Shown here piece by piece: positions 1 through 55,561 of a stretch of DNA of 55,561 bases (position 1 is its first letter; each line of letters opens with the position of its first letter). The notes under the pieces were generated by a model. The model did not search any database and was not told where the DNA came from. It saw only the letters and a list, made by a program, of their open reading frames with translations. The DNA comes from Bacteroidales bacterium (lineage in GTDB: Bacteria; Bacteroidota; Bacteroidia; Bacteroidales; F082), in the NCBI GenBank assembly GCA_017630195.1, contig JAGBVS010000176.1, positions 1-55,561 of the forward strand, given 5' to 3'. The translations under genes were made by a program, and so were the position numbers.

Positions 1-762
1 GACGATAACCCATACGAAACTCCAATGATGATTTATCCAGCTGTTCACTATACAATGGGTGGTCTCTGGGTTGACTATGAATTACAAACAACAATCCCTG
101 GTTTGTTCGCAGCAGGTGAAGCTAACTTCTCCGACCACGGCGCTAACCGTCTCGGCGCTTCAGCTTTGATGCAAGGCCTTTCAGATGGTTATTTCATCTT
201 GCCTTACACAATGCAAAATTACCTCTCAGACCAAATCGGCGTTCCTCGTTTCAATCCAGACGCTCCAGAATTCATGGAAGCTGAAAAACAAATCCGTGAA
301 AAGATCAACAGACTCATGGCTATCAACGGTAAACAAACTGTTGACTCTATCCACCGTCGCTTAGGTCTTATCATGTGGAACAAAGTCGGTATGGCTCGTA
401 ACGAACAAGGCTTGAAAGAAGCTATCGAAGAAATCAAGGCATTACGTAAAGAGTTCTGGCAAGACGTTAAAGTACCTGCTACATCAGGCGGCATGAACAA
501 CGAACTTGAAAAAGCTCTTAGAGTAGCCGACTTCTTGGAAATGGGCGAACTCATGGCACGCGACGCTCTCATGCGTAACGAATCATGCGGTGGTCACTTC
601 CGTGAAGAATTCCAAACTCCTGACGGCGAAGCAATGCGTAACGACGCTGAATACAGCTTCGTAGCAGCTTACGAATACCAAGGTCCTGACGCAGAACCTG
701 TATTGTACAAAGAACAACTTAAGTTCGAAAATGTCGAGGTTAAACAAAGAAACTATAAATAA
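1..762 (+). CDS. frdA: Fumarate reductase / succinate dehydrogenase flavoprotein subunit, C-terminal part
   Basis: This is the C-terminal third of the FAD-bearing catalytic subunit of membrane complex II, which interconverts fumarate and succinate; in fermenting Bacteroidales it mainly reduces fumarate. The reading frame is open from base 1, so the gene begins outside the window. Visible are the HYTMGG active-site segment, the IPGLFAAGE stretch and [14 protein letters not shown], the part of the family that closes the FAD site, followed by the helical C-terminal domain. The stop lies 9 bases before frdB, so the two are one operon; the membrane subunit is expected upstream in the usual Bacteroidetes C-A-B order, but that is not visible. 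Codon use is strongly biased (CGT, CTC, GGT), as in highly expressed genes. The family call is firm; the direction of the reaction is inferred. Confidence 0.95.
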
Positions 763-771
763 TTTTGCACT

Positions 772-1530
772 ATGTTGAGTTTAAAGTTAAAAATCTGGAG
801 ACAGAAAAATAATTTAGATAAAGGCCGCTTCGTTGAATATAACGTTGACAATATCCCTGAAGAAGCTTCATTCCTCGAGATGCTCGACATCTTGAACGAA
901 AGACTCGTCTTGCAAGGTGAAGACCCTGTCACATTCGATCACGACTGCCGCGAAGGTATCTGCGGTGCTTGTGGCTTGTACATCAACGGTCACCCTCACG
1001 GTAAATATAAAAACACCACAACATGCCAACTTCACATGCGTAAGTTCAAAAACGGTGAAACAATCACTATCGAACCATGGCGCTCTGAAGCTTTCCCTAT
1101 CATCAAGGATTTGATGGTTGACCGCTCTGCTTTAGACAGACTCATCCAATCTGGTGGCTACGTATCAGTACGCACAGGTGGTGTGCCAGACGCAAACGCT
1201 CTCCCAATCAACAAACATGACGCTGACCTTTCAATGGACGCTGCTTCATGTATCGGTTGCGGTGCTTGCGTTGCAACATGTAAAAACGGTAGCGCAATGC
1301 TCTTCGTATCAGCTAAGTTCTCTCAACTCGCTCTCTTACCACAAGGTCAAGTCGAAACATACGAAAGAGTACAGAAAATGGTTGCAAGAATGGACGAACT
1401 CGGATTCGGTAACTGTTCAAACACATACGCATGTATGGCAGAATGTCCAAAAGGTATTTCTGTAACTAACATCGCTAGAATGAACAGACAATTCTTGGCA
1501 GCTAAGATAGCAGAACCATTGAAAAAATAA
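772..1530 (+). CDS. frdB: Fumarate reductase / succinate dehydrogenase iron-sulfur subunit
   Basis: This is the electron-transfer subunit of complex II, passing electrons between the membrane quinone subunit and FrdA through three iron-sulfur clusters. The 252-residue protein shows the [2Fe-2S] ligands C59, C64, C67 and C85 (motif [10 protein letters not shown]), then a ferredoxin-like domain with C160xxC163xxC166xxxC170 and C205, C211, C215 for the [4Fe-4S] and [3Fe-4S] clusters. All expected cysteines are present. It starts 9 bases after frdA and ends in a strong hairpin terminator, so it is the last gene of the operon. The length fits the Bacteroidetes and Wolinella-like form. Confidence 0.95.
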
Positions 1531-1596
1531 TTTGATTATTTTGGGGACGTATGATTGAAACGGATTTGTTTTAGATAATACGTTTCCCCGTTCTAT

Positions 1597-1638
1597 AAAA
1601 ACGCTTCGATGAAATAATATTCGAAGCGTTTTTTTTTG
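1597..1638 (+). terminator. Rho-independent terminator after frdB
   Basis: A stem of AACGCTTCGA against TCGAAGCGTT with an 11-base loop is followed by a run of T. It lies about 70 bases after the frdB stop. Confidence 0.9.
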
Positions 1639-1694
1639 ATATGTTTTTAAATCAGCCGAACGTTGATTTCTTTCAAAGTTTTGTTTAAAAAACC

Positions 1695-1726
1695 TTTGTT
1701 ATTAAAAAAAACTTTTGTACCTTTGA
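1695..1726 (+). promoter_or_regulatory. Bacteroidetes-type promoter of tnaA
   Basis: TTTG at 1695-1698 and TACCTTTG at 1719-1726 are spaced by 20 bases, matching the Bacteroidetes -33/-7 consensus (TTTG, 19-21 bases, TAnnTTTG). The leader to the tnaA ATG is about 80 bases and AT-rich. It has no tryptophan-containing leader peptide and no Rho-site-like C-rich stretch, so the TnaC mechanism of enterobacteria is not evident here. Confidence 0.75.
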
Positions 1727-1813
1727 GGTTCAAAATCAAGTATATTTTTTTATGCATTATACATTATAAATTAAGCATTTAAGTAAATTATTAACATATA
1801 AAAAATAAATATC

Positions 1814-3193
1814 ATGGAATTACCATTTGCAGAATCATGGAAGATCAAGATGGTCGAACCAATCAAAAAGAGCACACGTGAAGAACGTGAACAATGGATG
1901 AAAGAAGCTCACTACAATTTGTTCAACTTGAAAGCTGACCAAGTTTACATCGACTGTTTAACAGACTCAGGTACTGGCGCTATGAGCGACCGTCAATGGG
2001 CTGCTATGATGATGGGCGACGAAAGCTACGCTGGTTCATCTTCATTCTTCCGTCTCAAAGAAGTTATCACACGCCTCACAGGCTTCGAATATGTTATCCC
2101 GACACACCAAGGCCGTGCTGCTGAAAACGTTCTCTTCAGCCACCTCGTAAAGAACGGCGACATCGTTCCAGGTAACTCACACTTCGACACAACAAAAGGT
2201 CACATCGAAAGCCGTAAAGCTTTCGCAGTTGACTGCACAGTTGATGAAGCAAAAGACACACAATTAGAAGTTCCTTTCAAAGGTAATGTTGACGTTAAGA
2301 AACTTGAAAAATGTCTCGCTGAAAACGCAGAAAAAATTCCTTTCGTTATCGTTACTGTTACAAATAACACAGCTGGTGGTCAACCTGTTTCAATGCAAAA
2401 CCTCCGCGAAGTTAGAGAAGTTGCTAACAAATATGGCAAACGCGTTATCTTCGACTCAGCACGTTTCGTTGAAAATGCTTACTTCATCAAGACACGTGAA
2501 GCTGGTTACGCAGACAAGACTATCAAAGAAATCGTTAAGGAAATGTACCAATATGCAGACGGTATGACAATGTCAGCTAAGAAAGACGGTATCGTTAACA
2601 TGGGTGGTTTCATCGCTACACATCACGAAGACTGGTTCGAAGGTGCAAAACGTTTCTGCATCCCATTCGAAGGTTACCTCACATACGGTGGTATGAACGG
2701 TCGTGATATGGACGCTCTCGCAGTAGGTCTCGACGAAAACACAGAACTCGACAACATCGAAACACGTGTTAAACAAGTTCAATACCTCGCAGCAAAATTA
2801 GACGAATACGGTATCCCTTACCAACGTCCAGTTGGTGGTCACGCTCTCTTCGTTGACGCTGACCGCGTTCTCACAAACGTTCCTAAAGAAGAATTCCCTG
2901 CACAAACACTCGCTATCGAGCTTTATCTTGAAGCTGGCGTTCGTGGTTGCGAAATCGGTTATATCCTCGCTGACCGTGACCCTGTCACACGCGAAAACCG
3001 TTTCGGTGGCTTAGACCTTCTCCGTCTCTGCATCGCTCGCCGCGTTTATACAAACAACCACATGGATGTTATCGCAGCAGCTTTGAAGAACGTTTACGAC
3101 CGTCGTAACGAAATCAAACACGGTGTACGTATCACATGGGAAACAGAACTCATGCGTCACTTCACAGTTCAATTAGAAAGAATTGAAGATTGA
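1814..3193 (+). CDS. tnaA: Tryptophanase (tryptophan indole-lyase)
   Basis: This PLP enzyme splits L-tryptophan into indole, pyruvate and ammonia. The 459-residue protein carries LTDSGTGAMSD, the PTHQGRAAEN segment and MSAKKD, whose second lysine (K257) is the likely PLP Schiff base. The close relative tyrosine phenol-lyase was weighed. Here GVRGCEIG has Ile where TPL has its phenol-binding Arg, the FDTTKGH segment is TnaA-like, and the C-terminal MRHFT keeps the His (E. coli His463 equivalent) that TPL replaces by Phe. All three favour tryptophanase. It is monocistronic-looking, with its own promoter, and codon bias suggests high expression. Indole production by the host is inferred. Confidence 0.93.
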   Translation: MELPFAESWKIKMVEPIKKSTREEREQWMKEAHYNLFNLKADQVYIDCLTDSGTGAMSDRQWAAMMMGDESYAGSSSFFRLKEVITRLTGFEYVIPTHQGRAAENVLFSHLVKNGDIVPGNSHFDTTKGHIESRKAFAVDCTVDEAKDTQLEVPFKGNVDVKKLEKCLAENAEKIPFVIVTVTNNTAGGQPVSMQNLREVREVANKYGKRVIFDSARFVENAYFIKTREAGYADKTIKEIVKEMYQYADGMTMSAKKDGIVNMGGFIATHHEDWFEGAKRFCIPFEGYLTYGGMNGRDMDALAVGLDENTELDNIETRVKQVQYLAAKLDEYGIPYQRPVGGHALFVDADRVLTNVPKEEFPAQTLAIELYLEAGVRGCEIGYILADRDPVTRENRFGGLDLLRLCIARRVYTNNHMDVIAAALKNVYDRRNEIKHGVRITWETELMRHFTVQLERIED

Positions 3194-3211
3194 TATAATT
3201 AGACTATTAGC

Positions 3212-3272
3212 TTTTGGCTATTGGCTCTTGAACTTAGTTCAACGGCCAACAGCCAATGGCCAATAGCCAATG
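3212..3272. repeat. Heptamer-word inverted repeat after tnaA
   Basis: The left arm TTGGCTATTGGCT (3214-3226) pairs with GGCCAATAGCCAA (3258-3270, 12 of 13), across a small GAAC/GTTC centre. Each arm is itself built from 7-base words (GGCTATT; AGCCAAT, GGCCAAT). The same word recurs after mutS and before the ABC-F gene. It may act as a terminator or mRNA 3' end for tnaA, though no T run follows. The right arm abuts or includes the first possible start codon of the next gene. Confidence 0.6.
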
Positions 3273-3845
3273 ACCAAAAATATGCTCCTCAATATCCTTT
3301 TTATAATCGCCATCACATTCCAGGTAGCAGTCGCTTCTACAGCCTTTGGAATTGATAATTTACAGACAAAATCCAACAATATGCAGCTGAGCAAGAAACT
3401 GATGTTTGCTCTTGTCTTGGCTCTCGGTCAGGGTGTTATGTATTCGTTTGGCGATTTGCTCGGTGGTGCGTTCATGCATACAGTATCGAAGTTCTCAAAA
3501 TGGATAGTATTTGTTCTTTGTTTCTATATTGCGTTCAGAATGCTTATAGAAACCATGAAGATAAGAAAAGGAGCTAACCTTTATTTTGTTGAGACTAATA
3601 AACAGCTTTTATTGCTTTCGATAGCACTCGGCGTCAATTCTTTCATCGCTGGACTTATAGCAGAATTTTTACCTTTATTCCAAAATCTGACACCTTGTAT
3701 TATAATGGCAGCGGCATTTGTATGGTCGATAGTGACAATGCATATACCATTCTCCAAAATGAAACTCACTCTTAACAGCCTTCTAAACTTGATATTCTCG
3801 GCAGTCATCGCAGTGGTGGCGATGCTTTTTATGATTAATAATTAA
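3270..3845 (+). CDS. MntP-like six-helix membrane protein
   Basis: This is a hydrophobic 191-residue protein with about six membrane helices in two related halves. WIVFVLCFYIAFRMLIE (about residues 74-90) closely follows the conserved helix of the manganese efflux pump MntP, and the order of helices fits. The two membrane aspartates of MntP (in SMDAFAAS and SLDAMAVG) are not present: the matching places read VASTAFGID and GVNSFIAGL. I therefore call it MntP-like rather than a proven manganese exporter. The start could be ATG 3270, inside the repeat, or ATG 3282 (MLLNILF), which gives a cleaner N-terminus. It stands between tnaA and queD on the same strand with its own spacing. Confidence 0.6.
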   Translation: MTKNMLLNILFIIAITFQVAVASTAFGIDNLQTKSNNMQLSKKLMFALVLALGQGVMYSFGDLLGGAFMHTVSKFSKWIVFVLCFYIAFRMLIETMKIRKGANLYFVETNKQLLLLSIALGVNSFIAGLIAEFLPLFQNLTPCIIMAAAFVWSIVTMHIPFSKMKLTLNSLLNLIFSAVIAVVAMLFMINN

Positions 3846-3900
3846 TCAATAAATCTAAAAAAAACTTTGGCCTTTTGTCTTTCGTCTTTAGCCTTTTTTG

Positions 3901-3908
3901 TATCTTTG
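3901..3908 (+). promoter_or_regulatory. -7 box of queD
   Basis: TATCTTTG matches TAnnTTTG and lies 25 bases before the queD ATG. A TTTG at 3874-3877 is 23 bases upstream, slightly long for the -33 element. Confidence 0.5.
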
Positions 3909-3933
3909 CGCACTAATTTTTAGTGGCATAATA

Positions 3934-4368
3934 ATGATTCATCTTACAAAAATTTTTCGCTTCGAAGCAGCTCATGCTCTTATGGGTTACGACGGCAGAT
4001 GCCGTAATATACATGGCCATTCTTACGAGATGCGCGTCACTGTAAAAGGCATGCCAATTATGGACGACAGCAGTCCAAAGAACGGAATGGTGATGGACTT
4101 CGGCGACTTGAAAAGAATAGTAAACGAAGAGATTATTGACCATTACGACCACGCTTTCATCATAAATCATAATATGCCTCAGGAATTTGTCGATGAGGTG
4201 AAACGTAACTACGAGAGAATCATTGTACTTCCTTACCAACCTACTACAGAATTGATGCTCATCGATTTCTCAAAGAAAATCAAGAGCAGACTGCCGGAAG
4301 GAATCCAACTCGTCAAGATTTTTTTGAAAGAGACAGAAGGCTCTTATGCCGAATGGATTGAAGAATAA
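3934..4368 (+). CDS. queD: 6-carboxytetrahydropterin synthase (queuosine pathway)
   Basis: QueD converts dihydroneopterin triphosphate to 6-carboxy-5,6,7,8-tetrahydropterin, the second step to preQ0 and queuosine. In the 144-residue protein H14 (FEAAH), H27 and H29 (NIHGH) are the zinc ligands and C23 (GRCRN) is the catalytic cysteine. The DHYDHAF segment and the late KETEGSYAEW complete the family pattern. The frame is open 12 codons further up, but that extension runs through the promoter box; ATG 3934 gives the canonical N-terminus. The 4401 gene follows 32 bases later with no terminator between, so the two may be co-transcribed although their functions look unrelated. Confidence 0.88.
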   Translation: MIHLTKIFRFEAAHALMGYDGRCRNIHGHSYEMRVTVKGMPIMDDSSPKNGMVMDFGDLKRIVNEEIIDHYDHAFIINHNMPQEFVDEVKRNYERIIVLPYQPTTELMLIDFSKKIKSRLPEGIQLVKIFLKETEGSYAEWIEE

Positions 4369-4400
4369 CAAAATTACATTATTAATAAATTTAAACAAGT

Positions 4401-7400
4401 ATGAGAAAGTTTTTAACTACTTTGTTGCTTTTGGTGTTTTTGGCACCATACGCAATGAGAGCTGATGAAGTCATCATTGGCAATGGTACAGAAGAAGACT
4501 ATTCTGTGCCTTTCAACACAGGTTACACTTATTCATGGAACGAGACTATCTATCCTGGTAGCGAAATTGGTAATGCATGCACAATCAATGCGATCTCTTT
4601 CAACTGCAACGCTGCTGACACAATTCCAACTCTTACATTGACAGAAGTTGACATCTACATGGGCATCACTCAAAGAAATAATATGTCATCTTTGTTAGAC
4701 TGGACACCAGCAGAAGACCTTACTTTGGTTTACTCAGGCGAGAACGTCCTCATCGGTGACACTAAATGGGAAAAAATCAAATTAGACAATCCTTTCTACT
4801 ATACCGGCAACGGCAACCTCGTTGTTGTTATCGCTAAGAAAACTGATTTCGAATTCAATATGCAATTGAAATGGTATTACACAAAGTCGGCAGAGACAGA
4901 GAACACTGTTATGTTCCGTCGCAACGACAGCACGGAATCAATCGCTGATGAATTCCCTAACGGCCATCAAGCTAACGGAAGATTGTCATACAGACCTAAC
5001 ATCAAATTAGAGGTCGTTTACGGTGAGGTTGATTCTCCATTGTCAGTAAATCCTTCTTCATTAGAACTCGGCTATCGTCCTGTTGGTGCTTGGATGCGTC
5101 CAATGGAAGTTGTATTGACAACTGAAGAACCTTTGACAATCACTTCTATCTCATCATCAAATTCATTCTTTACAGTCAGTGAGGTAGAATTGCCTTATGA
5201 ATTGACAGCTGAAAATACTTTAAAATTAAAAGTCTCTCATTTCGCTGGTAACGATGGCCAACAAAATGGCGAAATAGTTATCAATCATACTTTAGGCACT
5301 GAAACAATACCAGTGACTGCGACAGCTTATACTCCACAAACTAACGACGTATGGGAAATGCCGGTAGTGGTTTCTTCATATCCTTTCGTCGATTCACCAG
5401 AATACAGCGCATTGCAAAATAACTATTTGCTCCCAGGTGATGAGGCAGACGGCACTGACGTTGTGTATCGTCTTAACTTCTCAGAAGAAACAACATTCTC
5501 GGCTGCTGTAACAGGCAATAACGGTAAAGTGGCTTTATATGCAGCTCACTTCAACGGCAAAGGCGGCCCTGATGTTAACAATTACTACGGAGCTGAACCT
5601 GATGACGATGACGACGACGACCCATATCAAGAACCATTGGGAGAATCATTCATCTTCGATTTCAACGACGGCTCAATGGATGGATGGAAAACAAAAGACG
5701 CTGACGGCGACTATTGCAACTGGGCTGTATCTAACGGCGGCGGCATAGATGGATATGAAGGATCAAAATGCATCTATTCTGAATCATATTCACCAACATC
5801 AAACGCAGCTCTCACTCCAGACAACTATATCTATACCGACGGCACTTACACAATAACAGATAACTCAATGCTCTCATTCCATGCATTGCCTTTGGATACT
5901 TACTACAGCGATGAACATTATGGTGTTGTAGTCTCATTAGACGGAGTTAACTTCACAACAATCTGGGAACATACAGTACAATATGACGAAGTAGCAGAAT
6001 GGCAATATAAAACCATCGACCTCAGTGATTATTCAGGACGTAATGTGTTTATTGGTTTACGTCACTTCGACTGTACAAACGAATATGCTATCCTCATCGA
6101 CAATGTACAACTTACATCAGGAAATAAAACAAGAAGCAGTAATATCAGCAATCAAACAGTTCCTGCAGGCGTTTATTATCTCGTAGCTTCAGCAACAGAA
6201 CAATTCTCAGTTTCTATCAATACAAAAAATGATGGCGGTTATAACACAGTGGCTGAAGTTGTAGCTCAGGAAATTGACGATAACAACGTAAGCGTAGTAT
6301 GGAGCTGGGACTTCATTAACGAAGCTAAAGAAGAAACTTCAGAAGTATCTAACTTCAAACTCTATAGAAAAAATAATGACACACAAGAAGAAATTCTCAT
6401 CGCTGATAACGTGACAGATACAACATACGTTGACGCTACATGGGGCGACGCAATAAGCGGTGTTTATAGATATGGCGTTTCTGTTGTCTATGCAGAATCA
6501 AAATTTGAAACTCCTATCGTTTGGTCCAATAATATCGACAAAGACATGGCAATATCTGTAACTGTTAATGTTGAAGCTTCAAATGGCGCTTCTGTAGCAG
6601 GAACACACGTGTCTTTCGTCAGCGTAAACGATGTGACATACAGTTATGAAACAATCTTAGATGAATCAGGTACTTATACTTGGGGTGACTTCCGCATCGG
6701 TACTTATCAATATACAATATCATTGGAAGGCTTTGAGTCATGCGCTACAAATGAAGTTGTGGAAATAACAGAATCTACAGTTATAGATTGTACACTCGAA
6801 GAAATGTTCCATGTAGGTGACTTCTACGTCTCTCCAACAGGATGGGCAATGTGGAATGATGAAGCTGCTTCATTTGAAGTGAAATTAAACGGTCAAAACG
6901 TCGCAGAAGTAACAACTCCTTACTATCAATTCGATGTGACAAGTCTCGTACAAGGTCAGGAATATACAGCGACAGTTATTGGCTCAAAAGAAATGGAATA
7001 CACATGGACATATAACTCATGTGAAAACTTCGTTAGCGCTAATGACTTTGAAGCTGTCGTTAACGGAAATACAGTAGAACTCTCATGGCAACTTCCAATC
7101 GGTGCTTTTTCAAAAGAATTTATGTTCGACTTTGAAGACGGAACCTTAGACGGATTCGTTACAATCGACGCTAACAACGATGGCGTGTCATGGATGAACT
7201 CTAACCAACATTCATCAGTTGACTGCGGTTATCAAAGCCATTACAGCGCAATCTCATGTTCATATTATAATTTCTACGACATAGAACCAAACGACTATCT
7301 CGTTACAGCTAAGAAATATAATATCACAGAAAGTTCTAAACTCGTTTTCAGAGTATGTGCCGAAAACCAGATGTTTTGCGCAGAACATTACGGCGTTGCT

Positions 7401-8918
7401 ATCTCAACAAACAGCAATACCAATGCTGATGACTTCACCATGATTTGGGAAGAAACATTGACAGCTAAAGAAGGCGCTAAGGCAGACCGCAACGAACGTG
7501 CTCAAGGTACATATTATGAAAAAATCGTTGATTTAAGCGCATACGCAGGTCAGGATGTTTATATCGCAATACGTCACTTCGACTGCTTCGGTCAGTTCTT
7601 CATCAATATAGATAATTTAACATTGACAACAACAAGCAAAGACGAACCTAACTTTACAGATCTCGAAGTTCTCGGTGCAATGGTTTATCGTAACGGTGAA
7701 CTTCTCACAGCAGAACCTATAGATAAAAACGAATACACTGACGTTGCTCCTGGTTATGGCGACATCGAATATTCAGTAAGAGTAGTATATGGCGGTGAAG
7801 AAGATACATACTATGCAATGTCATGCCCATTGACAGAAGAAGTTACAGTAGCCAGAGTTTGCGATGCTCCTAAGCGTCTCTATGGTGAAGAAGGCTTCAA
7901 CGAAAACGGCGAAAGCGGAATATCATTGGTATGGCCTTACACAATGCATGGCTCACAGTGGTTGTATTATGATGACAATACAGTGGTAACAGCTCTCGGT
8001 ATAAGTGGCGAACCTTTCTACTGGGGTATCATGTTCCCAGCTGAAGATCTTGAGTTCTACGGCGGCACATATCTGACAAAAGTCTCAATGTACGACAGAG
8101 AAGGTCACGATGGTAACATCAATATCTATTATGGTGGTGACGACGCTCCTGAAGTCTTGGTTCACACCCAGCCTTATGCATGTACAGGTTCAGGCCAATT
8201 TGTAGAATACGAACTCACAGCACCGCTTCCAATAGATCCTTCTATGAACTTGTGGGTTACTTTCAACAACAATAACGGTAGCTTCCCGGCAGCAGTATGC
8301 GCATCAACAGGTGATCCTAACGGCCGTTGGATTTCATTTGATGGCAGCTATTGGGTTGACGTAGCTACACAGGCAATGAACTACACATGGATGATTCGTG
8401 CTTTCGTGACAAGCGAACTCAAAGGCACTATGGAACTTGATAACAGCAAAGAAAACATCTTCGAACATTATAACGTATATCGCGGAACTTCAAGCAGCAA
8501 TATGGAAGTTGTAGCAGAACCAACAGTAGGTAACTACTTCGACGTGGTTGAACCAGGTACATATTACTACCAAGTCACATCAGTTTATACTATCGATGGC
8601 GAAGAATGTGAATCAGATCCTGCCTACTCATACGAAAATCCAGAACAGGATTATATCGTTGTTGAGGCTACATTGATAGGTGAAAACGGCGTTGATGGCA
8701 TGATGGTTTATCCAAATCCTGCTAAAGACAACTTAAACATCAAAGCTGAAAACATGAGCCGTATTACTATCACCAACACATTAGGTCAAGTTGTATATGA
8801 TGTCGCTGCCGATACAGACAACGCAGTCATCGACATGACACAATTTGAAGCAGGTGTTTATATGGTACGCATCATCACTGACAACGGCGTTGCTGTTGAA
8901 AGAATTTCTAAATTCTAA
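4401..8918 (+). CDS. Giant T9SS-secreted adhesin-like protein with two choice-of-anchor J domains
   Basis: This 1505-residue secreted protein has a signal peptide (residues 1-21, cleavage after AMRA). An N-terminal beta region is followed by a BACON/CARDB-like domain (about 205-310), an acidic linker with seven Asp in a row near 408, and a choice-of-anchor J/cleaved-adhesin domain (about 417-570, FDFNDGSMDGW to IDNVQL). Fibronectin-like and carboxypeptidase-regulatory-like modules follow (about 600-800), then a second anchor J domain (about 906-1075, FDFEDGTLDGF) and further beta domains. The T9SS type A sorting domain starts at about 1434 (VYPNPAKDN) and ends ERISKF. Such domains occur in gingipain and hemagglutinin adhesins, so a role in surface binding of host or dietary polymers is plausible but inferred. 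No catalytic motif was seen. A perfect terminator follows. Confidence 0.85.
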   Translation: MRKFLTTLLLLVFLAPYAMRADEVIIGNGTEEDYSVPFNTGYTYSWNETIYPGSEIGNACTINAISFNCNAADTIPTLTLTEVDIYMGITQRNNMSSLLDWTPAEDLTLVYSGENVLIGDTKWEKIKLDNPFYYTGNGNLVVVIAKKTDFEFNMQLKWYYTKSAETENTVMFRRNDSTESIADEFPNGHQANGRLSYRPNIKLEVVYGEVDSPLSVNPSSLELGYRPVGAWMRPMEVVLTTEEPLTITSISSSNSFFTVSEVELPYELTAENTLKLKVSHFAGNDGQQNGEIVINHTLGTETIPVTATAYTPQTNDVWEMPVVVSSYPFVDSPEYSALQNNYLLPGDEADGTDVVYRLNFSEETTFSAAVTGNNGKVALYAAHFNGKGGPDVNNYYGAEPDDDDDDDPYQEPLGESFIFDFNDGSMDGWKTKDADGDYCNWAVSNGGGIDGYEGSKCIYSESYSPTSNAALTPDNYIYTDGTYTITDNSMLSFHALPLDTYYSDEHYGVVVSLDGVNFTTIWEHTVQYDEVAEWQYKTIDLSDYSGRNVFIGLRHFDCTNEYAILIDNVQLTSGNKTRSSNISNQTVPAGVYYLVASATEQFSVSINTKNDGGYNTVAEVVAQEIDDNNVSVVWSWDFINEAKEETSEVSNFKLYRKNNDTQEEILIADNVTDTTYVDATWGDAISGVYRYGVSVVYAESKFETPIVWSNNIDKDMAISVTVNVEASNGASVAGTHVSFVSVNDVTYSYETILDESGTYTWGDFRIGTYQYTISLEGFESCATNEVVEITESTVIDCTLEEMFHVGDFYVSPTGWAMWNDEAASFEVKLNGQNVAEVTTPYYQFDVTSLVQGQEYTATVIGSKEMEYTWTYNSCENFVSANDFEAVVNGNTVELSWQLPIGAFSKEFMFDFEDGTLDGFVTIDANNDGVSWMNSNQHSSVDCGYQSHYSAISCSYYNFYDIEPNDYLVTAKKYNITESSKLVFRVCAENQMFCAEHYGVAISTNSNTNADDFTMIWEETLTAKEGAKADRNERAQGTYYEKIVDLSAYAGQDVYIAIRHFDCFGQFFINIDNLTLTTTSKDEPNFTDLEVLGAMVYRNGELLTAEPIDKNEYTDVAPGYGDIEYSVRVVYGGEEDTYYAMSCPLTEEVTVARVCDAPKRLYGEEGFNENGESGISLVWPYTMHGSQWLYYDDNTVVTALGISGEPFYWGIMFPAEDLEFYGGTYLTKVSMYDREGHDGNINIYYGGDDAPEVLVHTQPYACTGSGQFVEYELTAPLPIDPSMNLWVTFNNNNGSFPAAVCASTGDPNGRWISFDGSYWVDVATQAMNYTWMIRAFVTSELKGTMELDNSKENIFEHYNVYRGTSSSNMEVVAEPTVGNYFDVVEPGTYYYQVTSVYTIDGEECESDPAYSYENPEQDYIVVEATLIGENGVDGMMVYPNPAKDNLNIKAENMSRITITNTLGQVVYDVAADTDNAVIDMTQFEAGVYMVRIITDNGVAVERISKF

Positions 8919-8955
8919 GCTTTCAGAATAGTTTATAAAGATTTTATAGGAAAAG

Positions 8956-9001
8956 AGGGACTAAAGGAAAGAGGTGAAACTTTCCTTTAGTCCCTTTTTT
9001 T
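8956..9001 (+). terminator. Strong rho-independent terminator
   Basis: AGGGACTAAAGGAAAG (8956-8971) pairs perfectly over 16 bases with 8980-8995 across an 8-base loop, then a T run. It ends the 4401 gene. Confidence 0.92.
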
Positions 9002-9113
9002 AGGATTTCAGTATTTCAGGAATTCAGGTGATGTAATAATTTCATTGTTGACTTTATCGCTCCATCACTTCATTACTCCATCACTAAAAAAGTTCAACAG
9101 CCAAAACTTTCTG
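8999..9113 (+). repeat. Composite intergenic module, partial copy upstream of fic
   Basis: The order of words is TTAGGATTTCAG, CAGGAATTCAGGTG, ATGTAATAATTTCA, then CTCCATCACTTCATTACTCC and ATCACTAAAAAAGTTCAACAGCC. The same series in the same order and orientation follows the fic stop codon at 10214-10295, so fic is bracketed by direct copies. After the CAACAGCC word this copy switches to TTTCTGAG/TTCTGAAT words instead of the promoter-bearing half. Confidence 0.7.
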
Positions 9114-9153
9114 AGTTTCTGTGATTCTGAATTTCTTGTTTATAAAAAATAGT

Positions 9154-9238
9154 GGCGGTGTAAATTGATATTTTGGCGGTGTAAATTATAAAAAAGTGGC
9201 GGTGTAAAATATTTGTGTCGTTTAATTTGTTATCTTTG
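9154..9238 (+). promoter_or_regulatory. Operator-like triple repeat and -7 box of fic
   Basis: GGCGGTGTAAA occurs exactly three times in direct orientation at 9154-9164, 9175-9185 and 9198-9208. Steps of 21 and 23 bases place the copies on one face of the DNA helix. A TATCTTTG box follows at 9231-9238 and the fic ATG at 9266. Fic has a C-terminal winged-helix domain and no regulator gene is adjacent, so autoregulation through these repeats is the simplest reading. Confidence 0.65.
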
Positions 9239-9265
9239 TGATTGTAATAATTATGATATTAATTT

Positions 9266-10216
9266 ATGATTTCAAATGACTTACAAGATAAAATAAAGCA
9301 ATGTGACGCTTTTCAACATGAACTTTGGTCATATCGTCCGTTGTCTCCAGAGACATTGATGTCGTTGAAAGAATATTATAGAATAGGAACAACATATTCG
9401 AGTAATGCTATCGAAGGAAATAGTTTGACAGAATCGGAGACAAAAGTTGTTATAGAGAACGGACTGACTATAGAAGGAAAGCCATTGCGTGATATTTATG
9501 AAGCTGTAGGACATGCTAAAGCATACGATTATTTGTATGAATTAAATCGTGAAGAACCGATTACCGAAGAAATAATATGCAATATTCATAAGTTTTTTTA
9601 TCAGCAGATTGATGCGGATAAAGCAGGAGTATTCCGCAAGGTTCCAGTTTTTATTAGTGGCAGCAGATATGCAGTAGCGCCTGTTTCAGAAATTAGCAAA
9701 CGTGTTAGACAGTTGGTTCAATGGTATAACAACAATGAAAATAAATTGCATCCTGTTATTTTGGCGGCAGAATTGCACAAGCGTTTTGTCTTCATACATC
9801 CATTTATAGATGGAAATGGTCGTGTAGCGCGTTTATTGATGAATTTATCATTGATGCGTAATGATTATAATATCGCTATAATTCCAGCTGTAACACGAGC
9901 TGAATATATAGAAGTCCTGGAAAAGGCCCACAATAATGATGAGGTTTTTACGTCATTTATTGCAGACAGAATAATGATGACTCAGTTGGAGATACTTAGA
10001 CTTTTCCGTGAGATAGAACCTGAACCTCAAAAAGTAGATTTTGAAAAATTGTTATTAGATACAATTATAAGCAATCCAGGTTTGAATGCACCATCTTTAT
10101 CAAAGAGATTAGGTAGAAGTCTTAGAACTACGCAACGATATTTGAAAAAATTAAGTGATAAAAAACTAATAATTTTTAAAGGTGTTGCCAAAAACGGAGG
10201 ATATTTTGGAGTTTAG
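9266..10216 (+). CDS. Fic family protein (AMP-transferase type) with C-terminal winged helix
   Basis: Fic enzymes transfer AMP (or another phosphate-linked group) from a nucleotide to a target protein. Residues 178-186 read HPFIDGNGR followed by VAR, the full active-site motif with catalytic H178. Residues 46-51 (SNAIEG) fit the inhibitory motif [S/T]xxxE[G/N] placed before the Fic fold, i.e. a class II self-inhibited Fic with E50 as the blocking glutamate. Residues about 262-316 form a winged-helix DNA-binding domain (LSKRLGRSLRTTQRYLKKL). No antitoxin-like partner lies next to it. The stop codon TAG falls at the edge of the repeat module that follows, and an operator-like triple repeat precedes. 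Targets cannot be read from the sequence. Confidence 0.9.
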   Translation: MISNDLQDKIKQCDAFQHELWSYRPLSPETLMSLKEYYRIGTTYSSNAIEGNSLTESETKVVIENGLTIEGKPLRDIYEAVGHAKAYDYLYELNREEPITEEIICNIHKFFYQQIDADKAGVFRKVPVFISGSRYAVAPVSEISKRVRQLVQWYNNNENKLHPVILAAELHKRFVFIHPFIDGNGRVARLLMNLSLMRNDYNIAIIPAVTRAEYIEVLEKAHNNDEVFTSFIADRIMMTQLEILRLFREIEPEPQKVDFEKLLLDTIISNPGLNAPSLSKRLGRSLRTTQRYLKKLSDKKLIIFKGVAKNGGYFGV

Positions 10217-10394
10217 GATTTCTGGATTTTAGGAATTGAGGTGAGGTAATAATATCACTCCATTACTCCATCACTAAAAAAAAGTTCAACAGCCTTAGCT
10301 CAATAGCCAAAGTTCAAAAATAACTCCTAATTAAAAAAAACTTGTAGTCTTGTAGTCTTGTTGACTTGTGGTCTTTTTTCTTATCTTTGCATCT
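10214..10394 (+). repeat. Composite intergenic module, full copy with promoter, upstream of the ABC-F gene
   Basis: In order: TTTAGGATTTCTGGATTTTA, GGAATTGAGGTGAGGTAATA, CACTCCATTACTCCATCACT, AAAAGTTCAACAGCC, CTCCTAATTAAAAAAAAC, then 8-base words TTGTAGTC repeated, TTGTTGACTTG and finally TATCTTTGC (10382-10389). The last block acts as the -33/-7 promoter of the following gene. Matching copies in the opposite orientation, each again pointing at the downstream gene, lie at 44030-44223 and 47840-47990. Confidence 0.75.
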
Positions 10395-12314
10395 ATGATA
10401 TCAGTACAAAATCTTAGCATGCAGTTTACAGGTGAAGACCTCTTCACCGACATCAATTTTATGATTCGCGAGAAAGACAGAATAGGCCTCGTCGGCAAAA
10501 ACGGCGCAGGCAAGACTACTCTCATTCGTCTTTTGTGCGGACTTGAACAACCTTATAAAGGCGACGTGATAATGTCGGACGACGTCACTGTCGGTTATCT
10601 TCCTCAGGAGAAAAATGTCAAGAGCGAGAAGACTGTCCTCGACGAGGCAATGACGGCTTTTGAAGAATATTACGAGATAGAACGTCAGCTTGCTAAATTG
10701 CAGGATGAGCTTTCTGACAGAGAAGACTATGAGAGCGCTTCATATCAGCGTCTCTGCGAAAAGATGAGTCATCTCAACGAGCGTCTCGCAATTATGGGCG
10801 GTCATTCTATCGAGGGCGAGGCTGAGCAGATTCTCATAGGTCTCGGCTTCGAACATAACGACATGCAACGTCAGATGCGAGAGTTTAGCAACGGATGGCA
10901 GATGCGTGTGGAACTCGCCAAGATTCTCCTTCGTAAACCTAAATTGTTGCTTCTCGACGAACCTACCAACCACCTCGACATTGAGTCAATACAATGGTTA
11001 GAAGGTTTTTTGAAAAACTATTACGGAGCTATCTTCATGGTGTCGCACGACAGGGCTTTCCTCGACCATATCACCATAAGAACGATAGAGATTTCATGCG
11101 GCAAGATTTACGATTATAAGTGCTCTTATTCCGAATTTATTGAGAGAAGAGAAGAGCGTATCGATATACAGAAGGCAGCCTTCGACAATCAGCAGCGTGA
11201 GATAAAAGAGATTGAGGCTTTCATTGAACGTTTCAGATATAAGGCTACTAAAGCCAAACAGGTGCAGTCGAGAGTGAAGCAGTTAGAGAAGATGGACGTG
11301 GTGCAAATCGACGACCAGGATAAGTCGGCCATGCACTTCAAGTTCCCGCCAGCACCGCATTCTGGTAAGGTGACTCTCGAAATCAATAATCTGTCGAAGT
11401 CGTACGGCGAGAAAAACATCCTTAACAATATAAACCTCCTCATCCCAAGAGGGGAGAAGATAGCTTTCGTGGGTCGTAACGGCGAAGGTAAATCTACCTT
11501 GTCTAAAATCATAGCCGGCGTCTTGGATTATGAGGGCGAGTTGAAACTCGGTCACGAGGTGAAGATTGGTTATTACGCCCAGAACCAGCAGGATATGTTA
11601 GACCCGGAGAAGACCGTCTTTGAAACCCTCGATGACGTCGCTACTGGCGATATGCGTGTCAAGGTGAAATCGCTGCTTGGTGCTTTCCTCTTCAGCGGAG
11701 AGGCTATAGATAAAAAGGTGAAGGTGTTGTCGGGAGGTGAGAAAGCTCGTCTCTCATTGGCTAAGATGCTCCTTTTCCCAACGAATCTCCTTATACTTGA
11801 CGAACCTACTAACCACCTCGATATGCTGTCGAAAGACATCCTCAAGTCGGCATTGCTGCAGTTTGACGGAACTTTGATAATAGTCTCTCACGACCGTGAC
11901 TTCCTCCAAGGTCTGACAAATAAGGTCTATGAGTTTAGAAAACCTAATATCAAAGAATATATCGGCGACATCTACGATTTCTTAGAAGAGAAGAAAATGA
12001 AAGAACTCGACGACCTCAACAAGAAGATGAAGTCGATGCCAACGGAAAACAATATCTCTCAAGGCAAGTTAGATTACGAGACTAAGAAGCAAAACGACAG
12101 AGAGATAAAACGTATAGAGAGAGAAATAAAGAAAATAGAAGAACAGATTGAATCTTTGGAGAATGAAATTGCTGAGATGGACAAGGTGATGTCGTCTCCT
12201 ACAGACTATCCTAATATCAATATCGATAATGCCTGGTATTCATCATACGGGGAGAAAAAAGAAAGACTCCAAGATTTGATGAACCAGTGGGAAGAGAAAT
12301 CAATGAGTATATAA
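10395..12314 (+). CDS. ABC-F family ATPase (ribosome-associated type)
   Basis: This 639-residue soluble protein has two ABC cassettes and no membrane domain. Cassette 1: Walker A GLVGKNGAGKTT, a degenerate signature FSNGW, Walker B LLLLDEPTNHLD. Between the cassettes lies the helical linker typical of ABC-F (about residues 240-300). Cassette 2: Walker A GRNGEGKST, signature LSGGEKARLSLA, Walker B LLILDEPTNHLD. A charged coiled coil closes the protein (about 540-625). ABC-F proteins bind the ribosomal E site and help stalled or antibiotic-blocked ribosomes; the subtype (Uup/YheS/YdiF-like) is not settled here. ATG 10395 was chosen over the longer GTG 10368 because the extension runs through the promoter box; only five bases then separate the box from the ATG, suggesting a nearly leaderless mRNA. 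Confidence 0.92.
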   Translation: MISVQNLSMQFTGEDLFTDINFMIREKDRIGLVGKNGAGKTTLIRLLCGLEQPYKGDVIMSDDVTVGYLPQEKNVKSEKTVLDEAMTAFEEYYEIERQLAKLQDELSDREDYESASYQRLCEKMSHLNERLAIMGGHSIEGEAEQILIGLGFEHNDMQRQMREFSNGWQMRVELAKILLRKPKLLLLDEPTNHLDIESIQWLEGFLKNYYGAIFMVSHDRAFLDHITIRTIEISCGKIYDYKCSYSEFIERREERIDIQKAAFDNQQREIKEIEAFIERFRYKATKAKQVQSRVKQLEKMDVVQIDDQDKSAMHFKFPPAPHSGKVTLEINNLSKSYGEKNILNNINLLIPRGEKIAFVGRNGEGKSTLSKIIAGVLDYEGELKLGHEVKIGYYAQNQQDMLDPEKTVFETLDDVATGDMRVKVKSLLGAFLFSGEAIDKKVKVLSGGEKARLSLAKMLLFPTNLLILDEPTNHLDMLSKDILKSALLQFDGTLIIVSHDRDFLQGLTNKVYEFRKPNIKEYIGDIYDFLEEKKMKELDDLNKKMKSMPTENNISQGKLDYETKKQNDREIKRIEREIKKIEEQIESLENEIAEMDKVMSSPTDYPNINIDNAWYSSYGEKKERLQDLMNQWEEKSMSI

Positions 12315-12320
12315 GAATAA

Positions 12321-12350
12321 AGGCGGTTGAACTAGTTCAACCGCCTCTTA
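12321..12350. terminator. Palindromic terminator between ABC-F and sppA
   Basis: Twelve-base arms, AGGCGGTTGAAC and its complement, are separated by two bases. It lies between converging genes, so it can serve both. The T run is weak on each side. Confidence 0.7.
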
Positions 12351-12355
12351 GTTTA

Positions 12356-14122
12356 TTATTCAACTACCACCATTGGCATCAAGGCTTGTATGCCTTCGAT
12401 TCTGCTGATATTTTCTATTGCTTCGAGATATTTATATGAAGAGCCTAAGTTATTCTTCATGACAGCTTTTGTATAATATTCCTGTGTCTCGGTCTTGAAG
12501 AGGTCTTCAAAAGGATCTTTTTGTTTAGGAAATTCTTTTATAGAATAAGAAGTGAGACCGGCTTTGTCGGCTGCGTAAGCGATAGCTTTGTCGATGCCGC
12601 CGAGTTCGTCAACCAAACCTATTTCTAATGCGTCGGTGCCGCTCCATACTCTTCCTTGTGCGATGCTATCGACGAAAGTCTTGCGCAGACCTCTTGTCTC
12701 TGATACCAAGGTGATGAAGTTATCGTATGTTTCGGTGACGTGTTTTTGCATCATAGTCATTTGATAAGGGCTGAGCGGTTTGGATAATGTGCCGAAGTCG
12801 GAGTTTTTGTTTGTCTTTACTTCATCGAAAGTGAGGCCTATTTTGTCGTTGAGGAAGCCTTCGAAATTAGGTATAGTTCCGAAGACGCCTATAGAGCCTG
12901 TCAATGTGTTAGGGTCGGCGAAGATATAATCTGCTGTCGATGAAATCCAGTAGCCGCCAGATGCTGCGTAGTTGCCCATTGAAACGATGACTGGTTTCTC
13001 TTTTGCAGCGAGTTCCACTTCGCGGCGGATGACTTCTGAAGCTACGGCGCTGCCGCCAGGTGAGTTGACTCTCATGACGATGGCTTTCACTTTATTGTCG
13101 TTTCTTGCCTGACGTAATGCTGCTGATAGGGTAGTGGAGCCTATTTTGTTATCATCGCCTTCTCCGTCGAAGATTTGTCCTGATGCATAAACGATGGCGA
13201 TTTTGTCTTCACCTTTATATAATTCAGGCCTTACCTTGGCATATTGTGTATTCTTAATGATATTTAACTTCTTGTTGTCTGGTGTGTTTGTGAGTTCGTG
13301 AAGTTTTGCGAGAAGTTCGTCTTTGTAAATTAATTCATCAACGAAGCCATATTCTACGGCAGCTTGTGAGTTGAACATTAATGTTAAATCATCTGCCATT
13401 TGGTTGATGGTGTTGACATCAATATTTCTTGCAACGCTGATGTCATTGCATATTTTATTCCATATAGAATTTAACAAGACGCTTGTTTGTTCTTTGTTAG
13501 CTTCGCTCATTTCGTCGAGGAAGTAAGGTTCTACTGCACTCTTGAATTTATTGTTTGCCGGTCTTATGATTTGCATCTCGATGTCTAATTTTTCGAGAAG
13601 ATGTTTGTAGAACATACTTTGTGATGCCATGCCGTGAATATCTAAAATGCCGTCAGGAAGCATGTAAATTTTGTCAGATACACTTGCCAAATAATATGCG
13701 CTTTGACTATATGTTTCAGAATAGCTGATAATGAATTTACCTGATTCTTTAAAACTGATAAGTCTGTTTCTAAGCTCTTCAATGTTAGCGCTTGAAGTAC
13801 CAATCATTGACAAATCTAAGAATATACCTTCTATATTTGAATCAGTTGCAGCTGCATCAATATTGTTTAAGATGTCGTTCATGCCAGCCATATCAATATC
13901 ATCGATATTAAAGTACATTTCTAAACTATTCTTATTTGTTCTTTCTGGAATGTCGTAGTTAAGATTCATGTATAAGACAGTCTTTGGTTTTAACGTTACA
14001 TTTGTCTCTGATGATTTAGCTACAGAAGAGACAAAACTGCCAATTAGTAATATTACCAATACTATCAATAGCACAGCCGAGCCGAGGAATGATGCGAAAA
14101 ATGTTTTAAAGAATGATTTCAT
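12356..14122 (-). CDS. sppA: Signal peptide peptidase SppA, 67K type
   Basis: SppA is a membrane-anchored serine protease that degrades cleaved signal peptides. The 588-residue protein has an N-terminal transmembrane anchor (about 11-35) and two tandem Clp-like halves. The expected Ser/Lys pair is present: K194 in NKFKSAVEPY of the first half and S388 in NYAASGGYW of the second. SPGGSAVASEVIRRE and LTGSIGVFG are further family hallmarks. The length is close to the long enterobacterial form. It is transcribed away from folK from a shared intergenic region. With so many secreted proteins in this window a signal peptide scavenger is in keeping, but it is a core gene in the phylum. Confidence 0.93.
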   Translation of the reverse strand: MKSFFKTFFASFLGSAVLLIVLVILLIGSFVSSVAKSSETNVTLKPKTVLYMNLNYDIPERTNKNSLEMYFNIDDIDMAGMNDILNNIDAAATDSNIEGIFLDLSMIGTSSANIEELRNRLISFKESGKFIISYSETYSQSAYYLASVSDKIYMLPDGILDIHGMASQSMFYKHLLEKLDIEMQIIRPANNKFKSAVEPYFLDEMSEANKEQTSVLLNSIWNKICNDISVARNIDVNTINQMADDLTLMFNSQAAVEYGFVDELIYKDELLAKLHELTNTPDNKKLNIIKNTQYAKVRPELYKGEDKIAIVYASGQIFDGEGDDNKIGSTTLSAALRQARNDNKVKAIVMRVNSPGGSAVASEVIRREVELAAKEKPVIVSMGNYAASGGYWISSTADYIFADPNTLTGSIGVFGTIPNFEGFLNDKIGLTFDEVKTNKNSDFGTLSKPLSPYQMTMMQKHVTETYDNFITLVSETRGLRKTFVDSIAQGRVWSGTDALEIGLVDELGGIDKAIAYAADKAGLTSYSIKEFPKQKDPFEDLFKTETQEYYTKAVMKNNLGSSYKYLEAIENISRIEGIQALMPMVVVE

Positions 14123-14165
14123 GATTTTAGGATTTATTATACGTTTACGTTTGATTATTTTGCTT

Positions 14166-14192
14166 CAAAGATACAAATTATTTTTATTTTTG
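14166..14192. promoter_or_regulatory. Divergent promoters of sppA and folK
   Basis: On the minus strand TATCTTTG (14173-14166) sits about 45 bases before sppA. On the plus strand TATTTTTG (14185-14192) sits 20 bases before the folK ATG. Both match TAnnTTTG, and they are nearly back to back. Confidence 0.6.
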
Positions 14193-14212
14193 TATTAAAA
14201 AAACGTGATATT

Positions 14213-14704
14213 ATGACAAGATTTTCATTCATACTTCTTGGTTCTAATATGGGAGATAGAGAAGTAGTTTTAGATAATGCTATTAAAGAAATTGAGAAGC
14301 GATGTGGTAGAATAGTAAATAAATCATCTCTTTATGAATCAGAGCCTTGGGGTTTTAATACTGATTTATATTTTTTAAATCAGGCTATAGCTGTTGAAAC
14401 AGAGCTCGAACCTCATGATTTGTTAAAGGAATTGTTGACGATAGAGGCGGAATTAGGAAGAAGAAGAAACGAGAATCATATAGGCTACGAATCGCGACCA
14501 ATAGATTTGGATATTATTTATATTGATGATATGATTAATGAGGATGAAGATTTGATTTTGCCTCATCCGAGAATGCATTTGCGCAGATTTGTACTTGTTC
14601 CTTTGAGTGAAATATCGCCTGATTTTGTACATCCGATTTTAAAAGAAACGAATTCAAATCTTCTTGATAGGTGTGAAGACCAATCAGAGGTTAGGTTATA
14701 TTAA
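14213..14704 (+). CDS. folK: 6-hydroxymethyl-7,8-dihydropterin pyrophosphokinase
   Basis: HPPK transfers pyrophosphate from ATP to 6-hydroxymethyldihydropterin, a step of folate synthesis. The 163-residue protein starts with the family's LGSNMGDR, has YESEPWG, FLNQAIAVET and LGRRR, and the metal-binding PIDLDIIY (the DxD pair) followed by LPHPRMHLRRFVLVPL. It is a single-domain form, not fused to FolB or FolP. It converges with the OmpA cluster across a bidirectional hairpin. Confidence 0.95.
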   Translation: MTRFSFILLGSNMGDREVVLDNAIKEIEKRCGRIVNKSSLYESEPWGFNTDLYFLNQAIAVETELEPHDLLKELLTIEAELGRRRNENHIGYESRPIDLDIIYIDDMINEDEDLILPHPRMHLRRFVLVPLSEISPDFVHPILKETNSNLLDRCEDQSEVRLY

Positions 14705-14714
14705 GAGAAATAAA

Positions 14715-14743
14715 AAAAGGTTGCCCGTTTGAGCAACCTTTTC
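14715..14743. terminator. Bidirectional terminator between folK and the OmpA gene
   Basis: AAAAGGTTGC (14715-14724) pairs with GCAACCTTTT (14733-14742) across an 8-base loop, with A and T tracts on either side. Confidence 0.85.
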
Positions 14744-14761
14744 ATTATCATATAATTTTAT

Positions 14762-16786
14762 TTATTTTATTGTTGTAATCACAACGCTTGCACGACGTAA
14801 TTGAGGTAATAATTGTTTGATTTGAGGATATTGTTCCATTAAATCTTTCAATGTTTCTTCGCGGTTTGAAGAGTTCTTGATTTCATCAATTATTTCTTCA
14901 CTATTTTCGATGTCAGAAGCAGCGATTGCATTCATGAGACCTTCCCAGTCAGCACCTTTGTTAGTGATTTCGATGCGTTCTGTTTCAATTTCGCCGAGTT
15001 CTTTTTTGATTATTTCAACAGCTTCTTCAGCGCGTTTTTGAGCGAGGCGTTCGTTATATGCGTTGTTGCCTTCTGGAGAAGCATAACCTTCAACGATAAT
15101 TCTGTTTACTGCAGAACCGTCTGTTACTTGGTTAGAAGCTCTGTTGAGAGCGTCGATGTTTGTTTGTGTTTTAACTTTTTGAGCACCATTCTTAGGGAAT
15201 GAGATGTCGCTATAGTTATTATTGATAACTGTTGCTGGGCTTAAAACGCTTTCTTGTTTTGGTTTTGATGCTTCATATTCTTCGATAGCGTCTTTAACAG
15301 CTTGTTTAAGTTCTTCTGGAGTTATGTAAGATGATTTAGCTTCTTCTTCAGCAGCAGCTTCTTCAGCTTGTTGTTGTGCTACAGCTTCTTTAACAGCTTG
15401 TTTAATGTCTTCAGCTGTTACGTTTTCATCTTTAGAATTCAAACCGCATAATCTGTTGAATTTGTATCTTAAACCGACATTGATTGTTGAATATACGTCA
15501 TAGTTGTAACCGTCTGTTAAACAATCCATCAAGTCAGTGTTTGTATAATTGTTTGTAACGTCAGCATAAAATTCTGTTGTTTCGTTGTAGTCGTATGTTA
15601 ATTCAACACCCACTGGGAATGTGAAAGCTGTTTTTCTGCCGTTGATGCCATCACCTCTGTTGTTGTTATCATCGTTGTTGTTGTAACCGACATGAACAAC
15701 TTCTGTATTATCTTCAGTCATAAAGTAATTAGTTGCTCTGAATTGTGTTTGGCCAATACCAACGTGAGGATATAAAGTAACTTTGCGGTCTTCTTTTTCA
15801 CCGAAGATTAAGCCGATTACGTCAGCAGAAAGGTTAAGGGATGCGTTTAAGAAATTAGCGTCTCCCATTTCGAAATTAAATTCTGGAACTCTACCATTAC
15901 CATTATAGCTGCCTTTGCCTAATTTAGCGTAGATTCTGTAGTAATTACGGAAATCAAAACCAGCGCCTATGCTGAAATTGCTACGCATTGTGCTTAAATA
16001 GAAGTTATTGTCAGCAAATAACAATGTTGCACCACCATCGAATGTTAAGTACCAGTAATTGCAGAATTCATCTGTTGATTTGAAGATGTCATGAATTTTG
16101 TTGTTCAAGACGTAATTTGCACCTAAATTAATTGAATAGAACCAATCGTTATGGTGATCGCCAGGTTTTAAACCGTCGATTAAGTCAGAGTCGGTATAGT
16201 TTGTTGTGAAATCTAAATAAACATTCCATTGAGGATTTACCTTATAGTTAAGTTCCAAACCCATTGGAATTGTTGCGATGTTCTTTCTACCATTGATACC
16301 ACCTTTATTAACATTGCTGTCTTTGCTATAACCTTCTTTAAAATATGTGCTGCCGTCTGTATTGGTCAAGTTGATTCTATATTGAAGTTGACCTATACCG
16401 ATATGAGGGATAGCGCTGAATTTTCTATCTGGGTTGTAGCCCAAAATGATGTTTGTTAAATCCAATGTCAAATTGAGGTTTGCTTCTAAGTAGTTTAATT
16501 GTTCTAAGTTATGATTTTCATAACCGCCATTAAATGAACCATAACCAACATTAGCTTTCAAACCAATGTAATTGTCAAACTTGTAACCAACTCCTAAATG
16601 TCCATTCATGTCAAGTTTGAGTTTGTTAAAGTCACCATTTAAGATACCTAATCCCAAGTCACCTGAGATGTAGAAGTTATTCTTTTGACTTGGTGCCTCA
16701 TTAGTACTTTCTTGAGCTATAACAAACATTGAACTCATTGCTATAGCAATTGTAAGCATTAATTTTTTAAAAGTAACCATACGCAT
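14762..16786 (-). CDS. OmpA-family outer membrane protein with two tandem beta-barrels
   Basis: This 674-residue protein has a signal peptide ending FVIAQ. Two related outer-membrane barrel domains lie in tandem, about residues 36-225 and 247-440. Each runs through the same series of landmarks (LGVGYKF/IGAGFDF, PHIGIGQ/PHVGIGQ, GINGRK in both, TTNYTDSDLID/TNNYTNTDLMD, and a closing strand). A charged Ala/Glu-rich linker (about 455-520) leads to an OmpA C-terminal domain (about 535-674) with GYASPEGNNAYNERL and KRAEEAVE. The classic Asp of the peptidoglycan site is replaced within GYASPEG, as is common in Bacteroidetes, while the Arg of KRA remains. It probably anchors the outer membrane to the wall. 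It lies 32 bases after the single-barrel gene, in one operon. Confidence 0.85.
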   Translation of the reverse strand: MRMVTFKKLMLTIAIAMSSMFVIAQESTNEAPSQKNNFYISGDLGLGILNGDFNKLKLDMNGHLGVGYKFDNYIGLKANVGYGSFNGGYENHNLEQLNYLEANLNLTLDLTNIILGYNPDRKFSAIPHIGIGQLQYRINLTNTDGSTYFKEGYSKDSNVNKGGINGRKNIATIPMGLELNYKVNPQWNVYLDFTTNYTDSDLIDGLKPGDHHNDWFYSINLGANYVLNNKIHDIFKSTDEFCNYWYLTFDGGATLLFADNNFYLSTMRSNFSIGAGFDFRNYYRIYAKLGKGSYNGNGRVPEFNFEMGDANFLNASLNLSADVIGLIFGEKEDRKVTLYPHVGIGQTQFRATNYFMTEDNTEVVHVGYNNNDDNNNRGDGINGRKTAFTFPVGVELTYDYNETTEFYADVTNNYTNTDLMDCLTDGYNYDVYSTINVGLRYKFNRLCGLNSKDENVTAEDIKQAVKEAVAQQQAEEAAAEEEAKSSYITPEELKQAVKDAIEEYEASKPKQESVLSPATVINNNYSDISFPKNGAQKVKTQTNIDALNRASNQVTDGSAVNRIIVEGYASPEGNNAYNERLAQKRAEEAVEIIKKELGEIETERIEITNKGADWEGLMNAIAASDIENSEEIIDEIKNSSNREETLKDLMEQYPQIKQLLPQLRRASVVITTIK

Positions 16787-16818
16787 ATTATTTTTTTTGT
16801 TTCTTAACTATTATTTAA

Positions 16819-17649
16819 TTATTCACAAGGTGAATATATTTTCTTATTACTATTTCCTGTCTTTTTACCTAACACGTAGCTAACTCCAAGAGTAACAGAG
16901 CTAGAGTAGTCGTTAGCACCTCTTTTTTCGCAGTCTAACCAATCAGTATCATACCAATTAGCTTCAATATTTAAATTTAATTTTGTATAACTTGATATTG
17001 CATAATTGAAGTTGATGCCTCCTGTAATTGTCATGACAGTTCTTCTTCCTTCGTCGTTATATCCAACTTTTCTTTCTTGGTTACCGGAGTTATAATTTGG
17101 ATGTGCGTCCATCCAATAATCGGAGTATCTAATATGTCCTCTATGATAGATTTGACCCAAACCTGCAATAGGAACTATATGGAATCTTCTGCTTGGTGAA
17201 TAACCTGAAATTAAATTAGTTAAATTCAATGTTAAGTTAAGATTAGCTTTTATACCATCTATATGTATAACTTCCAGCCAACCACCATATTCTCCGTCAA
17301 ATGTTGTATATCCAATTTTTGCTTCAACGCCTATAAATTCTGAAATTTGATAGCCTACTCCGATATTGCTTTCAAGACCAGGTTTGTAACTGTGGTTGTC
17401 ACCTTGGAGAATGGAGGCTCCTAAGTTTCCTGTTAAATAGACGAAATTCTTTTGCTCGTTGTATTTGATGAGCTTTTGGATTGGACTGTTTTTTGTATAA
17501 TTATTATTGTTTTTCTTTACTTTAGTGTAATTAATAGGTTTAAAGTTTTTGTTACTTGATGAAAATCTACCTTCTATTTGTCCGTAAAATGCCAATGGAC
17601 ATAGCATTAACAATGTAAGGATAATTTTTTTTGTAAAATTCAACATCAC
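16819..17649 (-). CDS. Single beta-barrel outer membrane protein, paralogue of the neighbouring OmpA barrels
   Basis: This 276-residue protein has a signal peptide (to FYGQ) and a low-complexity Asn/Lys-rich stretch (about 35-55). One barrel domain runs from FVYLTGNLG to the closing strand VTLGVSYVLGKK. The landmarks IGVGYQISEFIGVEAKIGY, LNLTLNLTNLISGYSP and NWYDTDWLDC match the two barrels of the next gene, but no OmpA peptidoglycan domain follows. It may pair with the downstream protein in the membrane; that is inference. Its promoter is not obvious. Confidence 0.75.
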   Translation of the reverse strand: MMLNFTKKIILTLLMLCPLAFYGQIEGRFSSSNKNFKPINYTKVKKNNNNYTKNSPIQKLIKYNEQKNFVYLTGNLGASILQGDNHSYKPGLESNIGVGYQISEFIGVEAKIGYTTFDGEYGGWLEVIHIDGIKANLNLTLNLTNLISGYSPSRRFHIVPIAGLGQIYHRGHIRYSDYWMDAHPNYNSGNQERKVGYNDEGRRTVMTITGGINFNYAISSYTKLNLNIEANWYDTDWLDCEKRGANDYSSSVTLGVSYVLGKKTGNSNKKIYSPCE

Positions 17650-17756
17650 GATATTCCTTTATTTTATTTTGATAAATTTTATGCGAAAATATAATATATA
17701 GCATACAAAAATAATAAAATTATTATAATGCGTGATGTTTTTGAGTAATTTTTTTT

Positions 17757-17783
17757 GTAAAAAAAAGCCGCATTTAGCGGCTT
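17757..17783 (-). terminator. Terminator after the OmpA/TPR gene
   Basis: On the minus strand AAGCCGC, a 5-base loop and GCGGCTT precede a run of T. It separates the 17803 gene from the barrel operon. Confidence 0.9.
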
Positions 17784-17802
17784 GATTATTAGATACTTAT
17801 GT

Positions 17803-19611
17803 TTATTCAACTAATGCAATGAATTCAGGTTCGTCTTGCATATACGCAAATTCCATGTCATATTTTGCGATATTCTTGATTTTAGAATCTTTTTTGACTG
17901 CTTTAGCAAGATGTTTTATGCTTTTCTCTATGTCTTTTGTCCTTGCTGCAATGATAGCTTGCAGATACAAAGTCTTGCCATTTTCTTCCAAACAACTGAC
18001 AGTTTCTTCTGCGACAATGTACTTCTTGTCTAATGTCTGCGCCAATGCAACATTGTAATCGCAATTAGGATTGTCTTTAGACATTAACTTGATGGCTTTG
18101 TCATAATTGCCTTTGTATATATTGACAACACCTTCATTATAATTTGTGTTGACTCCTAATTTTTTCGCTTGATTGAACAAATCTGCCGCAGTCTCGTAAT
18201 CGTTTTCAAAAATGGCTATTATGCCTAAATTGTTGTATGCTTCTCCCAACAAATCATCTATTTCTATTGCTTGGTTCAAGAGATGTTTCGCATGTTTGGT
18301 GTTGCCTTTTTCAATAGCTACAGCTCCTGCATTGCAATATGGTTCGGCATTGTTAGGATATGTCTCTATTGCAGTGATGTATATCATTTCTTTGTTTTTC
18401 AATTCTTTTACCAAAGTCGCTGCATACATCATTTGATCGCAACTTAAAGATTGAGGATTGTTGGTGCAAGCTTTTGTGATTGCCTCGTCGCTCATTGTTG
18501 GTTCAATGGTGTTCACCTTTACAATAGTACGTCGTAACGATGGGAAGATATTCTTTTCCAACTCCGGATATTGTTTGATGTATTTGTTTAATTGAGCAAC
18601 TCTCTCTTCAGGAGATTGCTTTTTTAATGTGTTGAGAATTATCTGTTTGTCTTTTATGTTAGAATTTTCGATGGCTTTCATCAGGCCGTCCCAGTCTGCG
18701 CCTTTGCCTTGCGTCATGAATTCGATGTCGTTGACGTTTTTATAAGTTACATGTGAATTCTTTTGAGCTGATAATGACTCTAATCTTTTTTTCAAAAATT
18801 CCTCGGTCATTTGGGCTCTCTTGTTCGATAAGTTCTTGTTGTAACTTAAAGGACCTTCTGGTGATGCCCATCCGATAATCTCAATATTGTCGATGTCCCA
18901 GCCTTTCATTATGTGCGATGTTAAATCGTGGATTGCATTTTTGTTCTGCATATTTTTGTTTAAAGGCACAGCCCAGTTGATGGCATCAGAGTTTACCATG
19001 AAGAAAATGTCGCCGTTGTCGGTGGTGATGTTTTGTTTCATGTCGGGTTTTGCGTAGGCTGTTTTAAGCGCGTTTTTATCAATGTTTTGAGCAGTGTTGA
19101 TAACGCCTTCTCCAATTAAAACGGCATTGCATAAAACGAAATCTTCATGGTCTTTGATTGATTTCTGATTGTGATGGACAGTCTCTTTGAATTTGTAAAC
19201 AATAGGTTCTGCAATCAATAAAGAATTGTACATGTCGTCAATGTAAGGTATTGTGACGGTGTAAGAAAAAGCGCCGCCATTTTTCTTGCTGACAACGATT
19301 CCTTCGCCATCGACTTTCTCTCCGATGAAATTCATGGATGGCAATTCTGTCTCTCCGTTTTCATAAACTAAAACAGGAGTGATGTTCATGACGGTTTTCT
19401 TGTTGAAATATTTTGGAGGAAATTCTGTCTCTACGGTCACGGTGACCATATTGCCTTTGTTTTCCAAAATCTGCGGCGAAGCGTTTATATAAACCTTATT
19501 AATGTGCTTCGCCATGCTTTTTACATCATGATTCTTAGCATGAAAAATCATAGGTGTCATAATCATGATGACAACCATGATTGTCTTGAATAGTGAATTG
19601 AACTTTTTCAT
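17803..19611 (-). CDS. OmpA-domain protein with C-terminal TPR repeats
   Basis: This 602-residue protein has a signal peptide (residues 1-25). An N-terminal beta domain of the Bacteroidetes DUF3868 kind (about 30-180) precedes an OmpA-like domain (about 205-370) with GWASPEGPLSYNKNLSNKRA. The extension GADWDGLMKAIENSN ... LRRTIVKV is shared with the OmpA gene at 14762. TPR repeats occupy about 385-600 (for example AEPYCNAGAVAIEKGNTKHA, EAYNNLGIIAIFENDYETA). Related proteins act as envelope scaffolds; the TPRs suggest protein-protein contacts in the periplasm. No barrel is present. It is monocistronic, with its own terminator. Confidence 0.8.
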   Translation of the reverse strand: MKKFNSLFKTIMVVIMIMTPMIFHAKNHDVKSMAKHINKVYINASPQILENKGNMVTVTVETEFPPKYFNKKTVMNITPVLVYENGETELPSMNFIGEKVDGEGIVVSKKNGGAFSYTVTIPYIDDMYNSLLIAEPIVYKFKETVHHNQKSIKDHEDFVLCNAVLIGEGVINTAQNIDKNALKTAYAKPDMKQNITTDNGDIFFMVNSDAINWAVPLNKNMQNKNAIHDLTSHIMKGWDIDNIEIIGWASPEGPLSYNKNLSNKRAQMTEEFLKKRLESLSAQKNSHVTYKNVNDIEFMTQGKGADWDGLMKAIENSNIKDKQIILNTLKKQSPEERVAQLNKYIKQYPELEKNIFPSLRRTIVKVNTIEPTMSDEAITKACTNNPQSLSCDQMMYAATLVKELKNKEMIYITAIETYPNNAEPYCNAGAVAIEKGNTKHAKHLLNQAIEIDDLLGEAYNNLGIIAIFENDYETAADLFNQAKKLGVNTNYNEGVVNIYKGNYDKAIKLMSKDNPNCDYNVALAQTLDKKYIVAEETVSCLEENGKTLYLQAIIAARTKDIEKSIKHLAKAVKKDSKIKNIAKYDMEFAYMQDEPEFIALVE

Positions 19612-19688
19612 CTTTTGTTGTTTTTAAGTTTGTAAAGAAACAAAGATGGTTGCTTAAAGTTCAATGTTTGTAGTTTATAGTTATGCTG

Positions 19689-20216
19689 CTATTTTTTCCA
19701 GAGGGAGTTGAATATTTCATACATCAGAATGCCTCCGCTGATTGAGACATTCAGCGAGTGTTTCGTTCCTTCTTGTGGTATTTCGATTGCATTGTCGCAA
19801 TATTGTAATATTTCATCATCAACGCCATCGACTTCATTGCCGAATATATATGCGCTTTTCTCTTTGTGAATGAAATCGTTTAACATCACGCTTCCTTCAA
19901 TCTGTTCTACAGCATTAATCGTGTAATTGTTTTCCTTTAAATATACACAAGCTTCTTCTGTGGTTTCAAAATAACGCCATTTGACGCTTTCTTCTGCGCC
20001 TAAAGCGGTCTTGTGTATCTCACGATGCGGCGGACATGCCGTTATTCCGCACAGAAAAATCTCTCCTATTCTGAAGGCATCCGCAGTGCGGAAAAAAGAT
20101 CCGATATTACTCAATGAACGAACATTGTCTAAAACAATAATAACATCTAATTTTTCAACTTGTTGATATTCAGATAAACTTAATCTGTTCAACTCGGGCA
20201 TCGTAAGTTTTCGCAT
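19689..20216 (-). CDS. TrmH/SpoU family RNA 2'-O-methyltransferase
   Basis: This 175-residue SPOUT methyltransferase transfers a methyl group from SAM to a ribose 2'-hydroxyl in tRNA or rRNA. Motif 1 is LDNVRSLSNIGSFFRTADAF, with the catalytic-type Arg and Asn. Motif 2 is FGNEVDGV and motif 3 IPQEGTKHSLNVSISGG, which forms the knot. The small size lacks the extra RNA-binding domain of RlmB; it looks like the compact Bacteroidetes TrmH-like form. The exact target nucleotide is not readable. It is divergent from mutS. Confidence 0.9.
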   Translation of the reverse strand: MRKLTMPELNRLSLSEYQQVEKLDVIIVLDNVRSLSNIGSFFRTADAFRIGEIFLCGITACPPHREIHKTALGAEESVKWRYFETTEEACVYLKENNYTINAVEQIEGSVMLNDFIHKEKSAYIFGNEVDGVDDEILQYCDNAIEIPQEGTKHSLNVSISGGILMYEIFNSLWKK

Positions 20217-20234
20217 CGCAATTCTATTTTATGG

Positions 20235-20286
20235 CAAAAATAATGTTTTATCAAAAACGAAACGACAATAAAAATATTTATCTTTG
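20235..20286. promoter_or_regulatory. Divergent promoters of the methyltransferase and mutS
   Basis: The minus-strand box TATTTTTG (20242-20235) lies 18 bases before the methyltransferase start. The plus-strand box TATCTTTG (20279-20286) lies 35 bases before mutS. Confidence 0.55.
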
Positions 20287-20321
20287 TAATTTAAAGAAAA
20301 TTAAAAATAACGGAAGACTTT

Positions 20322-22946
20322 ATGGCAAAGACAGACAAAGAAAATCAAGAACTTGAAACCCCTTTGATGAAACAATATTATTCTTTCAAGTCGAAATATC
20401 CAGAGGCTTTGCTGCTGTTCAGAGTGGGCGATTTTTATGAAACATTCGGCGAAGATGCCATCAAGACTTCCGAAATACTTGGTATCGTCCTGACTAAAAG
20501 AGGCAAGTCGGCGGCTACTGCTACCGAACTCGCCGGTTTCCCTCATCATGCACTCGACACTTATCTGCCTAAACTCGTCAAAGCAGGTCAGAAAGTGGCC
20601 GTATGTGAGCAACTCGAAGACCCTAAACTTACCAAGAAAATCGTTAAACGTGGCATAACGGAACTCGTCACTCCAGGCATAACTTACGACGATAATGTGC
20701 TCGTACAAAAAGAAAATAATTTCCTCGCATCTATACATATTGATGATAAAGAATCGGGAATTGCTTTCCTCGATGTCTCGACAGGTGAGTTTTATCTTAC
20801 TCAAGGAAATAATGAATATATCGACAAACTGCTCCAGAGCTTCAACCCTTCCGAGGTGCTCTGCCAGAGAAACAAACGCAAATTGTTTATAGAGAATTTC
20901 AGCGAGAAATATTATATGACGGTGTTCGACGACTGGGTCTTTACCGACGATTATGCCAATGATATTCTCACACGTCATTTCAATACTAATTCCCTTAAAG
21001 GATTTGGCGTCAACGATTTCCCTAAAGGTATAATAGCAGCAGGAGCCGCTATTCATTATCTTCACGAAACACAACACGATAAAATATCTTATATAAGCTC
21101 GTTGTCGCGCATCGACCAAGGTCAGTTCGTGTGGCTCGATAAATTCACAATCAGGAATCTCGAACTTCTTCATTCCGCAAACGCTAATGCCAAGACTTTG
21201 ATTGACGTCATCGACAAGACATCTTCACCTATGGGCAGCCGCCTCATGCGTCGTTGGCTTTCTCTCCCGCTGAAAAACAAGGAACAGATAAACGCTCGTT
21301 ATGAAGTGGTGGATTATTTTACACAAAATAATGAACTTATCTCGCCGTTCCAAGACGCAATTCGTCAGATAGGCGATTTGGAACGTCTCATCTCCAAAGT
21401 CTCGTTGCTGCGCATCAATCCGAGAGAACTGCTGCAAGTGGCAAGAGCTCTCGACAATATTGAACTGATAAAAAATCTTTGCGCACAAAGCAATAACCAG
21501 GCCTTGAAATTATATGCCGAACAGTTTAATGTCTGCGATACGATACGGCAGAGAATAAAAAATGTGATAAATGCTGATGCTCCGGCGCTCATTTCCAAAG
21601 GACACATTATTAATGATGGCGTTGATGAAGAACTTGATTCGCTCCGATTGTTGTCGCGTTCGGGAAAAGATTATCTCATGGATATTCAAAAACGCGAGTC
21701 GGCAGCAACAGGAATATCGTCGTTGAAGATAGGTTACAATAATGTTTTCGGTTATTATCTTGAAGTGACCAATCTTCATAAGGATAAGGTGCCTTCAGAA
21801 TGGATTCGCAAACAGACTCTGGCTAATGCTGAACGTTATATCACAGAGGAACTTAAAGAATACGAACAGAAGATTCTCGGCGCTGATGAGAAAATACAGG
21901 CTATCGAAGAACGCATTTATTTTGAATTGATGAACGCCTGTGGCGAGTTTATTGCTCCTATCCAGCTCGACGCTTCTCTCGTAGCTAAGATAGATTGTCT
22001 GATTAGCTTCGCAGCAGTGGCTTTGAAAAATAATTACGTCAAACCTGAAATTGATGAGTCTTACGTCATTGATATTAAGGAAGGTCGTCATCCGGTCATC
22101 GAACAGATGATGCCTGTTGGCGAACAATATATTTCCAATGATGTTTATTTAGATAGAGAAAAACAGCAGATTATAATTATAACCGGACCTAATATGTCGG
22201 GTAAGTCGGCTTTGTTGCGACAGACAGCCTTGATAGTTCTTCTCGCTCAGATCGGATGCTTTGTTCCTGCCGAATCGGCACGCATCGGCCTCGTGGACAA
22301 GATTTTCACAAGGGTAGGAGCGAGCGATAATATATCTTCAGGCGAATCTACTTTCATGGTGGAGATGAACGAAACAGCGAGCATCTTGAATAATATCTCT
22401 AACAGAAGCCTCGTGCTCCTCGATGAGATAGGCAGAGGAACAAGTACATACGACGGAATCAGCATCGCTTGGGCTATCACTGAATATCTTCACGAACATC
22501 CTCAATGCCGTGCTAAGGTTTTGTTCGCGACGCATTATCATGAGCTTATTGAAATGGAAGGTTCTTTCAAACGAATAAAGAACTATCATGTGAGCGTGAA
22601 GGAAATGAACGACAAGGTCATATTTTTGAGAAAGCTGAAGAAAGGCGGAAGTGCGCACAGCTTCGGTATTCATGTGGCAGCGATGGCAGGAATGCCGCGT
22701 AAGGTCATCGACAGAGCTGATGCCTTGCTTTCGATGTTGGAAAAATCGCATTCTCACGAATCGTTGAATAACGCTGTGAAAGAGACAAAATCGTGCAATG
22801 ACATGCAGCTGAGTTTTATTCAGCTCGACGACCCTCTCTTGCTTCAGATAAAAGAAGATATTCTAAATACAAATATCGATATTCTCACTCCCGTAGAGGC
22901 TCTGATGAAATTGAACGATATTAAAAAACTTCTGAATAAGGCTTGA
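20322..22946 (+). CDS. mutS: DNA mismatch repair protein MutS
   Basis: MutS recognises mismatches and small loops and recruits MutL. The 874-residue protein has the mismatch-wedging GDFYETF (F38-Y39-E40) in the N-terminal domain, then connector, lever and clamp domains, and the ATPase with Walker [14 protein letters not shown] (about residue 620), the [13 protein letters not shown] Walker B/signature and [10 protein letters not shown]-terminal [11 protein letters not shown]-type tail matches the tetramer/clamp-binding end. Length and motif order are those of MutS1. All motifs are intact, so the gene should be functional. Confidence 0.97.
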
Positions 22947-22949
22947 TGA

Positions 22950-23002
22950 CTTTTGGCTATTGGCTGTTAGCTATTGGCTGTTGGCTGTTAGCTCTTAGTT
23001 CA
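22950..23002 (+). repeat. Heptamer tandem words after mutS
   Basis: Successive 7-base units GGCTATT, GGCTGTT, AGCTATT, GGCTGTT, GGCTGTT, AGCTCTT are followed by AGTTCAA. It is the same word family as the repeat after tnaA. Confidence 0.7.
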
Positions 23003-23042
23003 AAAAAAAGACCGCCTAAAAACTTGTTAGACGGTCTTTTTT
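23003..23042. terminator. Bidirectional terminator between mutS and the small secreted protein
   Basis: AAGACCG..CTAA pairs with TTAG..CGGTCTT, flanked by A and T runs. It lies between converging genes. Confidence 0.88.
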
Positions 23043-23050
23043 GTTGCTGG

Positions 23051-23335
23051 CTATTCTTTTTTTCTTCTAGAATATGTGAGTGCCAAGCCTGTTAAGATAA
23101 GTAATCCTGAACCTAATGGTACGGGTTGGTTTGGATCTACCGCATTAAAATCTGTCAGATAATTGTATCCGTCAGGCAACATCGGAAGTATTTCACTCTG
23201 TTGTTCGGTTCTGAATTTAAACTTGAAATTATGGAAGAAACCGTCGGTATTAGTGTCGTAATTTTGTACTTCCTGAGCGCTGATGTTTGATATAAATCCA
23301 AAAAGAACTGCTATTATTATAATATACTTTTTCAT
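23051..23335 (-). CDS. Small exported protein with sortase-type C-terminal tail
   Basis: This 94-residue protein has a clean signal peptide (cleaved after NISA, before QEV). A short polar body of about 50 residues is followed by a three-part C-terminus: PVPLGSG, a hydrophobic helix (LLILTGLALTY) and a basic end (SRRKKE). That layout is the one used by PEP-CTERM/PID-CTERM-like or LPXTG-like sorting tails, here with a PLGSG box. It starts 32 bases after the BspA-like gene, in the same direction, so they are likely co-transcribed. No function for the body is recognised. No processing enzyme is in the window. Confidence 0.65.
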   Translation of the reverse strand: MKKYIIIIAVLFGFISNISAQEVQNYDTNTDGFFHNFKFKFRTEQQSEILPMLPDGYNYLTDFNAVDPNQPVPLGSGLLILTGLALTYSRRKKE

Positions 23336-23367
23336 CTTTTCTTTTTTTAAAATTGGTTTTACATTAG

Positions 23368-26300
23368 TTAATCAATAACAACTTTTTGAGTCTTTATTCC
23401 GTTATCGTCAGTTTTTCTGATGATATAAACTCCGGCTGAGAATCTGTCAGTTGAAACTTCGTATTCATCATCGCTGCAGTTGTTTTGCATTACGTTGCGG
23501 CCTAATACGTCGAAGATTTCGATGTTAGCGTTGCCAACGATGTTTTCAATGACTAAGTTACCATTGTTGATGTATGTGAAGTCTTCTAATACTTCGTCGT
23601 TGACTGTCTTGAGAACGAAACGGTCTGGGAAATCTGATGATGTTGCGAAGAATGTATAGTCTCTCTTCAAGATGTTGACAGTCTTTCCTTCTGCTTTATC
23701 GTAAAGATATAATCTGTCGAAGCCACATTCCGATTGTGATATGCTGATAGTATATTCACCCATTCCGCCAGCTTCGAAGTAGATTGGTATCTCCTTGAAG
23801 TTTTTGTCTTGGATGGCTACAGCATAATCTGCGTTGTTGACAGGGATATAGACCATTGGAATGTTTTCGTTTTCGTGAGCTATCTTGTCTAAACCTGTGC
23901 CTTTGTTGAATGAGATATAAGCCTTGTCTTCATACTTGTTGTTAGATACAGAAATAGCCAAGAAATTGTTGACGCTTCTCTTAGCGCTTCTTGTCTGAGG
24001 AGCCTCGCTGTTGATGGTTAAATAACCAGCATCTGTTGTCTTGACCAAAATACCTTGGCAAGGCTTGATTTCTGTTTCTTCTCCATATTTAGCACCCCAA
24101 GCACCTTCGTTGCTTAATGAATAATAGCCTTCAGCAAGAATGTCTTGTTTTTCTGTAATAGTAGATTCAGATTCATATAATACAGTTCCATCAGCAATGT
24201 TATTTAATGTGTTTGTGCCATAACTTAAAATTGTCTCTCCATTTTCATTTTTGATTACGAATGAGTCTTCATGGTCGTTGTTGCCACTTTTCCATATTAT
24301 TTTTATAGGTTTATACGAAATCTCTAATTCGTAAGTTGCGTAAGAACCTTCTGTTAAAGTGTATGATTGGTTTATAGTTCCGTCGTCGCTGATTATTTGC
24401 AATGCGGCTATGTCGCCATCCCAACCATCGCCATAGGAGTCTCTTAATTCAATAGTTAAGCGTTCGTATAATTGTTGTGTCTCTACTTCTACATCAATTG
24501 TTGCATCTAAATTATCTAAAGAGATGTTATGAGTATAAGGGTTTCCAATGAGGTGGAAGCCTGGCAATTTTTCAGAGTCTTTTGTAAGTTCGTAAGAAAC
24601 AGATGTTGCTCCGTCGTTCTTGCCTTCAAATGTCAATTTGGTGTCAACTTTATTTGAATAAATATATCCGCGAGCTGTTTCTAAGCTTGTGAAGCCGTTG
24701 CTTGCTGAGTTCTTATAATTTTGCCATACTGATGAAGGCTCGTCATAACGATACAAATCATAATTGCCTGATGTGAGATTTGTTATCTCGGAAGGATTCA
24801 TGACAGTGGCAAGAGGAGAACTTATTGTTGTCCATGTTGTGGTTTCAGTACCGTGAGCTTCAATGTTCTTCTCGACTTTGATGTCTGAATAATGTTTGTT
24901 ACATTTGAGCTGTCCGCCTTCTTTCATTGTAAGGTCTCCGTTTTCGCAATATCCTAAGGATTTGACGTTAAGCATTTCACCATCGTTGATAGTTAATGCT
25001 GCGTTGATTGCAATTTCTTCGTTTTCATTAGGCAATCTGCTGACTTGGCTGCCGTTTCCCAAAACGTACCAGTTGTTAACATCGTCGATATCACCGCCCA
25101 AGAATGTAGGAAGACCGTTTGAATATATTCTGCTTGTATCTTTATTCCATGTTGATTTATATAAACTCACAGATACTGCTGGAACATATATCTTAGGATT
25201 TGATGAATTATTATAATAGAAAATAGGGCTACTACCTGTAAATGCAGCTGGAACTGTTGAATAACATATAACTCTGTCAAATTCACAATAATAGAAAGCA
25301 TATTGACCAATAGAAGTTACGCTGTTAGGGATAATGAGTTCACCAGTAAATTTATTGCAATCATAGAAAGCATAATTACCTATAGTCAGTAAATTAGAGT
25401 TTTCTTCAAAAGAGAGGCTTGTAAAGTTTCTGCAATAATTGAAAGCACATGCTCCAATAGAAGTTACGCTGTTAGGGATAATGAGTCCTCCAGTGAATTT
25501 GTTACAATAATAGAAAGCATAATTACCGATAGAAGTTACGCTGTTAGGGATAATGAGGTCGCCAGTGAAGCCCATATAAGTACTACTATAGTTACCATCA
25601 TAACCAGCAAAAGCGTAATCACCAATAGTTTGCAAATTAGAATTTTCTTCAAAAGTAAGGCTTGTGAAATTAGTACAATAGGCAAAAGCTCTTTGTCCAA
25701 TAGAAGTTACGCTGTTAGGGATGTTGAGCTCTCCAGTGAAGCCCATATAAGTACTACTATAGGTACCAGCAAAAGCATAATTACCAATAGTTTGCAAATT
25801 AGAATTTTCTTCGAAAGAAAGGCTTGTGAAATTATAACAACGGTAGAAAGCATAATTACCGATAGAAGTTACGCTGTTAGGGATGTTGAGCTCACCTGTG
25901 AAGCCATCGCAATAATAGAAAGCATAACCACCAATAGTTTGCAAATTAGAATTTTCTTCAAAAGAAAGGCTTGTGAATTTATTACAATAATAGAAAGCAT
26001 AATTACCTATAGAAGTTACGCTGTTAGGGATATTGAGTTCTTCTGTGAAGCCCATAGGATAAGAAGAACTGTAACTTGCAAAAGCATAATTGCCTATAGT
26101 CATTAAATTGGAGTTTTCTTCAAAAGAAAGGCTTGTAAATTTATTACAATAATAGAAAGCATAATTACCTATAGAAGTTACGCTGTTAGGGATTTTAAGT
26201 TCGTTATTAAAACTCATATTGTAATTGTCGTAATATCCATATTTACCAGCGAAAGCGTAATCGCCTATTGTTTTCAGATTGGAATTTTCTTCAAAAGTAA

Positions 26301-28584
26301 GGCTTGTAAATTTGTTACAAAGATGGAATGCATAATTACCAACGGAAATTACGCTATTAGGGATATTGAGTTCGCCTGTAAACCCCATTCCGATTATATT
26401 GTATTGATCATAATAGTAGCCAGCAAAAGCGTAATCACCAATAGTTTGCAAATTAGAATTTTCTTCAAAAGAGAGGCTTGTAAAGTTTCTGCAATAATAG
26501 AAAGCTCTTTCTCCAATAGAAGTTACGCTGTTAGGGATGATAAGTTCGCCTTTGAGGTTCAATGGGTAGCTTGTGTGATATGTTGCGAAAGCTGAGTCGC
26601 CAATATGAGTGATGGTGTTTGGAAGAACAAGATTCTCAAAAGTTCTTACGTTATTGTTACCAGTGTAGTAGAAAGCTCTGTTTTCAATTGTTGTAACATC
26701 AATGTCATATATTGAATTTGGTATGCTTAATGTTTTAGGGCTTCCTGAGATACGTCCTATTTTAACTCTTAAACTGTTATAATCTTCATTTAAGTTGTAA
26801 ATCAACGTATAATAAGAGTTACCTTCATAATAGAATTCTTCATGGTCAATGAGCAATGGTTTTATTTCAAATCTGTTCCAAGGTTCAATGTCGTAATAGT
26901 CCATATAATTAGGGAATACGAACAATTTTGCTGTTGTAGGGATGCCGTCGAAGCTGCTGGCTGCTACTCTTGCAGTAGCGTTTCTAAAGCTGTTTTCGGC
27001 TGCTGAAGGTGGTATAGGGTTTAAAGATTTTATGATATTAATGTTGCTGCAGCCAGAGAAAGCATTTTCTCCAATGTTGTTAACGTATTTAGGTATTTCA
27101 ACGCCGGTAAAGAAAGAACAGTCTTTGAAAGCTTCTGCCGGTATTGTTGTAACGTTGTATGTGAAGTTCTCTTCTACATACCATAAAGTTTCCGGTATTA
27201 CAAGTTCCACTGCGCTTGTTGGTTTTTGTCCAATTCTTACGCTAACGCCAGAAAAATCATCGGTTGTATCGTAGATAAGAGAATAAAGTACGTTGTTGTT
27301 ATCGTCTTTTACTTCCACTTCATAGTCTTCTATTTTAAATAATCCCATGATAAAGAACTCATCAGCCCATGGTGATGTTTCCCAATATGTGTCAACAGAT
27401 TCTTCCGGTACATAGAGAATGGAGATGTTATGACCGGTAAAAGAGTTGCTTGAAGCTGTTGGCGGAGTTGTTGCGTAACAATACATGATATTGAATTTAG
27501 AACAACCGTAAAAAGCACTTGAGTTTATTGTTTGCAAAGAAGCAGGAAGTGACAGGTCTCCGTCGAAGTAACTGCAATTGTAGAAAGCGGAACTGCCTAT
27601 AGAAGTTACGCTGTTAGGGATTCTAAGATTACCTTTAAATTTACATCTATAAAATGTGTAATTGTTGATAGCAGTAAGGTTTTCTGATAAAATCAAATCT
27701 CCACTAAAGCCAGCGTTATAGAAAGCATAGCTGCCTATATAAGTTACGCTGTTAGGAATTACAAGGTCACCGGTGAAATTCATGCCGGTAGAACTGGAGT
27801 TAGTAGTAAAGGCATAATTGCCAATGGAAGTTAATCCGTTAGGGAACACGAGTTCGCTGTTAAAGCCGGTACAGTAGTAGAAAGCGTAACTGCCTATAGT
27901 TTTTACATTTTTAGGTATGATGAGGTCGCCTGTAAAGCCTGAGCAATAATAAAAGGCGTAATCACCAATAGAAGTGAGGCTTTCAGGAAGGTCCAAAGAG
28001 CCTTTAAGGTTAGTACAGTAGTTGAAAGCATAATGGCCAATTGTTTTAACTTTGTTAGGGATTACGAGGCTGCCGGAGAATCCCATGTTAGTATTGTTGC
28101 TTGAACTTCTTGAGAAAGCGTATTGGCCAATTGTAACGAGATCTTCAGATAATTTAAGAGTGCCTTTCATGTTGTAGCAACCGTAGAATGCGTATTCTCC
28201 GATATAAGTTACATTATCAGGAATAATGAGGTCGCCAGTTAAACCAGTACAGTGGTAGAAGGCTCTGCCTCTAATTATTTTCAAGCTGTCAGGGAGAGTC
28301 ACGCTTGAGAATTTTGAGTTGTTTCTGAAAGCTATTGAGTCGATTTCAGTAACATAATAATCGCTGTTGTTGATGGTCACCTTGGTAGGAATTTCCAAAG
28401 GAGTCAATTGTGTTGCTGGTCTGGATGCCTTTACAGAACATTCGTCGGTACCTTCAATGACTGTAAATTTCAGCTTGTAAGAAGTGGTTAATCCTTCGTT
28501 GAAGGTAAGTTCAACGGATTGTGCCATGGCTCTTCCCAAAAGAAGCAGCATGAACAAACTTAAAAAAAGTAAATTTTTCTTCAT
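23368..28584 (-). CDS. BspA-like leucine-rich repeat surface protein, T9SS cargo
   Basis: This 1738-residue secreted protein starts at ATG 28584 (MKKNLLFLSLFMLLLLG signal peptide, cleavage near AMAQ); an upstream ATG 13 codons earlier would place a charged stretch before the signal. Two long LRR_5/BspA arrays (about residues 60-400 and 650-1130) repeat phrases such as IPNSVTSIGNYAFYYC and SFEENSNLQTIG. Between them lie two related beta units (VRIGQKP, VKIGRIS). Later parts include a domain with DSYGDGWDG near 1385 and a T9SS sorting domain that ends in TQKVVID. Such proteins in Tannerella and Treponema bind fibrinogen/fibronectin and mediate coaggregation; that role is inferred here. The DNA of the second array is strongly self-similar. 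A TACCTTTG promoter lies 125 bases upstream. Confidence 0.9.
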   Translation of the reverse strand: MKKNLLFLSLFMLLLLGRAMAQSVELTFNEGLTTSYKLKFTVIEGTDECSVKASRPATQLTPLEIPTKVTINNSDYYVTEIDSIAFRNNSKFSSVTLPDSLKIIRGRAFYHCTGLTGDLIIPDNVTYIGEYAFYGCYNMKGTLKLSEDLVTIGQYAFSRSSSNNTNMGFSGSLVIPNKVKTIGHYAFNYCTNLKGSLDLPESLTSIGDYAFYYCSGFTGDLIIPKNVKTIGSYAFYYCTGFNSELVFPNGLTSIGNYAFTTNSSSTGMNFTGDLVIPNSVTYIGSYAFYNAGFSGDLILSENLTAINNYTFYRCKFKGNLRIPNSVTSIGSSAFYNCSYFDGDLSLPASLQTINSSAFYGCSKFNIMYCYATTPPTASSNSFTGHNISILYVPEESVDTYWETSPWADEFFIMGLFKIEDYEVEVKDDNNNVLYSLIYDTTDDFSGVSVRIGQKPTSAVELVIPETLWYVEENFTYNVTTIPAEAFKDCSFFTGVEIPKYVNNIGENAFSGCSNINIIKSLNPIPPSAAENSFRNATARVAASSFDGIPTTAKLFVFPNYMDYYDIEPWNRFEIKPLLIDHEEFYYEGNSYYTLIYNLNEDYNSLRVKIGRISGSPKTLSIPNSIYDIDVTTIENRAFYYTGNNNVRTFENLVLPNTITHIGDSAFATYHTSYPLNLKGELIIPNSVTSIGERAFYYCRNFTSLSFEENSNLQTIGDYAFAGYYYDQYNIIGMGFTGELNIPNSVISVGNYAFHLCNKFTSLTFEENSNLKTIGDYAFAGKYGYYDNYNMSFNNELKIPNSVTSIGNYAFYYCNKFTSLSFEENSNLMTIGNYAFASYSSSYPMGFTEELNIPNSVTSIGNYAFYYCNKFTSLSFEENSNLQTIGGYAFYYCDGFTGELNIPNSVTSIGNYAFYRCYNFTSLSFEENSNLQTIGNYAFAGTYSSTYMGFTGELNIPNSVTSIGQRAFAYCTNFTSLTFEENSNLQTIGDYAFAGYDGNYSSTYMGFTGDLIIPNSVTSIGNYAFYYCNKFTGGLIIPNSVTSIGACAFNYCRNFTSLSFEENSNLLTIGNYAFYDCNKFTGELIIPNSVTSIGQYAFYYCEFDRVICYSTVPAAFTGSSPIFYYNNSSNPKIYVPAVSVSLYKSTWNKDTSRIYSNGLPTFLGGDIDDVNNWYVLGNGSQVSRLPNENEEIAINAALTINDGEMLNVKSLGYCENGDLTMKEGGQLKCNKHYSDIKVEKNIEAHGTETTTWTTISSPLATVMNPSEITNLTSGNYDLYRYDEPSSVWQNYKNSASNGFTSLETARGYIYSNKVDTKLTFEGKNDGATSVSYELTKDSEKLPGFHLIGNPYTHNISLDNLDATIDVEVETQQLYERLTIELRDSYGDGWDGDIAALQIISDDGTINQSYTLTEGSYATYELEISYKPIKIIWKSGNNDHEDSFVIKNENGETILSYGTNTLNNIADGTVLYESESTITEKQDILAEGYYSLSNEGAWGAKYGEETEIKPCQGILVKTTDAGYLTINSEAPQTRSAKRSVNNFLAISVSNNKYEDKAYISFNKGTGLDKIAHENENIPMVYIPVNNADYAVAIQDKNFKEIPIYFEAGGMGEYTISISQSECGFDRLYLYDKAEGKTVNILKRDYTFFATSSDFPDRFVLKTVNDEVLEDFTYINNGNLVIENIVGNANIEIFDVLGRNVMQNNCSDDEYEVSTDRFSAGVYIIRKTDDNGIKTQKVVID
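25250..26600 (-). repeat. Near-identical DNA repeats within the leucine-rich array
   Basis: The plus-strand phrase TAGAAGTTACGCTGTTAGGG recurs about eight times between roughly 25.3 and 26.6 kb. Other shared phrases are TTTGCAAATTAGAATTTTCT and AAAGCATAATTACC. Silent differences between copies are few, unlike the first array at 27.5-28.3 kb, so this part has been duplicated or homogenised recently. Confidence 0.85.
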
Positions 28585-28708
28585 GTTTATTTGTTTATGT
28601 TTATTATTTTTTTTACAATTCAAAATTTACAATAAGTTGATAATAAAGTATATATATGATTGATAAAGCTGTTTGTTGTTCTGATAATTACTATGCAGTT
28701 AAAGCTTG

Positions 28709-28716
28709 CAAAGGTA
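28709..28716 (-). promoter_or_regulatory. -7 box of the BspA-like gene
   Basis: The minus strand reads TACCTTTG, the same box as for tnaA, with a leader of about 120 bases. No clear -33 TTTG is seen. Confidence 0.5.
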
Positions 28717-28765
28717 GTGTTTTTTCTTATGCTTATAGCGATAGAGATGAAATTTATTTTTGATG

Positions 28766-28817
28766 AAACGGAGGCGGGATCGAACCAGCGCGTTTACCTA
28801 TTCCGCCACTCGGGCAC
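28766..28817 (-). pseudogene. tRNA-Leu remnant lacking anticodon and variable arms
   Basis: The minus strand reads GTGCCCGAGTGGCGGAATAG, continues through the D arm (GTAAACGCGC) and jumps straight to the T-loop sequence (TGGTTCGATCCCGCC) and a decayed 3' end. Aligned with the intact tRNA-Leu at 28974, the central part (anticodon and long variable arm, about 37 bases) is deleted, and the acceptor stem no longer pairs. It cannot be a working tRNA. Confidence 0.85.
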
Positions 28818-28832
28818 TTATCCTGTTGTTAC

Positions 28833-28862
28833 AAAAAAAAAAATCCCGACTTTGTGTCGGGA
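28833..28862 (-). terminator. Terminator after the first tRNA-Gly copy
   Basis: On the minus strand TCCCGAC, ACAAA and GTCGGGA are followed by a run of eleven T. It lies directly after the CCA of the tRNA-Gly at 28865. Confidence 0.92.
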
Positions 28863-28864
28863 CT

Positions 28865-28940
<76 letters not shown>

Positions 28941-28973
28941 ATTCTTGTTTTATGTTGTTGTAAAGTTAGTTTT

Positions 28974-29062
28974 TGTACCTGAGGCCGGAATCGAACCGGC
29001 ACGCCCGAAATGGGCACAGGATTTTAAGTCCGGCGCGTCTACCTATTCCGCCACTCAGGCAC
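28974..29062 (-). tRNA. tRNA-Leu (TAA)
   Basis: An 89-base class II tRNA with a long variable arm. The acceptor stem GTGCCTG/CAGGTAC (one G-U) is followed by A73. The anticodon loop is CTTAAAA, giving TAA; the T loop is GGTTCGATTCC. CCA is not encoded. It stands between the two tRNA-Gly copies. Confidence 0.94.
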
Positions 29063-29077
29063 TTATCCTATCTTTAC

Positions 29078-29100
29078 AAAAAACCCCGATTTTATCGGGA
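29078..29100 (-). terminator. Terminator after the second tRNA-Gly copy
   Basis: The minus strand has ATCCCGAT, AAA and ATCGGGG followed by six T, between tRNA-Gly and tRNA-Leu. It is in the same relative place as the terminator at 28833, so it belongs to the duplicated unit. Confidence 0.85.
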
Positions 29101-29104
29101 TTTG

Positions 29105-29177
<73 letters not shown>

Positions 29178-29191
29178 ATTGTTTGATGGTG

Positions 29192-29199
29192 CAAAGATA
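29192..29199 (-). promoter_or_regulatory. -7 box of the tRNA cluster
   Basis: The minus strand reads TATCTTTG; predicted initiation lies a few bases before the 5' end of tRNA-Gly. Confidence 0.6.
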
Positions 29200-29544
29200 C
29201 ATAAAATCTTATTCAGCGCAAGCACTTTTTAAACTTTTTTTAAAAAATATTTTTATATGTTGACAATCATATATTTATAAAATGTTTTTTGATAAAATAA
29301 TATGAAATTTTATCCCCAAGTGCCTTTTTTTACATTAAAATGATTCCTGTTTTTAATTGAAAATATCACAAAAAATAAAAAAATATCTATTTTTAGATAA
29401 AAAATGACCTAAAAATATACTGTAAATTTCAAATATACATCATAAAAAAGCTAATGGCAGACAGCTGACAGCATGTTGAAAATTTTCTTTGTCATAAAAC
29501 AAAATAAATGTTATCATTTTTATAATTTTGCATCGTAAAAATTT
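29200..29544. other. AT-rich gap between the tRNAs and the YitT gene
   Basis: The stretch is over 75% A+T with many A and T tracts and holds no plausible gene. A TAATTTTG box at 29523-29530, 14 bases before the YitT start, is the probable promoter of that gene. I see no hairpin or repeat of note in the rest. Confidence 0.6.
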
Positions 29545-30417
29545 ATGTATATGAAAAATAATAATTTTATTTGGCAAGAGATTAAGAGCCACATTATTAT
29601 CACATTGGCAGTTGCCTTATCAGCGATAGGCTGGTGTGCTTTTCTTATTCCTAATCAGATGTTGGGTGGAGGCGTGAGCGGTCTCTCCACAATAATTTAT
29701 TGGTTGACCGGTATTCCAGCCGGTGTTATGATTTTCGTTCTTAACGCAATTCTTATTATTATTTCTTTTAAATCATTAGGAAGAAGGTTCGCATTAAGCA
29801 CAATTTATTCGGTTATCATGACCTCAGTAATGTTTTATTTAGGACAGGAATATTTTGGCGACACTCCATTGATAGCCGACAAATTTCTTGCGTCTGTTTT
29901 AGGTGCTGCCTTGAACGGAGTCGCTTGTGGCATCATTTTCCTTGAAGGCAGCAGTACAGGAGGAACTGACGTGATAGCCGTGATGATTAACAAATATCGT
30001 AACGTGACAATAGGTCGTCTCTCCTTATTTATTAATGTAGCGGTTATCGGATGTTCGTATTTTGTCTTTAAAGATTTGGAACTTTTGATTTACAGTTATG
30101 TTGGCCTTATGGTTACAAGTTATACTATTGATATGACTATGAATGGCAGCAAACAATCGGTGCAGATGTTTATCTTTACATCGAAGCCGCACGAGATAGC
30201 CGACAAAGTAGGAGAGGAAGTGCATCGTGGCGTGACGATGATAAAGGGCACGGGATGGTATTCTAAGAAAGAATCAGAAATCGTGATGGTTGTCGTTCGC
30301 AAGATAGAGTCACAACGAGTTATCAGAATAGTGAAACAAATGGATCCGGCAGCTTTCGTTTCAGTCAATACTGTTATGGGAGTTTATGGAAAAGGCTTTG
30401 AAATGATGAAGAAATAA
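29545..30417 (+). CDS. YitT family membrane protein with DUF2179 domain
   Basis: The 290-residue protein has about six N-terminal membrane helices (roughly 15-200), including the family's LIPNQMLGGGVSGLS and EGSSTGGTDVIAV segments. A cytosolic ferredoxin-like DUF2179 domain follows (about 205-290: VHRGVTMIKGTGWYS ... VVVRKIES). Members are widespread in Firmicutes and Bacteroidetes; the transported substrate is unknown. A second ATG two codons in (29551) is an equally good start. It converges with the protease pair over a shared hairpin. Confidence 0.88.
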   Translation: MYMKNNNFIWQEIKSHIIITLAVALSAIGWCAFLIPNQMLGGGVSGLSTIIYWLTGIPAGVMIFVLNAILIIISFKSLGRRFALSTIYSVIMTSVMFYLGQEYFGDTPLIADKFLASVLGAALNGVACGIIFLEGSSTGGTDVIAVMINKYRNVTIGRLSLFINVAVIGCSYFVFKDLELLIYSYVGLMVTSYTIDMTMNGSKQSVQMFIFTSKPHEIADKVGEEVHRGVTMIKGTGWYSKKESEIVMVVVRKIESQRVIRIVKQMDPAAFVSVNTVMGVYGKGFEMMKK

Positions 30418-30425
30418 GGATTTAA

Positions 30426-30459
30426 TAAAAAAAGCGGTCATTCGACCGCTTTTTTTTTA
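30426..30459. terminator. Bidirectional terminator between YitT and the protease operon
   Basis: AGCGGTC, ATTC and GACCGCT are flanked by seven A and nine T. It overlaps the stop codon region of the protease gene. Confidence 0.9.
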
Positions 30460-31686
30460 TTTGATACCGAGTTTTTTCTTGATGTCTTTTGGAAGAGCAT
30501 CTTTGTGAAGAACGATGTTCATAGTTTTGTAACGTACGAAAGCTTCTGATGCGTAGAATGTACCATCATAGTTGCCTGTTACACCCCATGAGTTCTTTAC
30601 GATGAAGTAGTTGTTGCCAAGTTGATCTTTAGCTTTACCGTAGATGATCATACCGTGGTCATCGCCTGTTTCGTAGTTGTCATAAGCGATTTGACGTTCT
30701 TCTTGAGAAACCCAACGTTGTGGAGTTGGTTGAGAATAAGCTTCTTTAGCTCTTTGTTCTGCGCTGAGACCTGCCCAACGAGCTTTGTCTGTAGCAGCGT
30801 CGTTGTTTTCTTTAGCGTCTAAGTCAGGAAGAACCATGATGCCGAAGTTGTCGCCTCTTAAGAAACCTTTTTCACTTACGTCAGAACCCCATGCGAAAGT
30901 ATAACCATTGTCGATAGCGTGGTTCATAACTTTCATGAGTTCGTCGATTGGGAGGTTGTAAGCTGTGCTCCATCTCCAGTTGTCTTGTACTTCGATGATG
31001 AATTCATCGTAGAATGGATGGTGTGAGAAAGATGCTAAGTTTACATAGTCGTCTGGGTTGAAGCCTGTTGCTTCTGCGAATGATTTTGGAGTGTATTCTT
31101 TGCCTTCATAAACGAATGTTTCTGGACGTTCGCCGATGTAAGCGTTGAGGATACCAGCTAAAGCTTCTTTCCATAATGGGTTGCCGTTAGCGTCTGTTTG
31201 GAGTTTTCTTCCTTTTACAATACCTTCTACGAATGGGTCGCAAACTCTTGAGAATTCTGAGAAGTCTGATAATGTGTCGTTGTGTTTAACGCCAGCTGGT
31301 AATTCTGAATCAGGAACTAAACCATAATGTTTGATACCGTAGAGTACATCGTAGAATGAACCACCTTGTGAGAAAGAGATGTCGCCGTGAGTACGAACTG
31401 TTGCTTGAGCGCGGTCCATGTAAGTGTTCCATACGATGAACATTTCTGAGAAATCGTATGTCTTGCCTGTTGTACGTAACAATTCAGCTTCAACGAATGA
31501 TAATGTTGAATAACACCAGCAAGTACCTGCTGCGTTTTGGTCTTTCATTGATGTGATAGGAAGTCTTACTTCTTCTGAGAAGATCCAACCTTCTTTTTCA
31601 GGAGCTTGTTCAGCTTCTTGTGCGTTTGCAACACATGGCATAACGAGTGCTAATGCTGATGCTGCTAAGAATTTTTTGAAGTTCAT
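30457..31686 (-). CDS. Papain-fold (C1) cysteine protease, exported
   Basis: This 409-residue protein has a signal peptide (cleaved after ANA). Its catalytic set is that of a C1 peptidase: Q50 (oxyanion), C56 in GTCWCYS, H344 in DDHGM and N365 in KNSWG. The large insert between the Cys and His parts and the overall size resemble bleomycin hydrolase/PepC-type C1B enzymes, though those are cytosolic while this one is exported. A second cysteine sits two residues after the nucleophile (C56-W-C58). No T9SS tail, so it is likely periplasmic or released. It is second gene of a two-gene operon, 29 bases after its paralogue. Confidence 0.85.
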   Translation of the reverse strand: MNFKKFLAASALALVMPCVANAQEAEQAPEKEGWIFSEEVRLPITSMKDQNAAGTCWCYSTLSFVEAELLRTTGKTYDFSEMFIVWNTYMDRAQATVRTHGDISFSQGGSFYDVLYGIKHYGLVPDSELPAGVKHNDTLSDFSEFSRVCDPFVEGIVKGRKLQTDANGNPLWKEALAGILNAYIGERPETFVYEGKEYTPKSFAEATGFNPDDYVNLASFSHHPFYDEFIIEVQDNWRWSTAYNLPIDELMKVMNHAIDNGYTFAWGSDVSEKGFLRGDNFGIMVLPDLDAKENNDAATDKARWAGLSAEQRAKEAYSQPTPQRWVSQEERQIAYDNYETGDDHGMIIYGKAKDQLGNNYFIVKNSWGVTGNYDGTFYASEAFVRYKTMNIVLHKDALPKDIKKKLGIK

Positions 31687-31715
31687 AGTTTTTAATTTAA
31701 ATGTGTTAATAAATA

Positions 31716-32906
31716 TTATAATTCTAATTTGGATTTCATTTCTTTTGTCATACCTTCTTTGTTGAGGGTGAAGAACATTGTGTGGAGACGTACATAAGGT
31801 TCTGAGCAGTACCAGTAACCGTCGTAGCCGTATTTTTCACTCCAAGAGTTCTTGACTTTGTAGTATTTTGTTCCGTTTTGGTCGTATGAGATGCCAACGA
31901 TGAGCATGCTGTGGTCGTCGGTTGTCTGACCGTTTTCGTAAGCTTCTTGGTGCATTTCTTCTGTCACTTCTTTTTCAGGCATTACGCTTTCGAATTTGTA
32001 TAAAGAAGCTGTGATTTCAGCGTCGCTCATTTTCTTGTATTTTTTAACGTCAGATTGTCTGATTTTTTCTACGTCGTTTTCGAGGACAACGCCAACGCCT
32101 GCATTACGGCTGAAACCTTTGTCGCTGACGTCTTGAGCCCAACCTACAGTGTAGCCGCTGTTCAAAGCGTTGTCGAGTTCTGCCATCAATTCGTCTAAAG
32201 GCATGTTGTAAGTCATTGTGTTTGTCCAGTTGTCTTGGATAGGCATGATGTAAGGTTTGTAGTTTTCGTGGTTAGTGAAAGCTCCTATTTGTACGTAGTC
32301 TTCAATATTGAGAGGATATTGTTCTGCGAATGATTTTGCGTTATATTCTTTGCCTTCGAAGGTGAATGTTTCAGGAGTTTCGCCGAGATAAACGTTTAAG
32401 ATTTCTTGAACCATTGCAGGCCATGCCTTGCTGATTTTGCCGTTATGTTGTTTGTTGACGATTTTTCCGTATTCGGCGAGGACTGTGTGAAGTTCGCCAT
32501 GTTGGTGTATGTTTTCGCCTAAAACGAGGCCGTTGTAAGTTTCGTCAGTCATCATTCCGTTTTCGTTGATTGCATATAATACGTCGAAAACTTCGCCTCC
32601 AGGACTGAAGTTGCATACGCCTTGCATGCGGACGTATTTTTCAAATTTGTTGGCATAAGCCCAACGTACGAGGTACATTTCAGAGAGGTCGATTTCGGTG
32701 TTGTATTTTCTCATGATTTCTGCCTCAACCATGGCGAGACCTGCGAAACACCAGCAAGTGCCTGATTGTGATTGGTTTTTAACAGAAGTGTGAGGAACGA
32801 CAACGTCGTCTGTGATTTTGTACACACGTTCTTGTGCGAAGATAGCTGTAGGCAATGAAAGGATAAATGCCAATGCTAATAAAACGATAGATTTTGTACG
32901 ATTCAT
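31716..32906 (-). CDS. Papain-fold (C1) cysteine protease, exported, paralogue of the next gene
   Basis: This 396-residue protein has a signal peptide to IFAQ. The catalytic residues are Q45, C51 (GTCWCF), H332 (DDHSM) and N353 (KNSWS, where most members have Gly last). It shares with its neighbour the EAEIMRKYNTEIDLSEMYLV-type helix, the FSPGGEVFDVLY/FSQGGSFYDVLY segment and the MPLDELM/LPIDELM segment, so the pair arose by tandem duplication. The same CWC pair is kept. It is first gene of the operon behind a TATCTTTG box. Confidence 0.85.
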   Translation of the reverse strand: MNRTKSIVLLALAFILSLPTAIFAQERVYKITDDVVVPHTSVKNQSQSGTCWCFAGLAMVEAEIMRKYNTEIDLSEMYLVRWAYANKFEKYVRMQGVCNFSPGGEVFDVLYAINENGMMTDETYNGLVLGENIHQHGELHTVLAEYGKIVNKQHNGKISKAWPAMVQEILNVYLGETPETFTFEGKEYNAKSFAEQYPLNIEDYVQIGAFTNHENYKPYIMPIQDNWTNTMTYNMPLDELMAELDNALNSGYTVGWAQDVSDKGFSRNAGVGVVLENDVEKIRQSDVKKYKKMSDAEITASLYKFESVMPEKEVTEEMHQEAYENGQTTDDHSMLIVGISYDQNGTKYYKVKNSWSEKYGYDGYWYCSEPYVRLHTMFFTLNKEGMTKEMKSKLEL

Positions 32907-32947
32907 TTTCTTTTATGTTTTGATTTTTCAATATATTAACGAATCGA

Positions 32948-32955
32948 CAAAGATA
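32948..32955 (-). promoter_or_regulatory. -7 box of the protease operon
   Basis: The minus strand reads TATCTTTG about 41 bases before the ATG, right after the terminator of the preceding gene. Confidence 0.6.
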
Positions 32956-32990
32956 AAAAAAATCTTGTCTCACAACAAGATTTTTTTTAC
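32956..32990 (-). terminator. Terminator downstream of the first array gene
   Basis: ATCTTGT and ACAAGAT flank a 6-base loop, with long A and T runs on either side. It separates the 33075 gene from the protease operon. Confidence 0.85.
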
Positions 32991-33019
32991 CTGAAACTAA
33001 GAATAACTCCCAACTTAAA

Positions 33020-33068
33020 AGACGCTTCAATATGTGTTTATTTTAAGGTTACATTGAAACGTCTCTAC
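33020..33068. repeat. GTCTCTAC-ended palindrome
   Basis: AGACGCTTCAATATGT pairs imperfectly with ACATTGAAACGTCT, followed by CTAC. The ends resemble the palindromes at 45650-45756 and 51055-51078. Confidence 0.55.
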
Positions 33069-33074
33069 AATAAC

Positions 33075-35585
33075 CTAATTCCTAATTATTCTAAAAATCT
33101 TTCCGTCGATTTCAACGAAGTATATTCCTGAATTAAATCGGCTCATGTCAATGACTGCGTTGTTTTGTCCGTTGACTGTCGCCATCTTAATTCCATAAAT
33201 GTTATAAACGTTTATTTCCTTAACGTCTTTGTTTAGTTTTATATACAAAACATCATCGACTGGATTTGGGTAAATCTCTAAATTGTTTTCAATATCTTCT
33301 ATCGATTCGCCTTTAATATCGAAATTGAAAGCAGCTGATGGCATAGATTCTCCCACTTCGCATCGTGTCACTACTGTGAAATAGTGTGAATCTTCTTCAT
33401 CGAATCCTTTGATGTATGATGTTTCTGATGTTCTGAATAAGAAACTTCCGTCTAAATAGATGTCATATTCTTTTGCGTTGTCAACTGCGTCCCAGCTCAT
33501 TGTTACTTTGAAGTTATGGTCGAAACCTTCAGCGTCTTGTTCTATTGTTGCATTGAGGTTAGTTGGTGAGAAACAAGGGTCTGGAGTTTCTATTATGGCG
33601 CATGACTCTTCAGAAAAGGCGGAGATTTTGTCGTCTTTCATTGCTCTTACTCTGTAGCAGTATTCCATTCCCATTTGTATGCATCCATCGCGATAATTTG
33701 TTGATGTTGTTTCTGTCAGCAGCTCGTTTTCTCGGTATAATCTGTATGCTGTTGCTCCTTCCACTTCGTTCCATTTTATACTGATTTCTGTGTCTTCGGC
33801 AATTGCATTGATGCCTTGAGGAGTATCGAGGTCGATGTTGACTTTGCATAAAGCAGGAACAGAAGTTTTATTGTCATAAATTGTCACTATTTCAATCACA
33901 TATAATTCTTCGCTTATAGAAATATTGTGTGACAATTCCATTGTGTTTTCCGCAATTAATTCGCCGTTAGCATATAAATTATAACCGGAAGGTGTGTCAT
34001 CTTGTGGAGCTTCCCAGCTGATTATTAGTTCGTTGTTGTTTTGTTCTGCTATGATGTTTTTTGCTGTGTAAGGATGTTCGGTGTATTCGTAGAGATAGTG
34101 GCTGTTGAAGATTTCTTTTGTGTTATAATCTTGAATCCACATTGCTACTTCGAGGTCGTTTATTTCTTCTACGTTTGAATCGAACAAGTTATAAGTGAAT
34201 TCAAAATGTTCGCATTCGCCGGCATTTATGCTAAGAGTGTTGCCGTCGGCGTTTTCGAGCATCTTCATCATGATATGTCGGAACTCGTGTTCGCCGTTGC
34301 TGCTTGCATTTTCTGTAGTTATCTTTTCATTTACGGAGACATAAAGTCTTACGTTATCTAAATCTACATAAGACAAGACGTCAGCCGTTACGGTAATGAC
34401 TTTTCCGCTTGTTGTGAAAGCGCCTCTTATATCTACGAAAGCCGGAGTGTCAAATCTTTCATCTAATGTTTCTTGTGTCATCATAGTTGCAGTCTGTCTT
34501 CCGTCGAGGTAGATGTCAGGAACGCCATAGACACCGTAATAGCTTTCTCTTGTTTTGCTGTCGTCTGTTGCGTAAGGGTCGCCCATTCCTGGGAAATCGA
34601 CTGGATATTTTGTATAGGTGTATTTGCCTGGATTTTGACTTGTGAAATTTGCCATGTGTTGGTTTACGCTTACGCAAGGGTAGCATGTGGAGCTGGAGAA
34701 ATGTTCTATCATAGGTATTCTTTGAGCTTGTCCCAATGCTACGACGAAGTCTTTTTCCATAGTGTTGTTGTCGGCATTGTCGTTGGTTCCATTTACATTC
34801 AAGATGTTTACCGTGACGTTATAATTGCCTGGTGTTAAAAAAGTCGGTGTTTGGAATGTAAATTCAGCTTCGTCAAAAGAATCTATCGATGTGTTGAAAG
34901 TTTCTGTAATTGTTTCAAAGCCTTCTATTTCATAGCTTGCAGTAAAGTTTTGTACCTTGTTGATTCCTATGTTTTTCACGCTGAAAGGTATTTGTGTGTT
35001 GCCAGCGCCAACCATATTAGGGATGTTGAGGCTCATCATTTTGAGTTCGACATTTTCTTGTGCAGTAATGATGATGTCGTCGAAATACCAGGCGTCGAAA
35101 TCGAACCATTGTCCGTTATAGAAAATACAGAAAAGCACATTGTTTTTTCCCATGTCGGGAGTGACGAGGTTTATCTCTTCCGAATATCTTCCTGTCGTGT
35201 TGTAGCCTTTTGACCATCCGGTGTTCCATGTGTTGCCGTTATCGGATGAAGTGGCTATGCTTATTGTGTTTGTTGCTGTTGCGTAATTGTCGAAATATAG
35301 TTTTAAAGAAATTATCACGCCAGAAACACCGCTCAAATTGATAGGGGAAGTCACCATTCTTGAAAGGCCGTTGAAAGAAGGCTGACAGTTGAATTTTAAT
35401 TCGTTGGCTTGGCCTCCGGCATTATTGCTTGAAGATATTGTCCAATTGTTTAGTGCTGTTCCTGCTGAGTTCCATCCCGAAGGAAGAGAGTTGCCGTCGA
35501 AACTTTCGTTCAAAAGTATGTTGTTTTGCGCAAAGAGCATTGCTGAAAATAACAATGCCAAAGTGAGTGAAAATATTTTCTTCAT
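33075..35585 (-). CDS. T9SS cargo with choice-of-anchor J, Omp28/thioredoxin-like (CYPC) and three fibronectin modules
   Basis: The 836 residues begin with a signal peptide (MKKIFSLTLALLFSAMLFAQ). A choice-of-anchor J domain (about 24-175, closing with WYFDDIII) and a CARDB-like domain (about 180-282) follow. An Omp28/thioredoxin-like domain (about 288-500) has C301-Y-P-C304 after RIPMIEHFSSST and a thioredoxin-style GVP. Three fibronectin type III modules come next, the last with the paired cysteines and SPTNLNATIEQDAEG phrase of the neighbouring FN3 protein. The sorting domain (EIYPNPVDDVLYI to FRIIRN) ends it. It is the longest Trx member of the array and the last in transcription order. 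Redox activity outside the cell is suggested, not shown. Confidence 0.85.
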   Translation of the reverse strand: MKKIFSLTLALLFSAMLFAQNNILLNESFDGNSLPSGWNSAGTALNNWTISSSNNAGGQANELKFNCQPSFNGLSRMVTSPINLSGVSGVIISLKLYFDNYATATNTISIATSSDNGNTWNTGWSKGYNTTGRYSEEINLVTPDMGKNNVLFCIFYNGQWFDFDAWYFDDIIITAQENVELKMMSLNIPNMVGAGNTQIPFSVKNIGINKVQNFTASYEIEGFETITETFNTSIDSFDEAEFTFQTPTFLTPGNYNVTVNILNVNGTNDNADNNTMEKDFVVALGQAQRIPMIEHFSSSTCYPCVSVNQHMANFTSQNPGKYTYTKYPVDFPGMGDPYATDDSKTRESYYGVYGVPDIYLDGRQTATMMTQETLDERFDTPAFVDIRGAFTTSGKVITVTADVLSYVDLDNVRLYVSVNEKITTENASSNGEHEFRHIMMKMLENADGNTLSINAGECEHFEFTYNLFDSNVEEINDLEVAMWIQDYNTKEIFNSHYLYEYTEHPYTAKNIIAEQNNNELIISWEAPQDDTPSGYNLYANGELIAENTMELSHNISISEELYVIEIVTIYDNKTSVPALCKVNIDLDTPQGINAIAEDTEISIKWNEVEGATAYRLYRENELLTETTSTNYRDGCIQMGMEYCYRVRAMKDDKISAFSEESCAIIETPDPCFSPTNLNATIEQDAEGFDHNFKVTMSWDAVDNAKEYDIYLDGSFLFRTSETSYIKGFDEEDSHYFTVVTRCEVGESMPSAAFNFDIKGESIEDIENNLEIYPNPVDDVLYIKLNKDVKEINVYNIYGIKMATVNGQNNAVIDMSRFNSGIYFVEIDGKIFRIIRN

Positions 35586-35603
35586 AGTTATGTATTAAAA
35601 ATA

Positions 35604-35635
35604 TAAAGCAGCAAAGTTAATACTTTACTGCTTTA
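35604..35635 (-). terminator. Hairpin overlapping a promoter box
   Basis: AAAGCAGTAAAGT and ACTTTGCTGCTTT on the minus strand form a near-perfect stem around ATTA, followed by TATATTTTTAA. It can end the 35658 gene, but the -7-like box TAACTTTG (35619-35612) of the 33075 gene lies inside it. Confidence 0.6.
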
Positions 35636-35657
35636 CAAATTACAAACTTATTATTTT

Positions 35658-37082
35658 TTATTGTTTGATGAATTTCTTTGTTATCTCGCCTTTGTCGGTA
35701 TTGATTTTAATGAAGTAAACACCGTTGCTGAAATTGCTTAAATCGATGTTGTTATTGAAATCTTTTTCGCTGTAAACCAAAACACCTACTATATTATAGA
35801 TATTTATTTCGTTGATGTTTTCTGTTGTATTGATGTTGAGATAATTGTTTGCTGGGTTAGGGTGGATTTCAAATCTGTTAGCATATTCTTCCAATGATTC
35901 GTCGGTTACATTGACAGTATATGGTTCTGAGAATTCTGATTCGCCGTTAGCGCAGACAGAATAGACTTCATATTGGAATGATGTTTCAACATCAGAGCCT
36001 GCTATGTAATAGTTTGTTGTTGTCATTCCGAATTCTTGACCGTTAATATAAACGTAGTAAGCTTGTGCACCTTCAACAGCGTCCCATATCATAGTGACTT
36101 TATAAATGTATGTGTAATCTGGATTGTTTTTTTCTATTGTAGCTCCGAGGTTTGTTGGAGGCAAGCAAGGGCCTTCGTTGCCGCCTATCACTACGTGAAG
36201 AGGGTCTGTCATGTCTGATTCGCCGTCTTCGCAAGAAGAAGTCACATTGTAATATACTGTTGCTGGTGTGTTGTAGCCAAATTCTGCTGAAGATGTTGTA
36301 GAATAAGCTTTCCAGACGCCGTTTTCATAAATTGTGTAAGAAGAAGCGTTTTCAAATGCGTCCCAAGTGAGGGTGACTTTGTATTTAAATCCGAAGCCTG
36401 GAACGTCTTCTTCAACAGTAGCTTTGAGGTTTGTTGGAGGCATACATGGGTCTATTTTGACTGTTATGTATGGACTTAATGGAGATTCGCCGTCGGCACA
36501 AACTGTTGCTACTGCGAATTGAAGTGTCATTGGGGATTCAAAACCAACTTCGTATGAATTGGATGTCACTGTTGTCAACTCATCATTGTTAAGGAAAACT
36601 TGATAAGCTTCAGCGTTATCTACAGCATCCCAAGTGAGAGTGACTTTGTATTTGTATTCAAATCCAGGGACATCTTCTTCCACGATGCCGTTGAGGTTGG
36701 AAGGTGTGAGGCAAGGACTTGCGCCATCTTGAATAGTGACTGTGCATTTCTCAGATTGCTCTGATGAGCTGCCATCGCTGCAATGGCTCAAGACTGCGAA
36801 TTGGAAAACAGATTCTGTGTTTGCTCCTGCTACGTAATAGAGACCGTCGGTATCGCCCAACCACATTCCGTTAGGATAATTGTCTGAATAAAAATAAAGT
36901 GAATAAAAATCAGCTCCATCAACAGCGTCCCAACTTAATGTGACTTTGTATTTGTAACCATAACCAGGAACGTCTTGTTCAATTTGAAATCTTAAGTTTG
37001 TCGGAGCGTCGCATGCAAGAACTTCAACATGAAGTGCAATTGCGAGTAGTAATGTGCATAATAATTGTAATGCTTTTTTCAT
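35658..37082 (-). CDS. T9SS cargo made of four cysteine-paired fibronectin type III modules
   Basis: The 474 residues are a signal peptide (to about VLA), four FN3-type repeats of about 90 residues, and a sorting domain (IHPNPANNYLNI to KKFIKQ). Each repeat opens with a cysteine before PTNL or PSNL and has a second cysteine in a (C)xDGES-like turn: C24/C101, C124/C195, C213/C284 and C306/C377, so one disulfide per module is likely. The phrase DVPGFxYKYKVTLTWDA recurs. It has no anchor J or thioredoxin domain, unlike all its array neighbours. Related modules sit in the 33075 and 41719 proteins, pointing to domain shuffling. Own TATCTTTG promoter upstream. Confidence 0.85.
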   Translation of the reverse strand: MKKALQLLCTLLLAIALHVEVLACDAPTNLRFQIEQDVPGYGYKYKVTLSWDAVDGADFYSLYFYSDNYPNGMWLGDTDGLYYVAGANTESVFQFAVLSHCSDGSSSEQSEKCTVTIQDGASPCLTPSNLNGIVEEDVPGFEYKYKVTLTWDAVDNAEAYQVFLNNDELTTVTSNSYEVGFESPMTLQFAVATVCADGESPLSPYITVKIDPCMPPTNLKATVEEDVPGFGFKYKVTLTWDAFENASSYTIYENGVWKAYSTTSSAEFGYNTPATVYYNVTSSCEDGESDMTDPLHVVIGGNEGPCLPPTNLGATIEKNNPDYTYIYKVTMIWDAVEGAQAYYVYINGQEFGMTTTNYYIAGSDVETSFQYEVYSVCANGESEFSEPYTVNVTDESLEEYANRFEIHPNPANNYLNINTTENINEINIYNIVGVLVYSEKDFNNNIDLSNFSNGVYFIKINTDKGEITKKFIKQ

Positions 37083-37113
37083 AGTTTAATTTTTTAGTTT
37101 GAATTTATTTTTG

Positions 37114-37121
37114 CAAAGATA
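37114..37121 (-). promoter_or_regulatory. -7 box of the FN3-only gene
   Basis: The minus strand reads TATCTTTG, 32 bases before the ATG. Confidence 0.6.
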
Positions 37122-37202
37122 ATAAAAAAGACATAAGATTAAAAGCTAAAACAAAAGTTTTTATTTGTTGAAATAATACTCTTCGGAACATGGAATTAAT
37201 GA

Positions 37203-37236
37203 AAAAGAGGGATTAAAGAATTTCTCTAATCCCTCT
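37203..37236 (-). terminator. Terminator after the 37264 gene
   Basis: AGAGGGATTA pairs with TAATCCCTCT; on the minus strand TTTTTC follows. Confidence 0.8.
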
Positions 37237-37263
37237 GAGTTTTCACATCTAATTTCTAAAATT

Positions 37264-39540
37264 TTAGAATTTTATGATTTTCTTGACAACAAGGCCTTTT
37301 TCTGTATTTATCTTGATGATATAAAGTCCGTTGTTGTAATGTCTTATGTCAATATTCACGCTGTTGTCTTCAACATTAATGTTGTCAATCATGACACCTA
37401 TGTTATTATATATTGTTATGTCTTTGATGCCATTGCCGCTGATTCTTACATAATCATTGGTTGGATTTGGCGTGACGACAAAAGATGCTTCGAGTTCGTT
37501 GATGTTTTCTCCTTCATACACTACGCATGATTCTTCTGTCAACGCTGATTCGTAATTGCCGTAAACAGCCGACACCTGATAACAATATTCGCCATTGATT
37601 TCGATGTTGTCAACATATTCTGTTCCTTCAACAGTGACTATCAATTCGTTGTTGCGATACAAGTTATATTTCTCAACACCTTCAACGCTGTTCCATGATA
37701 CGGTTACTTCTTTTTTGTTGATTTCTGTTTCAATGCCTTGAGGACTGACGAAATCTGTTGAAAGAAGTTTTACTGTTTTAACAGATTGTGTTTCTCCGTA
37801 TAAAGCTTCAACTTCAATAGTGTAGAAGTCGGTATCGTTTTGTAAAATGTAGCTGAGTTCGGTAGTGTTGCTTATGACTTTATTGTTGTTTACGTATAAG
37901 TTATAACCTGTTGGGTTGGTATTGTCGGCAGGGCACCATCTTACGACGAGGTTGTCTTCTTGAGTGATGTTGAGATATTTTACAGGATGAGGATGGTCGG
38001 TGTATTCGTATAGATAACGGCTGTTGAAGATTTCTTTTGTTGTAGGGTCTTGGATCCATACAGCTACTTCAAGGTCGTTTATTTCTTCCATATTTGTTTC
38101 AGACATATCGCAAGAATATTCGAAACGTTGGTATTCGCCAGCCTTTATTGTTGTTGAGTTGCCTTCTGAGCCGCCGAACATTTTCATAAGGATATGATGA
38201 AATTCTGTCTCGCCGTTAGTTCCTACGTTACCTGTTGTCGTCTTTTCATTTACAGTGATATAAGTCTTTACATCATTGAGATCGACGTATGACATCACGT
38301 CGGCTGTTAATGTGATGATGTTGCCTTCAACGTTGAAAGCGCCTCTGATGTCTGCGAAAGCAGGCACGCCATATCTTTGTAATAATTTGTTGTTTGTCAC
38401 AGGCTGAGGTGTTCCGTTCGATACTTGGAGTTCTGAGTCGAGGAATATCTGTGGTACTGATGATACATTATAGAACAGACATCTGTCGTAGCTGTCGCTG
38501 ATGAAGTAAGGGTCGCCGGAGCCTGGCCAGTTAACAGAATATTTTGTGTAGGTGAACTTTCCTGGATTGTTGTTGCATAAGTTGTGCATCAATGAGTTGA
38601 GTAATACGCAAGGAGCGCATGTTGAGCTGGAGAAATGTTCAATCATAGGTATTCTTTGAGTATTGGAGATAGCTACGCTGAAATCAGCCGATTGTGAGTT
38701 GTTTTCCATATTGGAATCTTCATCCCAGCCGTTGACTTTGTTGATGCTAAGGCTAATGTTATATGTGCCAGGAAGTAATGTCTCGACAGTATTGAAAGAA
38801 AGTGTGTTTTCTTCAAACGATGTCATATATACAGAGAATGATTCTGTTACAGCTTCTTGGTCGCCTATTTTGTAGGTGGCTTCGAATGATTGGATTGCAG
38901 TGCTGCCCATATTTTGAACGTTGAAGTTGACTTTGAGAGGGCCTGATCCTATTCTTTCGCTTATGTTGATGCTGTTGACTTGTATGTCTAAGTCGTTTTG
39001 AATCTTGACTTCAAAATCGTCGAAATACCAGTTGAGGAAGTTTGATGACGAGCCTTCGAAATAGATGCAGAAGAGCACACCTTCATAGCCCATATCAGGA
39101 GTTGTTATCTTTTCTTCGATGCTGTATTGTCCTGTTTGGTTGTATGTTTTTGACCATACATTATTCCAGGTGTAGCCGTTTGTTGTTGATGTTGCTATTC
39201 CGATTGTGCTTATCGCTCCGCTATAGTTTTCGAAATAATGTTTTAAAGTGATGACGATGTTTTGTATGCCTGTCAAATCTACCGGAGCTGAAATGATGCG
39301 GTTGGTGCCAGAGAACTGAGGCGACCAGTTAAGGCGTAATTCGTTAGCTTCGCAACCTGCGTTATTAGAAGCGCTGATGGTCCAGTTGCCTGCTGGTTGT
39401 CCGTCGGGACCCATGGTAGTCCAGCCTTCTGGCATAGTGGCTGAATCAAAAGACTCGTTGATGACGTGTGTGATAGGGTCTTGTGCAAATAATGCTACGG
39501 ACAATAATAATGCTATTGTTAATAAAGTTATCTTTTTCAT
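37264..39540 (-). CDS. T9SS cargo with choice-of-anchor J and Omp28/thioredoxin-like domain (CAPC)
   Basis: The 758 residues have the array's standard plan: signal peptide (MKKITLLTIALLLSVALFAQ), anchor J domain (about 25-180), CARDB-like domain (about 185-292), and a thioredoxin-like domain with C308-A-P-C311 and the later SVP in place of the usual GVP. Two FN3 modules (about 525-690; the second VSWNSVEGVEKYNLYRNN) and a sorting domain (VTPNPTNDYVRI to KKIIKF) follow. No promoter box is seen in the 93-base gap to 39634, which holds a repeat hairpin, so it may be read through from that gene. Confidence 0.85.
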   Translation of the reverse strand: MKKITLLTIALLLSVALFAQDPITHVINESFDSATMPEGWTTMGPDGQPAGNWTISASNNAGCEANELRLNWSPQFSGTNRIISAPVDLTGIQNIVITLKHYFENYSGAISTIGIATSTTNGYTWNNVWSKTYNQTGQYSIEEKITTPDMGYEGVLFCIYFEGSSSNFLNWYFDDFEVKIQNDLDIQVNSINISERIGSGPLKVNFNVQNMGSTAIQSFEATYKIGDQEAVTESFSVYMTSFEENTLSFNTVETLLPGTYNISLSINKVNGWDEDSNMENNSQSADFSVAISNTQRIPMIEHFSSSTCAPCVLLNSLMHNLCNNNPGKFTYTKYSVNWPGSGDPYFISDSYDRCLFYNVSSVPQIFLDSELQVSNGTPQPVTNNKLLQRYGVPAFADIRGAFNVEGNIITLTADVMSYVDLNDVKTYITVNEKTTTGNVGTNGETEFHHILMKMFGGSEGNSTTIKAGEYQRFEYSCDMSETNMEEINDLEVAVWIQDPTTKEIFNSRYLYEYTDHPHPVKYLNITQEDNLVVRWCPADNTNPTGYNLYVNNNKVISNTTELSYILQNDTDFYTIEVEALYGETQSVKTVKLLSTDFVSPQGIETEINKKEVTVSWNSVEGVEKYNLYRNNELIVTVEGTEYVDNIEINGEYCYQVSAVYGNYESALTEESCVVYEGENINELEASFVVTPNPTNDYVRISGNGIKDITIYNNIGVMIDNINVEDNSVNIDIRHYNNGLYIIKINTEKGLVVKKIIKF

Positions 39541-39554
39541 TTTTTATATTTTAG

Positions 39555-39632
39555 TGAGGGACAGAGGGACAGAGGGACAGAGGGGCTAGAGTATTTTCCA
39601 TACCCTCTATTCCCTCTATTCCCTCTATACCT
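39555..39632. repeat. Octamer-word hairpin between array genes
   Basis: The left arm is AGGGACAG repeated three times plus AGGGG; the right arm is ATTCCCTCT repeated three times. The two pair in several registers. It lies between the stop of the 39634 gene and the start of the 37264 gene and could be a terminator or attenuator, or stabilise an mRNA end. Confidence 0.7.
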
Positions 39633-39633
39633 C

Positions 39634-41631
39634 TTATTTCTTAATAAATCTCTTTACTGATTCACCGTTTGCTGTTGTCACTTTTATCAAATACATTCCG
39701 TTGTTGAGCTCGCTCACGTTGATTGAGTTACCGTTGTAGTTTGTTGTTTGATAAACTTGTACACCTAAAATATTATAAATGTTTATTTCTTTAACTTCAT
39801 CGTTGATGTTAAGATAGAGGTGGCTGTCAACAGGGTTAGGATAGATGCTAAAGCTGATTTCATTCTCAACGATTGATGTTTGGCCTATTCTGTCGAAGAT
39901 GCCTACCGATTCTTTGCCGTCTTCATATAAGGCAACGACTTCAACAGCATAATATCCGTCGGCATCGTCTATTGTATATGACATTTCGGTTGTTTCTTCC
40001 ATCACAATCTCGTTATTGACGATTAAGTTGTAAGCGACTGGTGTTCCTTGTTCAGGAGCTTCCCATGAAACGTTGATTTTATCGCCTTTTTCTAATTTGA
40101 GGTTTTGTGCTGGATAAGGATGGCTTGTATATTCATACATGAAGTGACTGTTATAAACTTCTTTGGTTTGGTAGTTTTGAATCCAGACAGAGACTTCGAG
40201 GTCGCTCAATTCTTCTACAAAAGTTTGTGACATATCGTAAGAATATTCAAAACGTTTTACACCAAATTCGTTGAGGTCGAATGTCTCGCCGTGTACGCCG
40301 CTTAACATTTTCATCATGATGTGACGAAATTCTGTCTCGCCATTATATTCGACATTATTCACAGTGGTTTTTTCGTTAGCTGTGACGAATATTTTTGCAT
40401 CTGATAAGTTGATGAATGACATGACGTCAACGATAACGTTGATGGTGCTTCCTTCGAGATTGAAGGCTCCTTTGATATTTACGAAAGCAGGAACATCGCA
40501 TCTTGTGTCTAACTGTTCCTGTGTTACGGCATTATATTCATTGTCTTTTCCGTCGAAGAATAATTGTGGAACGTAACTTACGTTATAATAGTCGCTTCTT
40601 GTTCCAGCGTCGGCTGTATAATAATCATCGCCAGGACTTGGGAAGTTCATAGCGTATTTTGTGTAGGTATATTTGCCAGGGTTGTTAGCTGTTAAGATGC
40701 TCATATTGCCGTTGAGCAATCCGCAGTTGGCGCATGTTGAGCTTGAGAATTGTTCGAACATCGGGACTCTTTGTGTGCCGCCTACAACAACGCCGAGAGC
40801 TTTTGTCAATGAGTTGTTTGTTGTGTTTTCATCATCGCCGCCATTGACAGAAGTGATGCTGACTTTCACGTTGTAAGAACCTGGTTCTAAATATACTTTT
40901 TCGTCGAATGTGAATTTTTGAGTTCCGAATTTTGCGATGTCGGCATCAAATGTTTCGGTTACAGTAACGCCATTGACTTCGTATTTAGCTTCGAAAGAAG
41001 TGATGTCGTTAGCGCCAGTGTTTTGTATTGTGAAGTTGATTCCAATTTTTCCTGAGACAACAACGTCGTGCATATCTATGCTTTCAACTTTACCGTCGTT
41101 GTTTTCTATTGTCACTATTTCAAAGTCGTCGAAGTACCATCCGTTCATGTTGCCTGTGCTGCCTTGGTAATAGATGCAGAACATGACATTCTGTTTGCCC
41201 ATGTCTGGTGTTGTTACATTTTCTATGACAGTGTATTGTCCGTCTTCTGAATATGTGTGAGTCCAAGCGCTGCTCCATGTGCTTCCGTTAGCTGATGTGG
41301 CGACGCCGAGGATACAGCTTGTAGATTTCTTCTTGAAATAATGTCTGAAAGAAACGGTAACGCTGCTCATGCCTGTGAGGTCGATAGGTTTTGTGATGAT
41401 ACGTGTTATGCCTGCAGCTTGTGGAGTAGAGCTGAGCATCAATTCGTTGGCTTCTCCTCCAGCGTTGTTGGTTTCTGAAATCTTCCAGTTGTCGGAACCT
41501 GTATCAGATACTGTCCATCCTTCAGGTAATTCAGTTGAGTCGAATGTCTCTCTCAAATGAATAGCTCTGTTTTGTGCAAAAATTGCTGATGAAAGCAATA
41601 ATACGAATGCAAGTAGTAATGATTTTTTCAT
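39634..41631 (-). CDS. T9SS cargo with choice-of-anchor J and Omp28/thioredoxin-like domain (CANC)
   Basis: The 665 residues have signal peptide, anchor J domain (about 23-175), CARDB-like domain (about 180-282), thioredoxin-like domain with C300-A-N-C303, one FN3 module and a sorting domain (SIYPNPVDSHLYL to KRFIKK). It departs from its neighbours in the active site: CANC rather than CxPC, and MFEQFSSST in place of MIEHFSSST. If the family is redox active this member should differ in potential. One extra cysteine (C106) lies in the anchor J domain. Confidence 0.85.
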   Translation of the reverse strand: MKKSLLLAFVLLLSSAIFAQNRAIHLRETFDSTELPEGWTVSDTGSDNWKISETNNAGGEANELMLSSTPQAAGITRIITKPIDLTGMSSVTVSFRHYFKKKSTSCILGVATSANGSTWSSAWTHTYSEDGQYTVIENVTTPDMGKQNVMFCIYYQGSTGNMNGWYFDDFEIVTIENNDGKVESIDMHDVVVSGKIGINFTIQNTGANDITSFEAKYEVNGVTVTETFDADIAKFGTQKFTFDEKVYLEPGSYNVKVSITSVNGGDDENTTNNSLTKALGVVVGGTQRVPMFEQFSSSTCANCGLLNGNMSILTANNPGKYTYTKYAMNFPSPGDDYYTADAGTRSDYYNVSYVPQLFFDGKDNEYNAVTQEQLDTRCDVPAFVNIKGAFNLEGSTINVIVDVMSFINLSDAKIFVTANEKTTVNNVEYNGETEFRHIMMKMLSGVHGETFDLNEFGVKRFEYSYDMSQTFVEELSDLEVSVWIQNYQTKEVYNSHFMYEYTSHPYPAQNLKLEKGDKINVSWEAPEQGTPVAYNLIVNNEIVMEETTEMSYTIDDADGYYAVEVVALYEDGKESVGIFDRIGQTSIVENEISFSIYPNPVDSHLYLNINDEVKEINIYNILGVQVYQTTNYNGNSINVSELNNGMYLIKVTTANGESVKRFIKK

Positions 41632-41647
41632 GATGATTTGATTTTTT

Positions 41648-41712
41648 GAAAGACAGAATGACGCAGAGATTCAAAGATGCATTTTCTTTGCGACTTTGAG
41701 TCTATGCGTCTC
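41648..41712. repeat. Imperfect hairpin between array genes
   Basis: GACGCAGAGATTCAAAGATG pairs imperfectly with a later ACTTTGAGTCTATGCGTC; a TTTGCGACTTTGAG word precedes. It lies between the 41719 and 39634 genes, and no promoter box is evident there. Confidence 0.5.
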
Positions 41713-41718
41713 CGTGAC

Positions 41719-44025
41719 TTAATTTTTAATTATTCTTATAATACTATTTTCTTTATCTGTATTTATCTCAACGAAGTAAATGCCGCTATTATAATTTGAA
41801 ATGTTTATTTCTAACTCGTCGGAATTTGCTTCGATTTCATCAATTAATATTCCTAAATAATTATACACCTTCACTGATGAAATGCGTGAACCTGTGACTT
41901 TGACAAAGTCTTCTGCAGGGTTAGGATATATCTCGAAATTATTATTTATTTCATCAATATATTCTCCAATGAGTGTGAATTCTAATGATTCTGACTGTTC
42001 CGATTCGCCGTTTTCACATACTGAAGCTACTGTGAAAGAGTGTGTTCCTTCTTCGTCAAAGCCTTTGACGTATGATGTTTCTGCTGTTGTGTCTAATTTT
42101 TCTCCATCTAAATAAATGACATATTCGTTAGCGTTTTCGGCAGCGTCCCAAGACATGGTGACTTTGAAATTGTAATCGAAGCCTTCAGCGTCTTGTTCTA
42201 TGGAAGCGTTGAGGTTGGTAGGAGCGTTGCATATTATTTCTTCCTCTTCGCCGCCGAGGTCGATTGTGCCGGCAAGTCCAACAGATTGTTTTTCGTCTTC
42301 ATAGATAGCGATAATATTGACGGCTTTCAATCCTGCTACGCCATCGAGGTGATAAGAGAGCTCTGAGGTGTTGTCGGCTTTTAATTCGCCGTTGACATAA
42401 ACGTCATATCCTATAGGAGAGCCTTGGGATGGAGCTTCCCATGTTATCTGCAAACCTTCTTCGCTGTTGCCTTCAAGTTGGATATTCTCTGCTGGATAAG
42501 GATGACTTGTGTATTCATACAAGAAATGGCTGTTGTAAATCTCGTAAGAGATGTAATCTTGAGCCCATACTGCAACTTCTAAGTCGTTGGTTTCTTCCAT
42601 GAAAGTGTTGCTCATATCGTATGAGAACTCGAAGTGTTTTGTTTCGCCTACTTGGAATGTTGTCTCTGTACCTTCTGCGTCTTCTAACATCTTCATCATA
42701 ATATGATGGAATTCTGTCTCGCCGTTATAACCTACATTACCTGTTGTAGTCTTTTCGTTTACAGAGATATAGATTCTTGTCTCTGGCATATTAACGAGAG
42801 CCATGACATCGGCCGACACGGTGATGACGCTGCCTTCCATATTGAAAGCGCCTTTGATGTCGATGTATGAAGGAGTGTTGAGACGTTGGTTGAGGAGATT
42901 TTGAGTGATGGCAGCGCCGCCTTGGTCGATGCCGTCGATGAAGAGCTGTGGTGCTCCTGTCACGTTATAATAATTTTTTCTTTCCAAGCCTTCTTCTGTG
43001 CAGTAAGCGTCGCCTTCGAGAGGCCAGTTCATGGCGTATTTGGTGTAAGTGTATTTTCCAGGATTGTTCTCTGTCAATAATGCCATCGATTCGTTGACCA
43101 TGACGCAAGGAGCGCATGTCGAACTTGAGAAGTGTTCAATCATAGGAGTTCTTTGTGCTGTTCCTATGGCTGCTTTTATTTCTTGTGTCGCTACGTTGTC
43201 GTAGGTGACATCTTCTACGCCGTTGACATTTAATATTGTTAATGTGATGGTGTAGTTGCCAGGTGTTAAAGCGACAGTTTTGTTGAATACGAAATCAGCT
43301 TTTGTTGTAGAGCTGAGGTTTGTTTGGAATGTCTCAACGACAGGAGCATTGTCATTTATCTGATAACTTGCTTCGAAAGAGCTGATATTTTCAACACCTA
43401 TGTTTTGTACTTTGAAACCTACTTGATTGTCTTCTATGCCCACGATGTTCGGGAAGTTTACCGACAACATGCTGAGGTTGAGTTGGTCTAAGGTATATAC
43501 TTCAATATCGTCGAAGTACCATCCGTTCATATTGTTAGAGTCGCCGGTGTAGAAGATACAGAATTTGACGTTTGATTTTCCCATATCGACAGTGTTGACA
43601 TTAGCGACGATGCTATGTTGACCTTGGTTATGAGTGGCGTATGTTTCTTGCCAAGCGATGTTCCATGTGATGCCGTTGTCGGATGATGTTGCCACGCCCA
43701 TTTGGTGAGGCACGTTTTGGTAGTTGTCGAGGAAAGCCTTGAATGAGAAAATCACTTCATCGACGCCTGTGAGATCGACGGCAGGAGAGACGAAACGAGC
43801 TGTTCCGTTGAAAGCCGGTCTCCAGTAGAGTTTTATCTCGTTAGGTTCGCCGCCGGCTTGATGTGTAGGCCATATCGACCAGTTTTCGACGCCTGCGCCT
43901 TCGTATGTCCAGTCGGTAGGAAGCTCTTCTGATTCAAAAAATTGTCTTAAGTACGAAACTCTGCTTTGTGCAAACATAGAAGCAGAAAGCAATAAAGCTA
44001 AAGCTAAAAGTAAAGTTTTTCTCAT
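41719..44025 (-). CDS. T9SS cargo with choice-of-anchor J, Omp28/thioredoxin-like (CAPC) and cysteine-paired FN3 domain
   Basis: The 768 residues carry signal peptide (MRKTLLLALALLLSASMFAQ), anchor J (about 23-180), CARDB-like (about 183-287), and a thioredoxin-like domain with C304-A-P-C307 and a GAP where others have GVP. An FN3 module is followed by a second FN3 with NAPTNLNASIEQDAEG and paired cysteines, the same module as in the 33075 and 35658 proteins. A sorting domain (EIYPNPAEDFVKV to IIRIIKN) ends it. Transcription likely starts from the promoter-bearing repeat module just upstream (TATCTTTG at 44060-44053). Confidence 0.86.
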   Translation of the reverse strand: MRKTLLLALALLLSASMFAQSRVSYLRQFFESEELPTDWTYEGAGVENWSIWPTHQAGGEPNEIKLYWRPAFNGTARFVSPAVDLTGVDEVIFSFKAFLDNYQNVPHQMGVATSSDNGITWNIAWQETYATHNQGQHSIVANVNTVDMGKSNVKFCIFYTGDSNNMNGWYFDDIEVYTLDQLNLSMLSVNFPNIVGIEDNQVGFKVQNIGVENISSFEASYQINDNAPVVETFQTNLSSTTKADFVFNKTVALTPGNYTITLTILNVNGVEDVTYDNVATQEIKAAIGTAQRTPMIEHFSSSTCAPCVMVNESMALLTENNPGKYTYTKYAMNWPLEGDAYCTEEGLERKNYYNVTGAPQLFIDGIDQGGAAITQNLLNQRLNTPSYIDIKGAFNMEGSVITVSADVMALVNMPETRIYISVNEKTTTGNVGYNGETEFHHIMMKMLEDAEGTETTFQVGETKHFEFSYDMSNTFMEETNDLEVAVWAQDYISYEIYNSHFLYEYTSHPYPAENIQLEGNSEEGLQITWEAPSQGSPIGYDVYVNGELKADNTSELSYHLDGVAGLKAVNIIAIYEDEKQSVGLAGTIDLGGEEEEIICNAPTNLNASIEQDAEGFDYNFKVTMSWDAAENANEYVIYLDGEKLDTTAETSYVKGFDEEGTHSFTVASVCENGESEQSESLEFTLIGEYIDEINNNFEIYPNPAEDFVKVTGSRISSVKVYNYLGILIDEIEANSDELEINISNYNSGIYFVEINTDKENSIIRIIKN

Positions 44026-44029
44026 TGAT

Positions 44030-44223
44030 TTATTTTAAATTAAAAACGCGCGCAAAGATAATAAAAAAGACAACAAGTCAACAAGACTACAAGACAACAA
44101 GTTTTTTTAGTGATGGAGTGATGGAGTAATGTGGTAATGGAGTGATGGAGTGATGAAGTAAATAGTGAAATTATTACCTTACCTCAATTCCTGAATTCCT
44201 TAACCCTGAAATCCAGAAATCCT
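44030..44223 (-). repeat. Composite intergenic module with promoter, full copy
   Basis: Read on the minus strand the order is AGGATTTCTGGATTTCAGGG, GGAATTCAGGAATTGAGG, TAAGGTAATAATTTCAC, repeated ACTCCATC words with CACTAAAAAAAC, TTGTTGTC/TTGTAGTC words, TTGTTGACTTG, and TATCTTTGC (44060-44052). The word order equals that of 10214-10394. The last seven codons and stop of the ATPase gene lie inside the first block, so that protein's C-terminus (RISGFQG) is supplied by the repeat. Confidence 0.75.
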
Positions 44224-45510
44224 TATAAAGGCTGGCATTACTTCTATTTTTAATCCGTTGTGTTCTATCAAACGTGATTGATTGAAAGTGATTATTTTAC
44301 AATTTTTACAGCCAGTGACAGACGATGCAGTTTTCAAGCCTTCTATTTCTCTATTAATGTTAGATTCGTCTAAAGACCAGCAAACTTGTATAAGTTCTGA
44401 TATTTCATTGCCACGTTGTACAACGAAATCACATTCGTTTCCATCTGAAAAATAATATATACGATCGTTTTCCGACATATTTCTTTTAATATCTAAAAAG
44501 ACAATGTTTTCCAGTGCTTTTCCTTCGTCTTCGTTTTGTGATAGCAATACTGCATTACTCAATCCTATATCTGCTACATAGTATTTCGCAGAAATAGAAC
44601 TCTCTTTGATTAATGATTTGGTATAATGTGGAACTTTATGAAATAAAAAAATGTTACATGCGTATTCAAGCCACAAATAAAGTGAATCTTTTGAAACCTT
44701 CAACCCTTGTGATTTTAATTCGTTGTAAATATTATTTACACTTGTGGGTTTTGTGAGATTTAACATCACTCGTTTTAAGAAATAACGTATTACTTCTGGG
44801 GATGTTGTTATTCTGTAGTGTTCAATCAAATCGCGGAATAACATTGTGTTGAAATATGACTGAAGCGTTTTTATTTTTTCGGTGTAATTATTGGTGAGTA
44901 CAACTTGTGGAAATCCACCTTCTTTACAATATTTATGAAATTCATTTGCTAAAATAGCAGCTCCGTCTTCTGTATATTTGTTAGCTTTTATTGATTTAAA
45001 ATCAAGGTATTCTTGAAAACTTAATGTGTATTCTCTATATTCATCTGGCCAACCTCTTAAAGCTGATGACATTTCTTCTGATAGCATTTTTGCCGTACTG
45101 CCTGTAATGAATATATTTTTACAATAATTTTTATATATTCTAAGAACAAATAATTCCCAACCTTCAATCAATTGGATTTCATCGAAAAACATATATACAT
45201 CTTTAAGATTTTGTATAGGAAACATTTCTCTGTATGATTGAAGTATTTCGTCTAGATTTTCTGCTTTCAATGACATGAATCGCTCATCGTCGAAGCCTAT
45301 ATATAGAATCCTTTCACGAGGGATGCCTGATTGTAACAATTGATTAATAGCAAGTCCTAACAGTGATGATTTTCCGCAACGTCGAATTCCTGTCACAGTT
45401 ACAATGCGATCATTGTTTATTGGCAATTTTGTTTCTCTTTCGATTAAAGAAAATGGTATTTCCTCTTGGTGTAAGGCTATTATTGATTTGAAAGTATTCT
45501 TTAGTTCCAT
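44200..45510 (-). CDS. AAA ATPase (AAA_14) with DUF4143 domain
   Basis: The 436 residues hold an N-terminal P-loop ATPase (Walker A TGIRRCGKSSLL, Walker B MFFDEIQLIEGWE, then TGSTAKMLSEE as sensor-like). A winged-helix segment (about 245-310, TSVNNIYNELKSQGLKVSK) and a C-terminal DUF4143 nuclease-like fold (VADIGLSNAV, DFVVQRG) follow. The family is common as solitary genes in Bacteroidetes; its role is unknown. The longer frame to 45645 was rejected: it reads through a promoter box and palindromes, giving a repeated FPYKKEK. ATG 45510 lies 13 bases after TATATTTG. It interrupts the T9SS array and is flanked by repeat-module copies. Confidence 0.85.
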   Translation of the reverse strand: MELKNTFKSIIALHQEEIPFSLIERETKLPINNDRIVTVTGIRRCGKSSLLGLAINQLLQSGIPRERILYIGFDDERFMSLKAENLDEILQSYREMFPIQNLKDVYMFFDEIQLIEGWELFVLRIYKNYCKNIFITGSTAKMLSEEMSSALRGWPDEYREYTLSFQEYLDFKSIKANKYTEDGAAILANEFHKYCKEGGFPQVVLTNNYTEKIKTLQSYFNTMLFRDLIEHYRITTSPEVIRYFLKRVMLNLTKPTSVNNIYNELKSQGLKVSKDSLYLWLEYACNIFLFHKVPHYTKSLIKESSISAKYYVADIGLSNAVLLSQNEDEGKALENIVFLDIKRNMSENDRIYYFSDGNECDFVVQRGNEISELIQVCWSLDESNINREIEGLKTASSVTGCKNCKIITFNQSRLIEHNGLKIEVMPAFIRISGFQG

Positions 45511-45523
45511 AAATATTTTTTTG

Positions 45524-45596
45524 CAAATATACGTCTTTTCCTTTTTATAAGGAAAGTTTTTTGATATTTTTTCCTTTTTATAAGGAAAGTTTTTTT
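45524..45596 (-). promoter_or_regulatory. Promoter and two operator-like palindromes of the ATPase gene
   Basis: The -7 box TATATTTG (45531-45524, minus strand) is preceded by two copies of TTTCCTTATAAAAAGGAAA (within 45536-45562 and 45569-45596). Each is a palindrome with TTTCC/GGAAA arms, and the copies repeat every 33 bases, three helical turns. The nearer copy covers the expected -33 position, so a bound protein would block the promoter. The ATPase's own winged-helix segment is the nearest candidate binder. Confidence 0.6.
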
Positions 45597-45639
45597 CGGC
45601 AGACTCTGGCATCGTGCACGAAGTCTTTTGACTATTGAT

Positions 45640-45802
45640 CCGCAATTCCGTAGAGACGTCACTCCGTGGCGTTTTTAAAAAAGAATTCCTGAATTCCTCA
45701 AAAAGAGACGCATCAACGACATATAGTTTATCTTCTGTGTCGTATGATACGTCTCTTTCTCAATTCCAAAAATCCAGAACTCCAGAAATCCTCAAAAAGT
45801 TC
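45640..45802. repeat. Palindromes and repeat words between the ATPase and the 45803 gene
   Basis: Two GTCTCTAC-type palindromes are present. The first starts GTAGAGACG at 45650 with ACGTCAC/GTGGCGT arms. The second is 45704-45756, with AGAGACGCATCA..ACGACA pairing with TGTCGTATGATACGTCTCT. Around them are module words: GAATTCCTGAATTCCTC, and on the minus strand AGGATTTCTGGAGTTCTGG and GGAATTGAG, a partial copy upstream of the ATPase gene. Confidence 0.55.
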
Positions 45803-47821
45803 TTATTTTTTAAGAACTTTTTGAATTTGGTTTCCGTTTTCTGTCTCAATATTGATGAAATAAATTCCGGAATTGTATCCTGAAATGTTTATTTCTACTT
45901 CGTTGGCATTGACTTCTATCTCTTCAATCATCATTCCTAAACAGTTGTAAACTTTTATTGTCTTGAGTTGTGTGCCGTGGGCATTGAGTTTGACAAAGTC
46001 TTTCGTTGGGTTAGGGTAGATGTTGATATTGTCAGCGATGATTTCTTCTACATTGTCTCCTGCTGTGATGATTTTTGCTACTGCTACCGATGTTCCATTT
46101 TCATATACAGCAACTACTTCTGCTGTCTTATGTGTCTGGTTAGCATCGGTTTTGGTATATTCTAATGCGTTGACATTCTCAGCTTCTAACTCTCCATTAA
46201 CATATACGTTATATCCTGTTGGGTTTCCTGTTTCAGGAGCGTTCCAGCTTATTTTAAGGTTGCTGCCGTTAATCTCAGCGCTCATATTTCTCACAGGATA
46301 AACGTGTTCGTTGTTTTCGTATGCGTAATGGCTATTGTAAATCTCTTTTGTTTCATAATTTTGTAACCATAATGCTACTTCCAAATCATTCATCTCTTCG
46401 ACAAAAGTTGATGACATATCGAATGAGAATTCGAGGTGTTGATATTCGCCAGCATTGATATTCATAGTGTTGCCTTCAGCGTCTTCCAACATCTTCATCA
46501 TGACATGATGGAATTCAGTCTCGCCGTTTGAAGCAACATTGCCTGTTGTTGTTGTCTCGTTTACAGTGATGAATGCTCTTACGTTCTCCATGTTGAAATA
46601 TGACATGAAGTCGGCTTTTATATTGATAGTGTTGCCTTCAATATTGAAAGTTCCTCTTACGTCTGCGAATGCAGGTTCGTTGTAGCTCGCTGTGAAATTG
46701 TCTTCTGATATTGCGTTATATCCTTGGTCGATGCCATTAAGGAAAGTCTGTGGTACGCCTAAAACATTGTAATATGTCATTCTAGCTCCGCCTTCTGCTG
46801 TGAAATAAGGGTCGCCTAAGCCTGGACCGTTTGATGTATATTTGGTGTAAGTGTATTGGCCTTCATGGTTTTCGGTGAGAGCTGCCATCTGAGTGTTGAC
46901 GGCTACACATGGTCCGCATGTCGAACTTGAGAAGTGTTCAATCATAGGTGTTCTCTGTGTCTGACTCAAAGCGGAAGCTATCTCTTTGCTTAAAACGACG
47001 TCTGTCAATTCTTCGTCGCTGTCGTTCAATTTGGATATTTCTACACTGATGTTATAGTCTTCTCCGGGAGCGAAATTGTATTTTGAACTGAATGTAAATT
47101 CTTTTGATTCCATGGAAGGGACGTTGGCGAAGAATGTCTGTTGTTCAGTCTCGCCGTTTATAGTATAGCTTGCGACCATAGATTCTATTGGGCTGCTGCC
47201 TGAGTTTTTTATTGTGAAGCTGATAGGACGGAGTCCGAATTTCACTGTGCTTGGCACGTCGATGCTTGTGAGTTCAACGCCGAGGTCTTCAACGGTATAA
47301 ACCTCGAAATCGTCGAAATACCATGAGCTGATATGGTTGGAGTTGCCTTCGAAGTAGAAGCAGAACTTTACGCTGCTTTTGCCCATATCAGGACTTGTTA
47401 TGTTTTCGAGTATTGTGTATTGTCCGTTTTCGCTGTATTGGTCCGACCATACTGTATTCCATGTGTTGCCGTTGTCGGATGATGTGGCAACGCCTACTGT
47501 GGCGGTATGGCTGCCGAAGAATGAAGGGTAATGTTTCAAAGCTATGATGGCAGAAGAGACATCACTTAAATCGACGGTTGGAGAGACGAAACGAGCTATG
47601 CCGTTAAAAGGAGGTGTCCATTGAAGATGGAGTTCGTTTGGCTTGCCGCCGGCAATATTACTTGTGGAGATGTACCAGTTGTTGGTGCCGCTGCCCATTT
47701 TTGTCCATCCTTGAGGCAATGTGCTACCGTCGAAACTTTCGTTGATGATGTAGATGTTTTCTTGTGAAAATACTGATAAAGAAAACAATAATGCAATAGC
47801 TAAAAGTAAAGTCTTTCTCAT
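45803..47821 (-). CDS. T9SS cargo with choice-of-anchor J and Omp28/thioredoxin-like domain (CGPC)
   Basis: The 672 residues follow the standard plan: signal peptide (MRKTLLLAIALLFSLSVFSQ), anchor J (about 25-178), CARDB-like (about 182-286), thioredoxin-like with C302-G-P-C305 (the classic thioredoxin active-site dipeptide) and GVP, one FN3 module, and a sorting domain (NIYPNPTKDFVKL to QKVLKK). Its promoter is the TATCTTTG box at the end of a full repeat module upstream. First of the CGPC members in coordinate order. Confidence 0.86.
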   Translation of the reverse strand: MRKTLLLAIALLFSLSVFSQENIYIINESFDGSTLPQGWTKMGSGTNNWYISTSNIAGGKPNELHLQWTPPFNGIARFVSPTVDLSDVSSAIIALKHYPSFFGSHTATVGVATSSDNGNTWNTVWSDQYSENGQYTILENITSPDMGKSSVKFCFYFEGNSNHISSWYFDDFEVYTVEDLGVELTSIDVPSTVKFGLRPISFTIKNSGSSPIESMVASYTINGETEQQTFFANVPSMESKEFTFSSKYNFAPGEDYNISVEISKLNDSDEELTDVVLSKEIASALSQTQRTPMIEHFSSSTCGPCVAVNTQMAALTENHEGQYTYTKYTSNGPGLGDPYFTAEGGARMTYYNVLGVPQTFLNGIDQGYNAISEDNFTASYNEPAFADVRGTFNIEGNTINIKADFMSYFNMENVRAFITVNETTTTGNVASNGETEFHHVMMKMLEDAEGNTMNINAGEYQHLEFSFDMSSTFVEEMNDLEVALWLQNYETKEIYNSHYAYENNEHVYPVRNMSAEINGSNLKISWNAPETGNPTGYNVYVNGELEAENVNALEYTKTDANQTHKTAEVVAVYENGTSVAVAKIITAGDNVEEIIADNINIYPNPTKDFVKLNAHGTQLKTIKVYNCLGMMIEEIEVNANEVEINISGYNSGIYFINIETENGNQIQKVLKK

Positions 47822-47839
47822 TGATTTATTATTAATTTA

Positions 47840-47990
47840 ATACGCATGCAAAGATATAAAAAAAGACTACAAGTCAACAAGACTACAAGACTACAAGATT
47901 TTTTAATTAGGAATTAGGAATTAGGAGTTGAGGAATGATTTTTTTGAACCATTAAACCTGAGTTCCTGAAATCCTAAAATCCTAAAAAAG
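47840..47990 (-). repeat. Composite intergenic module with promoter, full copy
   Basis: On the minus strand: TTAGGATTTTAGGATTTCAG, GAACTCAGG, TCAACTCCTAATTCC words and AATTAAAAAATC, TTGTAGTC repeated, TTGTTGACTTGTAGTC and TATCTTTGC (box 47856-47849). Compared with 10214-10394 the CCATCACT block is missing, but the order of the rest is the same, again ending in the promoter of the next gene (45803). Confidence 0.7.
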
Positions 47991-48033
47991 TTCTGAGATT
48001 CTGAGATTTTGAATTTCTGAGTTTCTCTTTCTT

Positions 48034-48144
48034 GGGCGTTCCGGCTTTGCCGTCGGGCTTTCCGCTATATCTTTTTCCGCCTCCAGCTTCCGTCTCCGCC
48101 TTCAGCTTCCGCCTCCAAAAGGATGCCGCTCCAATCCCTAACGC
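48034..48144. repeat. GC-rich REP-like element
   Basis: GGGCGTTCCGGCTTTGCCGT at 48034 continues into CGGGCTTTCCGCT, then C-rich CTCCAGCTTCCGTCTCCGCC-type words, then AAAAGGATGCCGCTCC and CCTAACGC at 48144. GGGCGTT and AACGC can close a stem, and AAAAGGAT can pair with ATCTTTTTCC. It is much more GC-rich than its surroundings and not coding. From memory, similar GGGCGTT...CCTAACGC elements are dispersed in Bacteroidetes genomes; this was not checked. Confidence 0.55.
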
Positions 48145-48195
48145 TGAGGGGCTGCGAGTAATGAACTGCAATCTATGGACAAAACTGCCACATCT

Positions 48196-48807
48196 CTAGT
48201 TCCTCTTTCCCTCATACTCATCTTTCACATATTCATAGAAATGAGCGTATGCAGTGCTCATATAAGGCACTATCCATATTAAGCCTATGCCGAGGGTGAT
48301 GATTCCGAGGAGTATCCATCCGATGAATGAAAGTCCCAAGCAGAACAGTTCCCACTTGTGTCCGTCCATCATCTCCATACTGCGTTTGATGCATTCCTCG
48401 CTTGATAGTTCTGGATTGTCTTTAACGATATAGAAAGACATACTGTACGACAAGGCTTTGATTATGCCAGGAACTATAAGCAAAAGCAACCATAAAAAGG
48501 TATAAATACCTACTAAAAGACCTGTAAGCAATACTCGTCCATAGTTTTTAAAACCATAGAAAATTCCTTCTATCTTTACGTTTTCTCTTGTGCGCGCATA
48601 TTCAAGAAATGATATGTCATAGCCATATTGCATTGGTAAAAGAACAAAAATACTTAATAGACCACCTACAAGATCATCCATTATTCCTAAAGCACTTAAT
48701 GCACCCGATATGATCATATACATAAATGTAAACAATGCTGCTTGTCCCCATTTGCCTTTAAGTTCTGACCATGCTGTATCTCTAAAATATTTTGCATTCA
48801 TTTTCAT
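48196..48807 (-). CDS. DUF975 family membrane protein
   Basis: The 203 residues have about five hydrophobic segments. The family pattern is clear: an N-terminal KYFRDTAWSELKGKWGQAAL helix, a glycine-rich LLSIFVLLPMQYGY segment, GLLVGIYTFLWLLLLIVPGI, a cytosolic ECIKRSMEMMDGHKWELF (the SxxLMxGxK motif) and a final pair of helices. Its function is unknown. ATG 48807 was preferred to the longer 48864 start, whose extra residues are unlike the family. It separates two array genes and has no visible tie to secretion. Confidence 0.82.
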   Translation of the reverse strand: MKMNAKYFRDTAWSELKGKWGQAALFTFMYMIISGALSALGIMDDLVGGLLSIFVLLPMQYGYDISFLEYARTRENVKIEGIFYGFKNYGRVLLTGLLVGIYTFLWLLLLIVPGIIKALSYSMSFYIVKDNPELSSEECIKRSMEMMDGHKWELFCLGLSFIGWILLGIITLGIGLIWIVPYMSTAYAHFYEYVKDEYEGKRN

Positions 48808-48842
48808 AATTTTTTTAGGTTTATTAATGATTGATAAAAAAT

Positions 48843-48878
48843 AATGGAGTGACAAAGTATTCACTCCATCACTCCATT
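48843..48878. repeat. ACTCCATC-word inverted repeat
   Basis: AATGGAGTGA pairs with either of two TCACTCCAT copies. It lies after the 48901 gene and before the DUF975 start and may end the former. Confidence 0.5.
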
Positions 48879-48900
48879 ACTTCATAATTTCATTACTATT

Positions 48901-50937
48901 TTAAAGTTTCACAACCTTACGTGTAGCTGTTCCGTTTTCTGTGTTTACTTGAACGAAATAGATACCTGTGTTGTAGTCGCTCATGTTGATTTCAACATTG
49001 TTGCTTCTTACTTCGATTTTTTCAACCAATACGCCTACGCTGTTGTAAACGCTTACACTGTTGATGTTTTCGCTGTTAACACTAACAACGTCTTTAACAG
49101 GGTTAGGGTAGATATTCAAATTGCTTTCTTTGATTTCTGTTACGTTAACGCCTGAAGCGATTTTTTTGACAACGCCTACTGATGTCTTTCCGTTTTCGTA
49201 TAAAGCTACAACTTCTATTGAATGGTCTTTGTCGTCGTAGATACTTTCAACTATTTCTTCGTTGACGTATGATAATCCAGTGTAGTTTGTTTCTACTAAT
49301 TGTCCGTCAATGTAAATGTTATATCCTGTAGGATTTCCTGTTTCAACTTCCCAGCTTGCTTCGAGAGATGTCTCTGTGAGGTTTGCTGTCATGTTTTTAA
49401 CAGGATATGCGTGTTCTGTATATTCGTAAGCGAAGTGGCTGTTATAAACTTCTTTGCTGTTATAGTCTTGTAACCACAATGCTACTTCCAAGTCGTTCAT
49501 GTCTTCAACATTTGTTGATGACATATCGAAAGAGAACTCTAAGCGTTGGTATTCGCCAGCGTTGATTGACATTTCGTTGCCGTTAGCTCCGTCTAACATC
49601 TTCATCATAACGTGGTGGAATTCTGTTTCGCCGTTGCTTCCAACGTTGCCTGTTGTTACTTTTTCGTTAATTGCGATGAAAGCTCTTACGTTTTCCATTT
49701 GTACGTATGACATGAAGTCGGCTGTAACGTTGATAGTATTGCCTTCAACATTGAAAGCGCCTCTTACGTCAGCATAAGCTGGAGTTTCTAAGCTTTGAAT
49801 TAAATTGTTTTCTGTCACAGCTGCATAACCTTGGCTTGCTCCATCGAGGAATGCCATAGGAACGCCGTCAACGCCGTAGTAAAATCTTCTTGTTCCGCCT
49901 TCTTCTGTGTAATATGGGTCGCCGTTGCCAGGCCAGTTCATTTGGTATTTAACGTATGAGAATTGTCCAGGGTAGTTGGCTGTGAGTTGATTCATGGCGT
50001 AGTTGACAGAGACACATGGTCCGCATGTTGAACTTGAGAAGTGTTCAATCATAGGGATTCTGTTTGTGTTGCCCATGGCGACGTATAATTTTTTGCTTAA
50101 GAAGTTGTTGCTTTGATCATCGTCGCTTGTGTTGTTGACGGATATAATATTGACAGGTATGCTATAAGTACCAGGATTTAATGTGATTGATTCTGAGAAA
50201 GTGAATTGTTTTTTCTCCATCGGAGCGAGGTTGGCTGTGAATGTTTCTGGTGACATTGTGCCGCAGAAACCGTCGCCAACGTTTTCTGTTTCAGCTTCGA
50301 AAGATTCTATAGTTGTTTTACCTATGTTTTGTACTGTGAAGGTGATGTCGAGTTCGCCTTTATCCATTATAGTTGGAATGTCGATGCTAACCAATCTGAG
50401 GTCGAGGTTTTCTAATGTGAAGACTTCGATGTCGTCGAAATACCAGTTGTTGATGTTGTATGAATTACCGCTGAAATAGATACATATTTTAACATTGTTT
50501 TTACCCATATCAGTTGTAGAAATGATTTCACTTACAGAATATTGTCCTGATGTAGAATAGTTTTGTTCCCATGCTGAGTTCCAGTTTATTCCATCAGATG
50601 ATGTAGCGATGCCGATAGCACTTGTGCCGCCATAATTGTCGAAATAGTGTTTGAAAGATACAGCAAGACTTTCAACATTTGTAAGGTCGAGAGCTGGTGA
50701 TACGAAACGAGAAACGCCATTGAATTGTGGATTCCAGTAAAGCAATAATTCGTTTGCTGCACCTCCTGCTTTGTTGCTTGATGCTATTGACCAGTTGTCG
50801 GATCCTAAGCCGTTAATGGTCCAGCCGGAAGGTAATGTTTCACCGTCAAATGCTTCGTTAATCAAAGTGGCTCTGCTTTGTGCAAACATTGTCACAGAAA
50901 GCAATAATGCTAATGTAAATAGTAAAGTTTTTTTCAT
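48901..50937 (-). CDS. T9SS cargo with choice-of-anchor J and Omp28/thioredoxin-like domain (CGPC)
   Basis: The 678 residues have signal peptide (MKKTLLFTLALLLSVTMFAQ), anchor J (about 24-175, NNWYFDDIEV), CARDB-like (about 178-288) with an extra cysteine at 225, thioredoxin-like with C305-G-P-C308 and GVP, FN3, and a sorting domain (NIYPNPVKDVVSV to RKVVKL). It is the closest relative of the next gene (51184): their sorting domains share most positions, including GVLVEKIEVRSNN against GVLVERIEVRSNN, so they come from a recent duplication. Confidence 0.87.
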   Translation of the reverse strand: MKKTLLFTLALLLSVTMFAQSRATLINEAFDGETLPSGWTINGLGSDNWSIASSNKAGGAANELLLYWNPQFNGVSRFVSPALDLTNVESLAVSFKHYFDNYGGTSAIGIATSSDGINWNSAWEQNYSTSGQYSVSEIISTTDMGKNNVKICIYFSGNSYNINNWYFDDIEVFTLENLDLRLVSIDIPTIMDKGELDITFTVQNIGKTTIESFEAETENVGDGFCGTMSPETFTANLAPMEKKQFTFSESITLNPGTYSIPVNIISVNNTSDDDQSNNFLSKKLYVAMGNTNRIPMIEHFSSSTCGPCVSVNYAMNQLTANYPGQFSYVKYQMNWPGNGDPYYTEEGGTRRFYYGVDGVPMAFLDGASQGYAAVTENNLIQSLETPAYADVRGAFNVEGNTINVTADFMSYVQMENVRAFIAINEKVTTGNVGSNGETEFHHVMMKMLDGANGNEMSINAGEYQRLEFSFDMSSTNVEDMNDLEVALWLQDYNSKEVYNSHFAYEYTEHAYPVKNMTANLTETSLEASWEVETGNPTGYNIYIDGQLVETNYTGLSYVNEEIVESIYDDKDHSIEVVALYENGKTSVGVVKKIASGVNVTEIKESNLNIYPNPVKDVVSVNSENINSVSVYNSVGVLVEKIEVRSNNVEINMSDYNTGIYFVQVNTENGTATRKVVKL

Positions 50938-51054
50938 AATACTTATTTTAATATGTGATTCACTTGAAATATTTATTGCTGCAAATATTATAATTTAATT
51001 TCAAAAAAACAAGAGCTTTTTTTAGGAAAAACGTAAATTGGAATTTGTTTTTTT

Positions 51055-51078
51055 AGACATACTTTTGTATGTCTCTAC
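51055..51078. repeat. Small GTCTCTAC palindrome
   Basis: AGACATAC, TTTT and GTATGTCT form a perfect stem, followed by CTAC; it resembles the elements at 33020 and 45650. Confidence 0.5.
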
Positions 51079-51113
51079 ACGAGATTCGTTTATAAAATAG
51101 CAGCAAAAAAATA

Positions 51114-51143
51114 AAGCTCAGAATCCGAGGATTCTGAGCTTTT
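51114..51143. terminator. Terminator after the 51184 gene
   Basis: AAGCTCAGAATCC and its complement are separated by two bases, with A-rich and T-rich flanks. It suits the minus-strand gene ending at 51184, followed by TTTATTTTTTT on that strand. Confidence 0.85.
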
Positions 51144-51183
51144 ATCTTTAGACCACTTGTAGTCTTGTGGTCTTGTAGTCTTA

Positions 51184-53220
51184 TCAAAGTTTAACAACTT
51201 TACGGCTTACAACGTTTTCGTTTGATTCTACTTGGATGAAGTAGATACCTGTGTTGTAGTCGTTCATGTTGATTTCAGCATTGTTGCTTCTAACTTCAAT
51301 TCTTTCAACTAAAACGCCGATGCTGTTGTAAATGCTTACGCTGTTGATATTTTCACCGCTAACTCTTACAACGTCCTTAACAGGGTTAGGATAGATGTTT
51401 AAGTTATCTTCAGCTTCGTTTTCCATTACGCTAACGTCATTGCTGTTGAATTTCTTAACAATGCCTACAGATGATTTGCCACCTTCATATAATGCTATAA
51501 CTTCAACCAATAATATTTGTTTGCTTGATTCATAGCTTATTGATGTTGATGATGTGTTTTCAACTAAAGAACCGTCAACATAAACTTTGTAGCCTGTTGG
51601 AGTTGATTGAGCTGGAGCGTCCCATGCAAATGTTCTTGTGCCTTTAGCTGATGCTGTTTCTCTTAAATTTTCAACTGGGTAGCAGTGGCCTGTATATTCG
51701 TAAGCGTATTTACTGTTGTAAACTTCTTTGTTGCCTAAGTTTTGTAACCATAATGAAACTTCGAGGTCGTTCATTTCTTCAACGTTTGTTGATGACATAT
51801 CGAATGAGAATTCGAGTCTTTGGTATTCACCTGGGTTGATGCTGATGTTGTTGCCGTTAGCACCGTCTAACATTTTCATCATAACGTGGTTGAATGATGT
51901 TTCACCATTGCTGCCAACGTTTTCTGTTGTTACTTTTTCGTTTACAGAGACGAAAGCTGCTACGTTTTCTAATTTAACGTATGACATGAAGTCGGCTGTG
52001 ACGTTGATTGTGTTGCCTTCAACATTGAAAGCACCTCTGATGTTAGTATAAGCTGGTTTGCTGTTTTCAATGTCTAACATGTTTTGAGCCATGCTTGTGT
52101 TAACGTAAGAACCATTGAAGAAAACTGTAGGAACAGCGTCGCAAGCATAGTAAGCTCTTCTTATGCCGCCTTCTTCTGTGTAATATGGGTCACCTGTGCC
52201 AGGCCAGTTCATTTGGTATTTTGTATAAGTGAATTTGCCAGGGTTGTTTGTTGTGAGTTGGCTCATTGTGTAGTTTACAGAAACACATGGTCCGCATGTT
52301 GAACTTGTGAAATGTTCGATCATAGTTGTTCTTTGTGAGCTGCCCCATGCTGCGAAAATGTTTTTGTCTAATGAGTTGTTGCTTGCATCTCCGTCAACTT
52401 CGCCGTTAACGCTGTTGATTTCTACAGTTATGTTATAATATTCATCTTGTGGTTGAGCTAAGAATGTTGCATTGCTTAAGTAGCTGAATGCAATTTGTCT
52501 TGTTTCAAATGGAGCTAATGTTTGGTCGATTGTTGCTACTACTGCTTCGTCCCAGCCTGTAACGTTTACTGATGCTTCGAAGTAGTTAACGATTGTCTTA
52601 CCAACGTTTTGTACTGTGAAAACTATTTCTGTTTCTCCTGTAGGGATGATTTCTGGTGTGTCGATGCTGACGAGTTTAACGTCTATGTCTTCTTGTGTGA
52701 AGATTTCGAAGTCGTCGAAGCTCCAGCTGTTGATGTTGTATGAGTTGCCTTCGTAGAATAAGCAGAATAAAACGCTGCTCTTACCCATATCAGGAGTTGT
52801 TATTACTTGGTTGATATTAGCACCACCAGACATGTTGTATGATTGTTCCCAACCTGTATTCCATGTGTTGCCACCATCTGATGATGTTGCGATACCGATT
52901 TTACTTGCATCACCGTAGTTGTCGAGATAATGTCTGAATGAAACAACAACTTCTTCAACGTTTGTTAAGTCAACAGGGTTCATCACGATACGTGATACTC
53001 CGTCGAAACTTGGGTTGTAGTATAAGTATAATTCGTTTGGTGTACCGCCAGCATTGTTTGTTGATGAAATTGACCAGCTGTTGGTGCCTTTGCCTTGGAT
53101 TGACCATCCAGCAGGAAAATCGCTGCCGTCAAAAGATTCTTGGATGAGACCTGCTCTGTTTTGTGCAAACATTACTGTTGAAAGTAATAATGCCAATGTA
53201 AATAGTAAAGTTTTTCTCAT
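51184..53220 (-). CDS. T9SS cargo with choice-of-anchor J and Omp28/thioredoxin-like domain (CGPC)
   Basis: The 678 residues carry signal peptide (MRKTLLFTLALLLSTVMFAQ), anchor J (about 24-176), CARDB-like (about 180-293), thioredoxin-like with C309-G-P-C312 and AVP in the cis-proline place, FN3 (YPVENLRETASAKGTRTFAW), and a sorting domain (NIYPNPVKDVVRV to RKVVKL). Differences from its near twin at 48901 are concentrated in the CARDB-like and FN3 parts, while the thioredoxin-like and sorting parts are kept. A TATATTTG box lies 37 bases upstream. Confidence 0.87.
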   Translation of the reverse strand: MRKTLLFTLALLLSTVMFAQNRAGLIQESFDGSDFPAGWSIQGKGTNSWSISSTNNAGGTPNELYLYYNPSFDGVSRIVMNPVDLTNVEEVVVSFRHYLDNYGDASKIGIATSSDGGNTWNTGWEQSYNMSGGANINQVITTPDMGKSSVLFCLFYEGNSYNINSWSFDDFEIFTQEDIDVKLVSIDTPEIIPTGETEIVFTVQNVGKTIVNYFEASVNVTGWDEAVVATIDQTLAPFETRQIAFSYLSNATFLAQPQDEYYNITVEINSVNGEVDGDASNNSLDKNIFAAWGSSQRTTMIEHFTSSTCGPCVSVNYTMSQLTTNNPGKFTYTKYQMNWPGTGDPYYTEEGGIRRAYYACDAVPTVFFNGSYVNTSMAQNMLDIENSKPAYTNIRGAFNVEGNTINVTADFMSYVKLENVAAFVSVNEKVTTENVGSNGETSFNHVMMKMLDGANGNNISINPGEYQRLEFSFDMSSTNVEEMNDLEVSLWLQNLGNKEVYNSKYAYEYTGHCYPVENLRETASAKGTRTFAWDAPAQSTPTGYKVYVDGSLVENTSSTSISYESSKQILLVEVIALYEGGKSSVGIVKKFNSNDVSVMENEAEDNLNIYPNPVKDVVRVSGENINSVSIYNSIGVLVERIEVRSNNAEINMNDYNTGIYFIQVESNENVVSRKVVKL

Positions 53221-53257
53221 AATGTGAAATTTAAATTTAAGTTAAAAAATTAAGTCG

Positions 53258-53265
53258 CAAATATA
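53258..53265 (-). promoter_or_regulatory. -7 box of the 51184 gene
   Basis: The minus strand reads TATATTTG, matching TAnnTTTG. Confidence 0.5.
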
Positions 53266-53333
53266 TGTTATTTTTTGACATGATATAGTGACATATAAAA
53301 ATATTAATATAATACAAGAACTTATAAAAGACT

Positions 53334-55385
53334 TTATTTAACGATAATCTTCTTCGTTATTTTGTCGTTTTCAGTTTGTATGTCAATGATATAAATTCCA
53401 GTGTTATAATCTGAAGTGTTGATTTCTATTTCGTCAGAATTAGCTTCTATTACATTAATTAAGATTCCTAAATAGTTATATATCTTAACTATTTTGAAAT
53501 CAGAACTATGAGCTTTAATCTTGACGAAATCCTTAGCTGGGTTAGGGTAGATGCTTAATGATATTTCTTCCTTTTCATTAATATTGACCCAATTGCTGAT
53601 AATGATGTTCAACGCGCCTACTGATGTCATTTCGTTTTCATAAACAGCAACAACTTCAGCAATATGTGTTTTGCCGTCTAAAACGTCTTCGTTGAAATCA
53701 GTGGTAGAATATGATAATCCTGTATGGTTTTCTTTTATCAGTTCTCCATCGATGTAGATGTCATATCCTGTTGGAGCGCCTTGTTCAGGAGTTTCCCATT
53801 GAAGTGATAATGTGCTGAGGTCGTCGCTTATTCCGGCCATCATATTTCTGACAGGGTAGCAGTGCTCGGTATATTCGTAGGCGAAATGGCTGTTGTAAAT
53901 CTCTCCAGTCACATAATTCTGTAACCATAAAGAGACTTCAAGGTCGTTCATTTCTTCAACGTTTGTCGATGACATATCATAAGTGAATTCTAATCTTTGA
54001 TATTCGCCGGCATTGATGTCCATTACGTTGCCTGTAGGTGAATCTAACGCTTTCATGAAGATATGACGGAATTCTGTCTCTCCGTTTGAACCAACATTAC
54101 CTGTTGTGACTTTCTCGTTGACGGTAACGAAAGCTCTGACATTTTCCATCTTGATATATGACATGAAGTCGGCAGTGATATTGATTACGTTGCCTTCAAC
54201 TTTAAAAGCTCCTCTTACGTTGGCGACAGAAGGTGTTTCGTAACTTGCATCCAAAGCTTCTTGTGTCACGATGGTGTATTCTTGCCAGATGCCGTCGAGA
54301 TATAACATAGGAACTGCGTCAACTTGATAATATCCAGCTCTTCCAGCGACTTCGTTGAAATAATAAGGGTCGCCTATGCCTGGAAAGTTGACAGGATATT
54401 TTGTGTAAGTGTATCTTCCTGGATTGGCGTTGGTTATTTCTAACATCATGGCGTTGGCATTGACGCATGGTCCGCATGTGGAACTGGAAAAATGTTCTAT
54501 CATAGGAATCTTCTGTGCATAACCCATTCCGACATTCAAGTCTTTTTCCATATAGTTGTTGTCTTCGTTGATGTCTGACGTTCCATTGACGCTGACTATC
54601 TCAATAGGCATGACGTATGTTCCAGGTGAAAGGAAAATTTTTTCTGTGAATGTAAGTTTATAAGTATCTAACGACTCAATGTTAACGTTGAAGGTTTGAG
54701 ATATGACAGCTTCATCGTTAAAGAAGTCTTTGAATGTAGCTTCTATTGTTTCTATTGTCGTTGCTCCCATGTTTTGTACGGTAAATGAAATTTCATTGTA
54801 TCCGTAGTTGATCATTTCAGGAACATCGATGCTGACAATTTCCAAGTCGAGATTGTCTTGCGTAGAGATTTGCAAATCATCGAAGTACCATCCGTTCATG
54901 GTGTATGATGCTCCTTCGTAAAATATTGAGAAGAGAACATTTTCTTTTCCAATATCAGGAGTTGAGACGAGCTGATACACTTCGTAGCTTCCTGTTGTTC
55001 CGAAAGTTTCTGACCAACCGACATTCCATGTGCTGCCGTTGTCGGATGAAGTTGCGATGCCGAGTGTGTATTCGTTGATTTGGTTATCTAAATAATGTTT
55101 AAAGTTAACCACAACCTCATTGATGCCGCTGAGGTCGATAGGCTTTGTTATCACTCTTGAGCTGCCTGTCAAAATCGGCCACCATGATAAGCAAAGTTCG
55201 TTGGCAGAACCGCCTGCGTTATTAGTCTGAGAGATGACCCAATTGTCGGCACCAGTTTCTGAAGTAGTCCATCCTTCAGGAAGAGATGTAGAATCAAAAG
55301 TCTCGTTCAATAAAATCGCTCTGTTTTGAGCGAACATCATCGTAGAAAACAATAATGCAATAGTAAGTAGTATAGCTTTTTTCAT
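53334..55385 (-). CDS. T9SS cargo with choice-of-anchor J and Omp28/thioredoxin-like domain (CGPC)
   Basis: The 683 residues have signal peptide (MKKAILLTIALLFSTMMFAQ), anchor J (about 24-176, NGWYFDDLQI), CARDB-like (about 180-288), thioredoxin-like with C304-G-P-C307 and AVP, FN3 with QGAPTGYDIYIDGE, and a sorting domain (SIYPNPAKDFVKI to KKIIVK). It follows the partial tenth array gene, from which a repeat hairpin separates it; no promoter box of its own was seen. Confidence 0.87.
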   Translation of the reverse strand: MKKAILLTIALLFSTMMFAQNRAILLNETFDSTSLPEGWTTSETGADNWVISQTNNAGGSANELCLSWWPILTGSSRVITKPIDLSGINEVVVNFKHYLDNQINEYTLGIATSSDNGSTWNVGWSETFGTTGSYEVYQLVSTPDIGKENVLFSIFYEGASYTMNGWYFDDLQISTQDNLDLEIVSIDVPEMINYGYNEISFTVQNMGATTIETIEATFKDFFNDEAVISQTFNVNIESLDTYKLTFTEKIFLSPGTYVMPIEIVSVNGTSDINEDNNYMEKDLNVGMGYAQKIPMIEHFSSSTCGPCVNANAMMLEITNANPGRYTYTKYPVNFPGIGDPYYFNEVAGRAGYYQVDAVPMLYLDGIWQEYTIVTQEALDASYETPSVANVRGAFKVEGNVINITADFMSYIKMENVRAFVTVNEKVTTGNVGSNGETEFRHIFMKALDSPTGNVMDINAGEYQRLEFTYDMSSTNVEEMNDLEVSLWLQNYVTGEIYNSHFAYEYTEHCYPVRNMMAGISDDLSTLSLQWETPEQGAPTGYDIYIDGELIKENHTGLSYSTTDFNEDVLDGKTHIAEVVAVYENEMTSVGALNIIISNWVNINEKEEISLSIYPNPAKDFVKIKAHSSDFKIVKIYNYLGILINVIEANSDEIEINTSDYNTGIYIIDIQTENDKITKKIIVK

Positions 55386-55408
55386 AATATTTTTTTATTA
55401 GAAATTCA

Positions 55409-55499
55409 GAAAAAGAGGAATAGAGTTAAAGAGGGACTATAGGGACAGAGTTAAGATACTCTCAACTCTTTAGCCCCTATAGTCCCTCTTATCCTTCAA
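55409..55499. repeat. Repeat hairpin between array genes
   Basis: AGAGGGACTATAGGG near 55430 pairs perfectly with CCCTATAGTCCCTCT near 55480. Inside it AGAGTT pairs with AACTCT. It is the same kind of structure, with the same AGGGAC words, as 39555-39632 and the terminator at 8956. Confidence 0.75.
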
Positions 55500-55505
55500 A
55501 AATTC

Positions 55506-55561
55506 TTATTTCTTAATAACCTTCTTTACAAGGTTTCCGTTTTCTGTCTGAACGTTAACGA
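55506..55561 (-). CDS. C-terminal end of a further T9SS cargo (tenth array member)
   Basis: The frame entering from the right edge reads VNVQTENGNLVKKVIKK and stops. That is the last strand and basic tail of the T9SS sorting domain in its neighbours (compare VQVNTENGTATRKVVKL). The rest lies outside the window, so the array continues beyond it. Confidence 0.85.
   Translation of the reverse strand, partial: VNVQTENGNLVKKVIKK

Follow-up and report, generated by a model that had tools for sequence, protein, structure and literature searches.

The repeat composites at three sites of the window, which is the whole stretch of 55,561 nucleotides that was analysed, are probably copied from a repertoire of short, dispersed tandem-array cassettes, which would spread by copying between loci and be tolerated in slots where they do little harm; from the sequence comparisons, we assign this reading a rough probability of 0.6. 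As a part of the same joint explanation, the cassette is probably the exchangeable upstream segment at promoters, and the −7 box would belong to the gene and stay. The cassettes are dispersed in the genome, most often contain four units, keep an order with other blocks, have an orientation bias, carry differing words at orthologous sites, and occur in frame within genes.

Structure of the composites in the window

An earlier note on this DNA had listed eight ordered words at three sites. Their order and orientation were as claimed there, but the third copy carries only four of the words: the exact words numbered eight of eight at 10214–10394, seven of eight at 44052–44223 (CTCCTAATT is missing), and four of eight at 47848–47927 (CTCCTAATT, TTGTAGTC, TTGTTGACTTG, and TATCTTTGC), the third copy having an additional related block b word (Table 1). 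All three copies were confirmed to face the downstream gene and to end in the TATCTTTG box, and the Pfam domains of the downstream genes agree with the proposed ABC-F ATPase and two T9SS cargo proteins (Por_Secre_tail). Two partial copies had also been proposed: that at 8999–9113 is real, but it runs on into a TTTCTGAG array rather than a promoter, and that at 45670–45800 retains only GGATTTCTGG/GGAATT words. Most of the blocks are degenerate tandem arrays or fragments of such arrays.

Table 1 Positions of the blocks, cassettes, and −7 boxes in the window, with the state in the relatives G094 and G136 where available
Feature	Position	Strand	Remark
Block b, GGATTTCTGGATTTTAGGAATTGAGG, degenerate 8-mer words	10216..10241	+	overlaps and trails the end of the Fic gene (9266–10216)
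Block c, GTAATAAT	10246..10253	+	
Block d, 8-mer array of ACTCCATC	10254..10275	+	
Block e, GTTCAACAGCC..AGCCAAAGTTC	10284..10315	+	common to further intergenic composites
Block f, CTCCTAATT, 7-mer word	10324..10332	+	
A-tract of the promoter slot	10333..10340	+	
Octamer cassette, four units: CTTGTAGT CTTGTAGT CTTGTTGA CTTGTGGT	10341..10372	+	G136: heptamer cassette at this position
T-tract CTTTTTTCT, cassette to box	10373..10381	+	
−7 box TATCTTTG of the ABC-F gene	10382..10389	+	start codon at 10395; box kept in relatives
−7 box of the T9SS cargo gene 41719–44025	44053..44060	−	
T-tract, four-unit octamer cassette (44070–44101), A-tract	44063..44108	−	G094, same promoter: heptamer cassette
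Block d, ACTCCATC array	44109..44160	−	
Blocks c and b: GTAATAAT, GGAATTCAGGAATTGAGG, GGATTTCTGGATTTCAGG	44170..44222	−	
−7 box of the T9SS cargo gene 45803–47821	47849..47856	−	
T-tract, four-unit octamer cassette (47866–47897), A-tract	47859..47904	−	G136, same promoter: CTTTTGC x4
Block f, 7-mer array of CTCCTAATT	47905..47927	−	
Block b, GGATTTTAGGATTTCAGG	47965..47982	−	
Non-promoter octamer array, three units, reads AAGACTAC	51156..51179	+	past the 3′ end of the gene 51184–53220 (−)
Two convergent word arrays forming a single long hairpin, intergenic	39550..39633	−	G094: other words (inverted repeat); G136: absent

The convergent arrays at 39550–39633 fold with −51.7 kcal/mol (z = −8.3). 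The hairpin of the promoter cassette is weak (z = −1.7 and −2.8 for the two strands) and consists chiefly of the A-tract against the T-tract. The three window copies are not palindromic: inverted repeats of 8 bp or longer were not found in them by a tool that excludes homopolymer runs.

Several other features were seen in the window. The Fic gene and the AAA_14/DUF4143 gene (44200–45645) are flanked by word arrays, and the corresponding places of G094 gave no match to either gene. A 23-bp direct repeat, TTATAAAAAAGTGGCGGTGTAAA, occurs three times at 9140–9212, and copies resembling it lie upstream of the ABC-F gene in G094 (locus L061) and, reversed, in G136 (L062). A repeat resembling the Flavo-1 RNA (RF01705) is present at 48047–48157 (−), whose 39.1 bits fall short of the cut-off of 42 (E-value 5.7e-7); by eye, Flavo-1-like sequence also adjoins composites at L002, L003, L005, L014, and L027.

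Dispersal of the arrays

In the genome that contains the window (G000; 2.74 Mb in 213 contigs), the 181-bp query gave at least 47 matches, with 40 of the 236 candidates scored. CTTGTWGWCTTGTWGWC occurs 270 times in the 2.74 Mb, overlaps counted, versus 0 for the reversed control, and a 0.706-Mb sample, partly picked from contigs with matches, contains 209 arrays of period 7–9, versus 2 after block shuffling. By these numbers, the recurrence is not due to chance, an explanation that the earlier note had already found hard to accept. By period, the 209 arrays divide into 69 (7 bp), 107 (8 bp), and 33 (9 bp), and part of the period-9 arrays are protein repeats within genes. Peaks at 7, 8, and 9 were also found for the repeat lags of the intergenic regions, with masked bases (2560 N in the sample) artificially raising the coding baseline of this analysis, and arrays of period 6–10 are present in 93 of 182 intergenic regions. 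The commonest words are CTTGTAGT, CATAATT, ACTCCATC, GCCAACA, CTAAAGT, and CCCTCTATT.

The array density is 296 per Mb in G000, whose stretches, like those of G094, were partly chosen for holding matches. At the ABC-F loci of five close relatives, it is 100–599 per Mb, each value coming from a single locus of 12–21 kb with 2–12 arrays (L066, which has hardly any intergenic DNA, was omitted), and the pooled more distant relatives gave 63 per Mb (29 arrays in 463 kb) and 39 per Mb (37 arrays in 942 kb). The strict octamer pattern was found in nine of the 119 family genomes, G000 included, and all nine belong to one genus. The compared genomes are all drafts and mostly metagenome-assembled; the nearest named relatives are metagenome-assembled genomes of ruminant-gut Bacteroidales and Lentimicrobiaceae.

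The octamer arrays of CTTGTAGT (n = 57) have a clear preference in unit number: 37 have four units, and 9, 7, and 4 have two, three, and five units, respectively. They start with CTTG and mostly finish with a partial CTT, independent of the flank. Fifteen of them lie directly before TAnnTTTG, all in the promoter orientation, and none was found in the mirror orientation. By the same criterion, the remaining 42 do not adjoin a −7 box, and most of these are located in 3′ flanks or within genes. Eleven lie in ORFs, nine of which read AAGACTAC on the coding strand, and 31 are elsewhere intergenic, with 23 directed at a neighbouring gene's 3′ end; L154:10090, counted among these 31, is in fact a promoter array whose diverged unit caused it to be missed.

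Promoter slot and block order

At promoters, an A-tract, four 8-bp units, CTTTTTTNN, and TATCTTTG follow one another, and the heptamer form is alike, with four 7-bp units. The distance from the last unit to the box is 9 nt in 19 of 34 cases. By sequence, the box of the array promoters matches TAnnTTTG, which is given as the consensus at −7 of the Bacteroidetes sigma-ABfr promoters (PMC7366714). A runs of at least 6 were counted in 25 of 30 array promoters versus 29 of 91 others, and T runs of at least 5 in 27 of 30 versus 27 of 91; these contrasts are lower bounds, since the non-array class includes some diverged array promoters. When slot arrays were collected by regular expression, four units were counted for octamers in 18 of 23 (G000), 2 of 4 (G094), and 0 of 1 (G136), and for heptamers in 5 of 7, 3 of 3, and 4 of 4, respectively, the heptamer expression demanding three units and the count being depressed by diverged units. 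Among 237 box sites in other relatives, there were two octamer arrays, one of which is the own locus again (L208), and no heptamer array. At 10382–10397, the ABC-F start codon lies 5 nt past the −7 box, and the distance is 4–5 nt in several relatives; a leaderless mRNA is predicted from this distance.

The upstream blocks obey the order seen in the window. Among 27 octamer promoters, 54 pairs of upstream blocks are in the window order and 2 are against it, and after exclusion of the three copies in the window, which had defined the order, the ratio is still 40 to 2. Six of the 27 promoters have no upstream block, and five have block f in antisense. Across the sample, neighbouring blocks follow the window order in 58 cases and the reversed order in 2, with the same orientation in 60 and the opposite orientation in 10. 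The description of the blocks in the earlier note as copied, dispersed, and ordered holds, as does the strict orientation of the octamer block beside the −7 box (15 versus 0). The composites do not share one ending: that of L002 terminates in a heptamer cassette and the equivalent one at the window site in an octamer cassette, and at L023 and L027 (less clearly at L028) block e is followed by TTCTGAG words and no promoter.

Cassettes at orthologous promoters

Orthologs in the available stretches of G094 and G136 were found for 8 of the 19 array promoters of G000, which provided 16 comparisons. All 15 usable alignment rows retain the −7 box; the sixteenth row had matched a paralogue, and after it was settled by synteny, the box was found to be kept there as well. 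In the same 16 comparisons, seven of the relatives' cassettes remain octamer arrays, and nine are heptamer arrays. The sequence downstream is retained together with the box while the cassette switches from octamer to heptamer; in one case, where the adjacent gene shows 95.6% identity over 500 nt, G000 has an octamer x4 and the relative a heptamer x4.

Further relatives extend this series at the ABC-F slot. G089 and G097 carry other four-unit words, G132 and G124 have an 8-bp perfect hairpin instead of an array, and G101, G103, G107, and G108 have no array; the TAnnTTTG box follows the slot in all further relatives compared. For the period 7–9 arrays with orthologous flanks in four stretches of G000, the same word was found in 24 of 67 comparisons, another array in 17, and none in 26, the last class being unreliable because diverged arrays of four 7-mers miss the threshold. 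Another 33 array comparisons had no ortholog. At the two tandem T9SS genes, one G136 site mapped in this analysis onto the neighbouring paralogue and was not taken as a loss.

The earlier note had proposed that the composite delivers promoters to unrelated genes. This proposal is not supported, since the −7 box and the downstream sequence stay while the orthologous cassette changes, and since 42 of the 57 octamer arrays lie away from a box. A box that is kept while the cassette is exchanged would mean that cassettes occupy a slot before existing promoters; on this comparison, they have the look of exchangeable filler and not of promoters that move.

Arrays within genes

Arrays of period 7 or 8 were found at 23 places well within ORFs of at least 120 codons. 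In TilS, octamer arrays encode residues 59–71 and 332–344. G094 has both, G136 has the first in part, and G107 and G108 have other words there. At the first site, 25 of 32 aligned rows, which are the more distant sequences of the genus, have a compact loop; the other seven rows, from five species (G000, G094 twice, G136 twice, G107, and G108), have word-encoded inserts, whose words differ between species. The tilS gene, at L153:926–2434 (−), has several such inserts. Since neither 7 nor 8 is divisible by 3, a word strand that is free of stops lacks them in every frame. The CTTGTAGT strand contains stops and the complementary strand none, and CTTGTAGT arrays are found both behind stop codons and in frame within genes, tilS being an example.

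Copying between loci and slippage

Identical cassettes recur at unrelated places. One octamer 32-mer is present at eight G000 loci, namely three promoters and five other places, with differing flanks; one 29-mer is shared by three G000 loci; and T9SS promoter 1 of G000 shares an identical cassette with T9SS promoter 2 of G094. Identical four-unit combinations form 24 pairs versus 11.8 expected (P = 0.010). Such identity at unrelated loci indicates copying between loci, although a copying event within one species was not caught. Array length also shifts in place by whole units (for example, 21 bp for a heptamer and 16 bp for an octamer array), which indicates that slippage acts as well. ABAB patterns exceed the shuffled expectation for octamers (4 versus 1.3, P = 0.01) and for generic period 8 (7 versus 2.7, P = 0.002), and no such excess over shuffles was found for heptamers; the octamer excess hints at doubling in place.

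Slippage could also be taken as the whole explanation, with arrays born and homogenized locally by concerted evolution and the shared words reflecting polymerase bias and intergenic composition. The whole-unit length changes and the octamer ABAB excess agree with it, and heptamer arrays of other organisms have been explained by slippage (PMC4679880, PMC4692102). We nevertheless consider it rather unlikely, because heterogeneous four-unit cassettes are identical at unrelated loci, unrelated blocks keep their order over 100–180 bp, and the unit length switches between 8 and 7 while the box and the gene are kept. Copying between loci together with slippage is rated above slippage alone.

A bolder possibility, which we regard as speculative and no likelier than slippage alone, is that in this clade a dedicated exchange process continually overwrites promoter-upstream slots, essential-protein loops, and 3′ flanks, using species-specific four-unit words and outpacing point mutation, the number four being conserved though the unit length is not. 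Two candidate causes were rejected. Loss of mismatch repair does not fit, as MutS_V was matched in 60 of 60 genomes of the genus, including G000, and neither does a reverse transcriptase, as RVT_1 was matched in 32 of 60, with neither G000 nor G136 among them.

A mobile promoter element, in which the composite brings its own −7 box, inserts before genes, and supplies the promoter, is improbable and at the sites tested largely refuted by the comparisons above. It would account for the single orientation of the octamer block before TAnnTTTG, for the extension of 26 of the 47 query matches to the box, and for the conserved block order. Against it stand the box kept at the compared orthologous promoters despite a differing cassette and, for the ABC-F gene, kept even in the four array-less relatives, together with the many octamer arrays away from a box and the lack of inverted repeats of 8 bp or longer in the three copies.

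Hardly better placed, and if anything a little less probable, is an array of regulatory binding sites, in which four tandem words bind a regulator and unite the genes in a regulon. The fixed copy number and the fixed spacing to the box are what such an array would have, but equivalent promoters carry different words between species and within the genome, and identical cassettes also lie in genes and 3′ flanks. The functions of the downstream genes are mixed as well. A Pfam scan of 23 of the 31 listed genes behind array promoters, one of which had no match, suggested purE, lepA, ftsY, rsfS, mutS2, serS, a Mur ligase, a UDP-sugar dehydrogenase, an arginase, a fucosidase, subtilases, T9SS cargo, and others. 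The single regulon envisaged by the earlier note finds no support in this mixture, and the idea was dropped on that ground. A −33 box provided by the third unit (CTTGTTGA) was likewise discarded: in 37 arrays, the CTTGTTGA variant occupies units 3 and 4 in 11 and 9 cases and units 1 and 2 in 1 and 2, and in 16 other intergenic arrays units 1–4 have it in 1, 1, 6, and 3, so that the same bias away from promoters leaves it no proof of a −33 role.

A MITE-like miniature element of the transposase type is very improbable: its defined ends would suit the array ends of constant phase (CTTG at the start, usually CTT at the end, whatever the flank) and the absence of the array region 39541–39633 from G136, but the three copies lack terminal inverted repeats (0 pairs of 8 bp or longer), the alignments of filled and empty sites, with few clean pairs, show no consistent target-site duplication, and no similar phage or plasmid record was found by BLAST with the low-complexity filter on, which may hide arrays; carriage by a phage or plasmid was set aside on the same search.

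What we infer is that the copies travel by recombination and that the segment before the −7 box has a role that tolerates changes of sequence. In the preferred reading, copying from a dispersed repertoire, a cassette consists of roughly four tandem units, all of a single 7- or 8-bp word (28–35 bp), and 9-bp words likewise occur, often as longer arrays. Copying between loci would most likely proceed via non-allelic recombination, gene conversion, or template switching, and may be guided by the A/T tracts and the common unit ends. Cassettes would then persist where they do little harm, as in the slot from A-tract to T-tract upstream of a sigma-ABfr type −7 box; the gap between stop codon and terminator and, for the stop-free strand only, protein loops may be other such places.

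Comparison with known repeats

Cyanobacterial STRR repeats, which are dispersed heptanucleotide tandem repeats, resemble the cassettes. The present arrays occur above chance and are mostly intergenic, as dispersed simple sequence repeats of 5–11 nt do.

The closest known arrays are the heptamer arrays of Xanthomonas, Nostoc, and Beggiatoaceae. In Xanthomonas and Nostoc, heptamer arrays of GGGAATC and GGGGA(C/T)T have been described (PMC4692102), which are similarly dispersed, degenerate, and mostly intergenic, with few intragenic ones and with convergent inverted pairs; prominent repeats lie at different genes in two close species, and four-unit arrays are the majority in Xanthomonas, as they are in our octamer arrays (37 of 57). 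However, those repeats are G-rich, with one word per genome studied, whereas many words of 7, 8, and 9 bp are found here, and the fixed promoter slot and the differing words at orthologous sites set the present arrays apart from them. Four G- or C-runs, the mark of a G-quadruplex in our test, were seen in 8 of 219 arrays, and doubled words of the GGGAATC type in none.

The TAACTGA direct repeats of Beggiatoaceae, cyanobacteria, and some Bacteroidetes (PMC4679880) also have mostly 2–6 copies and are mostly intergenic, and they contain stops in all frames one way and are found in ORFs in the opposite orientation; Bacteroidetes have other heptamer arrays beside them (PMC4679880). Unlike the present cassettes, they lie mostly at start codons and were interpreted as translational sites, and in the available part of that paper word exchange at one site was not found reported. 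The doubled TAACTGA word does not occur in the 0.706-Mb sample. Rickettsia palindromic elements are likewise dispersed DNA found in frame within unrelated genes, but they are about 150 bp long and palindromic (PMC10969869), in contrast to the mostly intergenic tandem words of 28–36 bp here. In a limited literature search, no description of exchanged words at orthologous promoters or in protein loops came up.

Biological significance

Between close species, whole cassettes are replaced in promoter-upstream DNA and in protein loops with the box and the gene kept, which an ordinary alignment would show as fast divergence. Such replacements provide many natural swap experiments on how far the sequence upstream of the Bacteroidetes −7 box matters, and the origin and spread of heptamer-type arrays become directly testable within one clade.
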